Made by a program: the position numbers and the translations under genes
Part shown: positions 1-64,000 of the stretch, in pieces
How the letters are laid out: every line of letters starts with the position of its first letter
Numbering within the stretch: position 1 is the first letter of the stretch
Notes under the pieces: generated by a model
The model's database searches: none
The model's input: only the letters and a program-made list of their open reading frames with translations
Told to the model about the DNA's origin: nothing
Assembly: GCA_023150875.1 (NCBI GenBank)
Contig: JAKLKC010000011.1
Coordinates: 62,001 to 126,000 of the forward strand
Length of the DNA stretch: 64,000 nucleotides
From: Myxococcota bacterium
GTDB taxonomy: Bacteria > Myxococcota_A > UBA796 > UBA9615 > JAKLKC01
Reading direction: 5' to 3'

Positions 1-1059
1 CAGGGGTACGGCGATGGACTGGCCCTCGCTGACGCTGCCCCGGGCCTGCTCGATGACCTCGGCGATGACGGAGTTCTCCACGACGTTGCGGGCGATGGCC
101 ATCGCCCCCAGGATGGGCACCCCCGCGGCCAGCAGGGTGGAGAGGGTGCTGGCGAAGCGGCTGACCGCCACCATCCGCAGGAGCTTGCCGAAGATGGGCA
201 GCCGCAGCGCCCCCCGGTCCAGGGTCTTGCGGCCCCCCTCGGTGACGGCCCACTTCCGCAGGCCCCACGCGACGAGGCCCAGCCCGGCCAGGATCAGCCA
301 CCAGTAGGACGCGAAGACCCCCGACGCCCCGAGCAGGATGCGGGTGACCAGGGGCAGGGTCGCGTCCAGGTCCTCGAAGAGCTTGCTGAACTTCGGGACC
401 ACCACCGTCATCAGGAAGCCGAGGATGAAGAAGGAGAGGCCCACCATGACCACGGGGTAGGTCAGGGCCCCCACCAGCTTCCCCCGGAGCTTCACCTGCC
501 CCTCGGTGTAGTCGGCGAGCTTGGAGAGCACCGCGTCCAGGGCGCCCGACTGCTCCCCGGCCGCCACCATGTTCACGTAGAGGTCGGTGAAGACCTTGCG
601 GTGGGGCCGCAGCGCCTCCGCCAGGCTGGCGCCCTCGTTCACGTTCTCCTTCACGTCGGAGAGCACCACCTTCAGGCGCTCGTTCTCCACCTGGTCCGCC
701 AGGGCCCCCAGGGAGTCCACGATGGGGATCCCGGCGGAGAAGAGGGTGGAGAGCTGCCGGGTCGCGGTGGCCATGTCGTCGATGGTGATCCGCTGGAAGT
801 ACCGGCCGAGGTCCACCTCCGTGGAGAGGGAGAGCTTCGCCTTGGGGGCCGCCTTCTCCGGGGCGGGGCGGCCGGCGGGGCTCGGGCGGGGGGCCCGCGC
901 CGACCGGGGGGAGGCCCGCTCGGTCTGCTCCCGCACGTCGGTGGCGAACACGCCCTGCTTGCGCAGGCGGGCCCTGGCGGACTTGACGGTCTCCGCGTCG
1001 ACGATCCCGTTGACGGTCTTCCCGCCCCCGGTCAGGCCCTTGTACTCGTAGACCGGCAT
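1..1059 (-). CDS. gspF: Type II secretion inner-membrane platform protein GspF (3' end outside window)
   Basis: This is the polytopic inner-membrane platform protein of the type II secretion system, which couples the GspE ATPase to pseudopilus assembly. It starts at ATG 1059 with MPVYEYKGLTGGGKTVNG, the typical GspF N-terminus. Two copies of the T2SSF fold are visible, each with the QLSTLFSAGIPIVDSL / RFASTLSTLLAAGVPIL type of motif, around residues 80-100 and 285-305. Long hydrophobic segments (near LVGALTYPVVMVGLSFFILGF) mark the membrane spans. A low-complexity Ala/Pro/Lys linker at residues 45-75 separates the N-terminal strand region from the first helical domain. About 353 codons are present and the C-terminus is lost at the window edge. 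The start lies 16 bases after the gspE stop, so it is the fourth gene of a gspCDEF operon. Confidence 0.93.
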   Translation of the reverse strand, partial: MPVYEYKGLTGGGKTVNGIVDAETVKSARARLRKQGVFATDVREQTERASPRSARAPRPSPAGRPAPEKAAPKAKLSLSTEVDLGRYFQRITIDDMATATRQLSTLFSAGIPIVDSLGALADQVENERLKVVLSDVKENVNEGASLAEALRPHRKVFTDLYVNMVAAGEQSGALDAVLSKLADYTEGQVKLRGKLVGALTYPVVMVGLSFFILGFLMTVVVPKFSKLFEDLDATLPLVTRILLGASGVFASYWWLILAGLGLVAWGLRKWAVTEGGRKTLDRGALRLPIFGKLLRMVAVSRFASTLSTLLAAGVPILGAMAIARNVVENSVIAEVIEQARGSVSEGQSIAVPL

Positions 1060-1075
1060 CTACGCTCCGTGGGAC

Positions 1076-2794
1076 TCAATCAAGGTCCACCGCGTCGTCC
1101 TGGGTGACGCGGAGGACCTCCTCGAACGTGGTCAGGCCCATGCCCACCTTGTCCACGCCGTCGTCGCGCAGGGTCCGCATGCCCTTGCGCATGGCGACCC
1201 GCTTGATGTCGTTGGAGGACCGGTTCTGGACGATGAGCTGCCGGGTCTCGTCGTCGACCATCAGCAGCTCGTAGATCCCCGATCGGCCCTGGTAGCCGGT
1301 GTGGAAGCACCGGTCGCAGCCCACCGCCCGGTACACCCCCTTCCACGAGTCCACCTGCTCCCGGGTCAGGCCGAACTGTTCCATCTCGATGTCGGTGGGG
1401 ACGTGGGGCTGGCGACAGTGGACGCAGACCCGCCGTACCAGCCGCTGGGCCATGATCCCGATGAGGGATGACGACACCAGGAACGGTTCCACCCCCATGT
1501 CCACGAGGCGGGTCGTGGAGGTCGCGGCGTCGTTGGTGTGGAGGGTGGAGAGCACCAGGTGTCCGGTCAGCGACGCCTGGATGGCGATCTCCGCCGTCTC
1601 CTGGTCCCGGATCTCGCCCACGAGGATCACGTCGGGGTCCTGTCGCAGGAAGGAGCGCAGGCCCGAGGCGAAGGTGAGGTGGATCTTGGGGTTCACCGCC
1701 ACCTGGCCGATCCCCTGGATCTGGTACTCGATGGGGTCCTCGACGGTGAGGATGTTGATGTCCGGCCGGTTGATCTCGGAGATCGCGGCGTAGAGCGTCG
1801 TGGTCTTGCCCGAGCCCGTGGGTCCGGTGACCAGGATGATCCCGTGGGGGCGCCGGATCAGGGTCCGGAAGTGGGTGAGCTTCTCGGACGCGATCCCGAT
1901 CTGGTCCAAGGAGAGCAGCCCCTGGGAGCGGTCCTGGAGTCGCATGACCACCCGCTCCCCGTGGGCGACGGGCACCGTGGAGGTCCGGATGTCCACGTCC
2001 CGACCGGCCACCTTGATGCGGATCCGCCCGTCCTGGGGAAGCCTCTTCTCGGCGATGTCGAGGTTGGACATGATCTTCACGCGGCTGATGATCGACGACT
2101 GGAGCTTCTTGGGCGGCTTGACCTTCTCGTAGAGCACGCCGTCGATGCGGAAGCGCACCGACAGCTCCCGCTCGAAGGGCTCGATGTGGATGTCGCTGGC
2201 CCTCTCCTTCAGGGCCTCGGCGAACAGGGAGTTCACGAAGCGGATGATCGGGGCATCGTCGCTGGCGTCGATGATGTCCTCGATCTCCTGGATCAGCTCC
2301 TCGTGGCCGGTGTCCACTCCCGCCAGCTCGTCGATCACCTGGTCGGTGGAGCGGCTGGCCCGGTCGTACGCCTTGTTGATTGCCTCCAGGACCGCGGTCT
2401 CGCCGGCGACGTGGATCCGCAGGGGCGCGTCGATGAAGAGGCGGAGGTCGTCCAGGGGGGCGAGGTCCAGGGGGTCGGCGATGACCACGTCCACCCGCCC
2501 CTCGGCCCAGCCCAGCGGCAGCAGGCCGTGGTTCTTGGCGAAGGTAATGGGGAGGTCCCGGATGAGGTCCAGGTCCACCCGATCCGCGGGGATCTCCGCC
2601 ATCACCGGCAGGAAGTACTGGGTGGCCAGGGCCCGGGCCACCGCCCTCTCGTCCAGGAGGGAGAGGCGGACCAGGGCCTGGCCGATGCGACAGCCGACCT
2701 TGCGGGCGTGCTCGACCGCGCGGTCCACGTCCCGGGGCGAGAGGCCCTCGGTCTGGATCAGGAGGTCGCCGAGTCTGCGCTTCTTGATGGCCAT
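1076..2794 (-). CDS. gspE: Type II secretion ATPase GspE
   Basis: GspE is the hexameric cytoplasmic ATPase that powers pseudopilus extension. The 572-residue protein has an N-terminal N1E domain (about residues 1-150) and a RecA-like ATPase core. Walker A GPTGSGKTTTLY is near residues 320-331, followed by the Asp box (TVEDPIEY), Walker B (ILVGEIRDQETAE) and the His box (GHLVLSTLHTNDA). A four-Cys zinc motif (CVHC ... CDRC) sits near residues 465-495, as in canonical GspE/PilB. The start ATG follows a GAGG Shine-Dalgarno with 5-base spacing. It lies between gspD and gspF in the same direction. The GspC and GspD neighbours favour GspE over PilB. Confidence 0.95.
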   Translation of the reverse strand: MAIKKRRLGDLLIQTEGLSPRDVDRAVEHARKVGCRIGQALVRLSLLDERAVARALATQYFLPVMAEIPADRVDLDLIRDLPITFAKNHGLLPLGWAEGRVDVVIADPLDLAPLDDLRLFIDAPLRIHVAGETAVLEAINKAYDRASRSTDQVIDELAGVDTGHEELIQEIEDIIDASDDAPIIRFVNSLFAEALKERASDIHIEPFERELSVRFRIDGVLYEKVKPPKKLQSSIISRVKIMSNLDIAEKRLPQDGRIRIKVAGRDVDIRTSTVPVAHGERVVMRLQDRSQGLLSLDQIGIASEKLTHFRTLIRRPHGIILVTGPTGSGKTTTLYAAISEINRPDINILTVEDPIEYQIQGIGQVAVNPKIHLTFASGLRSFLRQDPDVILVGEIRDQETAEIAIQASLTGHLVLSTLHTNDAATSTTRLVDMGVEPFLVSSSLIGIMAQRLVRRVCVHCRQPHVPTDIEMEQFGLTREQVDSWKGVYRAVGCDRCFHTGYQGRSGIYELLMVDDETRQLIVQNRSSNDIKRVAMRKGMRTLRDDGVDKVGMGLTTFEEVLRVTQDDAVDLD

Positions 2795-2839
2795 TTCCGC
2801 CTCGGAGCGTGCGAGCCCGCCCCCCGCCCGGCGCGGGGA

Positions 2840-5752
2840 CTACTCGTCGTCTCCACCTCCATCGCCGCCAGTGGGAGCCCCATCCCCACCGTCGCCGCCG
2901 CCGAAGTCGCCGCCGTCGCCGCCGTCGCCGCCGTCCCCACCGTCCGGGCCGGGATCGCCCTCGGGGGGGGCTTCGCCTTCGGGTGGGGAGTCGCTCCCGC
3001 CGCGGCCGATCCCCCGGCCCACGGCCCCGCCGTCCCCGGGGACCACGACCTCCTTGCCCTCGATGATCTGGATGTCGTTCGGGAGCTTCGGGGGCTTGTC
3101 CCGGAACGCTTTTTCCACCCCCTGGATGTTCATGGAGTATCGGAGCAGTCCGTCCAGCTCCTTGCGCCTCTCGGCCTGGCTCTTGCCGTAGAAGCGCTTC
3201 ATGAACTCCTCCCGCTGGAGCATCTTGACCCGGTGGACCTCCTCCAGGTCCTCGGGGCCGTCGATGATGTGGGGCGTGAGGAAGATCAGCAGGTTGGTCT
3301 TCTGCTTGGTCTTGGTCTTGGTCCGGAACAGCGCGCCAATGAGGGGGATGTCCCCCAGCACGGGCACCTTGCTCTCGGAGACGGTGTCGTTGGTCTCCAT
3401 CAGGCCGCTGAGGACGATGGTCTGGTTGTCGGAGGCGGAGATCACGGTCTTGGCCGACCGCTTGGTGGTCTTGGGAACCTGGAGCCCGTTGCCGACGTTG
3501 ATGGTCTCGCCGAGGCGCGAGATCTCCTGGTACACCTCCAGGCGGACCTCGTCGCCCTCGTTGATCTGGGGCGTGAGCCTGAGGGTGAGGGCCACGTCCT
3601 CCCGGGTGACGTTGAACGAAGGGAGGCCGGTCTGGGTCAGGGTGCCGCCGGTGGAGAAGGGCACCGTCTCGCCGACGACGAACTCCGCCTCCTCGTTGGC
3701 CAGCGTCATCAGGTTGGGCGCGGAGAGCACGTTGGTGGTGCCGTCCACCTGAAGCGCCGTGAGCACCACCCCGAACGCGGGGATCTGGATGGCGTTGCCC
3801 GATGCGTCCACCAGGCCGGTGTCGATGGACTTGCCGATGAGGCCGACCGCGGCCCCCGTCAGCACCGCCCCGAGCTGCGTGGGGTCGCTCAGCGCCGACA
3901 GGATCCCCAGGCTCGTGGCGCCGAAGGCCCCGATGGCGGCTCCGGCGTCCCCCGCGGGGGCGCCCATGTGGAAGCTGTTCCCGGCGTCGAGGCGGGAGCT
4001 GTCGTTGACCTCCATGATGACGGTCTCGACGAACACCTGCTTTCGGCGGATGTCGAGCTTGTCGATGACGCTCTTGAGGGCGCGAAAGTCGTCACGGCTG
4101 GCGGTGATGACCAGGGCGTTGGTGGAGGCGTCGGCGGTGATCTTCACGCCCGACTCGAAGGTGGCGCTGATCCCGCCCGCCGCGGCCGCGACCTCCGGCG
4201 TCGCGCCAGCGGCGGGGTTCCGGGCGTTGCGACCGGCGGCGGTGGCGTTCCGGCCCGTGGCGGCGGGCTGGGTGCGCCGGTTGCCGGTCTGGGTCCCGGC
4301 GCCGGTGCTGGAGGACTGGGCGAGGTTGGCCAGCACCTGGGCCAGGTCCTCGGCCTTGGCGTGCTGGAGGTAGACCACGTGGATGTCGCTCTTCGCCCAC
4401 GGGTCGACCTCGTAGTCGAGCTGGGCGATGAGGCCCTTCACGTCCTCGATGGCCTTCTCCGTGGCGAGGATCACGATGGAGTTGGTCCGCTCGTCGGCGA
4501 TCATCTTGGAGATGTATCGCTCCTGCCCCCCCACGGTCTCGCTGGTGGAGGCCGCGGGCTCCGGCTCTCGGCTCCGCCGGGCGCGGCTGCGCTCCGCGGG
4601 GGTCTGGGGAGTGGCGGCCCGCCCCCGGGCTGCCGTGGGCGCCTCGCCGTCGGTGCCGAAGATCGCGTTGACCTTCTCCAGGATCTCCGTGGCCTCGGCG
4701 AACTGGATCTTGATGATCTCCAGTTTCGCCTTGGGGGCCGAGACGTCCAACTCGGAGATCAGCTCCTGGAGGCGGCGGATGTTGTTGGCGGAGTCGGTGA
4801 GGATCAGGGTGTTGGTGGGCGAGTAGACCGTCAGGGAGGCCCCCGGCCCGATCATGCCGTTGATCACCTGGGAGACGTCGCCCGCGTTCACGTTCTCCAC
4901 CCGGATCAGGCGGGTGACGAAGTTGGCGGTCTCGGGGACGAACTCCCCCTTGTAGAAGCGGATCGGCTCCTTGGCCGCGTCCGCGCTCTTGACGATGCGG
5001 GTGAAGCGCCCCTCGACGACGGTGGTGAAGCCCGCGGCGTCCAGGGCGGCCAGGAACGCCTCGTAGGCCTCCCCGGACGTCACCGGCGAGGGGGACATGA
5101 TGGTGATCTTGCCCGAGAGGTTCTCGGCGAGGATGAAGTTCCGCCCCGTGAGCTCGGAGAAGTACTTGACGACGTCCTTCAGGTCGGCGTCGACGAAGTC
5201 GATGCGGACGGGGAGCTTGGACGGGGGGGGCTTCGCCTCCCACTGGCGCTTCCGGCTCTCCTCGGTGGACCACTCCTCGCTCTCCGCCGAGCCCTTGGCC
5301 TGGCTGGCGGAACCGGATGCCTTGGGGGCGGGCTTCGCCGCCGGGGTCGCCTCCTCGTCCGCCGCGGGATCTCCCGTCTTTTCCCCGTCCCCCGCCCCGT
5401 CGCCGCCGCCCCCCTGGGCCAGCCGGGCAGGGGCCGCCTGGCGCTTGGGGGGCATCAGGGGGGCGCCGGGCACCGTGGGGCTGGTGATGCGCCGGGGCGT
5501 GGGGCGGTCGAGGCCCGCCTTGGGCGAGGGCCGGACCTTGGGGCTCCCGTCCTCTTCGTCCTGGGCGACGCCGTCCTCCCCTTCGGCGAGGCCGTCCCCG
5601 TCTCGGTCCCCGGCCTGGGACGAGACGGGGGCGAAGGCGCCGGGGTGGGACGCGGCGCGGGCCGGCGACGCCGGGCCGGTGGTGGTGGCCAGGATCAGCG
5701 CCGCGAGCCACGGTACGCGGAGGGTGCGATCGACGCGGAAGGGAATGCGCAT
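2840..5752 (-). CDS. gspD: Type II secretion outer-membrane secretin GspD
   Basis: GspD forms the multimeric outer-membrane secretin pore. From ATG 5752 the protein has 970 residues. A signal peptide ends near ARAAS (about residue 25) and is followed by a roughly 150-residue Asp/Pro/Lys-rich linker. The N0 domain begins near residue 180 (VDADLKDVVKYFSELTG) and is followed by N1-N3 repeats. The secretin core runs from about residue 570 (VETVIMEVND) to the LLIFLTPHIIDGPEDL signature near residue 825. It is longer than most GspD proteins (about 650-700 residues) because of the linker, an Arg/Ala/Asn-rich insertion in the N3 region and an extreme Gly/Asp C-terminal tail (about residues 925-970). 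A longer in-frame opening to 6121 exists, but the extra part overlaps gspC and lacks protein-like sequence. The gene starts 26 bases after the gspC stop. Confidence 0.94.
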   Translation of the reverse strand: MRIPFRVDRTLRVPWLAALILATTTGPASPARAASHPGAFAPVSSQAGDRDGDGLAEGEDGVAQDEEDGSPKVRPSPKAGLDRPTPRRITSPTVPGAPLMPPKRQAAPARLAQGGGGDGAGDGEKTGDPAADEEATPAAKPAPKASGSASQAKGSAESEEWSTEESRKRQWEAKPPPSKLPVRIDFVDADLKDVVKYFSELTGRNFILAENLSGKITIMSPSPVTSGEAYEAFLAALDAAGFTTVVEGRFTRIVKSADAAKEPIRFYKGEFVPETANFVTRLIRVENVNAGDVSQVINGMIGPGASLTVYSPTNTLILTDSANNIRRLQELISELDVSAPKAKLEIIKIQFAEATEILEKVNAIFGTDGEAPTAARGRAATPQTPAERSRARRSREPEPAASTSETVGGQERYISKMIADERTNSIVILATEKAIEDVKGLIAQLDYEVDPWAKSDIHVVYLQHAKAEDLAQVLANLAQSSSTGAGTQTGNRRTQPAATGRNATAAGRNARNPAAGATPEVAAAAGGISATFESGVKITADASTNALVITASRDDFRALKSVIDKLDIRRKQVFVETVIMEVNDSSRLDAGNSFHMGAPAGDAGAAIGAFGATSLGILSALSDPTQLGAVLTGAAVGLIGKSIDTGLVDASGNAIQIPAFGVVLTALQVDGTTNVLSAPNLMTLANEEAEFVVGETVPFSTGGTLTQTGLPSFNVTREDVALTLRLTPQINEGDEVRLEVYQEISRLGETINVGNGLQVPKTTKRSAKTVISASDNQTIVLSGLMETNDTVSESKVPVLGDIPLIGALFRTKTKTKQKTNLLIFLTPHIIDGPEDLEEVHRVKMLQREEFMKRFYGKSQAERRKELDGLLRYSMNIQGVEKAFRDKPPKLPNDIQIIEGKEVVVPGDGGAVGRGIGRGGSDSPPEGEAPPEGDPGPDGGDGGDGGDGGDFGGGDGGDGAPTGGDGGGDDE

Positions 5753-5778
5753 GCTCCGTCCAGGGAAGGGGCGGTGGA

Positions 5779-6852
5779 TTACCGGATCTCGTATTCGAGG
5801 GTGACGGGCTCGCCACGGCGGATGACGTCCAGGCTCAGGGAGCGGGCGCTCGACAGCTTGCTGTAGAGGTCCAACACCTTGTCCGTGGTGAGGGGCTCGC
5901 CGTTCACCGCCGTCAGCACGTCGTTGTTCTTGACGCCGAGCTTCTTGAAGACGCTGTCCCGCCGGATGCCGAACACCTTGAAGCCGTTGTTCTTGCCGTT
6001 GTCCATGTTCGGCACGATGCGGGCGTCCCGGGAGAGCTTGTCGAGGTTGCCCATGGCGTACTGGAGCTCGGACTGGTCGATCTGGTAGCGGTTCTCGCCG
6101 AGCTCGCGGATCCCGTCCCACGTGTGTTTGCCGTCGGTCGCGGGGCGCTCGGTGGCCGGCTTCTTGGTGGCCGTGGTCGTGGAACTGCCGATCACGATCT
6201 CCTCGCGGTCGCCGTTCCCCCGCACCACCTCGATCCGCCGCCGGTCGATGAAGTCCACGGTGGCGTCCTCGATCTGGCTGCCGATCCTGTACACGCCGAG
6301 CTCCCCCGATCGGCGGATCAGGGCGGTGGAGTAGGAGGGGTCCCGGGCCGGGATCGTGCCCACCAGCTCCGCCTGGAGGTCCGACACCTGGACGGCATCG
6401 CCGTCACCGTCCTCGTCCCCGGTGCCTTCGGCGACGATCCCCACCTTGGAGCTGTCGAAGAGGGAGCGCGCCACGATGGGGCGGACGTAGCCCTGCACCC
6501 CCGCCACCGCCGGAGTGGGCGGATCCTCCGCGGGCTCTCCGCCCGCCAGGATCGGGGCGGCGTCGCCCTGGGCGTCGACCTGGGGATCGGGCGGGTCACC
6601 GGCGGGGGCCTGGCCCTCCGGAGGGGTGGCCGGCGGCTGGGCCGCCGCGCCGGCGGCGCCGTTGGAGGCGGCCTCCTTGCGCTCCCGCCGGGCCTTCCGC
6701 TCGGCGACGCGCTTGTCCCCGCCTTCCTTGCCCTCGGGCACCACGAGCCAGGCGGCGACCTTCTCGTTCACCGCGCGCGCCGACGCCCACGCCCCTCCGG
6801 TCAGGGCGACGAGGATCAGCGCCCACAGGATCCGCCGCGTCCCTCGGCTCAT
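5779..6852 (-). CDS. gspC: Type II secretion protein GspC with C-terminal PDZ domain
   Basis: GspC links the inner-membrane platform to the secretin. The 357-residue protein has a short cytoplasmic N-terminus (MSRGTRRI) and one membrane helix (about residues 8-26). A charged and Pro-rich periplasmic linker follows. The HR domain is near residues 120-195 (SLFDSSKVGIVAEG ... LQAELVGTIPARDPSYSTAL), and a PDZ-like domain fills the C-terminus (VFGIRRDSVFKKLGVKNNDV, LTAVNGEPLTTDKVLDLYSKL). ATG 6852 follows GGAGCGGAAGG, a good ribosome site, which rules out the far longer open frame upstream. It is the first gene of gspCDEF, and the roughly 600-base region upstream is shared with a divergent gene. 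Confidence 0.92.
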   Translation of the reverse strand: MSRGTRRILWALILVALTGGAWASARAVNEKVAAWLVVPEGKEGGDKRVAERKARRERKEAASNGAAGAAAQPPATPPEGQAPAGDPPDPQVDAQGDAAPILAGGEPAEDPPTPAVAGVQGYVRPIVARSLFDSSKVGIVAEGTGDEDGDGDAVQVSDLQAELVGTIPARDPSYSTALIRRSGELGVYRIGSQIEDATVDFIDRRRIEVVRGNGDREEIVIGSSTTTATKKPATERPATDGKHTWDGIRELGENRYQIDQSELQYAMGNLDKLSRDARIVPNMDNGKNNGFKVFGIRRDSVFKKLGVKNNDVLTAVNGEPLTTDKVLDLYSKLSSARSLSLDVIRRGEPVTLEYEIR

Positions 6853-7469
6853 CCTTCCGCTCCAGCCACCGGCCGGCCCGCGCCGGGGGGGCGCGCGGCG
6901 GGGGCGCGGCGTCCTGTGCCGCCCGTCCGGGGGGCTCTGTCCCGGGTCATCCCGAAGCTCCTCGTTGGTGGCGGACCCGCCCGGAGGTCCGCGGTCTCTC
7001 CGCGCCGCGTCCCCGGTCGGTCCCGATGGAACCGTCGGCTCCCCCGGCCCCTTCCCGGGGCGGCGCCCGCGGAGAGGGGACCAAGGGTCGGCACGCCCGC
7101 TCGTAGCAAGGGTCGGGCCAGGGGCGGCGGCTCGTCCGGGAGCCAGCCACCGCCGGGGCGGGAGCCCGGGGCGGGGCGCGCCGATCCGCCCCGGTCGGAC
7201 AAACTGGCAATCGCTCCCGAAGGGCGCCGGCCCGCGTGACAATCTGGCAACCCGGCGGCGCCGGGGGGGGCCCCGGGGGCCTCCTCGTGCGGGCCGACCG
7301 CGAAGCCCCCTCCCACCGAAGCGGTTGCTCCTCCCGGCCGGGGCGAATAACATCCCCCCTCCCGCGGCGGGATCGCCGTCCGCGCCCCGCCGCCGTCCCT
7401 CCCCCCAGGACGTCGGTCCGAGGTCCCCCGGGGGCGGAGGTCGGGGTCCCCTCGGGTCCTCCCGTCGCC
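6853..7469. promoter_or_regulatory. Divergent intergenic region with paired 13-bp direct repeats
   Basis: This 617-base gap separates gspC (minus) from the nucleotidyltransferase-like gene (plus). Open frames here are compositional shadows. Two near-identical copies of GACAA(A/T)CTGGCAA lie at 7198-7210 and 7238-7250, their starts exactly 40 bases apart, so they fall on the same helix face. An AT-rich patch GAATAACATCC at 7345-7355 resembles the TAACAT -10 element at 15109-15114 and could serve the plus-strand gene, with a leader of about 110 bases. The repeats could be an activator or repressor site for either gene. Confidence 0.45.
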
Positions 7470-8438
7470 GTGGCGAACTCCACTTCGGTCTACCGCGGTT
7501 CGGGTCCCCTGGAGCGGGCGATCTACCGGACCCTGGCGTACTCGTCCCTCTCGGAGTACCCCCTCACCCTCCCCGAGATCCACCGGGGGCTGGGGGGCTA
7601 CCGCACCTACCGGCGAGCCGTGGCGGACGCGCTGGCGGAGGGGGAGCCCCTCCGGCGCCACGTCGGCGAGGTCGAAGGGCACTATCACCTCCCCGGGCAG
7701 GAGGGGTGGGTGGCCCTGCGCCGGGAGCGCCGGGCCAGGAGCCTGCGCTTCCTGGAGGAGCATCGGGGGATCCTGGGGGGTCTCTGTGCCCTGCCGTGGG
7801 TGCGAGGGGTGGCGGTGAGCGGGGCGACGGCCTTCCACAACCTCAGGAAGGAGGACGAGGACCTGGACGTGTTCCTGGTGGCGGAGCCGGGTCGGCTCTG
7901 GCTGGCCCTTTCGGCCGTCTGGGCCTACAGGCGGAGGGCGGGAGGGAGGTTGTGCATCAACTACGTGATCGCGGGGGACGCCATGGCGCTGCCCTACCCG
8001 AACGCCTACAACGCCCACCAGCTCCTCAGCCTCCGGCCGATCTCCGGCGTGGAGACCTTCCGGGAGCTGTGGGAAGCGAACCCCTGGACCCAGGACTTCT
8101 TCCCCAACTGGACAGCCGGGGCGGAGCTGACGGACTCCCCCTGGTCCGAGGGGATGGGAGGGGGGCCTCCCCTCGTCCACTCCCTGGCCCGGGCGCGGCT
8201 CCGGGTCCCCTCCCCCGTCCGGGACGCCGTGGAGGAGCGCCTGGACGCGGCCGTCTACACCCGGTATCGCCGCCGCCTCGAAGGGATGGGGCGGGCCGGG
8301 AACACCCAGGCCGAGACCTACGACCGCGCGATCTTCAAGCGCCACCCCAACGACCACAGGGTGCCCCTGACCACGCGGCTCGCCGCGGTCCTCCGGGAGG
8401 CGGGCTGGCCCGAGGAGGAACTGCCGACGGCGTCGTGA
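7470..8438 (+). CDS. Nucleotidyltransferase-like domain protein
   Basis: The protein has 322 residues if it begins at GTG 7470 (VANSTSVYRGSG); the open frame extends upstream to 7236 but reads as Pro/Arg/Gly noise. Residues 10-85 look like a winged-helix domain (AIYRTLAYSSLSEYPLTLPE). Residues 110-140 carry a pol-beta-type nucleotidyltransferase signature: VSGATAFHNLRKEDEDLDVF, with the small-residue turn followed by Asp-x-Asp. The Trp/Tyr-rich segment after it (LWLALSAVWAY) and an INYVIAGDAM strand also suit that fold. The substrate is unknown. It stands alone, divergent from gspC and convergent with the next gene. A degenerate, non-catalytic NTase is possible. Confidence 0.72.
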   Translation: MANSTSVYRGSGPLERAIYRTLAYSSLSEYPLTLPEIHRGLGGYRTYRRAVADALAEGEPLRRHVGEVEGHYHLPGQEGWVALRRERRARSLRFLEEHRGILGGLCALPWVRGVAVSGATAFHNLRKEDEDLDVFLVAEPGRLWLALSAVWAYRRRAGGRLCINYVIAGDAMALPYPNAYNAHQLLSLRPISGVETFRELWEANPWTQDFFPNWTAGAELTDSPWSEGMGGGPPLVHSLARARLRVPSPVRDAVEERLDAAVYTRYRRRLEGMGRAGNTQAETYDRAIFKRHPNDHRVPLTTRLAAVLREAGWPEEELPTAS

Positions 8439-8468
8439 GCCGGGCCGTGCGGGCGGGGGGGTCTTCGA

Positions 8469-10199
8469 TCAGGGGCAGCCGGCGGGGGGCGACGCGAAGG
8501 TCCCGCCCGGCACGATCGCCCGGGCCCCCGACGGGGCGGCGGGGTCCACGAGCCAGATCCCGGCCTGGTCCCGGGTCCAGGCGGAGAGGACGACCCGGTC
8601 CCCCAGGAGGCGCACCTCGCCCAGGTAGGGGGAGGCCCCGGCGGACTCGTCCCAGCCCACGGCCTCGAGCTGGACCCCGCCGGCGAAGGACCGGAGCCGG
8701 GTCCCGTCGGCGCGGATCACCTGGGTGGAGGCGTCGGCGGCGCAGGGGGTGCCCTCGTGGACCACGACGGCGCCGTGCCCCGCCCCCACCTGGTACCGGC
8801 CGCCGGGCGGGCCGAGGGAGGCCAGGGACCGCTCCTTGCCCCCGCCGGGGAAGGGGCGGGAGTAGAGCCGGGGGCCCGAAGCCCCACGCCGGACCACGTA
8901 CAGCGAGGCGGGGTCCCCCGGGAAGGCGTAGACCCTCTCCACCCCTTCGGCCCTGTCCACCTGCTCGTCGCCGCGGCGCACCCTGAGGACGCCGTCCGCC
9001 AGCGACACCGCCAGGGCGCGGGGTCCGTCCCCCACCACGAAGGCCTCCCCCTCCCCCGCCGCCCACCGCAGCTCGGGGTGGTCGGCCAGGGACGAGGCGT
9101 CCGCCGCCGGGCACCCGGCGGGGCTGGGGGCCTTGCCCTCGGGGTAGGCGACGGCGGGCAGGAACGGCGAGGGGCAGAACGCAGCGTCCCGTTCGGCGTG
9201 GCGGGCCGCCAGGACGTGCTCGGCGTCCTTCGCGTCCCGGACCTCCAGAGTCTCGAGCTGGACGCCGTCGCGGTCGAAGTAGGTCCGGCGGTGGCGTGAG
9301 CGGCGCGGCGACCACTGCTCCAGGCGGAACGCGCTGCCGTCGCGGCTCCAGGCGATGGCGATCCGCTCGGCCTCGCCCGTGGCCACCCGGCGCCCCCGCC
9401 GGCCCGCCGCGTCGAGGATCCAGAGGTCCCCCTGCTCCAGGGGCGCCGGCCCTTCCGGGATGACTCCGGTGCGGTCCCACACCAGGGCGGCGCCGCCCGC
9501 GGGGGAGGTCCGGGCGACGGCGCCCCGGTGGATCACCCTCGCGCTCCCGCCCGGTGCGAGCAGGCCGACGTGCCAGGCGGGCGCTCCCGGATCCCCCAGG
9601 TCCCGGTGGAAGAGGAGGGATCCCCGCAGGTCCCAGCCCGGCCGGGCCTCCCCCTGGCCGTAGACCTCGATCTCGGCGACGGAGATCTCCGGGTCCTTTC
9701 GGCCCGGGCGGACCGCGTCGACGCGGAGGCGCAGCCGCGACGCGGCCACCGGCCTGGACAACACGACGTGCTGGGGAGCCGGGGAGTCCGCGAGGCGGGC
9801 CACGCCGACCGGCCGGTCGTCCGCCAGCACGGTCACCGTCTCGGGCCGGGACAGGTCGCCGAAGGCCCGCCCCGGGGCGAACCGCCCGACGTGGAGGGTG
9901 ACGGCCGACACCCGGGCCGACGGGGGGAGCGCCAGGTCGACCCAGCCGCGGCCATCGGAGGCCACCCAGGTCCAGGAGGTGCTCAGGTCCCCGTCCCGGG
10001 CGAGGTCCGCCGCGCCCACCCCTTCCTCCCCGGCGAGGAAGGCGGACTGGGCGAGGGCGGTGGCGGCCAGGGGCACGCCCCAGGCGGGATCGGCCTCGGT
10101 GACCACCGCCAGGGGCGGGGGCGCGTGGGCGGCGCCGGCGAGGACGGGGCCGAAGGCGAGGGCGGCGAGGGCGGCGGCGGGCAGGGTGCGGGCGGTCAT
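8469..10199 (-). CDS. Secreted discoidin-like / beta-propeller protein
   Basis: This 576-residue protein has a clear signal peptide (MTARTLPAAALAALAFGPVLAGAAHA). The N-terminal domain (about residues 35-180) resembles the discoidin or NADase-type glycan-binding fold: a DLARDGDLSTSWTWVASDGR entry loop, strands with LHVGRF and TVTVLADD, and a closing EISVAEIEVYG. The rest contains repeated beta-strand units typical of a WD/TolB-like propeller (DLWILDAAGRRGRR, RIAIAWSRDGSAFRLEQWSP). No catalytic residues are recognisable, so binding of glycan or cell-surface ligand is only an inference. Its ATG overlaps the TGA of the upstream HEAT/cyclophilin gene (ATGA), so the two are translationally coupled and probably work in the same envelope compartment. 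Confidence 0.75.
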   Translation of the reverse strand: MTARTLPAAALAALAFGPVLAGAAHAPPPLAVVTEADPAWGVPLAATALAQSAFLAGEEGVGAADLARDGDLSTSWTWVASDGRGWVDLALPPSARVSAVTLHVGRFAPGRAFGDLSRPETVTVLADDRPVGVARLADSPAPQHVVLSRPVAASRLRLRVDAVRPGRKDPEISVAEIEVYGQGEARPGWDLRGSLLFHRDLGDPGAPAWHVGLLAPGGSARVIHRGAVARTSPAGGAALVWDRTGVIPEGPAPLEQGDLWILDAAGRRGRRVATGEAERIAIAWSRDGSAFRLEQWSPRRSRHRRTYFDRDGVQLETLEVRDAKDAEHVLAARHAERDAAFCPSPFLPAVAYPEGKAPSPAGCPAADASSLADHPELRWAAGEGEAFVVGDGPRALAVSLADGVLRVRRGDEQVDRAEGVERVYAFPGDPASLYVVRRGASGPRLYSRPFPGGGKERSLASLGPPGGRYQVGAGHGAVVVHEGTPCAADASTQVIRADGTRLRSFAGGVQLEAVGWDESAGASPYLGEVRLLGDRVVLSAWTRDQAGIWLVDPAAPSGARAIVPGGTFASPPAGCP

Positions 10200-12466
10200 G
10201 GCGTGGTCCCCTGGCCGGCGGCCGGTGGGGGCGGAGGCGGGGTGGGGCCGGAGGGAACCGGTGGACCGGGCTCGGGACGGACCGAGAGGATCCGGTCTCC
10301 GCGCCTGAGGGAATCCACGACTTCCATGCCGGTGACGACGCGGCCGAAGGCCGTGTAGTGACCGTCGAGGTGGGGCTGGCGCGACAGGGTGACGAACCAC
10401 TGGGACCCGCCCGTGTCCTTTCCCGCCAGCGCCATGCCCACCACCCCGCGCTCGTAGGGCACGGGGTTGTAGTCGCAGCGGATGGAGTACCCCGGCCCGC
10501 CGGATCCGTCCCCCCGGGGATCCCCGCCCTGCACCACGAAGTCGGGGACGACCCGGTGGAGGGCGAGGCCGTCGAAGTAGCCCCGGGCGGCGAGGGTGGC
10601 GAAGTTCGCGGCGGCTGTGGGCGCCTCCTGGGGGTCCAGGCGGAGGTGGAAGGTCCCCCTCTCGGTCTCCACGGCGAAGGCCATGGGGAGGCCATCGGGG
10701 GAGGGAGGGGCCTCGCCGGCCCGGGGCGGCCTGGGGGGCGGCGCGTTGCCCAGGGCACGGATGGCCAGCCGGGCCCGCGTCTGGACGAGGACGTCGGGGT
10801 CCGTCGCGGCGCGGGCAAACAGCTCCTCGGCGGGGGGCTCCCTCTTGGCGAGGGCGTCCACGATGGCGACCCGGGCCTCGGCCCCCGCGGGGCCGGGGAA
10901 GCGGTCGAAGGCGGCGGCGAGGGCGGCGCCGATCCCGGGGCCGGGCCGGCTCGCCAGGCCGGCGGCGGCGACGCCGGCGACGACGGGGTCCGGGGAGTCC
11001 AGGGCGGAGAGGAGGGGCCCCACCACGTCGTCCTCGGCGCGGCGGCCGAGGGCGTCCAGGGCGGCGAGGCGGGGGCCGGAGGCCGGGTCCGACGCCAGGC
11101 GCGAGAGGACGAGGTCCCGGGCCGCCGGGCCGGGGACATCCGCCAGGGCGCCGAGGGCGCCGGCCCTCACGTGGGGGTCTGGGTCCTCCACCAGGGGCGC
11201 GAGGCGCGACAGGGCGGCGTCCCGGGCGAGGGCGGCCAGGGAAGCGGCGGCGGCGGCCCGGACGTCGGCGACGGGATCGGCCAGGGCGGGCGCCAGGGCC
11301 GCCAGGCCCGCCTGCGCCGCGGCCCCTCCGCTGGCCTCGGCGGGGGCGCACGCGGCGAGCGCCGCCGCCGCCTCGGCGCGGAGGGAGGGATCGGGGGAGG
11401 CCGAGAGCACGGCGCCCAGGACCTTGGCCATCTCCGGCGAGGGGAGGCGGGCCAGCCCCCGGACGGCGGCGATGGCGACGGCGGCCTCGCCGGGGTCCCG
11501 GGGCGCGAGGCCGGGGCCGGTCAGGAGGGAGGCCAGGCGAAGCGCCGCCTCGTCCCCCCCGGTGGTGCCCAGGGCCCGGGCGGCGTGGACGCGGACCTCC
11601 CTCGGGGTCCCGGGATCGGCGGCGGCGCCGGCGAGGGCGGAGACCGCGGCGGCGCGGCCCGGGTCCTCGGGAGGGGGCGGGACCCGGAAGAGGGCGTAGG
11701 CGGCGCCCCGGGCGAGGGCCGGATCCGCGGCCAGCAGGCCCAGGAGGAGGTCGCGGGTCCCGGCGTCGAGGGAGCCCAGCGCCTTGCGGTACCCGAGGAT
11801 CCCCAACCCTTCGGCGGCGGCCACCGCCGGCTCGGGGGCGGGCCGCGCCTCCCGGAGGCCGGGCGCGGCGAGCTCCCGGGCCAGGAGGGGCGCCGCGTCC
11901 TCGGACCCCGACCAGGCCAGGGCCCGGAGCACGGCCGACCGGGCGGCGGGGTCCTCCTCCCGGGACAGGGCGGCCTCCAGGGCCTCCTCCACGAGGGTCT
12001 CCGCCAGGATGCGGTCGGAGCCGGGGCCCAGCTCCCAGCCCCAGTGCAGGGAGAGGGCGAAGGCCGCCTCGGCGCGGACCGAGGGATCGGGGTCGCCGAG
12101 GCGGAACTGCACGATCTCCCGGATGCGGGGATCGCCGATCAGCCCCATGGCCCGCAGCGCCGCGCGCCGCACCTCGGTGTCCTGGTGGTCCCGGGCGAAG
12201 GGGACGAGGTCCGGGGCGTGGGTCCGGGCGTCCCGGGCGGAGGCGATGGCGTCGAGGGTGGCGCGGCGGGCCGCGGCGACCGCGATGGGATCGGCCGAGG
12301 CGACGGGGCCCTGGGGGCCGGCTCCGGGCGTGGGCCCGGGCCCGTGGGCGCACCCGGCGAGGGCGACCAGCAGCGGCGTCAGTCGGGTCAGGTGGCCGAA
12401 GAGTGGTCCCTTCGCGGCGATCCGCCCGCCGCATCCTCGCCCTCGCACCGGGGTCAGGCCCGGCAC
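10196..12466 (-). CDS. HEAT-repeat lipoprotein with C-terminal cyclophilin domain
   Basis: This fusion carries roughly 450 residues of HEAT/PBS-lyase-type helical repeats (RRAALRAMGLIGDPRIREIV, SVRAEAAFALSLHWG and many similar units). A cyclophilin-type peptidyl-prolyl isomerase follows in the last 170 residues. The isomerase motifs are intact: FATLAARGYFDGLALHRVVP, FVVQGGDPRGDGSGGPGYSI, GGSQWFVTLSRQPHLDGHYT, AFGRVVTGMEVVDSL. The start is uncertain. GTG 12466, preceded by GGAGG, places LTPLLVALAGC as a lipobox at residue 39. ATG 12574, also with GGAGG, adds 36 residues and would bury the signal. I prefer 12466 because a lipoprotein fits the domain content. The likely role is folding or scaffolding in the periplasm, coupled to the downstream discoidin protein. 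Confidence 0.85.
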   Translation of the reverse strand: MPGLTPVRGRGCGGRIAAKGPLFGHLTRLTPLLVALAGCAHGPGPTPGAGPQGPVASADPIAVAAARRATLDAIASARDARTHAPDLVPFARDHQDTEVRRAALRAMGLIGDPRIREIVQFRLGDPDPSVRAEAAFALSLHWGWELGPGSDRILAETLVEEALEAALSREEDPAARSAVLRALAWSGSEDAAPLLARELAAPGLREARPAPEPAVAAAEGLGILGYRKALGSLDAGTRDLLLGLLAADPALARGAAYALFRVPPPPEDPGRAAAVSALAGAAADPGTPREVRVHAARALGTTGGDEAALRLASLLTGPGLAPRDPGEAAVAIAAVRGLARLPSPEMAKVLGAVLSASPDPSLRAEAAAALAACAPAEASGGAAAQAGLAALAPALADPVADVRAAAAASLAALARDAALSRLAPLVEDPDPHVRAGALGALADVPGPAARDLVLSRLASDPASGPRLAALDALGRRAEDDVVGPLLSALDSPDPVVAGVAAAGLASRPGPGIGAALAAAFDRFPGPAGAEARVAIVDALAKREPPAEELFARAATDPDVLVQTRARLAIRALGNAPPPRPPRAGEAPPSPDGLPMAFAVETERGTFHLRLDPQEAPTAAANFATLAARGYFDGLALHRVVPDFVVQGGDPRGDGSGGPGYSIRCDYNPVPYERGVVGMALAGKDTGGSQWFVTLSRQPHLDGHYTAFGRVVTGMEVVDSLRRGDRILSVRPEPGPPVPSGPTPPPPPPAAGQGTTP

Positions 12467-12714
12467 CGCCTCCCCTCCGGACGGCGCACGGCCCTCCCGC
12501 CCCTCCTCGGGCACGGGCAAAGGCTCGTGTGCGAGGCCCCGCGACGGGGACCCGTGGTCGAAGCGGATGGGCATGGGGCGTCCTCCCCGCGGGAGCGGCG
12601 CCCCATGTATACCGCGAGTGGGGCCGGCTCGTCCCCGTCGCGCTCCGGCGTTGACTCCCCGGCGGTTTCCATGAAGGATCCCTGGCCCCCGGCCCCCCTC
12701 GGAGAGTGCCCCCG

Positions 12715-13662
12715 ATGCGCATGATCGCGGCCGCCGTGAAGGCGCTCCGACCCAAGGAGTGGTCGAAGAACGTCGTCTTCCTGCCTCCGGCCCTCGTCTT
12801 CAGCCAGAACTACGATGATCCCCACTACGTCGGCCGGACGATCGCCGCCATCGCGCTGTTCTGCGCCCTCTCCAGCACGGGCTACCTCTTCAACGACCTC
12901 CGGGACGTCGAGGCCGACCGCCACCATCCCACCAAGCGGCATCGCCCCATCGCCTCGGGCGCCCTGCCGGTGCCGGTGGCCCTGGCCCTGATGCTCGCCC
13001 TGCCCGTCACCGCCCTGGTGCTGGCGTGGATGCTCGCCCCGGCCTTCTTCCTGTGCGCCGCGTCCTACCTCGCCCTGACCCTCAGCTACACCCTGGTCTT
13101 CAAGCACATGGTGTTGCTGGACGTGATGTTCATCTCGGCGGGCTTCCTGCTGCGGGCGGTGGCGGGGGCCGCGGCCATCGAGGTGCCGATCTCGCCCTGG
13201 TTCCTGGTCTGCACCTCGTTCCTCGCCCTCTTCCTCGGTTTCAGCAAGCGTCTCTCGGAGATCCGCCTGCTGGAGGGGGGCGCGGGCAAGCACCGGAAGA
13301 ACCTGAAGGAGTACTCCCCCGAGCTGCTCACCCAGATCATCACCATCGTCACCGCCTGCACGGTGATCTCCTACGCGATGTACACGTTCGAGTCCGGGCG
13401 GACCCCCTGGCTGATGCTGACCCTCCCGTTCGTGATCTACGGGATCTTCCGGTACATGTACCTCGTCGAGCGCCGTCAGGATGGCGGTGCGCCCGCGGAG
13501 ACCCTGCTCCGGGATCGACCCCTCCAGGTCAACATCGCCCTGTTCGTGATCACCGCCGTGGCCGCGCTCCAGTTCGGCGAGCCCCGGGAGGAGGACGTGG
13601 CCGGCGGAGACGCGGTGGCGCCGGAGCGGGTGACGGATACGGGGACGGCGGGCTCGCGCTGA
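12715..13662 (+). CDS. UbiA-family prenyl-phosphate phosphoribosyltransferase (DPPR synthase-like)
   Basis: This polytopic membrane protein of 315 residues belongs to the UbiA superfamily. The N-terminal PKEWSKNVVFLPPALVFS and the Asp-rich motif NDLRDVEADRHHP with TKRHRPIASG (about residues 60-83) are hallmarks of decaprenyl-phosphate phosphoribosyltransferases rather than of ubiquinone-pathway enzymes. Those enzymes join phosphoribosyl diphosphate to a polyprenyl phosphate at the inner membrane, giving a lipid-linked sugar donor. About eight hydrophobic helices can be seen. ATG 12715 has GGAG ten bases upstream; GTG 12706 is an alternative. No arabinan-type epimerase genes are adjacent, so the pathway is not confirmed. 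The C-terminal 30 residues are an Asp/Glu/Gly-rich tail. Confidence 0.82.
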   Translation: MRMIAAAVKALRPKEWSKNVVFLPPALVFSQNYDDPHYVGRTIAAIALFCALSSTGYLFNDLRDVEADRHHPTKRHRPIASGALPVPVALALMLALPVTALVLAWMLAPAFFLCAASYLALTLSYTLVFKHMVLLDVMFISAGFLLRAVAGAAAIEVPISPWFLVCTSFLALFLGFSKRLSEIRLLEGGAGKHRKNLKEYSPELLTQIITIVTACTVISYAMYTFESGRTPWLMLTLPFVIYGIFRYMYLVERRQDGGAPAETLLRDRPLQVNIALFVITAVAALQFGEPREEDVAGGDAVAPERVTDTGTAGSR

Positions 13663-13675
13663 GCGTGACCGCCCG

Positions 13676-14617
13676 TCAGCCCGGCGGTCCGGGGGGCAGG
13701 GGGAGGCGGCTCCGGACGGCCTCCACGTCGCGGCGGATCTGGGCCTTCAGGGCCTCCACGTCGGGGAACCGCACCTCGTCCCGCACCCGGTCCACGAAGT
13801 GGAGGCGCACGGTCTCGCCGTAGAGGTCGCCGTCGAAACCGAAGAGGTGGGCCTCCACCGAGACCTCCCTCTCGGCGAAGGTGGGGCGCAGACCGACGTT
13901 GGCGACGCCGTCCCACTCGCCCCGGTCACAGGTCAGGCGGACGGCGAAGACCCCCGGCCCGGGCAGGAGTTCGGTGCGGGGCTGGATGTTGGCGGTGGGG
14001 AAGCCGATGGTCCGCCCCCGCCCGCGCCCCCTCACCACGGCCCCGCTCAGGAAGTGCCAGCGGCCCAGCAGGCGCGCGGCGTCGGCCACCCGGCCGCCCA
14101 CGACCGCCTCGCGGATCCGGGAGCAGCTCACGGGCTCCCCCCCCACGAGGACGGGGGGGAACTGGGAGACCGAGGTCCCCGCCGGCCGAAAGAAGCGGTC
14201 CAGGAAGGCGAAGTCGCCGCTCCGGTCCCGGCCGAACCCGAAGTCGTAGCCGACGACGATGGCCCGGGGGCGGAGACGCCCCTCGATGACGTCCCGGGCG
14301 AACGCGCCGGGGTCCTGGGCCTGGACCTCGGGGGTGAACTCCTCGGTGACCAGCAGGTCCACACCGAGGGCGCTCAGGAGGGACGCCTTGTCCTCGAAGG
14401 TGGTGATGAGGTAGGGGTGCCGCCCTCGACCCAGGACCCGCCACGGAGGCGGGTAGAACGAGTAGACGACGGACTCTCCCCCGGTCTCCCGGGCCCGCCG
14501 GACCACCTCGCCCACGAGGCGCTGGTGGCCCAGGTGGACCCCGTCGAAGGTGCCGATGGTCATCACGGCGTCGCGGGGAGGAGCGCCGATCTCCCGGTGG
14601 TCGTAGACGATCCGCAA
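13676..14617 (-). CDS. ribF: Bifunctional riboflavin kinase / FAD synthetase RibF
   Basis: RibF phosphorylates riboflavin to FMN and adenylylates it to FAD. The N-terminal nucleotidyltransferase domain has the TIGTFDGVHLGHQRLVGEVV motif near residue 18 and VGYDFGFGRDRSGD and SCSRIREAV downstream. The C-terminal riboflavin kinase domain shows GRGRTIGFPTANI and a late GVANVGLRPTF strand. At 313 residues it has the family's usual length. TTG 14617 is chosen because it gives the normal RibF N-terminus (LRIVYDHREIGAPPRDAV) and has GAGG nine bases upstream. The first internal ATG would begin inside the nucleotide-binding strand. It lies 11 bases after the YkgJ-type gene, so the pair is probably cotranscribed. 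Confidence 0.95.
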   Translation of the reverse strand: MRIVYDHREIGAPPRDAVMTIGTFDGVHLGHQRLVGEVVRRARETGGESVVYSFYPPPWRVLGRGRHPYLITTFEDKASLLSALGVDLLVTEEFTPEVQAQDPGAFARDVIEGRLRPRAIVVGYDFGFGRDRSGDFAFLDRFFRPAGTSVSQFPPVLVGGEPVSCSRIREAVVGGRVADAARLLGRWHFLSGAVVRGRGRGRTIGFPTANIQPRTELLPGPGVFAVRLTCDRGEWDGVANVGLRPTFAEREVSVEAHLFGFDGDLYGETVRLHFVDRVRDEVRFPDVEALKAQIRRDVEAVRSRLPLPPGPPG

Positions 14618-14628
14618 GGGTGCCGGCC

Positions 14629-15009
14629 TCAGCGCCCCCCACCCGTGGCGGCGAGGGCGGGCTCGGCCCGGAAGGAGAAGCTGCACCGCCCCTCGACGTC
14701 CTCGAGGTCCCGCGCGGTGATGGGGAACTTGCGGCAGTTGGGGGGGCGCACGCCGTAGGCCCGGCATCGGGACGACCCGTCCTCCATCTCCTGGAGCATG
14801 GGGCAGACGTAGCCGATACGGCAGCAGCGCCCGCAGCGGTCGCACTCCCCCTCCCGGAGCGAGAGGAGCCTCCGGGTCTCCACGGGGCGGAAGACGGTGA
14901 GGGCGAAGCGCCGGACCTTGCCGGCGTACCCGCCGTAGGACCGGGGCTCGGCCTCTGCCTCGATGGTCGTCTCGGCGGTGGCGTTCTGGGTGATGGGCGG
15001 TGTGGACAT
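14629..15009 (-). CDS. YkgJ-family Cys-cluster protein (UPF0153)
   Basis: This 126-residue soluble protein has the CxxCxxCC zinc/iron-cluster pattern of the YkgJ family: CDRCGRCCRIGYVCPML near residue 70, followed by CRAYGVRPPNCRKFPI. The family is widespread, has no settled biochemical role and is thought to bind a metal cluster. ATG 15009 gives a sensible start (MSTPPITQNATAE); the open frame continues upstream to 15114 but without protein-like sequence. No strong Shine-Dalgarno is seen. It lies 11 bases upstream of ribF. Confidence 0.82.
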   Translation of the reverse strand: MSTPPITQNATAETTIEAEAEPRSYGGYAGKVRRFALTVFRPVETRRLLSLREGECDRCGRCCRIGYVCPMLQEMEDGSSRCRAYGVRPPNCRKFPITARDLEDVEGRCSFSFRAEPALAATGGGR

Positions 15010-15105
15010 CCGGCGGGCCCGTGACAGGTGACCGGGGCAAGGTAAGGCAAGGAGCGTCGCCGGCGCAAGGATGCCCCGACCCCTCCCGCCTCGGGGCCCC
15101 GCGCC

Positions 15106-15114
15106 TGATAACAT
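15106..15114 (+). promoter_or_regulatory. Extended -10 promoter for the ABC ATPase gene
   Basis: TGATAACAT is an extended -10 element (TG, one base, then TAACAT) in an otherwise GC-rich gap. Transcription would begin near 15121 and leave a leader of about 29 bases before ATG 15150. Confidence 0.5.
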
Positions 15115-15149
15115 CCCTGGCCCTTCCTCCCTCCCCCCGGAGCGCGCCC

Positions 15150-15902
15150 ATGACCGAGACGGATCCCGCCCACGTCATCGAGACCCGGGGGCTGATCAAG
15201 ATCTACCGGATGGGCCCGACCGAGGTGCGCGCCCTGGACGGCGTGGACCTGGACGTGAGGCGGGGGGAGTACCTGTCGATCATGGGGCCGTCGGGGTCCG
15301 GGAAGTCGACCCTGATGAACATGCTGGGGTGCCTCGACAGCCCCACCGAGGGCTCCTACCGCCTGGACGGCGTGGAGGTGTCGGGCCTGACCGACGCCGA
15401 GCTGGCCGCGGTGCGGAACCGCAAGATCGGGTTCGTGTTCCAGACCTTCAACCTGCTGCCCCGGTACACCGCCCAGGTGAACGTCGAGCTTCCCCTCCTC
15501 TACAGCGGCGCGTCGAGGGCGGAGCGGCGGCGGAGGGCGCACGAGGCCTTGCAGACCGTGGGGCTCGGAGACCGGACCGACCACCGCCCCAACGAGCTGT
15601 CCGGTGGGCAGCGGCAGAGGGTCGCCCTGGCCCGGGCGCTGGTCAACGACCCGGCGATCCTGCTGGCCGACGAGCCGACGGGGAACCTGGACACCCGGGT
15701 GGGACAGGAGATCCTGAGGCTCTTCGACGAGCTCCACGCCCAGGGGCGGACGGTGGTCGTGGTCACCCACGACCCCGAGGTAGCGGCGCGGGCGGAGCGG
15801 GTCGTGCGGGTCGTGGACGGCAGGATCGTGGAGGACGGACCCGGCGCCCGTTTCGCGCGGACGGCGTCGCCTGCGCCGGTCGATGGGCCGGGGGCGGGCT
15901 GA
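15150..15902 (+). CDS. LolD/MacB-type ABC transporter ATP-binding protein
   Basis: This 250-residue ATPase is of the MacB/LolD/FtsE branch. It has the long conserved start IYRMGPTEVRALDGVDLDV, Walker A GPSGSGKST (residues 46-54) and the branch-specific NMLGCLDSPTEGSY. The Q-loop is FVFQTFNLLPRYTAQVNVELP, the signature LSGGQRQRVALARAL (from residue 150), and Walker B LLADEPTGNLDT. Such ATPases normally pair with a FtsX-fold permease for lipoprotein release or efflux. No permease is adjacent here: the next gene is a MOP-family flippase. The C-terminal tail is Ala/Pro-rich. The partner permease must be encoded elsewhere, or the ATPase works with the flippase, which would be unusual. Confidence 0.88.
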   Translation: MTETDPAHVIETRGLIKIYRMGPTEVRALDGVDLDVRRGEYLSIMGPSGSGKSTLMNMLGCLDSPTEGSYRLDGVEVSGLTDAELAAVRNRKIGFVFQTFNLLPRYTAQVNVELPLLYSGASRAERRRRAHEALQTVGLGDRTDHRPNELSGGQRQRVALARALVNDPAILLADEPTGNLDTRVGQEILRLFDELHAQGRTVVVVTHDPEVAARAERVVRVVDGRIVEDGPGARFARTASPAPVDGPGAG

Positions 15903-15903
15903 G

Positions 15904-17382
15904 GTGACCCGATCCCCCTCGCCGGCCCCGTCCCCATCTCCGGGCGGTGAACTGGGTGGAAGGGCGAGGCGGGGGCTGACCGTCGAGGGAGCCAGCCTGG
16001 TGGCGCGGCTCGGGGTCCAGCTCGCGGTGCTGGCCTACATGACGCGGGTGCTGGGGAGGGATGAGTTCGGGCACTACACCGTCGCCCTGGCGGTCTACGT
16101 CCTGGTGGACGCCGTGGCGGACGCGGGGATGGGGGCGGCGGTGCTCCAACGCCCGGAGATGCCGGCGGCGGAGGTGGCCCGTTGCCACAGGGCGGCGCGC
16201 CTCGCGGGGCTCGGAGCGGGGCTGCTGGCGTGGGCCCTGGCGCCCCTGGTGGGGCTGGCCGCGGGTGAGGCGGAGTGCGCGCCCCTGCTCCGGGTCCTCG
16301 GCGTGGCGGCGGTGCTCCGGGGGGGCGCGGCGGTGCCTGTGGCGCTGCTGGTCCGGGACCTGCGGTTCGTGACGGCGGCCCTGGTGGACACCGCGTCGGC
16401 GGTCGCGCGGGCGGCGGTGGTGGTCGCCCTGGGCTCCGCCGGGCTGGGCGCCCTCGCCTTCGCGTGGGGCGCGGTGGCGGAGGTGCTGGGCCAGGCGGTG
16501 CTGGGGGCGACCTTCGCCCGCGTGCCCCGGGCCTCCCCCCGGGGCGAGGCGATCCTGCCCCCGGTCGACGTGCTGAGGTCGGGGCGCCGCCTCGCCACGG
16601 GGGCGGTGCTGGCGCTGGCGGGGGCCCGCATCGAGAGGGTCCTGGTGGCGCGGCTCCTGGGTGCGGCGGCGGCGGGGACCTACGGGTTCGCCCACGGCCT
16701 CGCCTTCCTGGCCGTCGAGAGGGCCGGCGGGAGCGTCGGGCGGGTGGCCATGCCGATCTACGGACGCCTGAGGCATGACCGTGAGGCGGCGGCGAGGGCG
16801 TGGCTGACGGCGACGCGGTGGATGGGGGCGACGCTGCTCCCGGCGAGCCTCGCCGTGGGGATCCTGGCCGATCCCCTGTTGCGGGCCTTCGCGGACCCCC
16901 GGTGGTGGGACGCCGCGCCGGCGCTGCGGGGGCTGTCGGTGGCAGCGGCCCTAGCCGCGGCCGCGGGGACGCCGTTCACGCTGTGGAAGGCCACGGGGAG
17001 GGAGCGGATGTGGAGGGACTGGCAGGGGGCGGCCCTGGTCCTCCTGGTGGTGGGGGTGGCGCTCGCCTCCAGGTGGGGGCTGGCGGGGGTGGTGGCCTTC
17101 ATGGTCCTCCGGGCCGCCGCGGCGGCGGCGACGTCGGCGATCGTGTCCGCGCGGATGCTCGGGATCCGGCCCGCGGAGCACCTGCGGGCGGTGGCCCCCG
17201 CCGTGGCCTCGGCGGCCGTGGCGGCGATGGCGGCGACGGCGGCCATGGGGACGGCCCCGACCGCCGTCGCGGAGTCCCTCGCGGGGGGCGTGGTGTTCGG
17301 CGGGGTCTTCGGGGCGTGCCTCGTGGCCACGGACGCGGGGGCGAGGCGTCGGGTCGCCGCCACCTCGCTCCGGGGCCGCTGA
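15904..17382 (+). CDS. MOP-superfamily oligosaccharide flippase (Wzx-like)
   Basis: This membrane protein of about 492 residues has roughly twelve to fourteen hydrophobic segments and is typical of Wzx/RfbX-type flippases. The family pattern near the N-terminus (VARLGVQLAVLAYMTRVLGRDEFGHYTVALAV) and mid-protein (ERVLVARLLGAAAAGTYGFAHGL) is clear. Members move undecaprenyl-linked sugar units across the inner membrane for O-antigen, capsule or exopolysaccharide. The start is either ATG 15883, overlapping the ATPase gene, or GTG 15904, directly after its TGA and with a GGGGGCGGG run upstream; I take the latter. No glycosyltransferase cluster surrounds it. Confidence 0.85.
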   Translation: MTRSPSPAPSPSPGGELGGRARRGLTVEGASLVARLGVQLAVLAYMTRVLGRDEFGHYTVALAVYVLVDAVADAGMGAAVLQRPEMPAAEVARCHRAARLAGLGAGLLAWALAPLVGLAAGEAECAPLLRVLGVAAVLRGGAAVPVALLVRDLRFVTAALVDTASAVARAAVVVALGSAGLGALAFAWGAVAEVLGQAVLGATFARVPRASPRGEAILPPVDVLRSGRRLATGAVLALAGARIERVLVARLLGAAAAGTYGFAHGLAFLAVERAGGSVGRVAMPIYGRLRHDREAAARAWLTATRWMGATLLPASLAVGILADPLLRAFADPRWWDAAPALRGLSVAAALAAAAGTPFTLWKATGRERMWRDWQGAALVLLVVGVALASRWGLAGVVAFMVLRAAAAAATSAIVSARMLGIRPAEHLRAVAPAVASAAVAAMAATAAMGTAPTAVAESLAGGVVFGGVFGACLVATDAGARRRVAATSLRGR

Positions 17383-17411
17383 CGTGGGGCCCCGCGGGGC
17401 GGCGCCGTCAG
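17379..17411. terminator. Hairpin between convergent genes
   Basis: CTGACG (17379-17384) and CGTCAG (17406-17411) are inverted copies flanking a GC-rich loop that contains GGGGCCCC. The two arms hold the TGA stops of the flippase gene and of the minus-strand gene at 17408. It may act as a weak bidirectional terminator. There is no T-run, and two convergent TGA stops create some symmetry by themselves. Confidence 0.3.
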
Positions 17412-19099
17412 GGGGCGCGGACGAGGATGTCCCGCAGGGAGGTGCACTCCCGGGCGTCGGACCGGCTGGCGGTGTTGTCCAGGCCGATGCAGGTGTTGTA
17501 CTCCTCGACGGCCTTGTCCTTCTCGCCGAGCTTGTCGTAAGCGTACGCCAGCCCGTAGTGGGCGCCGGCGATGGAGCTGTTCTGGCGGACGGCCTTCCGG
17601 AAGGTCTCGGCCGCCTCGCCGTGACGCCCCACGGCGACCTCCTCCCATCCCAGCTCGATCAAGAGGGAGACGTCCTTGGGGGAGAGGGCGATGGCCCGGC
17701 GGAAGGCGGCGGCGGCTTCGACGTGGCGCCCGGCGCTGGCGTGGCGGCGGGCTTCCTCGGCGGTCTTGCTGGCGCTGAGGGCCGGCGTGGGTGCGGGGGT
17801 CGCCAGCGCCACCTCCGCGGGTCTCCGGGGGGCTCCGTCGGGGGAGGGTCTCTCCTCGCCGCCTGGGGTCCGCGCACCGTCCTGGGCCTTGGCCACGGAG
17901 GGGGGATCGGAAGCCCCGGCGGGTGGTGAGGGCTTCTTGGGCACCTCGACGGCAACCGGCGGGGGGGCCGGCTCGACGGAGATCCCGGAGTCGCGGGGGC
18001 TCACCTCGGAGGGCACCGGGGCGGCGGGGGACTCGGGCACTCCGGACGCCGTCGCTTCTCCCCCGGCCTGGGCCGCCAGGGTCCCCACCGGTCCAGGTTC
18101 GTCGGACCCCGCCCGGGGGGACTCGCCTCCCCCCCGCATCCACGCGAAGGTCGCGCCGATCACCCCGCCGGCGATGCCGAGGGCGAGGAGCGTGGGAGCG
18201 AGGCCCCGCCTCCGCCCGCCGAGGGCCTCCCGGGGGTCGAAGCGGTCCTCCGGGGCGGCGGCCGAGGCTCGGGCGGGGGAAGGCTCGCGGCGCGCCGCCG
18301 GAGTCGCGGGGGCTCCCGGCGCGGGAGCGGCGGGGACCCGGGGTGTCGCACCCGCCTTCGCCGGAGCCACTGCGGCGACGGGACCCTCGACCCTCGCCCG
18401 CGGGAGCGCGGGCGGCGGAACGGGCTCGGTACCCCGTTCCGGAGCGGTGGGCGCGGCCCCCTCTAACGCTCCGGAGGCGGCGGGCTCCCCCCCTTCCCGC
18501 GGGGGGGTAGGGGCCGAGGGAGCGGGCGCAGCCGGCGCTTCCGCCGATCCCGCCTCCGCCGGCGAAGGCTCCGCCGGGGCGGCGGCGTCCTCGCCGAGGG
18601 CGGCCAGCACCCGGGCCCGGTTGAACTCGGCGGTGGTGTGGGTCGGGGGCTCGTTCGTCCCCGCTTCGACCAGGGAGAGCGACGTGGTCCGCTCCCGTTC
18701 CCGCGCCAGTTCCTTCCGCGTCTCCCGGAGCTGCTCCAGGAGCGCCAGGAACGGCTTGAGCTCCGGGCGGTCCGCGACCGCCTCGAAGGTCTCGCCATCG
18801 AGGGCGACGCGGTCCGTCGCCAGGACCCTCTTCTCGACGATCCACCTCTGGAGGGTGGCCAGGTCTCGGACGCGATAGACGCGATCTCCCTGGGAGAGCA
18901 GGATGCCGGGCGCTTGGGGGACGGCCGCTGCCGCCCCCCGGGGGGAGTCCCGACCCTCGGCCGTCGCCTGGACGACGTCGGGCGGATACACCGTGAAGAC
19001 GTGCTCGCACGAGGAGCACTTGACCCTCGTCCCCTCCTGGGAGACGCGGGCGGTGTCGAACTCGTACTCCGTCCGACAGCGGGGGCAGATGACCCTCAC
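17408..19099 (-). CDS. Zinc-ribbon (MJ0042-type), single-pass TPR protein
   Basis: This 563-residue protein starts with an MJ0042-type zinc ribbon (Cys5, Cys8, Cys28, Cys31; MRVICPRCRTEYEFDTA). A module of about 50 residues follows (YRVRDLATLQRWIVEKRVLA, then VALDGETFEAVADRPEL) that resembles GYF-like recognition domains. A long Ala/Pro-rich linker leads to one membrane helix (about residues 303-322) and a second Pro-rich linker. TPR units fill the C-terminus (AFRRAIALSPKDVSLLIELG, AHYGLAYAYDKLGEKDKAVE). The layout implies a cytoplasmic zinc head and periplasmic TPRs. It starts at GTG 19099 with GGAGAGGG upstream. It is a clear paralogue of the next gene upstream (19185-20927). Function unknown; such proteins are typical of Myxococcota. 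Confidence 0.82.
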   Translation of the reverse strand: MRVICPRCRTEYEFDTARVSQEGTRVKCSSCEHVFTVYPPDVVQATAEGRDSPRGAAAAVPQAPGILLSQGDRVYRVRDLATLQRWIVEKRVLATDRVALDGETFEAVADRPELKPFLALLEQLRETRKELARERERTTSLSLVEAGTNEPPTHTTAEFNRARVLAALGEDAAAPAEPSPAEAGSAEAPAAPAPSAPTPPREGGEPAASGALEGAAPTAPERGTEPVPPPALPRARVEGPVAAVAPAKAGATPRVPAAPAPGAPATPAARREPSPARASAAAPEDRFDPREALGGRRRGLAPTLLALGIAGGVIGATFAWMRGGGESPRAGSDEPGPVGTLAAQAGGEATASGVPESPAAPVPSEVSPRDSGISVEPAPPPVAVEVPKKPSPPAGASDPPSVAKAQDGARTPGGEERPSPDGAPRRPAEVALATPAPTPALSASKTAEEARRHASAGRHVEAAAAFRRAIALSPKDVSLLIELGWEEVAVGRHGEAAETFRKAVRQNSSIAGAHYGLAYAYDKLGEKDKAVEEYNTCIGLDNTASRSDARECTSLRDILVRAP

Positions 19100-19184
19100 G
19101 ATACCCTCTCCAACCCTTCGCGTTCCCTGACCGGAAGGCGAGCGGGACGGCGCGCCACCACCCGAGGGCCCGCCATGCGGCGCG

Positions 19185-20927
19185 TCACGGCTGGACCTCC
19201 CGCAGGCGCGCGCGGACCGACTCCGCGTCGGGCGCCGAGGGCGTGCTCTCCAGGTAGCGGCGGTAGTGCTCGGCCGCCTCGCCCCGCTTCCCCTGCCGCT
19301 CGGCGATCTCCCCGAGGATGCGCCACGCGCTGGAGAGGGCCGGGTTCAGCCCCACGGCCTCCCGGAACGCGCGCTCGGCCTCGGCGAGACGGGACGCCGC
19401 CTGGTAGGATCGCCCCTGCTGGTACCGGTGCTGGCCGTTGCGGGGCTCCAGCCCCGCGGCGAGGCCGTACTGCTCCGCCGCCGCCGCCCAATCGCCCCGG
19501 GCGTACGCCATGCGACCCAGCTCCGCGTGGTCCGCGGCCGTGATCTCGGTGGTGGAGACCTCCACATCGGACCGCGGCCCGGGTTGCGCCGGCGCGGGGG
19601 GCGCGATGGGGATCTCCCGGGGGGGAGGCGGGGCCCCCCGTGGCTGGACGATGCCCTGGGCGGCCGGCGCCGCCGCGGGGCGGGTGGCGGCAGCCGGGCC
19701 GGGGGGACGGACAGGCACCAGCCGCCCCTTGTCGACGACCTCTTCCGCCGCCTGCTCCGCGGCGATGTCCGAGGGGTCCCGAGCCGAGGCGTCCCGGCGC
19801 TCCTTCTCGAGCCGTTCCCTGACCCGCTGGCTGAAACGCTCCATGGAGGCGGAGGTGGCCGCCTCGCCGGCCTTGGCCCCCGTGCCGGTCGGGGCGGCGC
19901 TCGGGACGGGGACCTGGGGGGCTTCGCCCCGGGTCGCGCGCCAGAGCCACAGCGCGCCGAGGGCGAGGGCCAGGATCCCCAGGATCGCCCCGGCACCGAG
20001 GCGGGGAGGCGCCGCCTTCGCGGGACGGCCCGCCCCCTTCTTCTTCGGTGGGGACTTGAGGTCGACGCGGTAGGGGTTGGGGGCGGAGCCGGCATCGCCC
20101 TCGCTCCGGCCGGCCGGCGCGGCGTTGCCCGAACGCCCCGCGCCGTTCCCCGACGCCCGCACCCCCGGGCCGGTGACGGTCCGCATCGTCGGCATCGAGA
20201 CCTGAGAGCGCGCCGCGCCCTCCACCTCCTCCTCGGCGGCGGCGACGGCCGCGGCCAGCGCATCGTCGGCGACGGGAGCCCGTCCCGCGGGTCGGGTGCC
20301 CTTGGCGGCGCCCCCCTGCCCTGCCGCGGTGGAGCGATCCCTGGCTTCGCTCCACACCTTGATGAAGTACCGCTCCAGGTCCCCGATGTCGCCGATGCGG
20401 ACCCAGGTCTTGCCGTCCCACGAGATCTGGTCCGCGGGGGTCACCTTCTTGTCGTCGAGGTAGCGCCGGAGGGTGCTGATGTCGCTGAAGTCGTAGGTCA
20501 GGCCGATGGCGACACGCACCTTCCAGGTCTGGATCCCCACCTCGCGGAAGTTCAGCCTGTCGGCCCGAGCCTGGAACTCGACGGTCCGCTCCCCTCCAGC
20601 TTCCGACGGGGGCGGCGGGGGGGAAGGCGGGACCACCGGCCGCGGGGGAGGGGCATCGGTCGCCAGCGCCGCGGCAGGTGGGGGCGCGGGCGGCGCGGGG
20701 CGGGGGCCGAGTCCCGGGGCCGCGCCCCGCCGGGGGGACTCGGGGGATCGCGCACCGTCCGCAGCCGTGCCGTTCGCCGTCCCGGCCGGACCGTCGCCCT
20801 GCCGCGTCTCGTTGAACACCACGAAGACGTTGTTGCAGCGAGGGCAGGTGATCTTGGCGCCGCGCCCCTGGATCTTGTCCTGGGGCAACTTGTATCGGGC
20901 GCTGCATTTCGGACAGGTGATGACCAT
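19185..20927 (-). CDS. Zinc-ribbon (MJ0042-type), single-pass TPR protein, paralogue
   Basis: This protein has 580 residues and the same plan as its neighbour. It has a zinc ribbon (Cys5, Cys8, Cys28, Cys31; MVITCPKCSARYKLPQ), a Pro/Ala linker, and a GYF-like module (TYDFSDISTLRRYLDDKKVT, then QISWDGKTWVRIGDIGDLER). One membrane helix lies near residues 311-331 and C-terminal TPRs near residues 460-570 (HAELGRMAYARGDWAAAAEQ, RYQQGRSYQAASRLAEAERA). An acidic and basic coiled segment (SQRVRERLEKERRDASARDP) lies just outside the membrane. An extended -10-like TGGTAATCT at 21012-21020 could drive the pair. The downstream partner begins 85 bases after the stop. A signalling or assembly role at the inner membrane is an inference. 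Confidence 0.82.
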   Translation of the reverse strand: MVITCPKCSARYKLPQDKIQGRGAKITCPRCNNVFVVFNETRQGDGPAGTANGTAADGARSPESPRRGAAPGLGPRPAPPAPPPAAALATDAPPPRPVVPPSPPPPPSEAGGERTVEFQARADRLNFREVGIQTWKVRVAIGLTYDFSDISTLRRYLDDKKVTPADQISWDGKTWVRIGDIGDLERYFIKVWSEARDRSTAAGQGGAAKGTRPAGRAPVADDALAAAVAAAEEEVEGAARSQVSMPTMRTVTGPGVRASGNGAGRSGNAAPAGRSEGDAGSAPNPYRVDLKSPPKKKGAGRPAKAAPPRLGAGAILGILALALGALWLWRATRGEAPQVPVPSAAPTGTGAKAGEAATSASMERFSQRVRERLEKERRDASARDPSDIAAEQAAEEVVDKGRLVPVRPPGPAAATRPAAAPAAQGIVQPRGAPPPPREIPIAPPAPAQPGPRSDVEVSTTEITAADHAELGRMAYARGDWAAAAEQYGLAAGLEPRNGQHRYQQGRSYQAASRLAEAERAFREAVGLNPALSSAWRILGEIAERQGKRGEAAEHYRRYLESTPSAPDAESVRARLREVQP

Positions 20928-21011
20928 GCTCGGCCGTCAGCTCCCCGGTAGGACTGTGTCCACCCTGGACCGCGTCCGGGGTGTCCCCGTTCCCGACCTC
21001 GTCGGCGAGGG

Positions 21012-21020
21012 AGATTACCA
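21012..21020 (-). promoter_or_regulatory. Extended -10-like element upstream of the zinc-ribbon TPR pair
   Basis: On the minus strand this reads TGGTAATCT, matching TGnTAnnnT. It would start transcription about 78 bases before ATG 20927. Confidence 0.35.
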
Positions 21021-21094
21021 CAAAGAGGCAGGAGAGCAGGGGCCAGGGTCCAGCGAGGTCACGACGATCACCGGGCTATCGCCCGGGGGATCCT

Positions 21095-23467
21095 TCACGG
21101 GGGGAGGATCTCGAGCTCCACGTAGCGCACGAGGATCTCCTTGGGGCCGGCGTCCCGGAAGTGGATGGTCAGCTTGACGTTGTGGGGCGGTCCCTCTACC
21201 CGGCGCACCTCGCCGACCCCGAACTTCGGGTGACGGACCCGCTGCCCGATCTCGAACGTCCCCTCGTCGTCCCGGACGACCCGGGGCTCCTCGCGCGCCG
21301 CGGGGGAGGAGCCCTCCCTCCGGACGATCCCGGCGGGCCTCCGAACCACGGGCCGGGCGGACGGGTATTGCGCCGAGACGGACGCCGGGCGGAGGGTGCC
21401 CGGGGAGCCGGCGGCCCGCGGCATGTCTTCCTGGGTCTCGTCGTAGTCGATCCACTCGCCCTCGGGCCGCCGGGGCAAGGGGGACGCGGACGGGGAGGCG
21501 AAGCCCGCGCGCTCGGTCAGCAGGAGGCCGGGAGGGATCTCCCTCAGGAACCGCGAGGGCATGCCCTCGGTCCGCTCGCCCGCCACCACACGCCTCCGGG
21601 CGTGGAAGAGCAGCAGCCGCTCCATCGCCCGGGTGAAGGCGACGTAGCACAGTCGCCGCTCCTCCTCCATCGCCTTGGGGTCATCGTAGGAGCGGGCGTG
21701 GGGGAAGAGCCGCTCGTCCATCCCGGCGATCAGCACGGCCGGGTACTCCAGGCCCTTCGAGGTGTGCACCGTCATCAGGGTGACCCGGTCGCGCGCCCCC
21801 GCCTCGTCGGTCCCGTCCTGGGGGGCCAGGGAATCGGAGTCGGCCACCAGGGCGGTCCGGTCCAGGAAGGCCCGCAACCCCTCCGGCGGCGGCAGGTGGG
21901 CGAACTCCATCGCCGCCTGGTTCAGGAGCTCGTCGAGGTTCTCCAGCCGCTGGTGGGCCTCGTGGGTGTCTTCTTCCCGCAGCCGATCGACGTAGCCCGA
22001 GCGGGCGAGGACCTCCCGGAGCAGTTCCGGGAAGGAGAGCCGGAGCGCGAACGACTCCAGGGTCCCCACCCGCTCCGCGAACTCCGCGAGCTTCTTGCCC
22101 GGGGCCGTCCGCACCTCCCCCAGCTCCACCAGGCGGCGGACCGTCTTGAGGAGGGGGAGGCCGAGGTCCCGAGCCCGCTCCCGGAGCTTGTCCACGGTCG
22201 CCGCCCCCACGCCCCGGGGAGGCTCGGCGACCGCCCGCTCGAAGGCCACGTCGTCGGCGGGGTTCGCGATCAGGCGGAGCCAGGACATCACGTCCTTGAT
22301 CTCCTTGCGATCGTAGAACCGCTGACCCCCGACGATGTGGAAGGGGATCCGGGAGAGGGAGAACGCCTCCTCCAGCACCCGGGACTGGCCGTTGGTCCGG
22401 TAGAACACGGCGATCTGGTGGAGCCGGTACCCGGTCGCCGACAGCTCGCGGACCGCCTCGACGACGCGGCGGGCCTCGTCGGTCTCGTCGTAGGCCGACC
22501 GCAGCTCGATGGGGGCTCCCCCGGCCTGGGCGGTCCACAGGGTCTTCCCCTTGCGGTCCCGGTTGCGCGCGACCACCGCCGTCGCCGCCTCCAGGATCGC
22601 TTGCGTGGAGCGGTAGTTCTGCTCCAGGCGCACCACCTTCGCTCCGGGGAAGTCCCGCTCGAAGTCGAGGATGTTGCGGATGTCGGCGCCCCGGAAGCTG
22701 TAGATAGACTGGTCGTCGTCCCCCACGACGGCGACCTGCTCCTTCCCGGGGTCGCCCCGGCGGCCCAGGAGGGTGACGAGGCGGTACTGGGCGTGGTTCG
22801 TGTCCTGGTACTCGTCCACGAGGAGGTGCCGGAACGTGGCGCGATAGCGCTCAAGCACGTCCGGGTGCTCCTCGAAAAGCTGGATGGCGAGCCCGATCAG
22901 GTCGTTGAAGTCCAGGGCGTCGTTCCGGCGGAGGGCCTCCTGGTACGCTACGTACACCTGTCCGTACGGGACGCCGTCGCGGCCCCCCAGGCGCTTCTCC
23001 AGGTCCCCGGGGGCCAGGAGGCGGTTCTTGGCCTGGTCGATCCGCGCGGAGATCCCCCTGGGGTTCACCGTCGACGGGAGCTTCAGGTCCTTGCAGACCT
23101 GCTTGATCAGGCGCTGCTGGTCGCCATCGTCGTAGATGGCGAAGGCGGTGGAGTAGCCCAGCCGGTCGATGTGGCGGCGCAGGATCCGGAGGCAGGCGGA
23201 GTGGAACGTGCTCACCCACATGCCGTCGGCCTCGCCCCCCAGCAGGGCGGCGATCCGCGCCTTCATCTCGGCGGCGGCCTTGTTGGTGAACGTGACCGCC
23301 AGGATCTCCCAGGGGCGCGCCTTCCCCGTGTGGATCGACCAGGCGATCCGCTGGGTGAGGACCCGGGTCTTCCCCGAGCCGGCACCGGCGAGGATCAGCA
23401 GGGGACCGCCGTCGTAGACCACGGCCTCCCGCTGGCGTTCGTTCAGGCGCGCGAGCAGCTCCTCCAC
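21095..23467 (-). CDS. UvrD/PcrA-type ATP-dependent DNA helicase
   Basis: This superfamily 1A 3'-5' helicase has 790 residues. Motifs in order are the Q motif (LNERQREAVVYDGGPLLILA), Walker A GAGSGKT (residues 28-34), TFTNKAAAEMKARI, Walker B LLVDEYQDTNHAQY, GDDDQSIYSFRGADI, LEQNYRSTQAIL, MTVHTSKGLEYPAVLI and VAFTRAMERLLL. The C-terminal 120 residues are a linker plus a Tudor-like end (RHPKFGVGEVRRVEGP ... LVRYVELEILPP), as in PcrA/UvrD, which contacts RNA polymerase. PcrA/UvrD family members unwind DNA in nucleotide excision repair and remove RecA. The GTG start lies 5 bases after the glmU stop, so the genes form an operon. Whether it is the main UvrD or a PcrA/Rep paralogue cannot be decided here. 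Confidence 0.93.
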   Translation of the reverse strand: MEELLARLNERQREAVVYDGGPLLILAGAGSGKTRVLTQRIAWSIHTGKARPWEILAVTFTNKAAAEMKARIAALLGGEADGMWVSTFHSACLRILRRHIDRLGYSTAFAIYDDGDQQRLIKQVCKDLKLPSTVNPRGISARIDQAKNRLLAPGDLEKRLGGRDGVPYGQVYVAYQEALRRNDALDFNDLIGLAIQLFEEHPDVLERYRATFRHLLVDEYQDTNHAQYRLVTLLGRRGDPGKEQVAVVGDDDQSIYSFRGADIRNILDFERDFPGAKVVRLEQNYRSTQAILEAATAVVARNRDRKGKTLWTAQAGGAPIELRSAYDETDEARRVVEAVRELSATGYRLHQIAVFYRTNGQSRVLEEAFSLSRIPFHIVGGQRFYDRKEIKDVMSWLRLIANPADDVAFERAVAEPPRGVGAATVDKLRERARDLGLPLLKTVRRLVELGEVRTAPGKKLAEFAERVGTLESFALRLSFPELLREVLARSGYVDRLREEDTHEAHQRLENLDELLNQAAMEFAHLPPPEGLRAFLDRTALVADSDSLAPQDGTDEAGARDRVTLMTVHTSKGLEYPAVLIAGMDERLFPHARSYDDPKAMEEERRLCYVAFTRAMERLLLFHARRRVVAGERTEGMPSRFLREIPPGLLLTERAGFASPSASPLPRRPEGEWIDYDETQEDMPRAAGSPGTLRPASVSAQYPSARPVVRRPAGIVRREGSSPAAREEPRVVRDDEGTFEIGQRVRHPKFGVGEVRRVEGPPHNVKLTIHFRDAGPKEILVRYVELEILPP

Positions 23468-23472
23468 CGGAC

Positions 23473-25041
23473 TCAGCCCTTCCGCCCTTCACCCCGAGCC
23501 GCCGCCTCCTCCGCGGCGCGGTCCGCCGCCGCCTGCCGCGCGAGGCGCCGGGATCGCATCTGGTCGGCGCGTCCCTGGAGGTCCACCTGCCGGGCCCGGG
23601 CGATGGAGAGGGACCCGGGGGGGACGTTGCGGGTGATGGTGGATCCGGAGCCGACGTAGGCACCCCGGCCCACCACCACCGGGGCCACGAGCTGGGAGTC
23701 GCTGCCGACGAAGGCCCCGTCCTCGATCACCGTGCGCTGCTTCTGGAAGCCATCGTAGTTGCAGAAGATCACCCCCGCGCCGACGTTGCACTCCTCGCCG
23801 ATGGAGCCGTCCCCCAGGTAGGCGAGGTGGTTCGCCTTGGAGCCCCGGCCGATCACGACGTTCTTCACCTCGACGAAGTTCCCGACGTGGACTCCCGCGC
23901 CGAGGCGGGACGCCGGTCGCAGGTGGGCCAGGGGGCCGATCCGCGCCCCGGGCCCCACCACCACCCTGTCCCCCTCGGTGGTCGCGGCGGGGTCCTTCTC
24001 GTGGACGCCGTGGGCGACGGTGTAGGGCAGCAGCGTGGCCCCCTCCTCCACCGTCACCCGGGTCAGCACGCAGCCCGGACCGATGGACGCCCCCTCGCCG
24101 ATGGCGCAGTCCGCCAGGAGGGCCCCGGGCCCGATCCAGGCCCCCGTCCCCACCGTGGTATTGCCCCGGATCGCGGCGCCGGGCTCCACCACCACGTCGG
24201 GAGACAGCTCGACCTCGGGCTCGACCCAGGCCAGGGAGGGGACGCGCACGGTCACCCCCTCCCGCATCCAGCGGTCCGCCGTCCGGGCGTACAACGCCGC
24301 CTCGGCGGCGGCGAGCTCGGCGCGGTCGTTCACGCCCGCCAGCTCCCGGGCGTCGCCGTGTTCCAGGGCGGCGACCCGGAGCCCCCGGCGCCTCGCCTCG
24401 GCCACGACGTCGGTCAGGTAGAGCTCGCCCTGGGCGTTGTCCGGGCGCAGGGCCGCCAGGGCCCCACCCGCCCCGAAGACGAAGGACCGCTCGAAGGCGT
24501 ACACGCCCGCGTTCACCTCCCCGATCCGCCTCTCCTCCGGCGTCGCGTCCTTGGCCTCCACGATCCGCTCCACGGAGCCCGCGCCGTCCCGGACGACGCG
24601 CCCGTACCCGGCGGGGTCCGCGGGTCGGGACGTGAGGAAGGTCACCGGTCCTGCGGCCGCGGCGTGGGCGGCGAGCAGTCGGGTCACGGTCTCGGGGACG
24701 AGCAGGGCGACGTCGCCGGGGACGACGACGAAGGGCCCCTCCCCCGCCGCCCAGTCCCCCTCGGCCGCGGCGACGGCGTCCCCGGTGCCCCGCTGCTCCG
24801 CCTGTACCGCCACCTGGATCCGGGGATCGCCCAGCGCCCTCACGGCCGCGGCCACCGCGTCCGCCTGGTGGCCGACCACCACCACCACCGGCGCGCACCC
24901 CGCCCGCAGGAGGGCCAGGGCCGCGCGCGCCACCATGGGGCGCCCGCAGACGGGGTGGAGCACCTTGGCAAGGCGCGACTTCATGCGGGTGCCGTGGCCG
25001 GCGGCGAGCACGACCGCGGGGACTGGGGAGGTGGAGCTCAT
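23473..25041 (-). CDS. glmU: Bifunctional UDP-GlcNAc pyrophosphorylase / glucosamine-1-P acetyltransferase GlmU
   Basis: GlmU makes UDP-N-acetylglucosamine for peptidoglycan and LPS. The N-terminal uridyltransferase domain begins with VVLAAGHGTRMKSRLAKVLH, the nucleotide-binding motif. A left-handed beta-helix acetyltransferase domain follows, with hexapeptide repeats such as GPGALLADCAIGEGASIGPG and the catalytic region FVEVKNVVIGRGSKANHLAY and GAGVIFCNYDGFQKQ. At 522 residues it is somewhat longer than the usual 450-460, with a charged Arg/Ala/Glu tail (RRLARQAAADRAAEEAAARG) replacing the usual short C-terminus. ATG 25041 is used. It is cotranscribed with the downstream helicase gene. Confidence 0.95.
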   Translation of the reverse strand: MSSTSPVPAVVLAAGHGTRMKSRLAKVLHPVCGRPMVARAALALLRAGCAPVVVVVGHQADAVAAAVRALGDPRIQVAVQAEQRGTGDAVAAAEGDWAAGEGPFVVVPGDVALLVPETVTRLLAAHAAAAGPVTFLTSRPADPAGYGRVVRDGAGSVERIVEAKDATPEERRIGEVNAGVYAFERSFVFGAGGALAALRPDNAQGELYLTDVVAEARRRGLRVAALEHGDARELAGVNDRAELAAAEAALYARTADRWMREGVTVRVPSLAWVEPEVELSPDVVVEPGAAIRGNTTVGTGAWIGPGALLADCAIGEGASIGPGCVLTRVTVEEGATLLPYTVAHGVHEKDPAATTEGDRVVVGPGARIGPLAHLRPASRLGAGVHVGNFVEVKNVVIGRGSKANHLAYLGDGSIGEECNVGAGVIFCNYDGFQKQRTVIEDGAFVGSDSQLVAPVVVGRGAYVGSGSTITRNVPPGSLSIARARQVDLQGRADQMRSRRLARQAAADRAAEEAAARGEGRKG

Positions 25042-25225
25042 GGCGGGTCTCCCGGGCCGAGTGGGGCGGCGGCCCCGACGGGGGCACAAGGGTACAGGCG
25101 CGGGCGCTGGGGGAGAACCCGGGTGGATGGGCGGAAGTTCCCGGGGAGCGGGCAGGACGGGGACGCGGGCGCGCGGCGGGCCCCGGGGACCGGGAACGCC
25201 GGCGACCCGACACGCTCCGGGGAGG

Positions 25226-25750
25226 TCAGAACGGGATGTCGTCGTCCCCGTAAGGCACGTCGTCGATGTCGGCGCCCTGGGGAGCCCGGCCCGCCCCCGC
25301 GTCTCGGGCAGGGTACTCCCCCCGATCGGGGTGCCCCCCGGCCTCGGGGCGCCCTGCCGGGCGGGGGCGGTCTCCGGCCGGACGGCCGCCGGCCTCGGCG
25401 TCCCTGCCGGCGCCGCCTCCCAGGAAGAGCACCTCCCGGGCGACGATCTCGGTCGTGTACTGCTTCTGGCCGTTCCGATCCTCCCACTGGCGGGTCTGGA
25501 GGCGCCCCTCGACGTAGACCTGGCGTCCCTTGGAGAGGTACTGGCCGCACAGCTCGGCGAGGCGGTCCCACACCACGACCTTGTGCCACTCGGTCCGGGC
25601 CTCCCGCTCCTGGCCCGGGGTAGACCGTCCCGGCTCCGTCGTGGCGATGCTGAAGGAGGCGACGGGCTTGCCGCTCTGGGTGTAGCGGACCTCGGGGTCG
25701 CTGCCGAGGTTGCCGAGGAGGGTCACCTTGTTGATGCTGGGGCCGGCCAT
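25226..25750 (-). CDS. ssb: Single-stranded DNA-binding protein SSB
   Basis: SSB coats single-stranded DNA and recruits repair and replication proteins. The 174-residue protein has a complete OB fold (residues 4-110: [59 protein letters not shown]). A Gly/Arg/Pro-rich disordered tail follows, and the acidic tip ends DDDIPF, the partner-binding motif. ATG 25750 begins [10 protein letters not shown] likely promoter, TGCTATCCT, lies at 25826-25834, giving a leader of about 70 bases. A 180-base gap separates it from glmU. Confidence 0.96.
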
Positions 25751-25825
25751 TTCGGGATCTCCGTGGCGTCGGGACGTGCCCGGTCAGGACGTGGCAGCCG
25801 GGCCCTGACCGCCCGGCGCCCCGCG

Positions 25826-25834
25826 AGGATAGCA
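25826..25834 (-). promoter_or_regulatory. Extended -10 promoter (TGCTATCCT) of ssb
   Basis: The minus strand reads GTGCTATCCTC, an exact copy of the element found before the genes at 31460 and 46561. Predicted transcription start is near 25819. Confidence 0.55.
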
Positions 25835-25861
25835 CGGCGGCGACGCCAGACGATATACGCA

Positions 25862-26425
25862 CTAACGCGGGGCTGCGCCATCGTCGCCGTCCCCGGAGGG
25901 GACCGGCGAGGAGGCCGCCGCGTCCATGCGCCGGGCGGGCTCGGCCCCGGGTCGGAGCACGGTGGTGGGGAGGAGCCACCACTCGCCGTACCGCTTGTAC
26001 CAGAGCTGGGTGTCCTCCCGGGGGACCGTGCGGAAGTCGGGGGGCCCGACCTCCACCCAGGCGACCCGGACCTCGGCCTTCTCCATGGAGTCGTCCACGA
26101 CGACGTAGCGCACGGCGATCTGGTCGATGGAGCGCCCCTCGAGCTCCCGGTCGCCGTCGTGGACGTCCAGGTAGTCCACCCGGTCCGCCTCCTGTTCGAG
26201 ATAGGCCGCCGCCTTCTTCCAGTCCTTCCACCGCAGGGCGAGGCAGTACTCCGAGGCGCGGTCCGAGATGGCCTTCTTCGCCCGGTTCCGCTTCGCCTCC
26301 TGCAGGCGGTAGGCGTTCGCCTCCTTCTGGGCCGCGGTGCACCCGGCGACCGGCGCGCCGGCGAGCAGCAGCGCGACCAGGGCCGCGGCGGCGCCGGACC
26401 TTCTATTAGTCGCCCAGGATCTCAT
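25862..26425 (-). CDS. Small lipoprotein of unknown function
   Basis: This 187-residue protein has a lipoprotein signal ending in GAPVAGC (Cys29). The mature part begins with a charged helix (QKEANAYRLQEAKRNRAKKA) and continues as an alpha/beta domain (YCLALRWKDWKKAAAYLEQE, DDSMEKAEVRVAWVEVGPPD, YKRYGEWWLLPTTVLRPG) that resembles NTF2-like or Lumazine-binding-type folds seen in small periplasmic lipoproteins. I do not recognise a named family. ATG 26425 has GGGAGG eight bases upstream and overlaps the end of the upstream gene by 20 bases, so the two are coupled. The stop is TAG, unusual in this window. Confidence 0.75.
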   Translation of the reverse strand: MRSWATNRRSGAAAALVALLLAGAPVAGCTAAQKEANAYRLQEAKRNRAKKAISDRASEYCLALRWKDWKKAAAYLEQEADRVDYLDVHDGDRELEGRSIDQIAVRYVVVDDSMEKAEVRVAWVEVGPPDFRTVPREDTQLWYKRYGEWWLLPTTVLRPGAEPARRMDAAASSPVPSGDGDDGAAPR

Positions 26426-28178
26426 CGGGACCGCCTCCCCCGCGCCGCCCCTTGGGGACGAAGACGGGGTTCGGCCGGAACTGGATGCCGAACTCGACGA
26501 AGAAGCTGACCCTGCCGGGGTTCGGCATGGGCTCCTTGCCGGTCTGGAGGCCGAACTCCGCCTGGAACGCGGTGTCCAGGAGGCCGACGTTCGATCCCTC
26601 CTCCCTCTCCTGGGTGCGGACGTCCGAAGCGGTGAGGTCGATCCAGATCGGGAAGTGGACGAAGGCGCCGAAGTTCTGGCCGAGCTCGAACATGACCCCG
26701 GGCTCGATGTCGAGGAACTGGAGGGTGTACTGGGGGAAGAGCAGGTACTTCGAGTTCGGGGCGACCGCCAGCTCGTTGGCGGCGATGTCCGGGTAGGGCA
26801 TCACCCCGTAGCCCACGGCGATGGACGGCCGTACCCGCTGCTCCCTGAGGGGGTAGAACCGGAGCTTGAAGGCGTGGCTCAGGGTGGGGAGCTCGTCCGT
26901 CAGCCACTCGTCCTCCAGGAAGTAGCTGGGGTCGGCGTCGATGGTGCTGCCGGAGGCGAGGTGGCCGTCCTCCTTCTGGCGATAGACCGGCACCTCGACG
27001 ATGCCGAGGGTGTACTCGAAGTCCAGGAAGGGAAGGATCCCGAACCCGACGGTGAAGTCGGCCCTGGGCCGCGCGCCCGAGGCGTCCAGGGACTGGTAGC
27101 CGTAGTTGTCCAGGATGTGGGAGAGCAGGTCGTCCTGGATGTAGTGGCCGTAGTAGCGCAGTCCGAAGTTCGACGCGAAGGGCATGCTCACGCCGCCCGA
27201 CACGCCCAGCAGGAGCTGGAGGTGGTGGCCGGCGTGACGACGCCTCCACTCGTCCAGCGCGAGACCGGAGTTCCGGTAGGCGATGTACTCCCTCTTGTTC
27301 AGCCCGATGTCCTCCCACGGGGTCGAGATGAACTCCCCCGCGTCGCTCACGTCCAGGTCGCTCATTCGGATCCGCGCCGGCCGGGTGAGCTTCTTGTTGA
27401 CATCGAGGACCTCGAAGGTCGCGTTCCCCAGGGCGGAGTCCAGGGCCTTCAGGGCGACCTTCTCGCGGGCGAGCTGCGCCTCCGCCTCGTCGTCCTCGTC
27501 GGGGCTGCCCCGGAGGTCCTCGGTGTCGACCTCGTCCACGGGTGGGGCCGCCAGCCGCGCCAGGGTGGTGGCCACGGAGCGCACCACCGACGCGCGCCCG
27601 TCTCCTTCCACCTCCACCGCGTAGGCCTGCTCCACCTGGGACTCGGCGATGTTGATGATGGTGACGATGAGGCGGGGCTTCTTCTGGCGGAGCTCCACCC
27701 GGCCGCTGACCACCCGGTCGGCATCCCCCTTCTCGCCCAGCACGAGCTGGCAGCCCGCCTCCTGCTCGTCGGGGCAGCCCTTCATGTAGAGGGTCGCGGG
27801 GGTCTCGAAGATCGGCGGGACCTGGGTCAGCTCCAGGACGTCCAGCTCGGTGTGCCCGCGGAGGTCCGCCAGGACCTCGGCGGAGAGGGCCGCGGCGTCG
27901 TCCTTGGCGGCCTGGTTCGCCGGGACGAAGTCGACGAAGAGGACCCGTTGGGTGGTGCCGGGACGGCGGGGCGGAGCGGGCTGCTCGGCGCGGCTCGCCG
28001 GGGCTTGGGCTCCGGTGCGCGCGGGGCCGGCATCGTCGTCCAGGTGCTCTTCGTCTCCGTCCTCGTCCGCCGCCCGTGCATCCGGCGGGAGCCCGGTGGC
28101 TCCGGCCGCGGCGAGCAGCGCGAGGAGGAGGAGCGGGAGGGTCGGCTTCCGGGGGGCGAGGTCGGCAGGCAAGATCAT
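26406..28178 (-). CDS. Large secreted protein with outer-membrane-like C-terminal half
   Basis: This 590-residue protein (from ATG 28178) has a signal peptide (LPLLLLALLAAAGATGLPPD ARA), then an acidic linker. A domain of about 200 residues resembles bacterial lipoprotein/GNA1162-like factors (RVLFVDFVPANQAAKDDAAA, CQLVLGEKGDADRVVSGRVE, KPRLIVTIINIAESQVEQAY). The C-terminal 300 residues alternate aromatic strands (LQLLLGVSGGVSMPFASNFG, FTVGFGILPFLDFEYTLGIV, YLLFPQYTLQFLDIEPGVMF, FAVHFPIWIDL-like segments) and suggest an outer-membrane beta-barrel. The start has GGAG four bases before it; ATG 28211 is an alternative. It ends with tandem TAA-TAG stops and overlaps the small lipoprotein gene. 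Function unknown. Confidence 0.72.
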   Translation of the reverse strand: MILPADLAPRKPTLPLLLLALLAAAGATGLPPDARAADEDGDEEHLDDDAGPARTGAQAPASRAEQPAPPRRPGTTQRVLFVDFVPANQAAKDDAAALSAEVLADLRGHTELDVLELTQVPPIFETPATLYMKGCPDEQEAGCQLVLGEKGDADRVVSGRVELRQKKPRLIVTIINIAESQVEQAYAVEVEGDGRASVVRSVATTLARLAAPPVDEVDTEDLRGSPDEDDEAEAQLAREKVALKALDSALGNATFEVLDVNKKLTRPARIRMSDLDVSDAGEFISTPWEDIGLNKREYIAYRNSGLALDEWRRRHAGHHLQLLLGVSGGVSMPFASNFGLRYYGHYIQDDLLSHILDNYGYQSLDASGARPRADFTVGFGILPFLDFEYTLGIVEVPVYRQKEDGHLASGSTIDADPSYFLEDEWLTDELPTLSHAFKLRFYPLREQRVRPSIAVGYGVMPYPDIAANELAVAPNSKYLLFPQYTLQFLDIEPGVMFELGQNFGAFVHFPIWIDLTASDVRTQEREEGSNVGLLDTAFQAEFGLQTGKEPMPNPGRVSFFVEFGIQFRPNPVFVPKGRRGGGGPDEILGD

Positions 28179-28227
28179 CCGGCTCCGCGTGGGACCTTCC
28201 GGGGTCGGCATGGAAGGGCGGCACCGA

Positions 28228-28236
28228 ACGCTAGCA
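28228..28236 (-). promoter_or_regulatory. Extended -10 promoter (TGCTAGCGT)
   Basis: TGCTAGCGT on the minus strand, with TTGTGC 18 bases upstream of the TAGCGT hexamer as a possible -35. It would give a leader of about 43 bases to ATG 28178. Confidence 0.5.
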
Positions 28237-28280
28237 CAGGGGTCCCCGCCCGCACAACCGCCTCCCCGACGCCCCCGGTC

Positions 28281-29144
28281 TCACAGCCGCGACAGGTTCG
28301 CGCGGATCCACGCCTCGGCCCGCTCGTGGTCGGGGTGGCAGGCCTCCCGGCGGCGGAACTCGGGGGTGTGGAGGCGGCGGCGGCCCCCCTGGCGCTCGAT
28401 GCCCAGCTCCCAGTGGAGGAGCTCGTGGTGGATGGTGGTGGCGATCACGCACTCGGGGACGTCGGGGCGGTCGAGGCAGGGATGGATGCGGACGAGGCCC
28501 GCCTTGTCGTCCCAGGAGCCCAGGCGGACGTGGCGCCGACGCCGCCCCGCGGGCCGCCCCGCCGCCCCCCAGGTGATCCGGCCATCGAAGCGGCCCCCGA
28601 AACGGGCTTCGTTCTCCCGGGCGAGGAGCGCCTCCAGGTCGAACACCTTGCCCTGGGTCCAGATCCGGGTGCGGCGCGTCCGTGTGTGGGGCGGCGCCTC
28701 GTCCGGACCCGGCTGGAGGGCGTCGAGCAGGGAGCGGGTGGACGCCCTCCCGGGGTGGCGGATCCAGTGCACCAGGGCGTCCCAGACCCGTGGCCCCCGC
28801 TGGACCGCCCGCGCCACCACCCGGACCCTGAGGCGGCCCCCCTCGCGGATCCACGTCGCCCAGCGGCGCTCGTTGCGCGTGAGCGTGAGGTGAACCGCCT
28901 GGCCCAGCTCCCTCACGAGGTAGGCGTGGAGGTCGGCGGCGGACGGGACCGCGAACCCGCCGACGTTGGCGGCACCCCCGGAGGCGTCGTGGGGGAGGGC
29001 GACGGTCCGGCCTCCCTTCTCGGGCGAGCGGACCGCAGGCACCTCGGGCTTGGGCTCCGGGGTGGCCCGCTCCGGCGGAGCGGCGACCGCTTCGGGGGCG
29101 GCGGCGTCGGCGAAGAGGTGGAGCTGTAGCGCGGGGCAACGCAC
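28281..29144 (-). CDS. SprT-like zinc metalloprotease domain protein
   Basis: The C-terminal 120 residues match SprT-like proteins. There is a beta-strand approach (RLGSWDDKAGLVRIHPCLDR), the zinc helix ATTIHHELLHWELG with an HExxH core (HELLH), and a third ligand candidate in RRRLHTPEFRRREACHPDHE. The N-terminal part (about 160 residues) is basic and of unknown fold (ERRWATWIREGGRLRVRVVA). Related SPRTN/SprT proteins are DNA-protein crosslink proteases or zinc-binding factors; here the role is inferred only from the fold. The start is uncertain: GTG 29144 (VRCPALQLHLFADAAAP) or TTG 29168, which sits beside an eight-T run. Likely length is 287 residues. Confidence 0.75.
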   Translation of the reverse strand: MRCPALQLHLFADAAAPEAVAAPPERATPEPKPEVPAVRSPEKGGRTVALPHDASGGAANVGGFAVPSAADLHAYLVRELGQAVHLTLTRNERRWATWIREGGRLRVRVVARAVQRGPRVWDALVHWIRHPGRASTRSLLDALQPGPDEAPPHTRTRRTRIWTQGKVFDLEALLARENEARFGGRFDGRITWGAAGRPAGRRRRHVRLGSWDDKAGLVRIHPCLDRPDVPECVIATTIHHELLHWELGIERQGGRRRLHTPEFRRREACHPDHERAEAWIRANLSRL

Positions 29145-29166
29145 GGCCGCAGCATGTCGGCCGTCC

Positions 29167-29174
29167 AAAAAAAA
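29167..29174 (-). other. Isolated eight-T run in the leader of the SprT-like gene
   Basis: Eight consecutive T on the minus strand is conspicuous in this GC-rich sequence. It lies about 90 bases after the stop of the retropepsin gene and 20 bases before the SprT-like start. The nearest strong hairpin (CCGGC/GCCGG) is about 60 bases upstream, so a classical intrinsic terminator is doubtful. Confidence 0.3.
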
Positions 29175-29264
29175 GTCAACGGCGACGCATACCTAGAGTT
29201 CCAGCTCGCCTTGCTTGGGGCCGGCGCCGGCTTCCCGGCCGGGCGCGGGCCCACCGATCCCGCG

Positions 29265-31460
29265 TCAGGGCAGGGGTGGGAGGGACACCCCGACGTCCAG
29301 CGCGCGGGCGTACCGGTCGAGGCGAAACGGTTCGGCGAGGAGGGCGAGGCGCGCCGCTTCCCGGGCCTCGCCCCGGCGACCCGCGCGGTGGAGGACCAGC
29401 GCCCGGGCGTCCAGGAGCGAGGGGCCTCCGGGGTCCAGGGCGAGGGCCGCGTCGATCCAGCGGATGGCTCCCTCGGGGTCCGCTCCCCCCTCGGCACGCC
29501 CCCGGGCTGCGGCCTCCCACAGGCGGCTCCGGTCCCTCCGGGCGGCGCTCCCCCGGGGGACGTCATCGGGGAGCGCCGCCGTCCACGCCGCGAAGGCGCG
29601 TCGCCTCGCCTCCGCCCGACCCTCGCCCCCCCGGCGCCGGACCAGCTCCGCCTCGACGTCCGGGGGAACCGCCCCCGTTCCCAGCGCCGCGGCCGATCGG
29701 AGGGCGCGATCCACCCCCCGGCGGTCCTCGGCGCGGCCCAGGTCCGCGGTCCGCAGCAGGCCCCGCCAGGCGCCGGGGTGGGAGGGGGCGGCGGCGAGCA
29801 AGGCGAGGTAGTGCCGGGCGGCCTCCACGGCATCGCCGCGCTGCTCCGACGCCCAACCCAGGCCCACCCAGGCGTCCAGGATGGGCACGGGGGCCCCCCG
29901 CAGGGGCCTCCACACGCCCTCCGCGGCGTCGGGGCGACCTGCGTGGAGGAGGGCGACGGCCCGGTCGAGGTCGGCGGCGACGGCGGCGTAGAGGTCCCCG
30001 CCGGGAGCAGGCACCGCGAGGTGCTCCAGCAGGTTCGCCGCCTCCCCCGCCCTGCCGGTCAGCGCGGCCCAGGCGGCGTCTTCCCAGATCACTCCCGGGT
30101 CCGCCCCGAGGCCGGCGCGCTCGGCCCCCTCCCGGTACGCGGCCCGGCGGGTGGCGTCCCCCGCCTCCCGGGCCGCCGCCAGGACCATGCGGTGCAGGGC
30201 GGGGGCGACGCTCCCCCGGTCCAGGGCCGAGATGGCCGCGGAGAGAGCCTCGTCCCGGCGCGAGAGGCGCAGCAGGATCGGGACCTGCCGCTCCATGGGG
30301 CCGGCGGCTCCGGTGCGGTCGGCCTCCTCGGCCAGCTCCCGCAGGGGGCCATCGGCGCAGGGCCGCAGCCCGGGTCCGGTGCCGGGCCCGAGGCGGGCGC
30401 GCCTCGCCCCGGTGTCGACGGCGAGGAGGAGACCGTCGAGGAGATCGAACCCCAGCACCGCGGGGAGGGCCCGGTTCGCCGGAGCCGTCGCCCCGGGGCC
30501 GGTGGGGCCGAAGACCAGGAGTGGAGACGGGACGAGCCGGGTGCCCAGCGCTTCGATCGCCGGAGCCATGCCCTCCAGGTGGAAGGGAGGCCCGGCCCCG
30601 GCGAAGCCGACGATGCCCCCCGGAACCGCCTCGTAGAGGATCCCCGCGGAGTCGGCGATCTCCGACGAGACCGCGGTGCGCGCCGCCCCGGTGTCGAGCC
30701 TGGCCCGGAAGCGGACCCGACCCGTGGGGCCGGTGATCGAGCCCGCCACCACCAGGCCGCCCCGCCTCTCCGGGGTCCGGTGGGACGCGCCTCCCCCACC
30801 CGCCTCCCCCGCGTCCGGGACGGCGCCTGCCACGCCTCCGGTCCCGAAGCCGACGTCCCCGGCGCCCAGGTCCAGGGCGAGGGATGGGGCGGCGAGGAGC
30901 ACGTCCGCCCCCAGGAACCCGCCGAAGGGCGCCTCCGCCGCGCGGACCAGGGGGGCGCCCTCCAGGACCCCGACTACCAGGTCCCGGAAGGATCCGTTGG
31001 CCACCTGAAGCCGGTCGAGCCTCGCCAGGCGCACCGGGAACCCGCCCGTCACCGACGCCCCCGCGACGTCGGGGAGGCCCCGGCCGTCCACCCGGGCGGC
31101 CATCGCGGCGGCGCGGGTCAGGAGGGTGCGGTCGGCGCCGGTGTCCACCACCATGGCGAAGGGCGCCCCCCCCCGGCCGAGGTGGACCTCGACCAGGGGG
31201 AGGCGCTCGGCGTCGTCCAGGCAGACCATCCCCCGGGGGCCCTCGGGGTCGACGGCGACCACCGCAGCCCCCGGCCCGGGCGCTCCCGGCCGCGCCGCCC
31301 AGGGAACACAGGCTGCACCCAGCACGCCCGCGAGCGTGAGGGACACCCTCCCGGGGGGCGGCGGAGCGCCCCTCGCTGCGGCCCGGAGCGCCCGGGGAGC
31401 GCCCGCGGCGGGCGCGCGCCTCCGTTGGGAGGGCGGGGGCGCGGGTCCTTCGGCGTCCAT
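29265..31460 (-). CDS. Double retropepsin-like aspartic protease with TPR-like C-terminal half
   Basis: The 731-residue protein has a membrane-anchor or lipoprotein-like segment near residues 40-51 (LTLAGVLGAAC). Two retropepsin-like domains in tandem follow. The first has the catalytic triplet in FAMVVDTGADRTLL (Asp106) and closes with FLGADVLLAAPSLALDLGAG. The second has RARLDTGAARTAVSSEI and AVLGFDLLDGLLLAVDTGAR. The C-terminal 350 residues are helical TPR-like repeats (DAWVGLGWASEQRGDAVEAA, SLLDARALVLHRAGRRGEAR). Retropepsin domains usually dimerise; two in one chain could form an internal dimer. ATG 31460 has no ribosome site, but a TGCTATCCT promoter ends 8 bases upstream, implying a leaderless mRNA. 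The target is unknown. Confidence 0.8.
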   Translation of the reverse strand: MDAEGPAPPPSQRRRAPAAGAPRALRAAARGAPPPPGRVSLTLAGVLGAACVPWAARPGAPGPGAAVVAVDPEGPRGMVCLDDAERLPLVEVHLGRGGAPFAMVVDTGADRTLLTRAAAMAARVDGRGLPDVAGASVTGGFPVRLARLDRLQVANGSFRDLVVGVLEGAPLVRAAEAPFGGFLGADVLLAAPSLALDLGAGDVGFGTGGVAGAVPDAGEAGGGGASHRTPERRGGLVVAGSITGPTGRVRFRARLDTGAARTAVSSEIADSAGILYEAVPGGIVGFAGAGPPFHLEGMAPAIEALGTRLVPSPLLVFGPTGPGATAPANRALPAVLGFDLLDGLLLAVDTGARRARLGPGTGPGLRPCADGPLRELAEEADRTGAAGPMERQVPILLRLSRRDEALSAAISALDRGSVAPALHRMVLAAAREAGDATRRAAYREGAERAGLGADPGVIWEDAAWAALTGRAGEAANLLEHLAVPAPGGDLYAAVAADLDRAVALLHAGRPDAAEGVWRPLRGAPVPILDAWVGLGWASEQRGDAVEAARHYLALLAAAPSHPGAWRGLLRTADLGRAEDRRGVDRALRSAAALGTGAVPPDVEAELVRRRGGEGRAEARRRAFAAWTAALPDDVPRGSAARRDRSRLWEAAARGRAEGGADPEGAIRWIDAALALDPGGPSLLDARALVLHRAGRRGEAREAARLALLAEPFRLDRYARALDVGVSLPPLP

Positions 31461-31467
31461 CGAGAGG

Positions 31468-31476
31468 AGGATAGCA
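31468..31476 (-). promoter_or_regulatory. Extended -10 promoter (TGCTATCCT), predicted leaderless start
   Basis: The element is identical to the ssb promoter. Its downstream edge is 8 bases from the ATG at 31460, so transcription should begin at or beside the start codon. Confidence 0.55.
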
Positions 31477-32077
31477 CCGGGCCCCCGGCCCGCCACCCCG
31501 CCCCACGGTGCCCCCAGATGCGCGGCCGAGGGGCATCGTGTCGCGTGCCTCGGGACCCGGGGCACACCCCACGACACACGAGCGCGAGCAAGGACGCGAT
31601 CCACAGAACACGCGCACGGGCAGGGCCGTGGGCCACGGTCCGCGTGCCCGGGCACGGCCGCGAGCCACGAGCACGAAGGCCGAAAGGGCCGCGATCCCCG
31701 AGGGCGAGGTCGGACGGAGCGAGTGCAGCGAGGGGGGGCGTGCATGGAGTCGCCCGCGACGGAAGCCGCACGTGGGGTGCGCGGTGTGGTCCCCCGGTCC
31801 TCGCAGGGTGCTCCGGGGGCGGGGCCCCCGCGTCGGGGATGGGGGTTCCCCTCGCATGCCTGACCGTTTCGGCCCCAAGCCTCTCTCGTGTCTCCCCGTG
31901 CCGGAGTTCGGGCACGAACCGAGGGACGATGGGTCGCAACCGGACGGGCATGCTCCCTTGCGCTCCTCGGGCCGGCACGGTTCAATGTCTGCCCTGTCGG
32001 CGCACCGCACGGGCGGACCGGAAGGTGGCCGGCACCCCCGAGCGGCGCGGGCAATCACCGGCGATGGGAGATCCCCT
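31477..32077. other. Long gene-free stretch rich in perfect inverted repeats
   Basis: About 600 bases carry no convincing coding sequence on either strand. Perfect or near-perfect inverted repeats are dense. They are CCGTGG-G-CCACGG (31626-31638), the 14-base palindrome CGTGCCCGGGCACG (31643-31656), GGCC-GAAAG-GGCC (31678-31690), CGGGGGC-GGG-GCCCCCG (31814-31830) and CGTGCC...GGCACG (31897-31916). The block may encode a structured RNA or hold the upstream regulatory region of the lipoprotein gene at 32078. No T-run or tRNA/rRNA signature is seen. Confidence 0.4.
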
Positions 32078-32974
32078 ATGAAGTGGCGCGCCATCTCGAC
32101 CGCGGTGGGACTCCTCGCAGTCGGGTCGGCATGCACCGGGGACGGTGGAGACCGCACGGAGTTCGGCCTGGTGGAGCTCACCGTCCTGGAGGGGGACGTC
32201 CCCGGCACGGGGTTGCCCGGGGTGGGTGCGCGGGCGTTGCTGTCGGTGGCGGACGATGCCGAGGGGACCTGGAGGGGCAGCATCACCTTCATCGACGGAG
32301 GCCTGCTGGCCCGGATGGACCCCGAGGGCTGGTCGGGACCCTTCGCCCTCGAAGGGGACTGCGTGGACGGGACCTGCCACCTGGTCCACGGCGATCCCGA
32401 CGGCCCGACGGAAGGGGGTGCCGAGCCGGGTGACGACCTCGCCCTCGACCTCTCCTTCGTCCTCGAGGGGACGGGCGTCTCCGGGGAGCTCCTCCAGGTC
32501 CACAGGATCGACGGCGCCGAGGTGGGGCGCGCCCTCCTCGCCCTGGAGGGTCGCATCTCCGGTCCGGCCAGCTTCGACCCCGGGGCCTTCGCCGTGCGGT
32601 CCTTCCGGAACGGGGCGTGCACGTCCTGGAACGGCTCGGGGGTCGAGGTCCAGGTGGCGTTCGACGAGACGGAGCGCGGCCACCTGAGCGATGCCTCGGG
32701 CCTCCTCACCGGGGTGGACGGGCCGATCTCGCTGCCCGGCGTCGCATCGGGCGACCACTTCTACGCCTTCGCCGCCCGCTCGACGGTGGACGGCAGCGAC
32801 GGCGCGGAGTGCCTGGACGAGCGCCTCTGGTGGGCGGAGGTGGCCGTGGAGGGTGGCCGGATGAGCGGGACCGTCTCCGTCGTGTGGCGGCGGGACGACG
32901 ACGATGGCCGGTACCCGTGCCCGGGGCAGCCCATCGACTGCAGTTCGGTGTACGTGCTCGATCCCGCGGGCTGA
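32078..32974 (+). CDS. Secreted lipoprotein of unknown function
   Basis: This 298-residue protein begins MKWRAISTAVGLLAVGSAC, a lipoprotein signal with Cys19. The mature region is acidic and beta-rich with regular Cys pairs (ALEGDCVDGTCHLVHGDPDG, SFRNGACTSWNGSGVEVQVA, YPCPGQPIDCSSVYVLDPAG) that probably form disulphides outside the cytoplasm. Two similar strand blocks (SFVLEGTGVSGELLQVHRID and EVAVEGGRMSGTVSVVWRRD) suggest a repeated beta-sandwich. No family is recognised. ATG 32078 has GGGAG seven bases upstream, so the longer open frame from 31508, which is Arg/Gly noise, is rejected. It faces the surface-protein genes on the other strand. Confidence 0.75.
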   Translation: MKWRAISTAVGLLAVGSACTGDGGDRTEFGLVELTVLEGDVPGTGLPGVGARALLSVADDAEGTWRGSITFIDGGLLARMDPEGWSGPFALEGDCVDGTCHLVHGDPDGPTEGGAEPGDDLALDLSFVLEGTGVSGELLQVHRIDGAEVGRALLALEGRISGPASFDPGAFAVRSFRNGACTSWNGSGVEVQVAFDETERGHLSDASGLLTGVDGPISLPGVASGDHFYAFAARSTVDGSDGAECLDERLWWAEVAVEGGRMSGTVSVVWRRDDDDGRYPCPGQPIDCSSVYVLDPAG

Positions 32975-32999
32975 CCGTCGCCACGCTGCCCCCGGCCCT

Positions 33000-34202
33000 T
33001 CACCTCGAATTCGCGTCCCTTCGCCTCCGGCGCGATCCCATCCCCGCCGCCGCCACTCCCCCCGCAACCGCGAGGCTCCCCGGTGCGGGACCGGCCCCGC
33101 CGCACCCGCAGGCGGGGGACCACTCCTCCGACGCCTGGCCCTCCGGGCTCCCGCCGTCGACGGCCGCGTCGTCGTCCGATGGCGAGGCGTCATCGTCCGG
33201 CGGGACCGAGTCGTCGTCCGGTGCCGGCGTGTCGTCGTCGGAGGGGGGGACCCAGCCCGCCTCGTGCACCGTCACCTCCACCTCCGGGCTCGACGCGGAT
33301 CCGCCCGGGCCGGACGCGGCGATCCATGCGCGCCACCCGCCCGGCGCCATGGTCTCCGAGCCGACGTCCGTGGTGCCCGCCGCCCCCGGGAGGGCGATGC
33401 ACCCCGCCTCCCCGCCCGAGACCGGGGCGCCGCAGATGGACACCGAGTCCGAAGGGCCCGACACCGACCAGCCCACGGTGAACGCCTCCCCCTGCGCCAG
33501 CTCCATCGGGGCGATGTCGAAGGCGTCGACCACCGGCGCGGCCGGGACCTCCTCCGCGCACAGCGAGACCCGTTCGTAGACGACGTCCGCCAGAAGCGGG
33601 TCGTTGGCGTAGCTCCCGTCGTTGGGGACTCGGACGGAGGTGTAGGGGATGACACCGCCCGCCTCGGGGCTGTAGTCCACCCCCACCGCCGACACCCCGT
33701 CCACGGACATCTCCGCCCAGCCGCCGCCCCACACGACCACGAACTCGTGGGTGTCCCCGGCGCTCCAGTCCCTCTCGCCGCTCCACGCCCCCAGCTCGCC
33801 GGTCCCCGACGCCCCGTACTCCATGCCGATCTGGAGCTTCACCCGGCCCGCATAGCCCTCGTAGATGTCGCCCGCCATCTTCACCTGGAGGAACTGGTCC
33901 ACCAGCCCGTCGCTGAAGCTGCCGCCCCACGACGTGAAGGCCTCGGCCAGGTCGCTCTGGCTCAGGTCGTGTTCCTCCAGTCCGGTCACCACGAAGGCGA
34001 GCCGCCCCGCCGTGACGGGCACCGGCAGGTCGTACACCAGGCTGCCCCCCTGGGGGCGCCACCCCCCGGCGACGAAGGAGCCGCCGTATCGATCGGCCAC
34101 GGTCGTGCCGCTGGACAGGTCGTCGTCGAACAGCACCGTGCAGGCGTAGGCCGGCAGCGGCAGCAGCGGCGGAACGAGGGCGACGAGGAGCAGGAGGCGC
34201 AT
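33000..34202 (-). CDS. Surface protein with Asp-rich linker and MYXO-CTERM-like tail
   Basis: This 400-residue secreted protein has a signal peptide (MRLLLLVALVPPLLPLPAYA) and an N-terminal domain of about 190 residues that looks like a jelly-roll/concanavalin-like sandwich (RLAFVVTGLEEHDLSQSDLA, THEFVVVWGGGWAEMSVDGV). A beta-sandwich with Cys pairs follows (SVSICGAPVSGGEAGCIALP). Next is an Asp-triplet linker (PPSDDDTPAPDDDSVPPDDD), then a C-terminal tripartite tail: CGCGG, a weakly hydrophobic GSLAVAGGVAAAGMG and RRRRR. Cys, hydrophobic segment and Arg cluster are the parts of MYXO-CTERM sorting signals. ATG 34202 with GGGGG upstream is preferred over TTG 34208. It lies 45 bases after the large lipoprotein gene and is probably cotranscribed. 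Confidence 0.78.
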   Translation of the reverse strand: MRLLLLVALVPPLLPLPAYACTVLFDDDLSSGTTVADRYGGSFVAGGWRPQGGSLVYDLPVPVTAGRLAFVVTGLEEHDLSQSDLAEAFTSWGGSFSDGLVDQFLQVKMAGDIYEGYAGRVKLQIGMEYGASGTGELGAWSGERDWSAGDTHEFVVVWGGGWAEMSVDGVSAVGVDYSPEAGGVIPYTSVRVPNDGSYANDPLLADVVYERVSLCAEEVPAAPVVDAFDIAPMELAQGEAFTVGWSVSGPSDSVSICGAPVSGGEAGCIALPGAAGTTDVGSETMAPGGWRAWIAASGPGGSASSPEVEVTVHEAGWVPPSDDDTPAPDDDSVPPDDDASPSDDDAAVDGGSPEGQASEEWSPACGCGGAGPAPGSLAVAGGVAAAGMGSRRRRRDANSR

Positions 34203-34247
34203 GGTCAACCCCCGGAGCCGCGAGACTCGTCGGTGAGCAGCAACGAC

Positions 34248-37200
34248 TCAGCCGGTGTTCCAGAGCCGGAGGGAGTACGCGTCGGAGCAGGATCCGTCGG
34301 TCGCGCGGTACGCCCGCACGATCACGTACCAGGTGCCGCCGTCCCCATCTCCGCCGAGGTCCACGGTCCCGTAGAAGTCCACCTGCTCGTCGGTGCTGCC
34401 CCCGTTGGCGCTGGCGATCCCGTCGTGGGCGATCACGTCGTTGTAGACCTCGGACCAGGACCTGCCCTCCAGGGCGGGCAGGTAGTTCTTGACCATGAAG
34501 AGGTCGTAGTCCTCCGACGAGGGGATGCTGGAGAGGCGGGCGTGGATCTCGAAGCAGTCCTCGAAGAAGCCGCACCACCCCTCGTCGTCGATGGCGGACA
34601 CGGAGTACACGTCCCACTCCCCCTCGGGCCAGAGGTTCGCCGAGATCGTGATGTCCTGGTCGTCCCCCGACACGTTCCGGGCCGTCTCGTCGTTGGGCTC
34701 GTAGGAGTCCCCGGCGTTGTCGTCGTCCACGGCCTCGTCGCAGTCGTCGTCCACTCCGTCGCAGTCGGTGTCGGCCCGCCCCGGGTTCCTCCCGGACGTC
34801 GTGTCGTCGCAGTCCCCGCCGCACGTGGTCCACCCGTCCCCGTCCGTGTCGAACCCCTCGTCCACGGTACCGTCACAGTCGTTGTCGACGCCGTCGCACA
34901 GCTCGAACCAGTAGGGTCGGATCCCCGAAGCGGAGTCGTTGCAGTCTCCCTCGCACGTGCTCCAGCCGTCCCCGTCCTGATCGTAGCCCTCGTCGACGCT
35001 CCCGTCGCAGTCCTCGTCCCGGAAGTCGCAGGTCTCGGCGGCCCCGGGGTTCACGTCGGGATCGTCGTCGTCGCAGTCCGCGGGCGAGCACGTGGCGCCG
35101 TCGCCGTACCCGTCCCCGTCGTCGTCGGTCCCGGCACAGTCGCACAGGAGGTCCATGCCGTCGCAGTCCTGGTCGATGCCGTCTTCGCAGGTCTCCACAC
35201 CCCGGGGATGGACGAGGGGCTGGGAGTCGTCGCAGTCCGGGAGGGCACACGAGGGTCCGTCGCCGTAGCCGTCCCCGTCCCCGTCGGACCAGAAGCAGTC
35301 ACAGGCGTCGTTGGCCTCCCCGGGGGTGCCGAAGTCCCCCGAGTTCCCGATGGGGGTGGTGGCACCGCACCAGTTCCCGCCGTCGTCGTTGAGCGTCGCT
35401 TCCACCGACGAGGGATCGAGGCTCAGCGCCTGGCCCCACAGCGAAGGGAAGCCGGCGCCGGTATCGAACTCGACCCGGTCGACCTCGAAGCCCGCGATCT
35501 CCAGGATCACCTCGTCCCGGACCTCGTCCAGCGCGAAGCCCGAGTACTGGTAGTCGACGTAGATCCCGCCGTTGGTGGCGCTGTTGCCGTTCCGCCCCAG
35601 CACGGCGTAACGCCCCGCGCGGACGGTCACCGGCCCACCGGCCGAGACGACGTGCCTCTCGCCCCCGGCGTCGGCGATCGCCCAGCCCGCGAGGTCGATG
35701 TCCTCCGGTGAGGCGTTGTAGACCTCGACGTACTCCCCCGACGCGTCGTCGACGGCGCCGGGCCTCACCATCAGCTCGGTGATGACGAGGTCACCCTCCT
35801 CGGGCAGCACCTCGGCGCTCGCCTCGGCCCAGGGGCCGTCGAGGTCCCCGTCGGTGGGGGTCGCCCGGCATGTCCACACCTCCCCCAGCGAGGTCGCCGA
35901 CGCGGGCACCGTCGAGGAGACGTGGGACGGCTCGGACACCCCGTCCCTCCACCAGGCGAACCGGTAGGAGACGGCGTCGCCGTCGGGGTCCACCGCCACG
36001 GAGACGACGGAGCAGGTGAGGTCGTCCACTCCCCGGGCGGGATCGGGCACCACCGTCACCACCGGGGCCCCCGGGGCCGCGTTCCCGATGAGCACCTCGT
36101 TGCTCTCGATGGGGACGCCGAGGTCGGTGCCGTCGTCCGGCCACGCGAAGCAGGTGACGGCGTCCCCCCGGGCGAAGGCGGGAGCGATCAGGGAGGGCGA
36201 GGGGTCGAAGGCGACCTCCACGCCGTTCACCATCCACTGGTAGCGGCCTCCTTGCGGGTCCCCGTCGGCGTCGTCCCAGCCGCCGGCGTCGCAGGTGAGC
36301 ACGTCGCTGCCCAGTGGCGAGAGGGGCTGGAGCACCACCGACGCGAAGGACGGGGGGGTGTTGTCCACGGTGACGGACGCGGCGCCGACGGCGCTCCACT
36401 GCGTCCCGTCCCCCGCCCTGGCCTCGCAGGTCCAGACCTGGTCCCGAGTGGTCTGGGCGGCGTCGAGGACGGCGAGACCGAAGCCGGAGTCCACGCCGTC
36501 GACCTTCCACGAGTACTCGTACACCACCGCCCCGCCCTCGGGGTCGCTGGCGAAGGCGACGCACGAGAGGTCGTCGTCCGTGCGCGGATCGGCGGGGAAG
36601 ACCTCGACCCCGGGAGTCCCGGGGGGCTGGTCGACGGCGGTGACGGTGAGGCCCACCGAGTCCGAGGCGATCTGGTCGTCGCCGTCGGCCACGGTGACGG
36701 TCACCACGTGCGCCCCCGGGCTGAGGTCGTCCCGCACGAACGACATCGACCCGTCCACGGCGGGGGCGTCGTCCGACAGGACCCCGTCCCGGTCCGACAG
36801 CCAGGTCACCCGGAAGGTCTCGGGCCCCCCACCCCCGGATGCCACTCCGGCGAAGGGCACGTCCTCCCCTTGATCGAACGTTGCCCCGTCGAGGGGCGAG
36901 AGGATCGAGACCGTCGGCAGGCCGTAGTCGTCCCGGACGTCCACGTCGACGAAGGCCCGCGCGTCGAGACCGTCGCTGTCCACGACCCGGACCTCCACGG
37001 TGTGGACCGCTGCCCGCGAGAAGGAGACGAAGATCGCCGTCCGGCCGTCGGTGTCCCCCACGGACGTGCCGAGTTCGATGTCGCGGTAGGCCCCCGCCTC
37101 GGCATCGAAGTAGGAGGCCGTCCACTCGATCCCCAGCCGCTCCGGGGGATCGAAGCCGTCGGACACCCGGGCGGCGAACTCGAGGCCCTCCCCGACGCGG

Positions 37201-37358
37201 ACCTGGGGCGGCGTCCCGTCGGCGGCCGGAACCGGGGACAGGAGGGTCACCGACGGCGGAGCGTCCCCCGGGGTGACGATGGGTTCCGAGCAGCCCGGCA
37301 TGGCGTAGAATGCGAGGGCCGCGACGGCGGCGGCGGAGCCGCGGGAGAGAGTGGTCAT
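34248..37358 (-). CDS. Large lipoprotein with Ig-like domains, lamin-tail domain and MopE-type repeats
   Basis: This 1036-residue protein has a lipoprotein signal ending AFYAMPGC (Cys23). Several Ig/PKD-like beta-sandwiches follow (residues 40-510; LSPGAHVVTVTVADGDDQIA, QVWTCEARAGDGTQWSAVGA). A lamin-tail-like domain spans residues 519-662 (LVITELMVRPGAVDDASGEY, IDLAGWAIADAGG). Four MopE-type Asp/Cys repeats lie at residues 705-880 (DCDDDDPDVNPGAAETCDFR; CDGVDNDCDGTVDEGFD), a metal-binding motif common in Myxococcota and other deltaproteobacterial surface proteins. A C-terminal pre-peptidase-like domain closes the chain (WDVYSVSAIDDEGWCGFFED, YDLFMVKNYLPAL). It is probably a calcium-binding outer-membrane or surface adhesin. 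It heads a two-gene unit with the MYXO-CTERM-like protein. Confidence 0.85.
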   Translation of the reverse strand: MTTLSRGSAAAVAALAFYAMPGCSEPIVTPGDAPPSVTLLSPVPAADGTPPQVRVGEGLEFAARVSDGFDPPERLGIEWTASYFDAEAGAYRDIELGTSVGDTDGRTAIFVSFSRAAVHTVEVRVVDSDGLDARAFVDVDVRDDYGLPTVSILSPLDGATFDQGEDVPFAGVASGGGGPETFRVTWLSDRDGVLSDDAPAVDGSMSFVRDDLSPGAHVVTVTVADGDDQIASDSVGLTVTAVDQPPGTPGVEVFPADPRTDDDLSCVAFASDPEGGAVVYEYSWKVDGVDSGFGLAVLDAAQTTRDQVWTCEARAGDGTQWSAVGAASVTVDNTPPSFASVVLQPLSPLGSDVLTCDAGGWDDADGDPQGGRYQWMVNGVEVAFDPSPSLIAPAFARGDAVTCFAWPDDGTDLGVPIESNEVLIGNAAPGAPVVTVVPDPARGVDDLTCSVVSVAVDPDGDAVSYRFAWWRDGVSEPSHVSSTVPASATSLGEVWTCRATPTDGDLDGPWAEASAEVLPEEGDLVITELMVRPGAVDDASGEYVEVYNASPEDIDLAGWAIADAGGERHVVSAGGPVTVRAGRYAVLGRNGNSATNGGIYVDYQYSGFALDEVRDEVILEIAGFEVDRVEFDTGAGFPSLWGQALSLDPSSVEATLNDDGGNWCGATTPIGNSGDFGTPGEANDACDCFWSDGDGDGYGDGPSCALPDCDDSQPLVHPRGVETCEDGIDQDCDGMDLLCDCAGTDDDGDGYGDGATCSPADCDDDDPDVNPGAAETCDFRDEDCDGSVDEGYDQDGDGWSTCEGDCNDSASGIRPYWFELCDGVDNDCDGTVDEGFDTDGDGWTTCGGDCDDTTSGRNPGRADTDCDGVDDDCDEAVDDDNAGDSYEPNDETARNVSGDDQDITISANLWPEGEWDVYSVSAIDDEGWCGFFEDCFEIHARLSSIPSSEDYDLFMVKNYLPALEGRSWSEVYNDVIAHDGIASANGGSTDEQVDFYGTVDLGGDGDGGTWYVIVRAYRATDGSCSDAYSLRLWNTG

Positions 37359-37415
37359 CCGTGCTCCAGGGGTCCAGGAGTCGGCCCCGTGACCGATGAT
37401 GGAACGACATGCCGG

Positions 37416-37429
37416 TCTTGTTCTCAAGA
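37416..37429. promoter_or_regulatory. Inverted repeat in a divergent promoter region
   Basis: TCTTG-TTCT-CAAGA is a perfect 5-bp dyad in the most AT-rich part of the 193-base gap between the large lipoprotein gene and the receiver-like gene. On the minus strand the same patch contains TTGAGA, a possible -35. It may be an operator shared by both genes. Confidence 0.3.
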
Positions 37430-37551
37430 AATCACGATCGCCCCCGGATCTTCCTTCCGTCCCTGCCTCCGATCCGGCGAGCCGGCTCGCGGGGAGGGGG
37501 GCCGCGGGATCCGGGGGAGGTCGCGGGACGCCGGGGCGTCGGGGACGGGTC

Positions 37552-39342
37552 GTGGTGACAGAACGGGATCGACCGCGAGGGGGAGGCGGCGTCTCCCCCG
37601 CAGTTGGAGCCGGATCCGCCGAGGTCCCCAAGGCCCTCCTGCTCGGGGGCGACGACGCGCTCTGGAGCTGGATGCGCGAGGAGATCGAGGCGGCGGGGTG
37701 GTGCGCCCGCTGGTTCGGCCCCCGCGCCGGCGTGGACGGGGTGACCGCGACGGTGCGGCCCGACGCGATCCTGATCGCCCCCACCACCGTCGAGGACGCC
37801 GTCGAGCTCCGGGTGGCCACCGGCCAGGACCGGGTCGTGCCCTGCCTGCTGCTCACGGGGCCTCCCTCGGAGCTCGACGTGGCCCGGCAGCTCGCGGAAT
37901 ACGGGATCGCCACCCTGCCCCCGCCCGAGGAGGACGCCGGCCTCGTGGAGATCCTCTCCGCCCTCGCCGCCTGGCTCGGAGAGGGATCCCGGACGGTCCC
38001 CCTGCGGCTGACGGCGACGCTGACCTGTGGGGACCGGGCCTACCCCGGCCAGGTCGTCCGCGGCGGCGACGAGACCGCCGAGCTGTCCCTGGCGCCGGTG
38101 GGGCTCCCCCGGGGTGCCGGGTCGGTCGCCCTCGGGGGCGGCGGCGAGCCGCGGGCCGTCGCTCCGGTGGAGGTGCTCACCGCCGAGGCCGCGGTCGGGG
38201 GCCCGGACGGTCCCGAGCTCCGGGTGGTGGTGCGGCTCGTGGAGGTCCCGGAGCCCTGGCCGTCGTGGGTGCGGGTGGACGGAAGACCGGCGTCCGCCCC
38301 CGATGCGCCCGCCCCCAGCCTGCCCGTCGACGCCGCCCTCGCCCAGGTGGTGGCGGTGGCGCGCGGGGAGGAGGCGGGAGCGACCTTGGCCGGTCCCCTG
38401 ACCCCCATCCGGATCCGGGAGTGCCTGGAGGCGGGCCCCCCCGGCCTCCCGGGGCTCCTCGCGGAAGGCACCGAGGTGGAGGCGGACCGGGAATACCACC
38501 GGGACGTCGCCTCGCTCGCGGCCCTGTGGCTCCTGTGCGATCAGATGCTCCTCCGGGTCCCCGGCGAGGGGATCCCCGAACTCGCCGGCAAGATCTCCGA
38601 CCTGCTGGGGTCGGCCCAGAGGACCTTCCGGGAGATCGACGGCCGGCGGGAGAGGGACATCTCGGCCTCTTCCCTCGGGCGGGAGCTGTACGTCGACCTC
38701 CGCGCCCGGTTCCTGGCCGTGGCCATCGACCTCCGGGACCGCTGGGCGGAATACGACCCCGACCGGGCGAGACGGTCCCTGGCCGGCTTGAAAACCGCCG
38801 CCGAGTACACGCCCGGGGCCCTGGCGCGGGGGGAGGTCGAGGCCCTGCGCCGCCTCCTGGCGACGCGGCGTCCCCCTGCCCTGGAGACAGCCTCGTGGGT
38901 CCGGAGCCGGGGGGCTGCCCGGAGGGAGGCGGTGCGGCGCTTCGGGGAACGCGTGGCGCGGCGGCTGGCGAGCCGCGGCGTGAGCGCAGCGCTGTTCGGC
39001 GTCGTCGCCGCGTGGCTGGCGTGGGGGATGTTCGACGAGACGCGGCGACCTCCCCCCGAGGACCTGCCGGTGGGCACGCTGGCGGCCATGTCCAACGGCC
39101 TGATGGAAGCCCAAAGGAGCGCCGGTGGGCGCGGGGACCTGGTGATCGCCACGGTGAACCCGGTGTTCTGGACGATGCTCGCGCAGTCCGAGCGTGCCGA
39201 GGAGGCGAACGCCCTGCGGAGGCGCCTGGGGGACCAGGGAGTCCGCCTCGCCTACCTGTACGATCCCGAAGGGCATCTGCTGGCGATCCTGGACGGTGAG
39301 TCCGTCACCCTGGTGAACCGGTACGCCGCGGAAGGGCGTTGA
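37552..39342 (+). CDS. Receiver-like / PilZ-like single-pass membrane protein
   Basis: The protein has 596 residues if it starts at GTG 37552 (GGGGA six bases upstream); the frame extends to 37396, but that would nearly abut the divergent gene. Residues 25-140 look like a degenerate receiver domain (KALLLGGDDALWSWMREEIE; PDAILIAPTTVEDAVELRVA) lacking a clear phospho-acceptor Asp. A beta-rich segment follows (VPLRLTATLTCGDRAYPGQV) resembling PilZ domains. Residues 290-490 are helical, and one membrane helix lies near residues 490-510 (GVSAALFGVVAAWLAWGMF). A C-terminal alpha/beta domain ends the chain (GDLVIATVNPVFWTMLAQSE). Function unknown; receiver plus PilZ-like layout hints at second-messenger or motility control, but this is weak. 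Confidence 0.68.
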   Translation: MVTERDRPRGGGGVSPAVGAGSAEVPKALLLGGDDALWSWMREEIEAAGWCARWFGPRAGVDGVTATVRPDAILIAPTTVEDAVELRVATGQDRVVPCLLLTGPPSELDVARQLAEYGIATLPPPEEDAGLVEILSALAAWLGEGSRTVPLRLTATLTCGDRAYPGQVVRGGDETAELSLAPVGLPRGAGSVALGGGGEPRAVAPVEVLTAEAAVGGPDGPELRVVVRLVEVPEPWPSWVRVDGRPASAPDAPAPSLPVDAALAQVVAVARGEEAGATLAGPLTPIRIRECLEAGPPGLPGLLAEGTEVEADREYHRDVASLAALWLLCDQMLLRVPGEGIPELAGKISDLLGSAQRTFREIDGRRERDISASSLGRELYVDLRARFLAVAIDLRDRWAEYDPDRARRSLAGLKTAAEYTPGALARGEVEALRRLLATRRPPALETASWVRSRGAARREAVRRFGERVARRLASRGVSAALFGVVAAWLAWGMFDETRRPPPEDLPVGTLAAMSNGLMEAQRSAGGRGDLVIATVNPVFWTMLAQSERAEEANALRRRLGDQGVRLAYLYDPEGHLLAILDGESVTLVNRYAAEGR

Positions 39343-39353
39343 GCGGCGGGGGG

Positions 39354-39932
39354 TCACCGCGGATCCCCTCCGCCCCCCGCGTCCGCCGCCAGGGGCGCGG
39401 CGCCGGGATGCTCCCCAGCATGGCCGACCACGTCCCCGATGTCCGAGAAGACCACCCGGACGCCCGCCGCCGCCCCTCCCCCACCCCGGACCTCCAGGAC
39501 GTCGTAATGGGGGTCTCGATCGAGGTTGGCCGTCGCCACGACGCGGTAGGTCCCCTCGCCCCCAGGGTGTCCGAGCACGTAGTTGTACTCCCCCTTCTGG
39601 AGGCTGCCGTCCGGCCGGGCCTCGAAGCCGTCGGTCCCGCCGAGGTCGAGCTGCGCGAACCGGCCGGCGTAGCGGCCCGGGTGAGTGGAGGCGTACCGGT
39701 CCTGGCGTTCCTGGATGCGCTCCAGCGCGGCGACGGCCGCGGCTCGCCCGGCTCGGCCCTTCAGCACCTCGGTGCCCCGCACCATGGCGAGGGCGGCCAG
39801 GACGAGCAGCGCGCCGGCGTTCACCCAGAGGATCGCCCGCCGGAACTCCGCGTCCGGACCCGTCCGGCCCCGGCCCCTCCGCGGGCCGCCCGGCGCGACG
39901 CGGCCCCCGCCCGTGCTCGCCAAGATGATCAT
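39354..39932 (-). CDS. Pilin-like single-pass membrane protein lacking a prepilin leader
   Basis: This 192-residue protein has a basic N-terminus, one hydrophobic helix (AILWVNAGALLVLAALAMV, about residues 32-52) and then an amphipathic helix and beta region reminiscent of type IV pilins (AAAVAALERIQERQDRYAST, AQLDLGGTDGFEARP, GEYNYVLGHPGGEGTYRVVA). No Gly-Phe cleavage site with Glu at +5 is present, so it is not a canonical prepilin. The C-terminus is Gly/Ala-rich. ATG 39932 lacks a ribosome site, but the TGCTAGGCT promoter ends 9 bases upstream, which points to a nearly leaderless message. It is convergent with the receiver-like gene. Function unknown. Confidence 0.6.
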   Translation of the reverse strand: MIILASTGGGRVAPGGPRRGRGRTGPDAEFRRAILWVNAGALLVLAALAMVRGTEVLKGRAGRAAAVAALERIQERQDRYASTHPGRYAGRFAQLDLGGTDGFEARPDGSLQKGEYNYVLGHPGGEGTYRVVATANLDRDPHYDVLEVRGGGGAAAGVRVVFSDIGDVVGHAGEHPGAAPLAADAGGGGDPR

Positions 39933-39940
39933 GGTCCGCA

Positions 39941-39949
39941 AGCCTAGCA
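39941..39949 (-). promoter_or_regulatory. Extended -10 promoter (TGCTAGGCT), predicted near-leaderless start
   Basis: On the minus strand TGCTAGGCT is preceded by TCGACG, a possible -35, with 16 bases between the hexamers. The start codon at 39932 is within about 2 bases of the expected transcription start. Confidence 0.5.
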
Positions 39950-40019
39950 GAGACCGTGAGTCCGTCGAGCCCCGGAGCGTCCGGGCGGGGCGGATCGGCG
40001 CGCTCGGCCCCGATCCCCC

Positions 40020-41960
40020 TCACAGGTCGAGCTCGTCGACCTCCTCGGCGCGGTCCATGATGAAGCTGAACCGGGCGCTGGGATCCCGCCCCATCAGGTC
40101 GGCGATCACGTTCTCGGTCTCGAGGCGGAGGTCCTCGGGGATGGTCACCTGGAGCAGGCGCCGCCGCTTCGGATCCAGGGTCGTCTGCCAGAGGACCTCG
40201 GGCATCATCTCGCCCAGCCCCTTGAACCGCGTGATCACCGGCCTGGCGTTCCCCTTGGCCTTGGCGACGATGCGGTCCCGGTGGGAGTCGTCCAGGGCCC
40301 AGTGGGTCTCCTTGCCCAGGTCGATCCGGTAGAGGGGGGGCTGGGCGAGGTACACGTGCCCGGCGTCGATGAGCCCCTTCAGGTGGCGATAGAAGAAGGT
40401 CAGGAGCAGGGTGGCGATGTGATGGCCGTCGGAGTCGGCGTCCATCAGGAGCACCACCTTCCCGTAGCGGAGCCGCGCCGGGTCGAAGTCCCGCCCCATG
40501 CCGCAGCCGAGGGCGGAGACCACGTCGGCGAGCTCCTTGTTCTCGACGACCTTCCGCGTCCCGGCCTGCTCGGCGTTCAGCACCTTGCCCCGGAGGGGCA
40601 GGATCGCCTGGGTCTCCCGGCTGCGCCCCTGCTTGGCGGAACCGCCGGCGCTGTCGCCCTCGACGATGAACAGCTCGCTCTCCGAGGGGTCCGTCGAGGA
40701 GCAGTCCGCGAGCTTGCCCGGCAGGTTGAGGCGGTGGGAGACCGCGGTCTTGCGCCGCACCTGCTGCGCGGCGGACCGCGACGCCTGCCGGGCGCGGGCG
40801 GCGCTGACGATCCGCGCCGCCACGGCCTCCCCCAGGGTCCGGTTCTGGTGGAGGAAGGTCTCCAGGGCCGGGCGCATCGCCGACGCGAGCTGGCCCCTCA
40901 CCTCGGGGTTGTTGAGCTTGTCCTTGGTCTGGCCCTGGAACTGGGGCTCCGGCAGGAAGATCGAGACCACCGCGGCGATCCCCTCGCGGATGTCCTCCGC
41001 GTTGATCGTGACTCCCCGCGGAGTGAGATCGTGGGTGTCGAGGAAGTCCCGCACCGCCTTGCCGAGGGCGTCCCGGAAGCCCTGCTCGTGGGTCCCCCCC
41101 GAGGCCGTGGGGATCCCGTTCACGAAGCTCCGCACCGTCTCGTCGGTGGACTCGGTCCATTGCAGGGCAAGCTCGATGCGGAAGGGGTCCACCACCTCCA
41201 GGAGGAAGGGCTGCTCGTGGGTGACCCGCCCGCCGCCCTTGTCGACGTACCAAGCCAGGAAGTCCCGGATCCCCCCCTCGTTCCGCCACTCCCGGGCGGT
41301 CCCCGCGGCCTCGTCCTTGAAGGCGATCTTCAGGCCCTTGTTGAGGAACGCCTTGATCTCCAGCCTCTCGGCGACGAGGTCCCCGTCCATGCGGGTGTCG
41401 CCGAAGACCTGGGGGTCGGGCCGGAAGAAGATGGTGGTCCCCGAGCCCCGCGCCGGCCCCACCTGCTCGACGTCGGTGACCGGCCGGCCCCGGCGGTAGC
41501 GCTGCTGCCAGGTACCGCCGTCCCTGCGGATGGTGGCGACGAGTTCCTCGCTGAGGGCGTTGACCACCGACGAGCCCACGCCGTGGAGGCCCCCCGAGGT
41601 GATGTAGCTGCCCTGATCGAACTTCGCGCCGGCGTGGAGGGTGGTGAGGATCACCTCCAGCGCCGAACGGCCGGTCTTGGGATGGACGTCCACGGGGATG
41701 CCGCGGCCGTTGTCGGTGACCGTCGCCGACTTCCCGTCCCCGTGCAGGACCACCTGGATCTGGGTGGCGTACCCGTTGATCGCTTCGTCGATGGCGTTGT
41801 CGACGACCTCCCACAACAGGTGGTGCAGCCCGTCCCGCCCGGTGCCGCCGATGTACATCCCCGGACGCTTGCGGACCGGCTCCAGCCCCTCCAGGACGGT
41901 GATGTCCTTCGCGGTGTAAGTCCCCGCCGTCACGTTCGGGCCCGTCGCGCCGTCAGCCAC
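40020..41960 (-). CDS. parE: DNA topoisomerase IV subunit B (ParE)
   Basis: This ATPase subunit of a type IIA topoisomerase has 646 residues. GHKL ATPase motifs are [30 protein letters not shown] and [19 protein letters not shown]. The TOPRIM domain has the metal site [20 protein letters not shown] (about residues 427-446) and [17 protein letters not shown]. The C-terminal end carries [20 protein letters not shown]. The length of about 650, without the GyrB insert, and the partner gene favour ParE over GyrB. The GTG start overlaps the parC TGA (GTGGCTGA), so the subunits are translationally coupled. Topoisomerase IV decatenates daughter chromosomes. Confidence 0.9.
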
Positions 41961-44427
41961 CGTCGCCCCCTTCCCCGCCGCCGGATCCTTCGTCCTCGCC
42001 CTCGGTGAGCCCCGTCTCGAGCTCCAGGGGCGGGAGGATCACCTTCACGAAGCGACCCCGCTTCACCACCTCGTAGCCGCGCCCCCCGCGGGAGACGACG
42101 GGGTACCGGGTCTCGCGCACGATGACCCGCGCACCTCGGTTGGTCTCCACCTCGAGCCCCTCCCGTCGCTTGTGGACCAGGGTGAAGCCCAGCAGGCGAT
42201 CCTCGTCGTCCAGGCGCATCGCCTGGAGCCCCAGGCCCGGACCCCGGAGCAGGTTGATCTCCTCGACCCGGAAGAGGATCACCCGTCCCCTCTCGCTGGC
42301 GACGGCGACGGCCTCCGTCCCGTCGGAGAGCTCGACCCCCAGCACCGCGTCCCCCCCGATCTTGCCGTCCAGGCGGGCGAAGCGGCGACCGGAGCGGGTC
42401 GAGGGCTCCAGGAACGACTCCAGGCCGAAGCGCAGGCACTTGCCGGCCCGGGTGAGGGCGACGGCGTAGGGTGGGCGTGGGTCCCCCTCCAGCACGGCGG
42501 CGAGCGCCTCCGGGGCCGCCGCGGGCATGTGGCGGCGGTCCGAACACAGGACGCCGACGACGCGCTCGCCGTCCTCGAAGTTGAACAGGCGCTGCACCGG
42601 CTCGCCGTGGCCGGTGGTCTGGGGGACGTCGGCGACCCGGACGGTGTAGCAGGAGCCCAGGTTGGTGAACAGGGCGACGGACTCGGTGGTGCGGGCGCGG
42701 AAAAGCCAGCCCACCTCGTCCCCCTCCCGCACGCGGATCGAGGAGACCTGGGTCACCCCCTTCTGCCTCTTGATCCAGCCGCCGCGGGTGACGACCACCC
42801 ACGCGTTCTCGCGCAAGATGTAGCGGTCGGGGTCGAACTCCGGCTCCTCCTGGTCGCCTCCGACGACGGAGCGGCGCCGGTCGCCGTGGAGCCTCAGCAC
42901 CTCCCTCAGCTCGGCGCGGACCACCGCCCAGCGGGCGTCGGGATCCCGGAGCAGGGCCTCCAGGCGCTCCGCCTCGGCCCTCTTCTCGGCCAGCTCCTCG
43001 CGGATCGCCTGGATCTCCATCTTCGCCAGCTTGTAGAGCTTCGTCTCCAGGACCGCGTCGGCCTGCAAGGCGTCGAGCCCGAAGCGCCCCATCAGCCTGG
43101 CCGCGGCGTCCGCCTTGCCCTCGGAGCTCCGGACGATGCGGATGGCCTCGTCCAGGGCGTCGAAGACCTTCTCGAACCCCTCCAGGATGTGGATCCTCTC
43201 CCGGAGCTTCTTCAGGTCGTACCGGAGCCTTCGGGTGACGACCTCGAACCGGAAGCCCAGGAACTCCTCCAGCATCTGCTTGAGGTCCACGCGGCGGGGG
43301 GCCGGGACCCCGCTCTCCGTGGGCACCAGGCACGTCATGTTCACGTGGAAGTTGAGTTGGAGCGGGGTGTGGCGGAACAGGTAGGCCATGGCCACCTCCG
43401 CCTCCTCGCCCCGCTTGATCTCCAGGACCACCCGGACCTGGTCCGTGGACTCGTCCCGGACGTCGACGATCTGGGGCACCCGCCTGGCGACGATGAGCTC
43501 GGCGATCTTCTCGACGATGGCCGACTTGGTGACGCCGTATGGGATCGAGGTGATCACCACCACCTTGCGGCGATCGACCACCTCCGTGACGTACTCCCCC
43601 CGCAGGCGGACCGGTCCCGAGCCCGTCTCGTAGATCGCCTGGAGCTCCTCGCGGGAGTTGAGGATCCGGCCGCCGGTGGGGAAGTCCGGGGCCCGCACGT
43701 GCCCCATGAGCTGGGGGACCGTGAGCGTCCGGTCGTCCACCAGGGCGATGGCCGCCTTCACCACCTCGGAGAGGTTGTGGGGCGGCACGTTCGTCGCCAT
43801 GCCCACGGCGATGCCGGCGCTGCCGTTGACCAGCAGGTTGGGGAACCGGGCCGGGAGGACCGTGGGCTCGGAGGTGGTGCCGTCGTAGTTCGGCCTCTCG
43901 TCGACGGTCTCCTTGCGGAGCTCGTCCAGCAGCTCCTCGCTCAGGGCGCGGAGGCGCGCCTCGGTGTAGCGCATCGCGGCGGCGCCATCCCCGTCGATGG
44001 AGCCGAAGTTCCCGTGCCCGTCCACCAGCGGATAGCGCAGCGAGAAGGTCTGCGCCATGCGCACCATGGCGTCGTAGATCGCCACGTCGCCGTGGGGATG
44101 GTACTTGGCCATCACCTCGCCGACGATCGCCGCGGACTTCCTGAAGCGGGCGTCGTGGGTGAGGTGGAGGTTGTGGAACATCCCGTAGAGGATCCGGCGC
44201 TGGACCGGCTTGAGGCCGTCCCGGACGTCGGGGAGGGCCCGGGAGGTGATCACCGACAGGGCGTAGTTCAGGTAACGGCGGCGGGTCGCCTCGTGGAGGG
44301 CGACGGGCTGGACCGATGGCCCCGTGGGGGGGGGCGGAGGAGGCGGGGCGGAGCCGCGCCGGGGAGGGCGGCCGTCGCCTCCGCCGCCGGGCACCGGGAG
44401 GGGAAGATCGAGCTGGGAGCGGGGCAT
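41953..44427 (-). CDS. parC: DNA topoisomerase IV subunit A (ParC)
   Basis: This is the cleavage subunit, 824 residues. The breakage-reunion domain begins near [20 protein letters not shown] and the catalytic Tyr lies in [11 protein letters not shown] (about residue 154). [19 protein letters not shown] is the DNA gate helix. The C-terminal pinwheel blades are divergent ([20 protein letters not shown]), and no GyrA-box (QRRGGKG) is seen, as expected for ParC. The N-terminal 35 residues are Pro/Gly-rich. ATG 44427 and ATG 44436 are both in frame. TATACA at 44435-44440 would place the transcription start at 44427, so I take that start as leaderless. It precedes parE, with which it overlaps. Confidence 0.9.
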
Positions 44428-44434
44428 GGCGGCC

Positions 44435-44440
44435 ATGTAT
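44435..44440 (-). promoter_or_regulatory. -10 hexamer TATACA at the parC start
   Basis: The minus strand reads CCTATACATGG. A TATACA -10 here would start transcription at the ATG at 44427. This is consistent with the lack of any Shine-Dalgarno before parC. Confidence 0.4.
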
Positions 44441-44569
44441 AGGGCAAGCCCGGGGGCGGAGTCCAGGGTCGGCGACCCATCACATACAAGAAGCGTACGA
44501 TAGGGCGCGGGTGCGGCCGGTGCAAGGGGCCTTCGCGGGGCCCCCCGGGGGGCCGACCGGGCGGTCTCG

Positions 44570-46561
44570 TCAGGGTCCGAGCGGGGCTCCGCCTTCGGGC
44601 CGAGGTACCGGCGTACCCAGACGAGCCGCGCGGCCCCGGGCCTCGGCGATCCGGGCGCGGACCTCGCCCTCCATGGCGGCGGCGCGGGCGCGCCCCGGGG
44701 CGGAGTCGGCCGGCGCCCCCACCCCCAGGGTGCCCGGCCGGCAGGTCCAGGTCCCCCCCGGCGCCTCCTGGCAGCCCAGGGAGGCGCCAGCGTCGAACAG
44801 GGCGTGGTAGCGGTACTCCGCCCGCTCGGGAGGGCATCTCCAGCCGCAGGGGCTGGATGTGGCGAGCACGGGTCGGGAAGGAGGTGCCGCGCCGGGGGCG
44901 TCCAGCAGCCACGCCGCGAAGGACCGACCGTCCGCGGCGACGCCCGGCCCCGGTGGCGGCAGGGAGACTCCCACCAGATCCGCCAGGGTCGGCATGAGGT
45001 CCACCTGGGAGGCGGTCCCGGAGCGCACCGTCCCCGCCCCGCGCCCGTCGGGGAAGCGGACCAGGAGGGGGATCCGGACGAGCTCCTCCTCCGGGAAGGT
45101 GTCGCCGGAGGTGGAGGGATGCCCGATCCAGCCCCGCTCGAAGAGCTCCTCGCCGTGGTCCGCGGTGATGACCCAGATGCAGCGGTCCAGCACGCCGGTC
45201 TCGTCCAGAAGCGCACGGATCGCCGCGATCTGCGCGTCCAGGGCGGGGACCTCGGACTCGTAGAGCCGGCGCGCCCAGGCGCGGGCGGTGTCCACGTCGC
45301 CGGGGGTGCCCCGGGGCACCGTCCACTCGGCCCTCATACGGGCCACCAGGGGGTCCGCGGCCACGGCGTCGGGGAGCTCCACCGGGCCCGCGTAGGGGGT
45401 GTGGAGGGTCGTGAGGTGCTGCCACAGGAAGGGTCGACCGGCCACGAAGGGGCGCATCGCCTCCACCGGATCCCCTCCGTCGGGGAGGGCGGCGCGGAAG
45501 CCGAGGTTGCGATACCCCTCGACCCCCGCGAAGTGCCCGATGGGGTCCCAGCCCGCGGCGGCGAAGGCCTCCAGGGGCGTGGTGATCCCCGGGGCGAGGT
45601 CCATCCCCCTCCCCTCGACCCCGTGGGCGGGCGGCGACAGCGCCGTCAGCAGGGAGATCACCGAAGGCAGGGTCCAGGCCGAGTCCGCCCGGAACCCCTC
45701 CACCCGCACCGACTCCGCGAGGATCCGCCGGAGCGCCGGGGTCGCCGCCGGCCGCCCGGGCGGCGGGAGCACGTCGGCCCGGAGGGCGTCGACGGTGAGG
45801 AGCACCACGGGCGCCCCGGGGTAGGCCGGAGGGGATCCCGCCGTCCCCCCGACGCCGCTGGAGGACGGGGGAGCAGGCCTCCCCACGAGGGCGGCGGCCA
45901 GGGCGGCGGCCAGGGCGGCCGCGAGCACGGGCCGGCGTCCCCCTCCGTGGGCGGACCCGGCACCTCCCTCCCCTTCCCGCGCGCCGCGGACTCCGGCGAC
46001 GGCGGCGGCCAGGGCCCCGAGGCCCGCACCCTGGGCGTTGAGGGCGACGTCCCGCCAGTCGAAGACCCGCGACGGGATCGCCCCCTGGATCACTTCGTCG
46101 ACGAGTCCGAGGGTCGCGGCCACCGCCGCCGCGCCCACGACCGGGGCGGCGCCCGCCCGACCGCCCGCCCCGAGGGCGCGGTGGGCGAGGACCGCCAGGA
46201 CGGCGTACTCCACGAGGTGGATCCTCTCTTCGGGCATGTCGAGGGCCGACGCCCGGGCCCACGCCGCCGCGGCCAGCGCCCCCGCGGAGGCGAGCCGGAG
46301 GGCGGGCCTCCGGTGACCGGCGATCCGGGCCAGGAGGAAGGCGGCAGCGAAGGCGAAGGAGGCGGCGACCGCGGCCCCCAACCATCCCCGGGTGCGCAGG
46401 GCATCGAGGGGCACCCGCGCGTAGGGCAGGGTCACCCACACCGCGCCCGCCGCGGCGGCCAGGGTCCCCCATGCGCGCCGGGACTCCACACCCGCCGAGG
46501 CGGACCGGGCGGGGCCGGCCGGCGGGGTACCTCGGACGAGACGAACGACGCGGTCGGACAC
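44570..46561 (-). CDS. VanZ-like membrane domain fused to a sulfatase/phosphatase-superfamily domain
   Basis: From GTG 46561 the protein has 663 residues. The first 200 are a VanZ-like membrane domain: an N-terminal helix near YARVPLDAL, the motif [19 protein letters not shown], and [20 protein letters not shown] with VALNAQGAG. The remainder is an alkaline-phosphatase-superfamily sulfatase fold. The metal Asp is in [14 protein letters not shown] (near residue 258), the Thr nucleophile position in [20 protein letters not shown] (about residue 297), and the second metal site in [20 protein letters not shown]. No Cys/Ser formylglycine motif is seen, so it may be a phosphoglycerol- or phosphoethanolamine-type transferase or hydrolase. 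Leaderless expression is predicted from the promoter at 46569. Its length and the motif spacing argue against a chimeric artefact. Confidence 0.8.
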
Positions 46562-46568
46562 GGGCGGA

Positions 46569-46577
46569 AGGATAGCA
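46569..46577 (-). promoter_or_regulatory. Extended -10 promoter (TGCTATCCT), predicted leaderless start
   Basis: The element matches the ssb promoter exactly and ends 8 bases from GTG 46561. It supports that start codon, which lacks a ribosome site. Confidence 0.55.
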
Positions 46578-47203
46578 GCGCCAGGGCGAGCGGGCGTCAC
46601 CGACGACGACGCCGGAGCCCGGGAGGAGCCGCCGACCCTCGCCGGATCTCCGACGTGGCGGGAAGGGGCGGAGCCGGGCTTCAAGGCGGGGCCCGGCGGG
46701 CCGAAGAGGAAGACGGCCCCCGGAGCGGCGTCGGTGGCTCGCCGTCGGCGGGGAGGGAGGTGCGTCAACCATCGGTGATCCAAGGAGAATCTCCTGGGGC
46801 GGACCACCGCCCCCCCAACGGGGCCGGGCTCCTCCGCCGGGTGCGCCGGCGCGTCGGACCCCCAGGGGACGGCGGACCCGATCCCGGCGAGCCGCCGGTC
46901 GCCCGTTGCGCGCGGGGGCACTCCCTGGCAACATTCACCTGGTTCCAAACAGACGGTTCCGCGGACGGGCCCGACCCGGCCGCGGTTTCCTCAAGGGGTC
47001 CGGTCACCGGGCCTGCTCCACTCCGCCGCGGCCCGCGGCGCCCCGTTCGGGGGCGCGGGCGCGGGATCGGGCCGAGCGGGAGCGGAGGATCGGGCCGACG
47101 GCGGGGCGAGGTCGCCGACCGCCGGGCGGACACAGGTCGAGCCGGCCCCCGGGGCCGGCGGGTCAGGACCGGCGGCAGGACGCCGGCTCGGAGAACGGGC
47201 GAC
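46578..47203. other. Gene-free divergent region with one dyad
   Basis: No convincing gene is seen in about 625 bases; the open frames on either strand are Pro/Arg/Gly noise. A perfect dyad AGGAGA-A-TCTCCT lies at 46783-46795, and two GGTTCC direct repeats lie at 46941 and 46955 in an AT-richer patch. Either could belong to control of the motor operon that begins at 47204. No promoter for that operon is identified with confidence. Confidence 0.3.
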
Positions 47204-47857
47204 ATGAACTTCAGGGAGTTCCTCAACCACGCGGGCCCCGCGTTCTACGTCAACATCGCGGTGTCCATCCTGGCCCTCGGGATCATCGTGGAGCGGATCT
47301 ACGCGGTGTTCTTCCGCCTCCGGATCCCGGTGAAGCCCTTCATGGACGCCGTCGAGAAGCAGCTCCTCGCCGGGAAGGTCGACCGCGCGATCCAGATCTG
47401 CTCCTCGTACCCCGACGCCGCGCTCCCCGGGGTGATCCGGGCGGCCCTCACCCACTCGAACCTCGGGGGAGCGGCGGTGGCCGGCGCCATCGAGGAGGCC
47501 ATGAGCGAGGTCGCCCCCAAGGTGAACAAGCGCACCTCGTCCCTCTGGTCCCTCGCGAACATCGCCACCCTGGTGGGCCTGATCGGGACGATCTTCGGCC
47601 TGATCGGCGCCTTCGCGGCGGTCGCGGTCGCCTCGCCGGACAAGAAGGCGGAGATGCTCTCCATCGGCATCGCCGAGGCGATGTACAACACGGCCTTCGG
47701 CCTCACCATCGCCGTGTCCTGCATCGGCGCCCACCTGCTCCTCACCGGCGCGACCAAGGGGATCGTCGAGAGCATCGAGCACGCCTCGGTCCGGATCGAG
47801 AACCTCCTGGCCCGCTCGCGGTCGCAGTCCCGCCGCGGGCAGTACGAGTCCGCCTGA
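47204..47857 (+). CDS. MotA/TolQ/ExbB-family proton channel protein (AglR-like)
   Basis: This 217-residue inner-membrane protein has three membrane helices and is of the MotA/TolQ/ExbB family. It begins NFREFLNHAGPAFYVNIAVS. The long cytoplasmic segment carries AIQICSSYPDAALPGVIRAA and EEAMSEVAPKVNKRTSSLWS, and the two channel helices are LANIATLVGLIGTIFGLIGA and GLTIAVSCIGAHLLLTG. Such proteins form proton channels that drive motion of a periplasmic partner. GGAG lies upstream of ATG 47204. Two ExbD/TolR genes follow in the same operon. One TolQ followed by two TolR genes is the order of aglR-aglQ-aglS in the Myxococcus gliding motor; a Tol/Exb uptake role remains possible. Confidence 0.88.
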   Translation: MNFREFLNHAGPAFYVNIAVSILALGIIVERIYAVFFRLRIPVKPFMDAVEKQLLAGKVDRAIQICSSYPDAALPGVIRAALTHSNLGGAAVAGAIEEAMSEVAPKVNKRTSSLWSLANIATLVGLIGTIFGLIGAFAAVAVASPDKKAEMLSIGIAEAMYNTAFGLTIAVSCIGAHLLLTGATKGIVESIEHASVRIENLLARSRSQSRRGQYESA

Positions 47858-47903
47858 CGGGGGAGGCCCGGGGGGAAGACGCCCGGGCCACGGAGATCGA
47901 CCC

Positions 47904-48407
47904 ATGAGCCGGACGCGACGCTTCGGTGGACACGGCGAGGGGGAGGACATCGCCGAGAGCGAGCTGAACCTCGTCCCCTATCTCGACATCATGGTCAACC
48001 TGATCATGTTCATGCTGGTCACGGTGTCCTACCTGGCCCAGTTGAAGGTGATCGACATCGTCGCCCCGAACTACGGGGCCGACGCCAGCGGCAAGACCGA
48101 GAAGTCCGAACCCGAGCGGAGCCTCACCCTCGCCATCACCGAGAGCGGCTACACCATCCTCTCCAACGATCCGACCCTGGGCCGGTTCTCGGTACCGATG
48201 GCCGGGGGCGACTTCGACTATCGCGGCCTGACCAGCAAGCTCTCCGAGCTGAAGTCCCAGCACAAGATCTCGAACACGCTGGTGGTCGTCGCCGCCCCCC
48301 AGGTGGCCTACGCCGCGGTGGTCAAGACCCTGGACGCCGCCCGAGCCGACGGCGAGAAGCAACTGTTCCCCGACGTGGCCCTGGGTCAGGTCTACGGCGG
48401 CAAGTGA
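47904..48407 (+). CDS. ExbD/TolR-family protein (first of pair, AglQ-like)
   Basis: This 167-residue protein has a short cytoplasmic N-terminus ending SELNLVPYLDIMVNLIMFML. That membrane helix contains the conserved proton-carrying Asp (LDIM). The periplasmic domain is beta/alpha (ERSLTLAITESGYTILSNDP, ISNTLVVVAAPQVAYAAVVK). The PYLDIM sequence matches the TolR/ExbD family, in which the Asp couples proton flux to movement. It starts 46 bases after the TolQ-like gene and ends 16 bases before the second TolR gene. Confidence 0.88.
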   Translation: MSRTRRFGGHGEGEDIAESELNLVPYLDIMVNLIMFMLVTVSYLAQLKVIDIVAPNYGADASGKTEKSEPERSLTLAITESGYTILSNDPTLGRFSVPMAGGDFDYRGLTSKLSELKSQHKISNTLVVVAAPQVAYAAVVKTLDAARADGEKQLFPDVALGQVYGGK

Positions 48408-48423
48408 AGGGGCCGGGGAGTCC

Positions 48424-49074
48424 ATGAGCAAGCATCCGGGCGGAAAGGACCCCGCCGCGAGCGCGGCCGCCGACGCCGGCACCGATCCCACGCAGTGGGA
48501 GGCGGACTACGGCGACGAGGCCGAAGACGAGGAGGAGCTCGCCCGGATCCGCCGGCGCCGGCGCCTGAAGGCCCGGGCCGGGCGGTCCATCGGCGACCAG
48601 ATCCGCGAGCTCAACCTGACCGCGATGATGGACATGATGACCATCCTCCTGGTCTTCCTGCTCAAGAGCTACGCGGAGCAGCCCGAGAACCTGACCATCA
48701 GCGACAAGCTGACCCCTCCGTTCTCCACGGCGACCAGCGACGTCCAGGCGGCGGTGACCATCACCGTGACGGCCGAGGAGATCCTGGTGGACAACAAGCC
48801 CGTGGTGAACCTGAAGGAGGACGGCCTGCCCGCCGATCCCCAGGGCCAGGGGCGCAGCACGGTCATCCCCTCCCTGTTCGAGTCCCTCCAGGAGCGGGCC
48901 GCCCAGCTCAAGTCCCTGGAGGAGCGCGGCGGCGCCCCCTTCGACGGCCGCCTCCTCCTGGTGGCCGACAAGTCCGCCCCCTACCGCCTCGTCACCGCCG
49001 TCCTCTACACCGCCGGCCAGGCCCACTTCAGCCAGTATCGATTGGTGGTGCAGAAGGCCAGCGGCGGCAAGTGA
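48424..49074 (+). CDS. ExbD/TolR-family protein (second of pair, AglS-like)
   Basis: This 216-residue protein has an unusually long acidic/basic cytoplasmic N-terminus (DEAEDEEELARIRRRRRLKA), then the membrane helix LTAMMDMMTILLVFLLKSYA with the conserved Asp. The periplasmic domain begins near QAAVTITVTAEEILVDNKPV and ends FSQYRLVVQKASGGK. The C-terminal GGK is shared with the first TolR protein (YGGK), which suggests gene duplication. It completes the TolQ-TolR-TolR unit. The downstream gene is on the opposite strand. Confidence 0.88.
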   Translation: MSKHPGGKDPAASAAADAGTDPTQWEADYGDEAEDEEELARIRRRRRLKARAGRSIGDQIRELNLTAMMDMMTILLVFLLKSYAEQPENLTISDKLTPPFSTATSDVQAAVTITVTAEEILVDNKPVVNLKEDGLPADPQGQGRSTVIPSLFESLQERAAQLKSLEERGGAPFDGRLLLVADKSAPYRLVTAVLYTAGQAHFSQYRLVVQKASGGK

Positions 49075-49167
49075 TCCCCCCGGGGCCGCGGCGGCCGTCC
49101 TCGGCCTTCCCCGCCTCCCGCCCCGCTTTCCCCGACGCGGGCCCCGGCCGCCGCGCGCCCCTCGCCG

Positions 49168-49935
49168 TCACCGCCCCAGGGACGCGACGAACCCCCCGTA
49201 CACGCCCGGCCCAGTCCCGTCGTGCTCGGGGTGCCACTCCAGCCCCACGGCGAGCCAGTCCCCCGTCGCCTCGACGGCCTCGACACACCCGTCCGCGGCC
49301 TCGGCGGAGACCGTCAGGCCCCGCCCCAGCCGCGCCACCGCCTGGTGGTGGGCGCTCCGGACCCGCCTCTCCCCCGGGCCCAGCCACGCCGAGAGGCGGG
49401 TGGACGGGAGGACCCGGACGAGGTGGTCCACCGGCGCAGACCCGTGACCGTGGGGGATCCCCCCGGGCCTCCCCTCCAGGTCCTGGATCAGGGTGCCGCC
49501 CCGGTGGACGTTGAGCACCTGCATCCCGTAGCAGATCCCGAGCACCGGCACGCCCCGGGCCTCGCAGGCGGAGAGCAGGGCGAGGTCGGCCTCCACCCTC
49601 TCCCTCACCTCGGGCTCCGTCCGGGGCGACTCCGTCGCTCCGTAGAGGTCCGGGGGCACGTCGTCGCCACCGCTGATCACCACGCCGTCCACGCGCCCCA
49701 GGGCGGAGACGGGGGTGTCCGGCCCCCAGAGGAGGGGCGCGGCGCCCGCGGCGGCCAGGGCGCGGGCGTAGGCGCGGTGGACGTACAGGTAGTCCTGGCC
49801 GGGGCGCAGGCGCAGGCCGGGATCGATGCACACCGAGACGGCGACGACGGGAGGAGGCAGTCGGGGCTCCGGCGATCGGGCGGGATGCCAGGAAGGGAGG
49901 GCCCTCACCCCGGGCGAGGGAGTGCAGGATGACAC
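49168..49935 (-). CDS. Class I glutamine amidotransferase (peptidase C26, PuuD-like)
   Basis: This 255-residue enzyme has the triad of gamma-glutamyl-gamma-aminobutyrate hydrolases: the nucleophile Cys in PVLGICYGMQVLNVHRGG (about residue 132), the SAHHQAVARLGRG segment, and the acid/His pair in VGLEWHPEHDG. VDGVVISGGDDVPPDLYG is the oxyanion region. It has no synthetase domain, so it acts as a free hydrolase, probably on a gamma-glutamyl amide such as the putrescine or polyamine conjugate. GTG 49935 is used; the first 25 residues are not conserved-looking and may be excess. It is divergent from the sulfatase gene 72 bases away. Confidence 0.85.
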   Translation of the reverse strand: MSSCTPSPGVRALPSWHPARSPEPRLPPPVVAVSVCIDPGLRLRPGQDYLYVHRAYARALAAAGAAPLLWGPDTPVSALGRVDGVVISGGDDVPPDLYGATESPRTEPEVRERVEADLALLSACEARGVPVLGICYGMQVLNVHRGGTLIQDLEGRPGGIPHGHGSAPVDHLVRVLPSTRLSAWLGPGERRVRSAHHQAVARLGRGLTVSAEAADGCVEAVEATGDWLAVGLEWHPEHDGTGPGVYGGFVASLGR

Positions 49936-49984
49936 CCCGGCCGGACGCCCTGCAACGGGCGGGGTGGTGCGGCGCGGGGGGGGC

Positions 49985-49993
49985 CGCTATCAT
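49985..49993 (+). promoter_or_regulatory. -10 element (CGCTATCAT) of the sulfatase gene
   Basis: TATCAT differs from TATAAT at one base. The predicted transcription start near 50000 would leave only about 8 bases before ATG 50008, consistent with the missing Shine-Dalgarno. Confidence 0.45.
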
Positions 49994-50007
49994 CGGGCCC
50001 TCCCGCC

Positions 50008-51549
50008 ATGGCCCGATCCCCCCGCGCCCTCGCCGCCGTCCTGGTCGTGCTCGCCGCAGCCGCGGTGGCCGTCGCCCTTGCGCTGCGGGAGCGCCGGCCC
50101 CTGTCCGTGGACGGCCCGGCCGAGCCGCCCCGCGCCGCGGACAGGCCCGACATCCTCCTCGTCACCATCGACACGCTGAGGGGGGACCACCTGGGAGTCG
50201 CCGGCGGCCCCGAGGGGGTGACGCCCCGGATCGACGCGCTGGCCAGGGAGGGGGCGTGGTTCGGGGACGCCGAGACCCCGGCCCCATCCACCCTGGCCTC
50301 CCACGCGAGCCTCTTCACGTCGCGGGTCCCCCACCGGCACGGGGTCAGCCGGAACGGATACGTGCTCCAGGACGACGCCGTGACCCTGGCGGAGCGCCTC
50401 GCGGGCGCGGGCTACGAGACCGCCGCCTTCGTCAGCTCCTTCGCGGTGGTGCGAAACACCGGGATCGGCCAGGGCTTCCGCACCTTCGACGAGGGCCGGA
50501 TGGAGATCCGGGGGGGCTACCACATCGAGCAGCCCGCCGAGGTGACCAACGCCCGGGTGCTGGACTGGTGGGCGTCCAGGAAGGCCGACGCCCCGTGGTT
50601 CGCATGGGTCCACTACTTCGATCCCCACTACCCCTACCAGCCCCCGGAGCCCTTCGCCTCCCGGTTCGCGGGGGGCTACTCCGGCCCCGTCACCGGCTCG
50701 ATGCGGGACGTGAAGGCGGTCCGGCTGCGTTTTCGAGATGGGGGAGACGTCGGCGAGGAGGGCCGCCAGCTCCAGCGACTCTATGCCGGGGAGGTCGCCT
50801 ACACCGACTTCCGCCTGGGGGAGCTGCTGGACGGACTGCGGGAGAGGGGCGCCCTGGAGAGGGCGGTGGTGGTGGTCACCTCCGACCACGGCGAGACCTT
50901 CGGCGAGCACGCCTTCGGGGCGTACGACCACGGTCAGAACGTCTACCGCACCAACGTCCACGTACCGCTGGTGGTGTGGTCGCGCCGTTGGCTCGCTCCC
51001 CGGGGGAGGATCGAAGGAGCGGCCTCGATCCTGGACCTGGCACCGACGTTCCTGGCGTGGGCCGGGGCGCCCGCCCTCCCCGAGGCCGAGGGCATCGACC
51101 TGCGGCCGGTGCTGGAGGGGAAGGCCCCTCTCCCCCTGGACCGGCGGCTGTACGCCGAGGCGACCCGGGGCAGGAGCCGTGGGGGGACCTCGGGATGGCC
51201 CAACGCCTCGTTCTCCCGGGCAGTCCGGGAGGGCGAGACGCGCCTGGTGCGCCGGCGATCGGGGATCCGCCTTCGGGACGAGCTGTTCGATCTGTCCCGG
51301 GACCCCGGGGAGGCGCGGGACCTCTCATCGGAGGCCGGCTCGGACGACATGCTCCGGCGCCTCAGGGAGGGGATCTCGGAGTTCGACCGCTCCCAAGGGG
51401 CCTTCGTCGCGCCCCGACCGATGAAGGACATCGAGACCTTGGAGCGGCTGATGGCCCTGGGCTACGTCGACGATGCCCGGTCGGCGGCGGGGGGCGAGGG
51501 GACGGCGGGGGGCGAGGGGGAGGACGAGGACGACGGCGGGGGCGGGTGA
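50008..51549 (+). CDS. Membrane-anchored sulfatase-superfamily protein
   Basis: This 513-residue protein has an N-terminal membrane anchor (ALAAVLVVLAAAAVAVALAL). The alkaline-phosphatase-superfamily core has the metal Asp in ILLVTIDTLRGDHLGVAGG, a nucleophile region TPAPSTLASHASLFTSRVPH in which Thr95 sits where Cys/Ser/Thr is expected, and the second metal site VVVTSDHGETFGEHAFGAYD. The usual Pro after the nucleophile is Ala. It lacks the CxPxR sulfatase box, so it may act on phosphate esters of glycans or lipids. The C-terminus is a Gly/Glu/Asp run. It is convergent with the aminotransferase, whose stop lies 4 bases away. Confidence 0.85.
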   Translation: MARSPRALAAVLVVLAAAAVAVALALRERRPLSVDGPAEPPRAADRPDILLVTIDTLRGDHLGVAGGPEGVTPRIDALAREGAWFGDAETPAPSTLASHASLFTSRVPHRHGVSRNGYVLQDDAVTLAERLAGAGYETAAFVSSFAVVRNTGIGQGFRTFDEGRMEIRGGYHIEQPAEVTNARVLDWWASRKADAPWFAWVHYFDPHYPYQPPEPFASRFAGGYSGPVTGSMRDVKAVRLRFRDGGDVGEEGRQLQRLYAGEVAYTDFRLGELLDGLRERGALERAVVVVTSDHGETFGEHAFGAYDHGQNVYRTNVHVPLVVWSRRWLAPRGRIEGAASILDLAPTFLAWAGAPALPEAEGIDLRPVLEGKAPLPLDRRLYAEATRGRSRGGTSGWPNASFSRAVREGETRLVRRRSGIRLRDELFDLSRDPGEARDLSSEAGSDDMLRRLREGISEFDRSQGAFVAPRPMKDIETLERLMALGYVDDARSAAGGEGTAGGEGEDEDDGGGG

Positions 51550-51558
51550 GGGCTCACC
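51545..51558. terminator. Palindrome across convergent stop codons
   Basis: GGTGAG-GG-CTCACC is a perfect 14-base palindrome containing the TGA of both genes. As RNA it would give a 5-bp stem with a four-base loop, a weak structure; a functional terminator is uncertain. Confidence 0.25.
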
Positions 51559-52729
51559 GGTCGCACCACGCCCGAAGGCGCTCCCCGGCGGCGTGGAGCG
51601 TCTCGTCCTTCTTGGTGAAGGTGAAGCGGAGCTTGGTCCGCCCCAGCGCGGCGTCCTTGTAGAAGGAGGAGCCCGGCACGGCGGCGACCCCCACGTCCCG
51701 GACCAGGTGGCGGGCCAGGGCGACGTCGTCGTCCCACCCGAGGTCCCGGATGTCGGTCATGACGTAGTAGGCGCCCTCGGGGTCATGGCAGCGGAACCCG
51801 GCCTCCCGCAGGTAGCCCAGGAGGATCCGCCGCTTTCGGTCGTAGTCCTCGGCGAGGCGTGCGTAGTACGAGTCGGGCAGGGACAGGGCGAACGCGCCCG
51901 CCTCCTGGAGGGGGTGGGGCGCGCCGACGGTCAGGAAGTCGTGGACCTTGCGGATCCCCGCGGCGATCTCGGGTCGGGCGATGGCCCAGGCGAGGCGCCA
52001 GCCGGTGACGGAGTATGTCTTGGAGGCGCCGCTGATGGTGACGGTGCGCTCCATCATGCCCGGCAGGGTGGCGATGGAGACGTGGCGGCGGCCCCCATAG
52101 AGGATGTGCTCGTAGATCTCGTCGGTGACGACGAACAGGTCGCGGTCGATGGCGACGTCGGCGATCTGGAGCAGCTCCTCCCGGGTGAACACCTTGCCCA
52201 GGGGGTTGTGGGGGGTGTTGAGGATGATCGCCCGGGCCCGGGGGCCGCAGGCGGCCCGCAGCTCGTCGGGGTCGAAACCGAAGCGCCCCGTAGCGTCCTC
52301 CCGCAGCGACACGTAGCGGGGAGAGGCGCCGGACAGGATGGAGTCGGGCCCGTAGTTCTCGTAGAAGGGGTCGAAGGTCACCACCTCGTCCCCGGGGTCC
52401 ACGAGGGCCAGCAGGGTGGCGATCATCGCCTCGGTGGCGCCGCAGGTGACGGTGACGTCCAGGTCGGGATCGCACTCGATCCCGTTGAACGTGCGGACCT
52501 TGCGGGCGATGGCCTCGCGGAACGCGGGGGAGCCCCAGGTCACGGCGTACTGGTTCTTGCCGTCCCGGAGCGCGGCGGCGGCAGCATCGATGAGCTCCTC
52601 GGGGGGATCGAAGTCCGGGAACCCCTGGGAGAGGTTCACGGCGCCGTGCCTGCGGGCCTCCAGCGTCATCGTACGGATCACCGACTCGGTGAACTGGCGG
52701 GCCTTGTGGGAGAGGAGGGGCTCGGGCAT
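51554..52729 (-). CDS. Class I/II PLP-dependent aminotransferase (kynurenine/methionine aminotransferase-like)
   Basis: This 391-residue fold-type I aminotransferase has AVNLSQGFPDFDPPEELIDA, the family signature of the YbdL/KAT group, then YENYGPDSILSGASPRYV and LNTPHNPLGKVFTREELLQI. The PLP-binding Lys is in SGASKTYSVTGWRLAWAI, and RLRFTFTKK-like sequence near the C-terminus binds the substrate carboxylate. Members convert kynurenine, methionine or glutamine to oxo-acids with a 2-oxoacid acceptor; the exact amino donor cannot be deduced. The TGCTACCCT promoter at 52763 gives a short leader of about 25 bases. Confidence 0.9.
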   Translation of the reverse strand: MPEPLLSHKARQFTESVIRTMTLEARRHGAVNLSQGFPDFDPPEELIDAAAAALRDGKNQYAVTWGSPAFREAIARKVRTFNGIECDPDLDVTVTCGATEAMIATLLALVDPGDEVVTFDPFYENYGPDSILSGASPRYVSLREDATGRFGFDPDELRAACGPRARAIILNTPHNPLGKVFTREELLQIADVAIDRDLFVVTDEIYEHILYGGRRHVSIATLPGMMERTVTISGASKTYSVTGWRLAWAIARPEIAAGIRKVHDFLTVGAPHPLQEAGAFALSLPDSYYARLAEDYDRKRRILLGYLREAGFRCHDPEGAYYVMTDIRDLGWDDDVALARHLVRDVGVAAVPGSSFYKDAALGRTKLRFTFTKKDETLHAAGERLRAWCDR

Positions 52730-52762
52730 GGGGCTGGGGTCGTCCCGTCGGTTGGAGGGCAC

Positions 52763-52771
52763 AGGGTAGCA
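52763..52771 (-). promoter_or_regulatory. Extended -10 promoter (TGCTACCCT) of the aminotransferase gene
   Basis: TGCTACCCT on the minus strand, the same extended -10 form found before ssb and the others. The predicted start lies about 25 bases before ATG 52729. Confidence 0.5.
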
Positions 52772-52950
52772 CGGGGACCGCGGCACCCCGGCGGGAGGAC
52801 CCGCACCCCGGGGGACACCCCCGGGGAGTCGGGATCCGGACCTCCCTTGACCTCGCCCGCTCCCCGGCGGTAGCCTCTCCGCCCATGGGACGCGGGAGGG
52901 CGCCCCTCGCCGGTGGGTGGGATCGGCGCGTCCTCCCGAAGGGAGCGCCG

Positions 52951-55080
52951 ATGTGGGTGGATGACCTGAAGGACTTGAAGCGGGCGGCAGTTGCCTTCGA
53001 CCGGGAGGAAGCCGAGGCCTTGTGCTCGGCGATGGTGGGGAGGTTGGACGCCGGGGCATCGCCTCCCCCCGAGGACGTCTCCAAGGAGGTCTTGAAGGTC
53101 CTGCGGGGCAAGAGATGGTTCGGCCCGATGGCGCGGGCCGCGGAGGCCCTGGTGGGGGCTGGGCAGGGGAGCGCCGGGGTGCGCCGTCAGCTCGGCCAGG
53201 CCCTCATCGAGGGGAGGCGATTCGACGAGGCGCTGGATGTGCTGGAGGCCCTGGCGCGGGACACTGCCGGGACGGATCCCAGCGAGAACGCCGAGGCCCG
53301 GGGCCTGATCGGCAGGCTGTTCAAGCAACGGTACGTAGACGGGGGCAACGGCGACGCCGGCGAGCGCGCCGTGCAGCTCCGGCGCGCCATCGAGGCGTAC
53401 CACGGGGTCTGGGTCCAGAACCCCGCCCTCCACAACTACCAGGGCATCAACGCCGCGGCCTGCGCCCGGCGCGCCGAGAGGGACGGGGTCGCCGTCCCCG
53501 ACGGGGTGGACGCGGCGGTCATCGCCGTCCGGGTCCTGGGCAACCTCTCGGCGGTGCCCAAGGACAACCTCGCCGCCTGGGGCCTGGCGACGGGCGCCGA
53601 AGCCTGCCTCGTCCTCGATCACGGCCTGGACGCGGTGCTGGAGTGGCTGAAGCCCTACGTCGCCCGCGCCGACGCCGACGCCTTCGAGTTCGGCTCCACC
53701 CTGCGACAGCTCCGGGAGGTGTGGCGGATCGACGACGACGATCCCCTGGGGCCGGCGGTGGCCGTGCTGCGGGTGGCCCTCACCCAGCGGGAGGGGTTCC
53801 GCGCCGACCTCGAGATCGGCGACCTGCACGCCGCCGCCACCGTCGTGGACCGGCGCCGCGACGAGTTGGAGAAGGTGTTCGGCGAGGCGGGCCCGGTGGC
53901 CCTGAGATGGTACCGGGAGGGCCTGGAGAGGGCCCGGGGGGTGGGGAGGATCGAGGACCCGAGGGGCCGGGGGATCGGCACCGGCTTCCTGGTGCGGGGC
54001 GGGGACCTGTTCCCCGGCTCCTGGGGCCTGGGCGACGAGGAGGTGCTGGTCACCAACGCCCACGTGCTGAGCGCCACGGAGCCCGGAGCCCTGCGCCCGG
54101 GGGAGGCGGTGGTGCGCTTCGAGGCCCTGGAGGAGCAGCCCATCGAGGTGCCGGTGGGGGAGCTGCTGTGGGAGTCCCGGGTGGGGGAGCTGGACGTGAG
54201 CATCGCCCGCCTGGGGAGGGCCGTCACCGCCCACGCGCCCTACCCCCTGGCGGCCGAGGACGAGCCCGCGTTCACGCCCGGGGGGCGGCGCCGCCTCTAC
54301 GTGATCGGCCACCCCCTGGGGGGCGACCTGTCCCTGTCGCTGGAGGACAACTTCCAGGTGGGCTGGGGGTTCCCCTTTCTCCACTACCGCACCCCCACCG
54401 AGCCGGGCAGCTCGGGGAGCCCGGTCTTCGACGACCGCTGGAGCCTGGTGGCGGTCCACCACAAGGGGAGCGAGCGGCTGCCCCGCCTGGACGGAGGGCC
54501 GGGCACCTATCGGGCGAACGAGGGGACCTGGATCCACGCGGTCCGGCGCGCGCTGGCCACGGCCCCGGCACGGACCGTGTCTCCGCTGTCCGGGGCCCCG
54601 CCGATCGCTGCCCGCCAGGGGTTCTTCGTCGCCTATAGCCACCGCGACAAGAAGTGGCTGGAGGACCTCGAGGTCACGATGAGGCCCGTCCTCCGGGGGG
54701 GACAGGCCGCCGATCTCTGGTCCGACAAGCGGATCCCCCCCGGGGCACGCTGGGAGCGGGAGATCGAGAAGGCCATCGGAGCCGCCAGGATCGCGGTGCT
54801 GCTGGTGTCCCGGCAGTTCCTCGCCTCGGACTTCGCGCAGCAGCAGGAGGTCCCGAGGATCCTGGAGGCCAACCGGCGCCGGGGCATGAAGGTGCTGTGG
54901 ATCCCCGTGAGCCACACGTCGCCCGAGTTCCGCAAGGAGCTGGAAGCCCTCCAGGCCCTCCACGACCCGGACACTCCCCTGGACTCCCTGCCGAAGCCGA
55001 AGCGGGAGCAGGCGTGGGGCAGGATCGGCGAGGAGCTCCTCAAGGCGGTGGACCGCGAGCCCGTGACCTCCCCCGCGTGA
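52951..55080 (+). CDS. TRAFs-binding-like TPR / trypsin-like protease / TIR fusion
   Basis: This 709-residue protein has three parts. The N-terminal 350 residues are helical and carry the pattern of TRAFs-binding (DUF4071-like) TPR domains: QALIEGRRFDEALDVLEALA, AEARGLIGRLFKQRYVD, AIEAYHGVWVQNPALHNYQG. The middle is a trypsin/V8-like serine protease: His371 in LVTNAHVLSAT, Asp415 in GELDVSIARLG and Ser488 in PGSSGSPVFDD. The C-terminus (about residues 555-709) is a TIR domain (FFVAYSHRDKKWLEDL; LWSDKRIPPGARWEREIEKA; VLLVSRQFLASDFAQQQEVP), with Glu633 at the position of the NADase catalytic Glu. ATG 52951 has GGGAG five bases upstream; an in-frame ATG at 52885 adds non-conserved-looking sequence. 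No signal peptide is seen. It stands alone between metabolic genes. Confidence 0.85.
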   Translation: MWVDDLKDLKRAAVAFDREEAEALCSAMVGRLDAGASPPPEDVSKEVLKVLRGKRWFGPMARAAEALVGAGQGSAGVRRQLGQALIEGRRFDEALDVLEALARDTAGTDPSENAEARGLIGRLFKQRYVDGGNGDAGERAVQLRRAIEAYHGVWVQNPALHNYQGINAAACARRAERDGVAVPDGVDAAVIAVRVLGNLSAVPKDNLAAWGLATGAEACLVLDHGLDAVLEWLKPYVARADADAFEFGSTLRQLREVWRIDDDDPLGPAVAVLRVALTQREGFRADLEIGDLHAAATVVDRRRDELEKVFGEAGPVALRWYREGLERARGVGRIEDPRGRGIGTGFLVRGGDLFPGSWGLGDEEVLVTNAHVLSATEPGALRPGEAVVRFEALEEQPIEVPVGELLWESRVGELDVSIARLGRAVTAHAPYPLAAEDEPAFTPGGRRRLYVIGHPLGGDLSLSLEDNFQVGWGFPFLHYRTPTEPGSSGSPVFDDRWSLVAVHHKGSERLPRLDGGPGTYRANEGTWIHAVRRALATAPARTVSPLSGAPPIAARQGFFVAYSHRDKKWLEDLEVTMRPVLRGGQAADLWSDKRIPPGARWEREIEKAIGAARIAVLLVSRQFLASDFAQQQEVPRILEANRRRGMKVLWIPVSHTSPEFRKELEALQALHDPDTPLDSLPKPKREQAWGRIGEELLKAVDREPVTSPA

Positions 55081-55224
55081 GCGCGCTCCCCCCGGTGCGC
55101 CGGAGCCGCCTCCGCGCCGGCTCGCCTCCCCCGCCCGGCCCACCCACCCCTTGCCCCCGCCTCCCCCCCTCCCCTATCTTCCCGCCCGCCACCCTCGCCC
55201 GCCCCACCCACCCGGAGGCCCCCC

Positions 55225-56088
55225 ATGACCACGACGCCCACCGTCCGCGAGATCGCCGTGCTCGGCGCCGGCACCATGGGGGCAGGGATCGCCGAGGTCG
55301 CCGCCCGGGCGGGCTACCGGGTGGCGCTGCACGACGTCACCCAGGAGGCCACCGCCCGGGGCCTCGAGCGGCTGCGGGCCTCCCTCGCCCGGGCGGTGGA
55401 GAGGGGCAAGCTCGCCGCTGGCGACGCCGATGACGCCCTCTCCCGGTTGCGGCCCTGCCCCGACCTGGCCGGCGCCGTCGCCGCCGCCGACCTGGTGATC
55501 GAGGCGGTGCCCGAGCAGATGGACCTCAAGACCGCGCTGCTGGCGGAGGCCTGCCGCCACGCCCCCCGGGGCGCGACCCTGGCCACCAACACCTCCAGCT
55601 TCTCCATCGGCCGTCTCGCCGAGGCCACCGACCGGCCCGAGCGCTTCGTGGGGATGCACTTCTTCAACCCCGTGCCGGTGATGCTCCTGCTGGAGGTGGT
55701 GCGGGGGGAGCGAACCTCCGACGGGTCCGTCGCCCTCGCCCGGGCCGTGGGAGAGTCCCTGGGCAAGACCTGCATCACCGTCCAGGACTCTCCCGGATTC
55801 GCCACCAGCCGCCTCGGGATCTGCCTGGGCAACGAGGCCATGCGGATGGTCGAGGTGGGGGTCGCCTCCCCCGCCGACATCGACACCGCCATGCGCCTCG
55901 GCTACCGCCACCCCGTCGGCCCCCTGGAGCTCTCGGACCTCGTGGGCCTGGACGTCCGCCTCGCCATCACCACCTACCTGTACGAGAAGCTCGGCACCGA
56001 CACCTTCCGCCCACCCGAGATCCTGAAGCGCCTCGTCGCCGAGGGGCGCGTCGGCAAGAAGGTCGGCAAGGGCTTCTACGAGTACTGA
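55225..56088 (+). CDS. 3-hydroxybutyryl-CoA (3-hydroxyacyl-CoA) dehydrogenase
   Basis: This 287-residue NAD-dependent enzyme interconverts 3-hydroxyacyl-CoA and 3-oxoacyl-CoA. The N-terminal Rossmann motif is GAGTMGAGIAEVAARAGYRV (residues 14-33). The catalytic region has NTSSFSIGRLAEATDRPERF, then GMHFFNPVPVMLLLEVV with the active-site His. The C-terminal helical domain includes MRLGYRHPVGPLELSDLVGL and ends GKGFYEY, as in Hbd proteins. It is probably used in fatty-acid or butyrate metabolism. The sequence upstream is almost free of A/T; CTATCTT near 55175 is the only -10-like patch. No thiolase or crotonase gene is adjacent. Confidence 0.93.
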   Translation: MTTTPTVREIAVLGAGTMGAGIAEVAARAGYRVALHDVTQEATARGLERLRASLARAVERGKLAAGDADDALSRLRPCPDLAGAVAAADLVIEAVPEQMDLKTALLAEACRHAPRGATLATNTSSFSIGRLAEATDRPERFVGMHFFNPVPVMLLLEVVRGERTSDGSVALARAVGESLGKTCITVQDSPGFATSRLGICLGNEAMRMVEVGVASPADIDTAMRLGYRHPVGPLELSDLVGLDVRLAITTYLYEKLGTDTFRPPEILKRLVAEGRVGKKVGKGFYEY

Positions 56089-56094
56089 CGGGGG

Positions 56095-56109
56095 GCGGCG
56101 GCCCGCCGC
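56095..56109. terminator. GC-rich hairpin between convergent genes
   Basis: GCGGCG-GCC-CGCCGC forms a six-base GC-only stem in the 23-base gap between the dehydrogenase and lptD stops. There is no T-run. It may slow polymerase from either direction. Confidence 0.35.
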
Positions 56110-56111
56110 GG

Positions 56112-58637
56112 TCACGGCGCCGGGGCGCGGGCCTGGGGGAGGGGGCGCGCCGGGCGGGGCGTCAGGTCCAGCCGGAGGGCCACCGAGGGCTGCTCCAGGT
56201 CGGGGTCCACGGTGACGTCGGCACCCAGGCTCCAGCAGCGGCAGGGGGAGCGGTACTCGAAGGTGTAGACCTGCTGGACGAAGCGGCGGCGCCCCTGGTC
56301 CCAGAGGTCCGCCAGGTCCACCCGCCACCGCAGTCCCAGGTGGATCCCCGAGAGGATCCCCTTGGGATCGGGCACGTAGGGCCCGAACCAGGTCTGGGGC
56401 GCCCACGTCGCGCTCGCCCAGAGCTGGGCGACCTCGTTCCGCTCCGTGGGGAGGCTCCGCAGGGTGGGCGTGGGGTCCCCGCCGACGTGGACCGCCCCCT
56501 CCCCCGCCTCCTGGCCCCGCAACCAGTCGAAGCCGACCCTCACGGCGTTACCGTCGGTCCCCTTCGTGCCCGCCTCCACCGCCAGGTAGGGGAGGGTGTC
56601 GCCGTACAGGTCGAAGGCCCCCCGCAGCGCCGCCCGGGTGCGCGCCCCGTCGTAGAGCGCCTCCACCCGGAGGGGCCCGAACGGGCGGTCGCCGTCCATG
56701 CGGGCGGTGCGGGTCATCTCCACGTCCTCCCACAGGCGCAGCTCCACCGCCCTCGCGGTGCTTGCCCTCCCCGGCACCGACCCGGCGCGGTCCACGAGCC
56801 ACCGCTGGGTCACCCCCGCCGCCAGCGTGTGGTGGACCACCGCCCGGTCGCTCCGGAAGACCAGGGGGTGGGGCTCCTGGAGGGTCGCGGGCGTCGCGTC
56901 CAGCTCCACCCACGGCTCGATCACGTGGCGCACCCTCCCCTTCTTGCCCGCGAAGTCCCGGAACAGGGCCGTCCGGAGGTCGAAGCCCAGCGACGGGTGG
57001 ACCAGGTAGCCCAGGTCTTCGGAGGGGCGGTAGCCGTCGTAGAGCACACCCCGCACCCCCACCCGGGGCGTGAAGGTGAAGATCCCCCCCGCCTCCACCT
57101 CGGTCCTCAGCACCGCCTGCCCCTCCACCCGGTCCAGGCGGTGCACAGGCTCCCCCTGTTCGTAGCGGTGGTTCCCCTCGCTACCGTTCCCGTCAGGACC
57201 GCCGGGGTATCCGGTCCTCCCGGGTCCCACTCCGTCCTGCCCCACGTCGTCCCAGCCCGTGTCGTAGGCGCTCCCGGGGTCCCACAGGTCGGGCACGGCC
57301 GCGAAGTGGTCCGCCCGCATGGAGAGGTCCAGGGTGAACCGCTCCAACCCCGTCACCGGGGCCCGCAGCCGGACCGCGTCGGCGAAGAGCCCCGGGATCC
57401 GCTGGAGTCCGTAGGCGTTCCGCACCTCGCCCAGGTCCCGCACCAGGGTCGCCGTCACGCCCCCCACCCACGGCCCCCGCCTCGCCGTCCCCCACAGGTA
57501 GGAGGGCAGGTACTGCAGGCTCCTGCCCTCCAGGTCCTGGCGGAAGTCGCGGAACCACAGGTCGTCCCGGGTCAGCTCCACCTCCGCCCCGAAGGTGTAG
57601 GGACCCGGGGTGAGGAGGCTTCGGAAGGAGAGGTAGAAGCGATCGTCGTCGTAGCCGTGCTGCCCGAGGTCGTTGATCACCTTCCCCGGCCACCGCTCCC
57701 GCAGCTCGTCCCGCAGGTGCTGGTCGTGGATCCAGTCGAACCGGAAGCTCCCCCCCTGCTCCGGCCCCGCCATCCACCGGAACTCCAGGCCCGCCTTCAG
57801 TCCCCGGGTGTCGACCCAGGTCGGGGTCACCGTCAGGTCGGTGTGGCGCGACGTCACCACGAAGAAGGGGAGCCCGATCTGGAACGGGTTGGTGCCGCCC
57901 ACCCGGACCTCGGGCAGGAGCAGCCCCGAGGAGCGGCCGTCGGTCAGGGAGACCGAGCCGAAGGGCATGGGCAGGACCCGCCTCCCCTTCACCATCCACC
58001 AGCCCCGCCTCCAGCTCGCCCTCCCCTCCTTCGACACCCGCACCGTGCGCGCCGCGATGGCCCACGACGGCTCGCCCGCGGGGCACTCGCAGGGGGAGAG
58101 CCAGGCGTCGTACAGGAAGATCCGCCCGTCGGACAGCCGCGACAGCCGCTCCGCCCGCATGGAGAAGCTCCTCGCCACGTCCTCGGCGGCGACCTTCACC
58201 ACTACCGCCGTCGCCGCGCCCACGTCGATCTCCGCCGACTCGAAGGTGAGGCGCCCCTCGGGGGTCTGGAGCTCCCCCCTCCCCTCCACCCTCCCCGTCC
58301 TCAGGTCCAGGTCCACCTCCAGGCGGTCGCATCGCAGGGTCCGCCCGCCCAGGCGGACCACCACCCCTCCCCGGGCCCGGACCACCCGGCCGCCCTCCGC
58401 CACCTCCATGGCCTCGGCGTCCACCTCCACCGGCCCGCTCGGCGTGAAGTCCAGCACCTCCGGGGCGAGGCGGGGCAGGCGGACGCTCACCGCCGGGCCG
58501 GACCGCTTCGCCCCGTCCCCCCTCCCCTCCTGGCCCGCCGCGCCGCCGGGGCCGGCGAGCAGGCCCAGGACCACCCCCAGGGCCAGGAGGGCCCGCGGCG
58601 CCGGACTCGCCCGGGTGGCCGCGGGCCGGCCGCTCAC
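56112..58637 (-). CDS. lptD: LPS-assembly outer-membrane protein LptD
   Basis: LptD is the outer-membrane barrel that inserts LPS into the outer leaflet. The 841-residue protein has a signal peptide (APRALLALGVVLGLLAGPGG). An OstA-type beta-jellyroll domain follows (residues 60-200; EVDAEAMEVAEGGRVVRARG, FLYDAWLSPCECPAGEPSWA with the Cys pair). A barrel of about 550 residues has alternating strands (FVVTSRHTDLTVTPTWVDTR, RFYLSFRSLLTPGPYTFGAE) and ends with aromatic strands. The GTG start overlaps the folC TGA (GTGA), so it is translationally coupled. Its presence implies LPS with a Lpt pathway. It is the third gene of accD-folC-lptD. Confidence 0.9.
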   Translation of the reverse strand: MSGRPAATRASPAPRALLALGVVLGLLAGPGGAAGQEGRGDGAKRSGPAVSVRLPRLAPEVLDFTPSGPVEVDAEAMEVAEGGRVVRARGGVVVRLGGRTLRCDRLEVDLDLRTGRVEGRGELQTPEGRLTFESAEIDVGAATAVVVKVAAEDVARSFSMRAERLSRLSDGRIFLYDAWLSPCECPAGEPSWAIAARTVRVSKEGRASWRRGWWMVKGRRVLPMPFGSVSLTDGRSSGLLLPEVRVGGTNPFQIGLPFFVVTSRHTDLTVTPTWVDTRGLKAGLEFRWMAGPEQGGSFRFDWIHDQHLRDELRERWPGKVINDLGQHGYDDDRFYLSFRSLLTPGPYTFGAEVELTRDDLWFRDFRQDLEGRSLQYLPSYLWGTARRGPWVGGVTATLVRDLGEVRNAYGLQRIPGLFADAVRLRAPVTGLERFTLDLSMRADHFAAVPDLWDPGSAYDTGWDDVGQDGVGPGRTGYPGGPDGNGSEGNHRYEQGEPVHRLDRVEGQAVLRTEVEAGGIFTFTPRVGVRGVLYDGYRPSEDLGYLVHPSLGFDLRTALFRDFAGKKGRVRHVIEPWVELDATPATLQEPHPLVFRSDRAVVHHTLAAGVTQRWLVDRAGSVPGRASTARAVELRLWEDVEMTRTARMDGDRPFGPLRVEALYDGARTRAALRGAFDLYGDTLPYLAVEAGTKGTDGNAVRVGFDWLRGQEAGEGAVHVGGDPTPTLRSLPTERNEVAQLWASATWAPQTWFGPYVPDPKGILSGIHLGLRWRVDLADLWDQGRRRFVQQVYTFEYRSPCRCWSLGADVTVDPDLEQPSVALRLDLTPRPARPLPQARAPAP

Positions 58638-59977
58638 CGCTCCGCTCCGCCGTCCGGGGCGAGCACCTCCCGGGCCTCCCCCACCAGGAAGAGGGAGCCC
58701 GCCACCACCACCTGCCCGCCGGGACCCGCCAGGACCCGGGCGCGGGACAGGGCGTCGCCGCACTCGGCCGCCACCTCCACGGGACCGGCGAAACCGACCT
58801 CCCGCGCCGCCTGCGCAAGGACCGCGGGGGACTCGGCACGGGAGCTGCGCGCCGCCGCGCACACCGCCGCGTCCACTTCCCCCAGCAGGGGCGCCAGCAT
58901 CAAGGGGATCGCCTTGTCCCTGGAGATCCCCAGCACCAGGACCCGCGGCCCGCCGGCTCCCCGGGTCGACCGCAGCCACGCCGCCAGGGCCCGGGCCCCC
59001 TCGGGGTTGTGGGCCCCGTCCAGCACCGTCTCGGGCGGACCGGGGAACCGCTCCAGGCGCCCCGGCACCCCCGTCCCCGCGAGGACCCGCGCCACCGCCT
59101 CCGCCGGGGCCGGGCCCAGCACCCCCTGCTCCACGAGGCGCTCCCAGGCCCGCGTCGCCAGCGCGGCGTTCCGGACCTGGTGGGCCCCCAGGAGCCGCAG
59201 CGGCGGCCCGGTCCTCTCCCCGGCGGCGCTCCGGTACCGGAACTCGCCGGGAGAGCCCTCGGCGTGGAACTCCCGGCCGAAGCGCTCGACCCGGGCGCCC
59301 CGCTCCCGGCAGAGCCGGACCAGGGCGTCCCCGCCCGCTCCCGAAGCGTGGGTCACGCACTCCCCCCCCGCCCTCACGATCCCCGCCTTCTCCCAGGCGA
59401 TGGCCTCCAGGGTGTCCCCGAGGTGGCGGGTGTGGTCCAGGTCGATGGACCCCACCACCGAGAGCACGGGCTCGCAGGCGTTGGTGGAGTCGAGGCGCCC
59501 GCCCATGCCCACCTCCAGCACCGCCAGGTCCACGCTCCGCTCCCGGAACCAGGTCAGGGCCAGGGCGGTGCACGCCTCGAAGAACGTCATGGGCGCCGCC
59601 CGCGGGTCCGACGCCCGCAGCGCCTTCAGGTCGCCGGCGAGGCGGAGGAGCTCGTCGTCGCGGATGGCCTGCCCGTCCACGGCGAACCTCTCGTTCCAGC
59701 GGACCAGGTGGGGAGACGTGAAGAGCCCCACCCGCGCCCCCGAGGCCCCCGCCAGGGCGGCGAGCAACGTGGAGGTGGAGCCCTTGCCGTTGGTGCCCCC
59801 CACCAGCACCACCGGGAACTCCCGCTCCGGCCTCCCCAGGACCGCCAGGACGTGGCGGATGGTGTCGAGGCCCAGCTTCATGCCGGTAACCTCGAGGTCG
59901 GCGATCAGGCCGTCCAGGAACCCGGAGGCGGGAGATCGGGGGGAGGCCCCGGGGGCGGAGAGGGGGGACGCGGTCAA
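58634..59977 (-). CDS. folC: Folylpolyglutamate / dihydrofolate synthase FolC
   Basis: FolC adds glutamate to folates and, in many bacteria, joins glutamate to dihydropteroate. The 447-residue protein is a Mur-ligase-family enzyme. The P-loop is GGTNGKGSTSTLLAALA (about residues 60-76) and the folate-binding loop follows (LFTSPHLVRWNERFAVDGQA). LAVLEVGMGGRLDSTNACEP, GSIDLDHTRHLGDTLEAIAW and ETVLDGAHNPEGARALAAWL are the remaining landmarks. TTG 59977 has GAGGGGG eight bases upstream and lies 13 bases after accD, so the genes are in one operon. Confidence 0.93.
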   Translation of the reverse strand: MTASPLSAPGASPRSPASGFLDGLIADLEVTGMKLGLDTIRHVLAVLGRPEREFPVVLVGGTNGKGSTSTLLAALAGASGARVGLFTSPHLVRWNERFAVDGQAIRDDELLRLAGDLKALRASDPRAAPMTFFEACTALALTWFRERSVDLAVLEVGMGGRLDSTNACEPVLSVVGSIDLDHTRHLGDTLEAIAWEKAGIVRAGGECVTHASGAGGDALVRLCRERGARVERFGREFHAEGSPGEFRYRSAAGERTGPPLRLLGAHQVRNAALATRAWERLVEQGVLGPAPAEAVARVLAGTGVPGRLERFPGPPETVLDGAHNPEGARALAAWLRSTRGAGGPRVLVLGISRDKAIPLMLAPLLGEVDAAVCAAARSSRAESPAVLAQAAREVGFAGPVEVAAECGDALSRARVLAGPGGQVVVAGSLFLVGEAREVLAPDGGAER

Positions 59978-59990
59978 GGAGGACGCCCCC

Positions 59991-60869
59991 TCACGCGGGG
60001 TCGGTCAGGAGGCCGAAGAGGCGGGCCAGGGTGGGCCGCAGCTCCCGGCGGTGCACGATGGCATCGAGCATCCCGTGGTCCAGCAGGTACTCCGAGCGCT
60101 GGAACCCCGGAGGGAGCTTCTGGCGGATGGTCTGCTCGATGACCCGGGGGCCCGCGAACCCGATGAGGGCCCTGGGCTCCGCCAGGATCACGTCGCCCAG
60201 CATGGCGAAGCTGGCGGCGACCCCGCCGGTGGTGGGGTGGGTCAGGACCGAGACGAAGGGCACCCCCAGGCGCCGCATGCGCTGGAGGGCCGCGGTGCTC
60301 TTGGCCATCTGCATCAGCGAGAGGATCCCCTCCTGCATCCGGGCCCCGCCGCTGGCCGACACGATCACCACGGGCGCCCGGTCGGCCGCGCCGTACTCGA
60401 AGAGGCGCGTGACCTTCTCGCCCACCACCGAGCCCATGGACCCGCCCATGAACTGGAAGTCGAAGGTCCCCAGCCAGATCGGCCGGCCCTCGATGGTCGC
60501 CCGGCCATTGATGAAGGCGTCCTTGCCCGCCCGCTTCGCCTGGGTCTCCTCCAGCCGGTCGCGGTAGGACTTGGAGTCGAAGAACTTCAAGGGGTCCTGG
60601 GGCGAGATCCCCCGGTCGGTCTCCTCGAAGGAGCCCTCGTCCACCAGGAGCCGCACCCGGGACCGCCAGTCCAGGGGGAAGTGGTACTGGCAAAGGGGAC
60701 AGACCGAGGCGTTGGCCTCGACGTCGGGGACGTGCAGGATCTCCGCGCACCCCTCGCACTTGCGCCAGAGGTTCCCCGCGCCGTTGTCCCGGCGCTCCGC
60801 CCCCTGGGGCTCGACGCCTGGCTTGTGGGAGAACCACGGGCGCTCCCCGGCGGAGCGATGCTCGGTCAT
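59991..60869 (-). CDS. accD: Acetyl-CoA carboxylase carboxyltransferase subunit beta (AccD)
   Basis: AccD is the beta subunit of the carboxyltransferase that makes malonyl-CoA. The 292-residue protein has the four-Cys zinc finger (Cys38, Cys41, Cys57, Cys60; KCEGCAEILHVPDVEANASV) and the crotonase-like core (VVIVSASGGARMQEGILSLM, GVPFVSVLTHPTTGGVAASF, IGFAGPRVIEQTIRQKLPPG). It is followed directly by folC, a common arrangement. The promoter TGCTATGAT lies 49-57 bases upstream of ATG. The accA gene is not in this window. Confidence 0.95.
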   Translation of the reverse strand: MTEHRSAGERPWFSHKPGVEPQGAERRDNGAGNLWRKCEGCAEILHVPDVEANASVCPLCQYHFPLDWRSRVRLLVDEGSFEETDRGISPQDPLKFFDSKSYRDRLEETQAKRAGKDAFINGRATIEGRPIWLGTFDFQFMGGSMGSVVGEKVTRLFEYGAADRAPVVIVSASGGARMQEGILSLMQMAKSTAALQRMRRLGVPFVSVLTHPTTGGVAASFAMLGDVILAEPRALIGFAGPRVIEQTIRQKLPPGFQRSEYLLDHGMLDAIVHRRELRPTLARLFGLLTDPA

Positions 60870-60917
60870 GGGACGAGTCTCCTGGACTCCCGCGTCGCCT
60901 GGGCGAGCGGGCGCGGG

Positions 60918-60926
60918 ATCATAGCA
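60918..60926 (-). promoter_or_regulatory. Extended -10 promoter (TGCTATGAT) of accD-folC-lptD
   Basis: TATGAT matches the sigma-70-type -10 at five of six positions and is preceded by TGC. It lies in the 81-base gap before accD and gives a leader of about 42 bases. Confidence 0.55.
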
Positions 60927-60950
60927 CGCGCCGGACCGGCGACGGCCGGT

Positions 60951-62027
60951 TCAGACCCCGGCGCCGGCCCCCAGGACGGCGCACACGGCGTCGTGGAAGG
61001 CGGGGCGGAAGGCGCGGATCCGGTCGTCGCCCCGGCTCGGGTGCACGCGGTTGGTGAGCAGCACCACGGTCCTCCGCCGGGGCACGTCGATCCACAGCGA
61101 TGTCCCGGTGAAGCCCAGGTGGCCGAAGCTCCGGGGCGAGAAGTGGCGGCCCGCGGACGAGGCCCCGGGGGTGGGCGTGTCCCAGCCCAGGGCGTAGGTG
61201 CGGCCGGGATCGGGGGGGACCCAGAAGCGCCGCGCCACCTCGGGGGGGACGGGCCCCGGCTCCCCGGCGTCGGCCCGCAGCCAGGCCCCGCCGAAGGCCA
61301 GGAGGTCGGCGGCGGTGGAGAAGATCCCGGCGTGCCCCGCGACCCCGCCCATCGCCCAGGCGTTGTCGTCGTGGACCTCGCCCCGCAGCACCCCCCCGCG
61401 CCATGGGCAGTCCTCGGTGGGCAGGCAGGCGGGGTCCCCGGCGTGGGAGCGGAAGGGATGGTAGGCGGTGTCGGCCAGCCCGAGGGGCCCGCAGACCTCC
61501 TCCTCGACGAAGCGGTGGAGGGGCCGCCCCGCCCTCTCCGCCACCAGCTCCCCCAGCAGGATGAAACCCAGGTCCGAGTAGACCTGGGCCTCCCCGGGCG
61601 CGGCGACCGGCGGCTCGGCGCGGACCCGGGCCAGCATCGCCACCCGGGCGGCGGGCGAGAGGCCGACGGGCAGCCCGTCCCGGGCCTCCTCCGCTCGGAC
61701 GGCCTCGAACCACGGCCGCCACGCCGGCAGCCCCGAGCGGTGCCGGAGCAGGTCCTCCACCGTGGCGCCCCGGTGGACCACCTCGTCCAGGGAGAGAACC
61801 CCCCGGTGCCACAGCAGGCCGACGGCGGTGGTCGTGAACAGCTTGGTGAGGGAGGCGACGTCGAAGCGCGACCCGGGCCGGGCATCGCCCACCGCCTCGA
61901 TCACCGGCGGCACGTCCCCCGCGGCGACGGCGGCGACGGCGGAGGGGAACACGCCCTGCCCCCGCCCGTCGGCCAGGACCCGGGCCATGACGGCGCGCAG
62001 GGCCGCGCCGCCCCCCTCACCCGCCAT
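60951..62027 (-). CDS. Beta-lactamase-fold serine hydrolase
   Basis: This 358-residue class C beta-lactamase/esterase family protein has catalytic Ser59 and Lys62 in FDVASLTKLFTTTAVGL. The Tyr motif is YSDLGFILLGELVAERAG, and the late HLGFTGTSLWIDVPRRRTVV replaces the KTG box. No signal peptide is obvious, so it is probably cytoplasmic or weakly secreted. Such proteins may be DD-peptidases, esterases or amide hydrolases. ATG 62027 overlaps the last 11 bases of the upstream LD-carboxypeptidase gene, so the pair is coupled and probably acts on related peptidoglycan peptides. Confidence 0.85.
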   Translation of the reverse strand: MAGEGGGAALRAVMARVLADGRGQGVFPSAVAAVAAGDVPPVIEAVGDARPGSRFDVASLTKLFTTTAVGLLWHRGVLSLDEVVHRGATVEDLLRHRSGLPAWRPWFEAVRAEEARDGLPVGLSPAARVAMLARVRAEPPVAAPGEAQVYSDLGFILLGELVAERAGRPLHRFVEEEVCGPLGLADTAYHPFRSHAGDPACLPTEDCPWRGGVLRGEVHDDNAWAMGGVAGHAGIFSTAADLLAFGGAWLRADAGEPGPVPPEVARRFWVPPDPGRTYALGWDTPTPGASSAGRHFSPRSFGHLGFTGTSLWIDVPRRRTVVLLTNRVHPSRGDDRIRAFRPAFHDAVCAVLGAGAGV

Positions 62028-63018
62028 CGATGGCCGCCACGGGGGAGCCCGCCCGCCGCCTCGCCAGGGGCTCGCGGAACGCCACCGTGCCCGCGCCGGC
62101 GTCGATCTCCACCTCCGCCCCGATGGGGAAGCACAGGTTCGTGGCGCCGTGGCCGAAGGGCAGGTCCCAGACCATCGCCAGGGGCAGGTCCCGCAGGCAC
62201 CGGGACACCACGTCCCGCAGGCCGTAGGAGGCCCCCTCCCCCACCGGGCAGTCCACGAACTCCCCGAAGGCGATCCCCACCGCGTGGTCGAAGAGCCCCG
62301 CCTGGCGGACCTGTTGGAGCATCCGGTCGATGCGGTAGGCCCTCTCGCCGACGTCCTCCAGGAAGACCACCGCCCCCCGGGTGTCCACCTGCCAGGGCGT
62401 CCCGCAGCTCGCCGCCACCATCGTCAGGGAGCCGCCACAGGCCCGCCCCCGGGCCACGCCGGGGCTCAGGCAATGCCAGTAGGCGTCCCCCCGCGCCTGG
62501 AGGGGGGGCAGGCGTTCCGACCGGGTCAGGGCCGCCAGCAGGCGCTCCCGGGAGGGCTCGTCCACCCGCCCGGGGAGCCCCGCCGCCATGGGCCCGTGGA
62601 GGGAGACCAGGCCGGTCCGGTCCGCCAGGGCGTTGAGCAGGACGGTGAGGTCGGAGCAGCCCACCAGGGGCTTGGGGTGGCGGCGGACGAGGTCGAAGTC
62701 GAGGGAGGGGAGGAGCTGCTGGCACCCCGTCCCCCCCCGCACGGCGACGACGGCGTCCACATCCGGATCCTCGAACGCCTGGTGGATCTCGGCCACCCTC
62801 CGCCGCGCCGGCCCGGCGAGGTAGTGGGCGCGGTCCGCGATGTCGCTCCGGTAGACCACCCGGAAACCCCGGGACTCCCACCAGGAGACGCCCTCGGCGA
62901 AGGCGCGGGGGTCGAAGGCCGAGGAGGGCGCGACGAGCTGCACCGTCGCCCCCTGCCCCAGGACGCCGCCGCGGATGGGGGCGGGACGGGGCGCATCCGT
63001 GCTTGCGGGCTCACCCAT
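62017..63018 (-). CDS. LD-carboxypeptidase (peptidase S66, LdcA/MccF family)
   Basis: This 333-residue S66 serine peptidase has Ser122 in KPLVGCSDLTVLL, the nucleophile elbow, Glu in AVVFLEDVGERAYRIDRMLQ and His in LPFGHGATNLCFP. VRGGTGCQQLLPSLDFDLV is the family N-domain motif. LdcA removes the terminal D-Ala from recycled murein tetrapeptides; MccF relatives cleave microcin C. The absence of a signal peptide fits cytoplasmic recycling. It overlaps the serine hydrolase gene and starts downstream of tRNA-Arg. Confidence 0.92.
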   Translation of the reverse strand: MGEPASTDAPRPAPIRGGVLGQGATVQLVAPSSAFDPRAFAEGVSWWESRGFRVVYRSDIADRAHYLAGPARRRVAEIHQAFEDPDVDAVVAVRGGTGCQQLLPSLDFDLVRRHPKPLVGCSDLTVLLNALADRTGLVSLHGPMAAGLPGRVDEPSRERLLAALTRSERLPPLQARGDAYWHCLSPGVARGRACGGSLTMVAASCGTPWQVDTRGAVVFLEDVGERAYRIDRMLQQVRQAGLFDHAVGIAFGEFVDCPVGEGASYGLRDVVSRCLRDLPLAMVWDLPFGHGATNLCFPIGAEVEIDAGAGTVAFREPLARRRAGSPVAAIDGG

Positions 63019-63063
63019 CGTGTCGGCGGTGGACCAGGCGCGGGCGTGGCGACGTGGAGGTGT

Positions 63064-63139
63064 TGGTGGCCCCGGCAGGAATCGAACCTGCGGCCCCCCG
63101 CTTAGGAGGCGGATGCTCTATCCACTGAGCTACGAGGCC
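63064..63139 (-). tRNA. tRNA-Arg (anticodon CCT)
   Basis: The 76-base minus-strand sequence folds as a standard tRNA with encoded CCA. The acceptor stem is GGCCTCG/CGGGGCC with one G-U pair. The D-arm is GCTC/GAGC, the anticodon stem TCCGC/GCGGG with loop CTCCTAA, and the T-arm GCAGG-TTCGATT-CCTGC. The anticodon CCT reads AGG (Arg). A strong promoter lies just upstream. It is a single gene with no integrase nearby. Confidence 0.96.
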
Positions 63140-63150
63140 CCATCGGCGGC

Positions 63151-63179
63151 GTTGTAGCAACGGCCGCGCCCCCTGGCAA
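63151..63179 (-). promoter_or_regulatory. Sigma-70-type promoter of tRNA-Arg
   Basis: TTGCCA (63174-63179) and TACAAC (63151-63156) are separated by exactly 17 bases, with TGC before the -10. The predicted transcription start lies about 5 bases before the tRNA. Confidence 0.7.
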
Positions 63180-63238
63180 GCCCAGGCGTGCCGGACCGCC
63201 GCCGGGGAGGCCCGCGGGATCCCCTCGCCCCGCGTTCC

Positions 63239-63267
63239 TTGACGGGGCCCAGGGGGCGTGGTACCTC
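63239..63267 (+). promoter_or_regulatory. Candidate promoter of the lipoprotein gene
   Basis: TTGACG (63239-63244) and TACCTC (63262-63267) are 17 bases apart, with TGG before the -10. The predicted leader to ATG 63359 is about 85 bases. Confidence 0.45.
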
Positions 63268-63358
63268 AGTCGCCATCCTCGGGGTCCGCCGCGCTCCTCC
63301 GCGCGGTCCTCCGGGGGGACCACCGTCCGGGTCCGGCGCGGGCGGGTCGGAGTGCTGC

Positions 63359-64000
63359 ATGGTCTTCCACCTTCGGGGTCTCGCCCTCGGCGCATGCTCG
63401 GCCTTCCTGCTCTCGTCCTCGGGCTGCACCGACCAGACGCCGGCGGACGACGACACCTCGGGCACGGACGACGACGCGACCCCCGGCGACGACGACTCCA
63501 CTCCCCCCCCCGACGACGACACCACCCCCGACGACGGGATCCCCGACACGTACCGCGGGCTCTACGTCTCGATGCAGCTCGACGGCTCGGGCAACCCGGT
63601 GGTGGCCTACTACGACAAGGACACCACCGGGGTCGGGATCGCCCGCTTCGACGGCTCCGCGTGGATGCGGACGGCTCCCCCCGACCTGGGCAACCCCGTC
63701 AGCCCCGAGAAGGCGTGGATGGACTCCAAGGACTGGGGCAAGCACGTGTCCTTCGTCCTCTCGGGGACCACCTGGCACCTGGCCTTCCAGGACGTCACCG
63801 CAAAGACCCTGAAGTACGCCAGCTCCTCCGACGGCGGGAAGACCTGGACCGTCGAGGACGCCGACGCCGCCACCGGGGGCGGACTGTTCGCCTCCCTCGC
63901 CCTGGACTCCTCGGGGAGCCCCGCCATCGCCCACCACAACTCCACCGGCAAGGACCTGCGCCTCGCCCGCCGGAGCGGGGGCTCCTGGAGCGCTTCGGTG
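63359..64000 (+). CDS. Lipoprotein with Asp-triplet linker and sialidase-like repeats (3' end outside window)
   Basis: The first 214 codons of a lipoprotein begin MVFHLRGLALGACSAFLLSS, with the lipid Cys23 just after. A linker of repeated Asp triplets follows (PADDDTSGTDDDATPGDDD), closely like the linker of the surface protein at 33000-34202. The remainder shows BNR/sialidase-like strand units (GNPVVAYYDKDTTGVGIARF, TLKYASSSDGGKTWTVEDAD, SPAIAHHNSTGKDLRLARRS). It is probably anchored on the outer membrane with the beta-propeller held outward. GGAG precedes ATG 63359. The C-terminus is outside the window. Confidence 0.8.
   Translation, partial: MVFHLRGLALGACSAFLLSSSGCTDQTPADDDTSGTDDDATPGDDDSTPPPDDDTTPDDGIPDTYRGLYVSMQLDGSGNPVVAYYDKDTTGVGIARFDGSAWMRTAPPDLGNPVSPEKAWMDSKDWGKHVSFVLSGTTWHLAFQDVTAKTLKYASSSDGGKTWTVEDADAATGGGLFASLALDSSGSPAIAHHNSTGKDLRLARRSGGSWSASV

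Follow-up and report, generated by a model that had tools for sequence, protein, structure and literature searches.

A single gene that joins a TPR-S sensor, a trypsin-like protease and a TIR domain, and the family to which its sensor-protease half belongs

A gene from a Myxococcota bacterium encodes a 709-aa protein in which a TPR-S sensor domain, a trypsin-like serine protease and a TIR domain are joined in one chain, and which by its profile matches belongs to the TPR-S, Trypsin_2 and TIR families. The fusion appears to condense into one protein a little-studied module of immunity or cell death. In most relatives the sensor-protease half stands without the TIR domain and directly behind the gene of an alpha/beta hydrolase, and this usual partner of the family changes how the TIR domain of the fusion should be read.

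The fusion gene and its three domains

The gene is monocistronic and lies at positions 52951..55080 of the window (the stretch of 64,000 nucleotides that was analyzed; all coordinates without a locus name refer to it and to the forward strand) as an intact single open frame. There is an alternative upstream ATG at 52885 which would give a longer frame; the sequence AAGGGAG is found just 5′ of the ATG at 52951. With a GC content of 0.75/0.50/0.95 at the three codon positions the codon use is host-like, as in the adjoining genes. The original prediction of one gene with three domains is borne out by a Pfam search, in which TPR-S, Trypsin_2 and TIR_2 were found in one frame, each above its curated cut-off and with E values of about 3e-11 or better, so that chance can be excluded for these three matches. 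The models of PADLOC pick up nothing but the TIR end of the protein, and NCBIfam gives only a weak FxsC match below the cut-off.

It had also been stated that the gene sits alone, and this agrees with its surroundings. Upstream there is a divergent aminotransferase gene, and the other neighbors, among them genes for a sulfatase and a hydroxyacyl-CoA dehydrogenase, are housekeeping genes as well; inspection of the adjacent genes did not place the fusion gene within a defence island. Locally around the gene no repeats, promoters or terminators of note were found, and a homologue of the alpha/beta hydrolase was not found anywhere in the genome.

The N-terminal part (residues 1–328, 52951..53934) is all-helical and forms a TPR superhelix according to the AlphaFold2 model and the match of the family profile to ASK1. 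The pLDDT of the model is mostly above 90 for residues 1–280 and about 45 for residues 281–320; over the full length the TPR and protease parts are confident and the TIR part is poor. Within this region the TPR-S domain PF20308 spans residues 73–171 (53167..53463) with an E value of 3.7e-14 and a score of 53.6 bits (cut-off 27.6), and the residues R122, K125, Y150 and N167 are invariant in the alignment of the relatives. The region had been labeled as TRAFs-binding-like. This label stands at the superfamily level, as some relatives do match MAP3K_TRAF_bd and the sensor-protease family profile matches human ASK1/MAP3K5 chains (5ulm, E 1.1e-4) at positions 8–176, that is with its TPR part, but the fusion protein itself matches TPR-S and gave no match to the MAP3K TRAFs-binding model PF13281 at E values up to 1 in the Pfam search. 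The predicted role of the TPR-S domain would be the binding of an NAD-derived ligand.

Other proteins encountered in the survey match nearly the whole MAP3K TRAFs-binding model with E values of 1e-41 to 1e-60 (L074:5581-6972, L011:754-2175, L104:8541-9956), and judged by these matches they appear to be bacterial proteins that correspond closely to the regulatory region of ASK1. One genome of the same phylum as the window encodes two further fusions, one of TPR-S to a patatin phospholipase (L072:3265-5583) and one of an alpha/beta hydrolase to TPR-S (L073:3913-5367).

The protease domain (Trypsin_2, PF13365; residues 343–502, 53977..54456; E 4e-15, 57.2 bits) has the trypsin fold and the complete catalytic triad. 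The residues named in the original prediction, His371 (54061..54063), Asp415 (54193..54195) and Ser488 within the motif GSSGSP (54412..54414), are each invariant in 21 sequences of diverse relatives. In Foldseek the best matches of this part were V8/Esp/Spl proteases, and the protease part of the family profile matches V8/Spl/FAM111A proteases. A linker with low model confidence, which contains neither Glu nor Asp, connects the protease with the TIR domain (residues 538–557, 54562..54621).

The TIR domain (TIR_2, PF13676; E 3e-11, 44.3 bits) was detected at residues 558–659 (54622..54927), with the fold continuing to about residue 701. Since the TIR rows were misaligned when they were added to the full alignment, we folded this domain alone. 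The resulting model (pTM 0.71, pLDDT 75) found TIR domains in Foldseek, including the NADases AbTIR and SARM1, and residue 633 is within its helix 77–94, which is the alpha-C helix. Glu633 (54847..54849), previously proposed to occupy the NADase position, is the candidate catalytic residue. It is invariant in all six sequences of the TIR subfamily and in all nine after closer Bacteroidota TIR domains (up to 48% identical) had been added, and in the subfamily profile alignment it falls, with a gap of one residue, on the position of the catalytic Glu of Cat1 and of the plant TIR domain 3jrn. The subfamily has one extra residue ahead of the Glu, and no solved structure of exactly this subfamily was found. 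One single-sequence alignment favored Q632 as the catalytic residue; this assignment was rejected, the subfamily conservation and the profile alignment both favoring E633. The TIR domain of the fusion probably consumes NAD.

The sensor-protease family and its partner genes

The TPR-S-protease half forms a distinct family, with relatives of about 550 residues. They are present on 17 contigs of the species collection (Pseudomonadota, Actinomycetota and Bacteroidota) and on rhizobial plasmids; further relatives were found in two other genomes of the phylum of the window, in more genomes of the class of L045 and in one extra Bacteroidota genome. The fusion protein is 39–42% identical to the proteins of L043–L046 over about 530 residues. 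Within the class of the window the family occurs in one of 71 genomes, namely that of the fusion. We conclude that the family is real and horizontally scattered. Viral contigs, searched with the fusion protein, its TIR domain and the family and TIR alignments, contained no relatives, and phage records yielded none.

The original prediction had proposed a search for homologues with the same order of domains and an inspection of their neighbors. The neighbors of the relatives were inspected and the sensor-protease half proved to be widespread, but the exact order TPR-S/protease/TIR was seen once, in the genome of the window only, among the genomes searched with a pattern-based, non-exhaustive scan. 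With a single instance of the fusion, conservation of the fused architecture cannot be demonstrated. In the tree, the TIR-linked members of the family are neither firmly grouped nor firmly separated.

Of 29 loci, 21 (L040–L042, L044–L052, L054, L057–L059 and L103–L107, from at least two phyla) encode a conserved alpha/beta hydrolase with the lipase-type serine motif HSMG directly upstream of the sensor-protease gene, and the hydrolase gene ends within about 10 bases of the start of the sensor-protease gene or overlaps it. This widespread two-gene module, which is carried by conjugative plasmids in some cases, has the look of a candidate conflict system not described before. The earlier interpretation, correct in the residues, the isolation and the anatomy of the fusion, had missed this established TPR-protease family and its usual hydrolase partner.

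The remaining loci have other neighbors. In Telluribacter (L043) a SLOG4-TIR gene takes the position of the hydrolase just upstream, and the family hydrolase is absent from the locus. There the SLOG-TIR and TPR-S-trypsin genes adjoin a convergent pair of an ASK-like TPR-S gene and a TIR gene, a TIR-WD40 gene and an NB-ARC gene (L043:2308-12149). In a Bacteroidota locus, likewise without the family hydrolase, a trypsin-Endonuclease_NS protein is encoded directly upstream of the TPR-S-trypsin protein (L099:6323-9976). In three alphaproteobacterial loci (L053, L055 and L056), two of them from Hyphomonadaceae, the sensor-protease protein has an additional trypsin domain and a GH108 muramidase is encoded upstream; L053 and L056 also have a small RyR-domain gene downstream. 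An LCAT-type hydrolase is encoded beside it in L070, and no partner enzyme was recognised beside it in L071. Nearby there are, in addition, an LSDAT SLOG gene in L051 and, in L043 and L104, genes for full ASK-like MAP3K_TRAF_bd proteins. In two loci (L049:8532-11767 and L052:8521-11757) a gene for a multidomain lysozyme/CHAP/LysM protein, typed as such in L049, and then one for a TIR protein lie downstream of the hydrolase and protease genes; the lysozyme/CHAP/LysM proteins suggest that cell-wall attack is part of some versions of the module.

TIR genes are frequent in the vicinity of the family. In seven of 17 genomes (L043, L046, L047, L048, L049, L051 and L052, with L047 inferred from the contig coordinates) a TIR gene is located at most 10 kb from the sensor-protease gene, about 0.38 being expected from the TIR counts per genome (Poisson-binomial P ~8e-9), with the 10-kb limit having been chosen after looking at the data. 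If the close relatives L046/L047 and L049/L052 are each counted once, five independent lineages remain (P ~1e-5). Since TIR genes cluster in defence islands, this proximity is not proof of a direct coupling. A hydrolase is accompanied by TIR genes in L040, L046, L048, L049, L051 and L052; three rhizobial genomes with the hydrolase and sensor-protease pair have no TIR gene at all.

Possible mechanisms of the fusion protein

We tentatively favor, with a confidence that stays just short of even, a one-protein conflict switch acting in abortive infection or regulated death, with the TIR domain as the NAD+-cleaving main effector. The ASK1-like TPR-S scaffold would sense a trigger or a nucleotide-type ligand, and binding of the ligand would release the trypsin-like protease and cluster the C-terminal TIR domains, which would then hydrolyse or cyclise NAD+. 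The protease may serve as a gate or as a second effector, cutting its own chain or proteins of the cell, and the TIR domain would take the effector slot that a separate hydrolase gene holds in most relatives. Sensing of a ligand, the activities of protease and NADase, the order in which they act and a possible role against phages are all predicted. As the relatives adjoin TIR, SLOG, lipase, muramidase and nuclease genes and scatter horizontally, a self-contained conflict or regulated-death module, as had been proposed, is the likeliest class. The pairing of the family with effector-type enzymes (hydrolase, SLOG-TIR, nuclease, muramidase) and the fusions of TPR-S to patatin and alpha/beta hydrolase elsewhere support an effector. 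In sensor-TIR fusions with solved structures such as TIR-SAVED, Cat1 and SARM1, all of which were matched here, the TIR domain is the NADase effector. The sporadic occurrence in one of 71 genomes of the class agrees with a conflict gene that spreads horizontally. Against the switch stand the single occurrence of the fusion, its position outside a defence island, the extra residue ahead of the Glu in its TIR subfamily and the six loci in which TIR genes occur together with a hydrolase.

Possible, yet clearly less probable, is that the TIR domain makes an ADP-ribose-type signal from NAD+ which is bound by the TPR-S domain of the same or a neighboring molecule, so that the protease is switched on and degrades proteins of the cell. 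TPR-S is reportedly a predicted reader of NAD+-derived signals. The excess of nearby TIR genes argues for such a signal even if it may merely reflect shared defence islands, and so do the ligand domains in the neighborhoods (SLOG4-TIR in L043, LSDAT in L051, RyR in L053 and L056) and the second pair of a TIR and an ASK-like TPR-S gene in Telluribacter. That the TIR gene accompanies rather than replaces the hydrolase in the six loci with both fits signal production as well. Maker and sensor in one chain would, however, be unusual for a diffusible signal, and the three rhizobial genomes lack a TIR gene. The protein would be a single-chain analogue of the signaling from TIR to protease in type IV Thoeris, with a built-in feed-forward; in that system N7-cADPR made by a TIR protein activates a caspase-like protease (Rousset et al. 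2025, as described in PMC12847820). Anatomy cannot separate the effector from the signal reading, and we favor the effector.

It is rather improbable that the TIR domain is an oligomerisation scaffold with the protease as sole effector, or that the protein plays no part in immunity and is a protease for general stress or turnover. The TIR domains of animal TLRs are non-enzymatic, and the fusion gene lies among housekeeping genes. These readings are at odds with the invariant E633, with the TIR, SLOG, lipase, nuclease and muramidase genes next to the family and with its sporadic distribution. Least likely, in our estimate, is that the protease cuts the chain and thereby frees the TIR domain. 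The flexible, low-confidence linker would allow this, and bacterial immunity offers a precedent in Hachiman and AVAST variants, whose partner proteases activate nuclease proenzymes (PMC12799240). The best solved matches are glutamyl endopeptidases of the V8/Esp type, yet the linker is free of Glu and Asp; a V8-like specificity is a guess, FAM111A having been matched too.

Relation to known systems

The fusion protein has its sensor domain in common with the TPR-S conflict systems; in work by Burroughs and Aravind from 2020 TPR-S is said to be predicted as a sensor of NAD signals in prokaryotic immunity and as the domain from which the ASK TPR scaffold arose. No described system with this exact order of domains was known to the original prediction, which holds as far as tested; the work just named may list the architecture. 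The TPR region of the family is homologous by profile to the regulatory region of ASK1, which has a kinase where the fusion has a protease and a TIR domain. With TIR-SAVED, Cat1 and SARM1 the fusion shares a ligand sensor and a TIR NADase in one chain, its own activities being predicted, but it has another sensor fold and an additional protease between sensor and TIR domain. From the hydrolase module it has the TPR-S-trypsin chain without the upstream hydrolase gene.

Together with its split relatives, the fusion connects TIR enzymes with the ASK1-like TPR-S sensor and a serine protease in a single pathway. As a single gene that can be cloned and mutated it allows a direct test of whether TPR-S reads the product of the TIR domain, and also of the predicted bacterial origin and the ligand of the ASK1 scaffold. 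We regard it as doubtful that the protein is a self-amplifying NAD-signaling protease, in which its own TPR-S domain would read an ADP-ribose-type messenger made by the TIR domain and lock the serine protease on. If true, this would support a messenger-binding origin of the ASK1 TPR scaffold, and the fusion would to our knowledge be the first single polypeptide that is messenger maker, receptor and protease effector.

As in type IV Thoeris, TIR domain and protease would belong to one immune pathway, but the fusion is one chain instead of an operon and has a TPR-S sensor; the trypsin-like instead of caspase-like fold of its protease rules out membership. The ThsA proteins of type I/II Thoeris (SIR2-SLOG or TM-macro) were not among the genes adjacent to the fusion gene. 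The nuclease-protease pairs of Hachiman and AVAST likewise tie a trypsin-like protease to a toxic partner enzyme, which in our family is usually the alpha/beta hydrolase and here the fused TIR domain; membership is ruled out, there being no MBL-fold nuclease among the adjacent genes tested. The EAD/ternary and NucA-trypsin systems (Kaur et al. 2020, PMC7159879; PMC8195603) draw on the same repertoire of trypsin, TIR, TPR and NucA domains. Membership in the EAD/ternary systems is ruled out, as no EAD, STAND, MoxR-vWA or VMAP component is present in the fusion gene or adjacent to it. A genome of the order of the window encodes an EAD1-trypsin protein (L076:5691-7166), whose EAD1 match is slightly below the cut-off.
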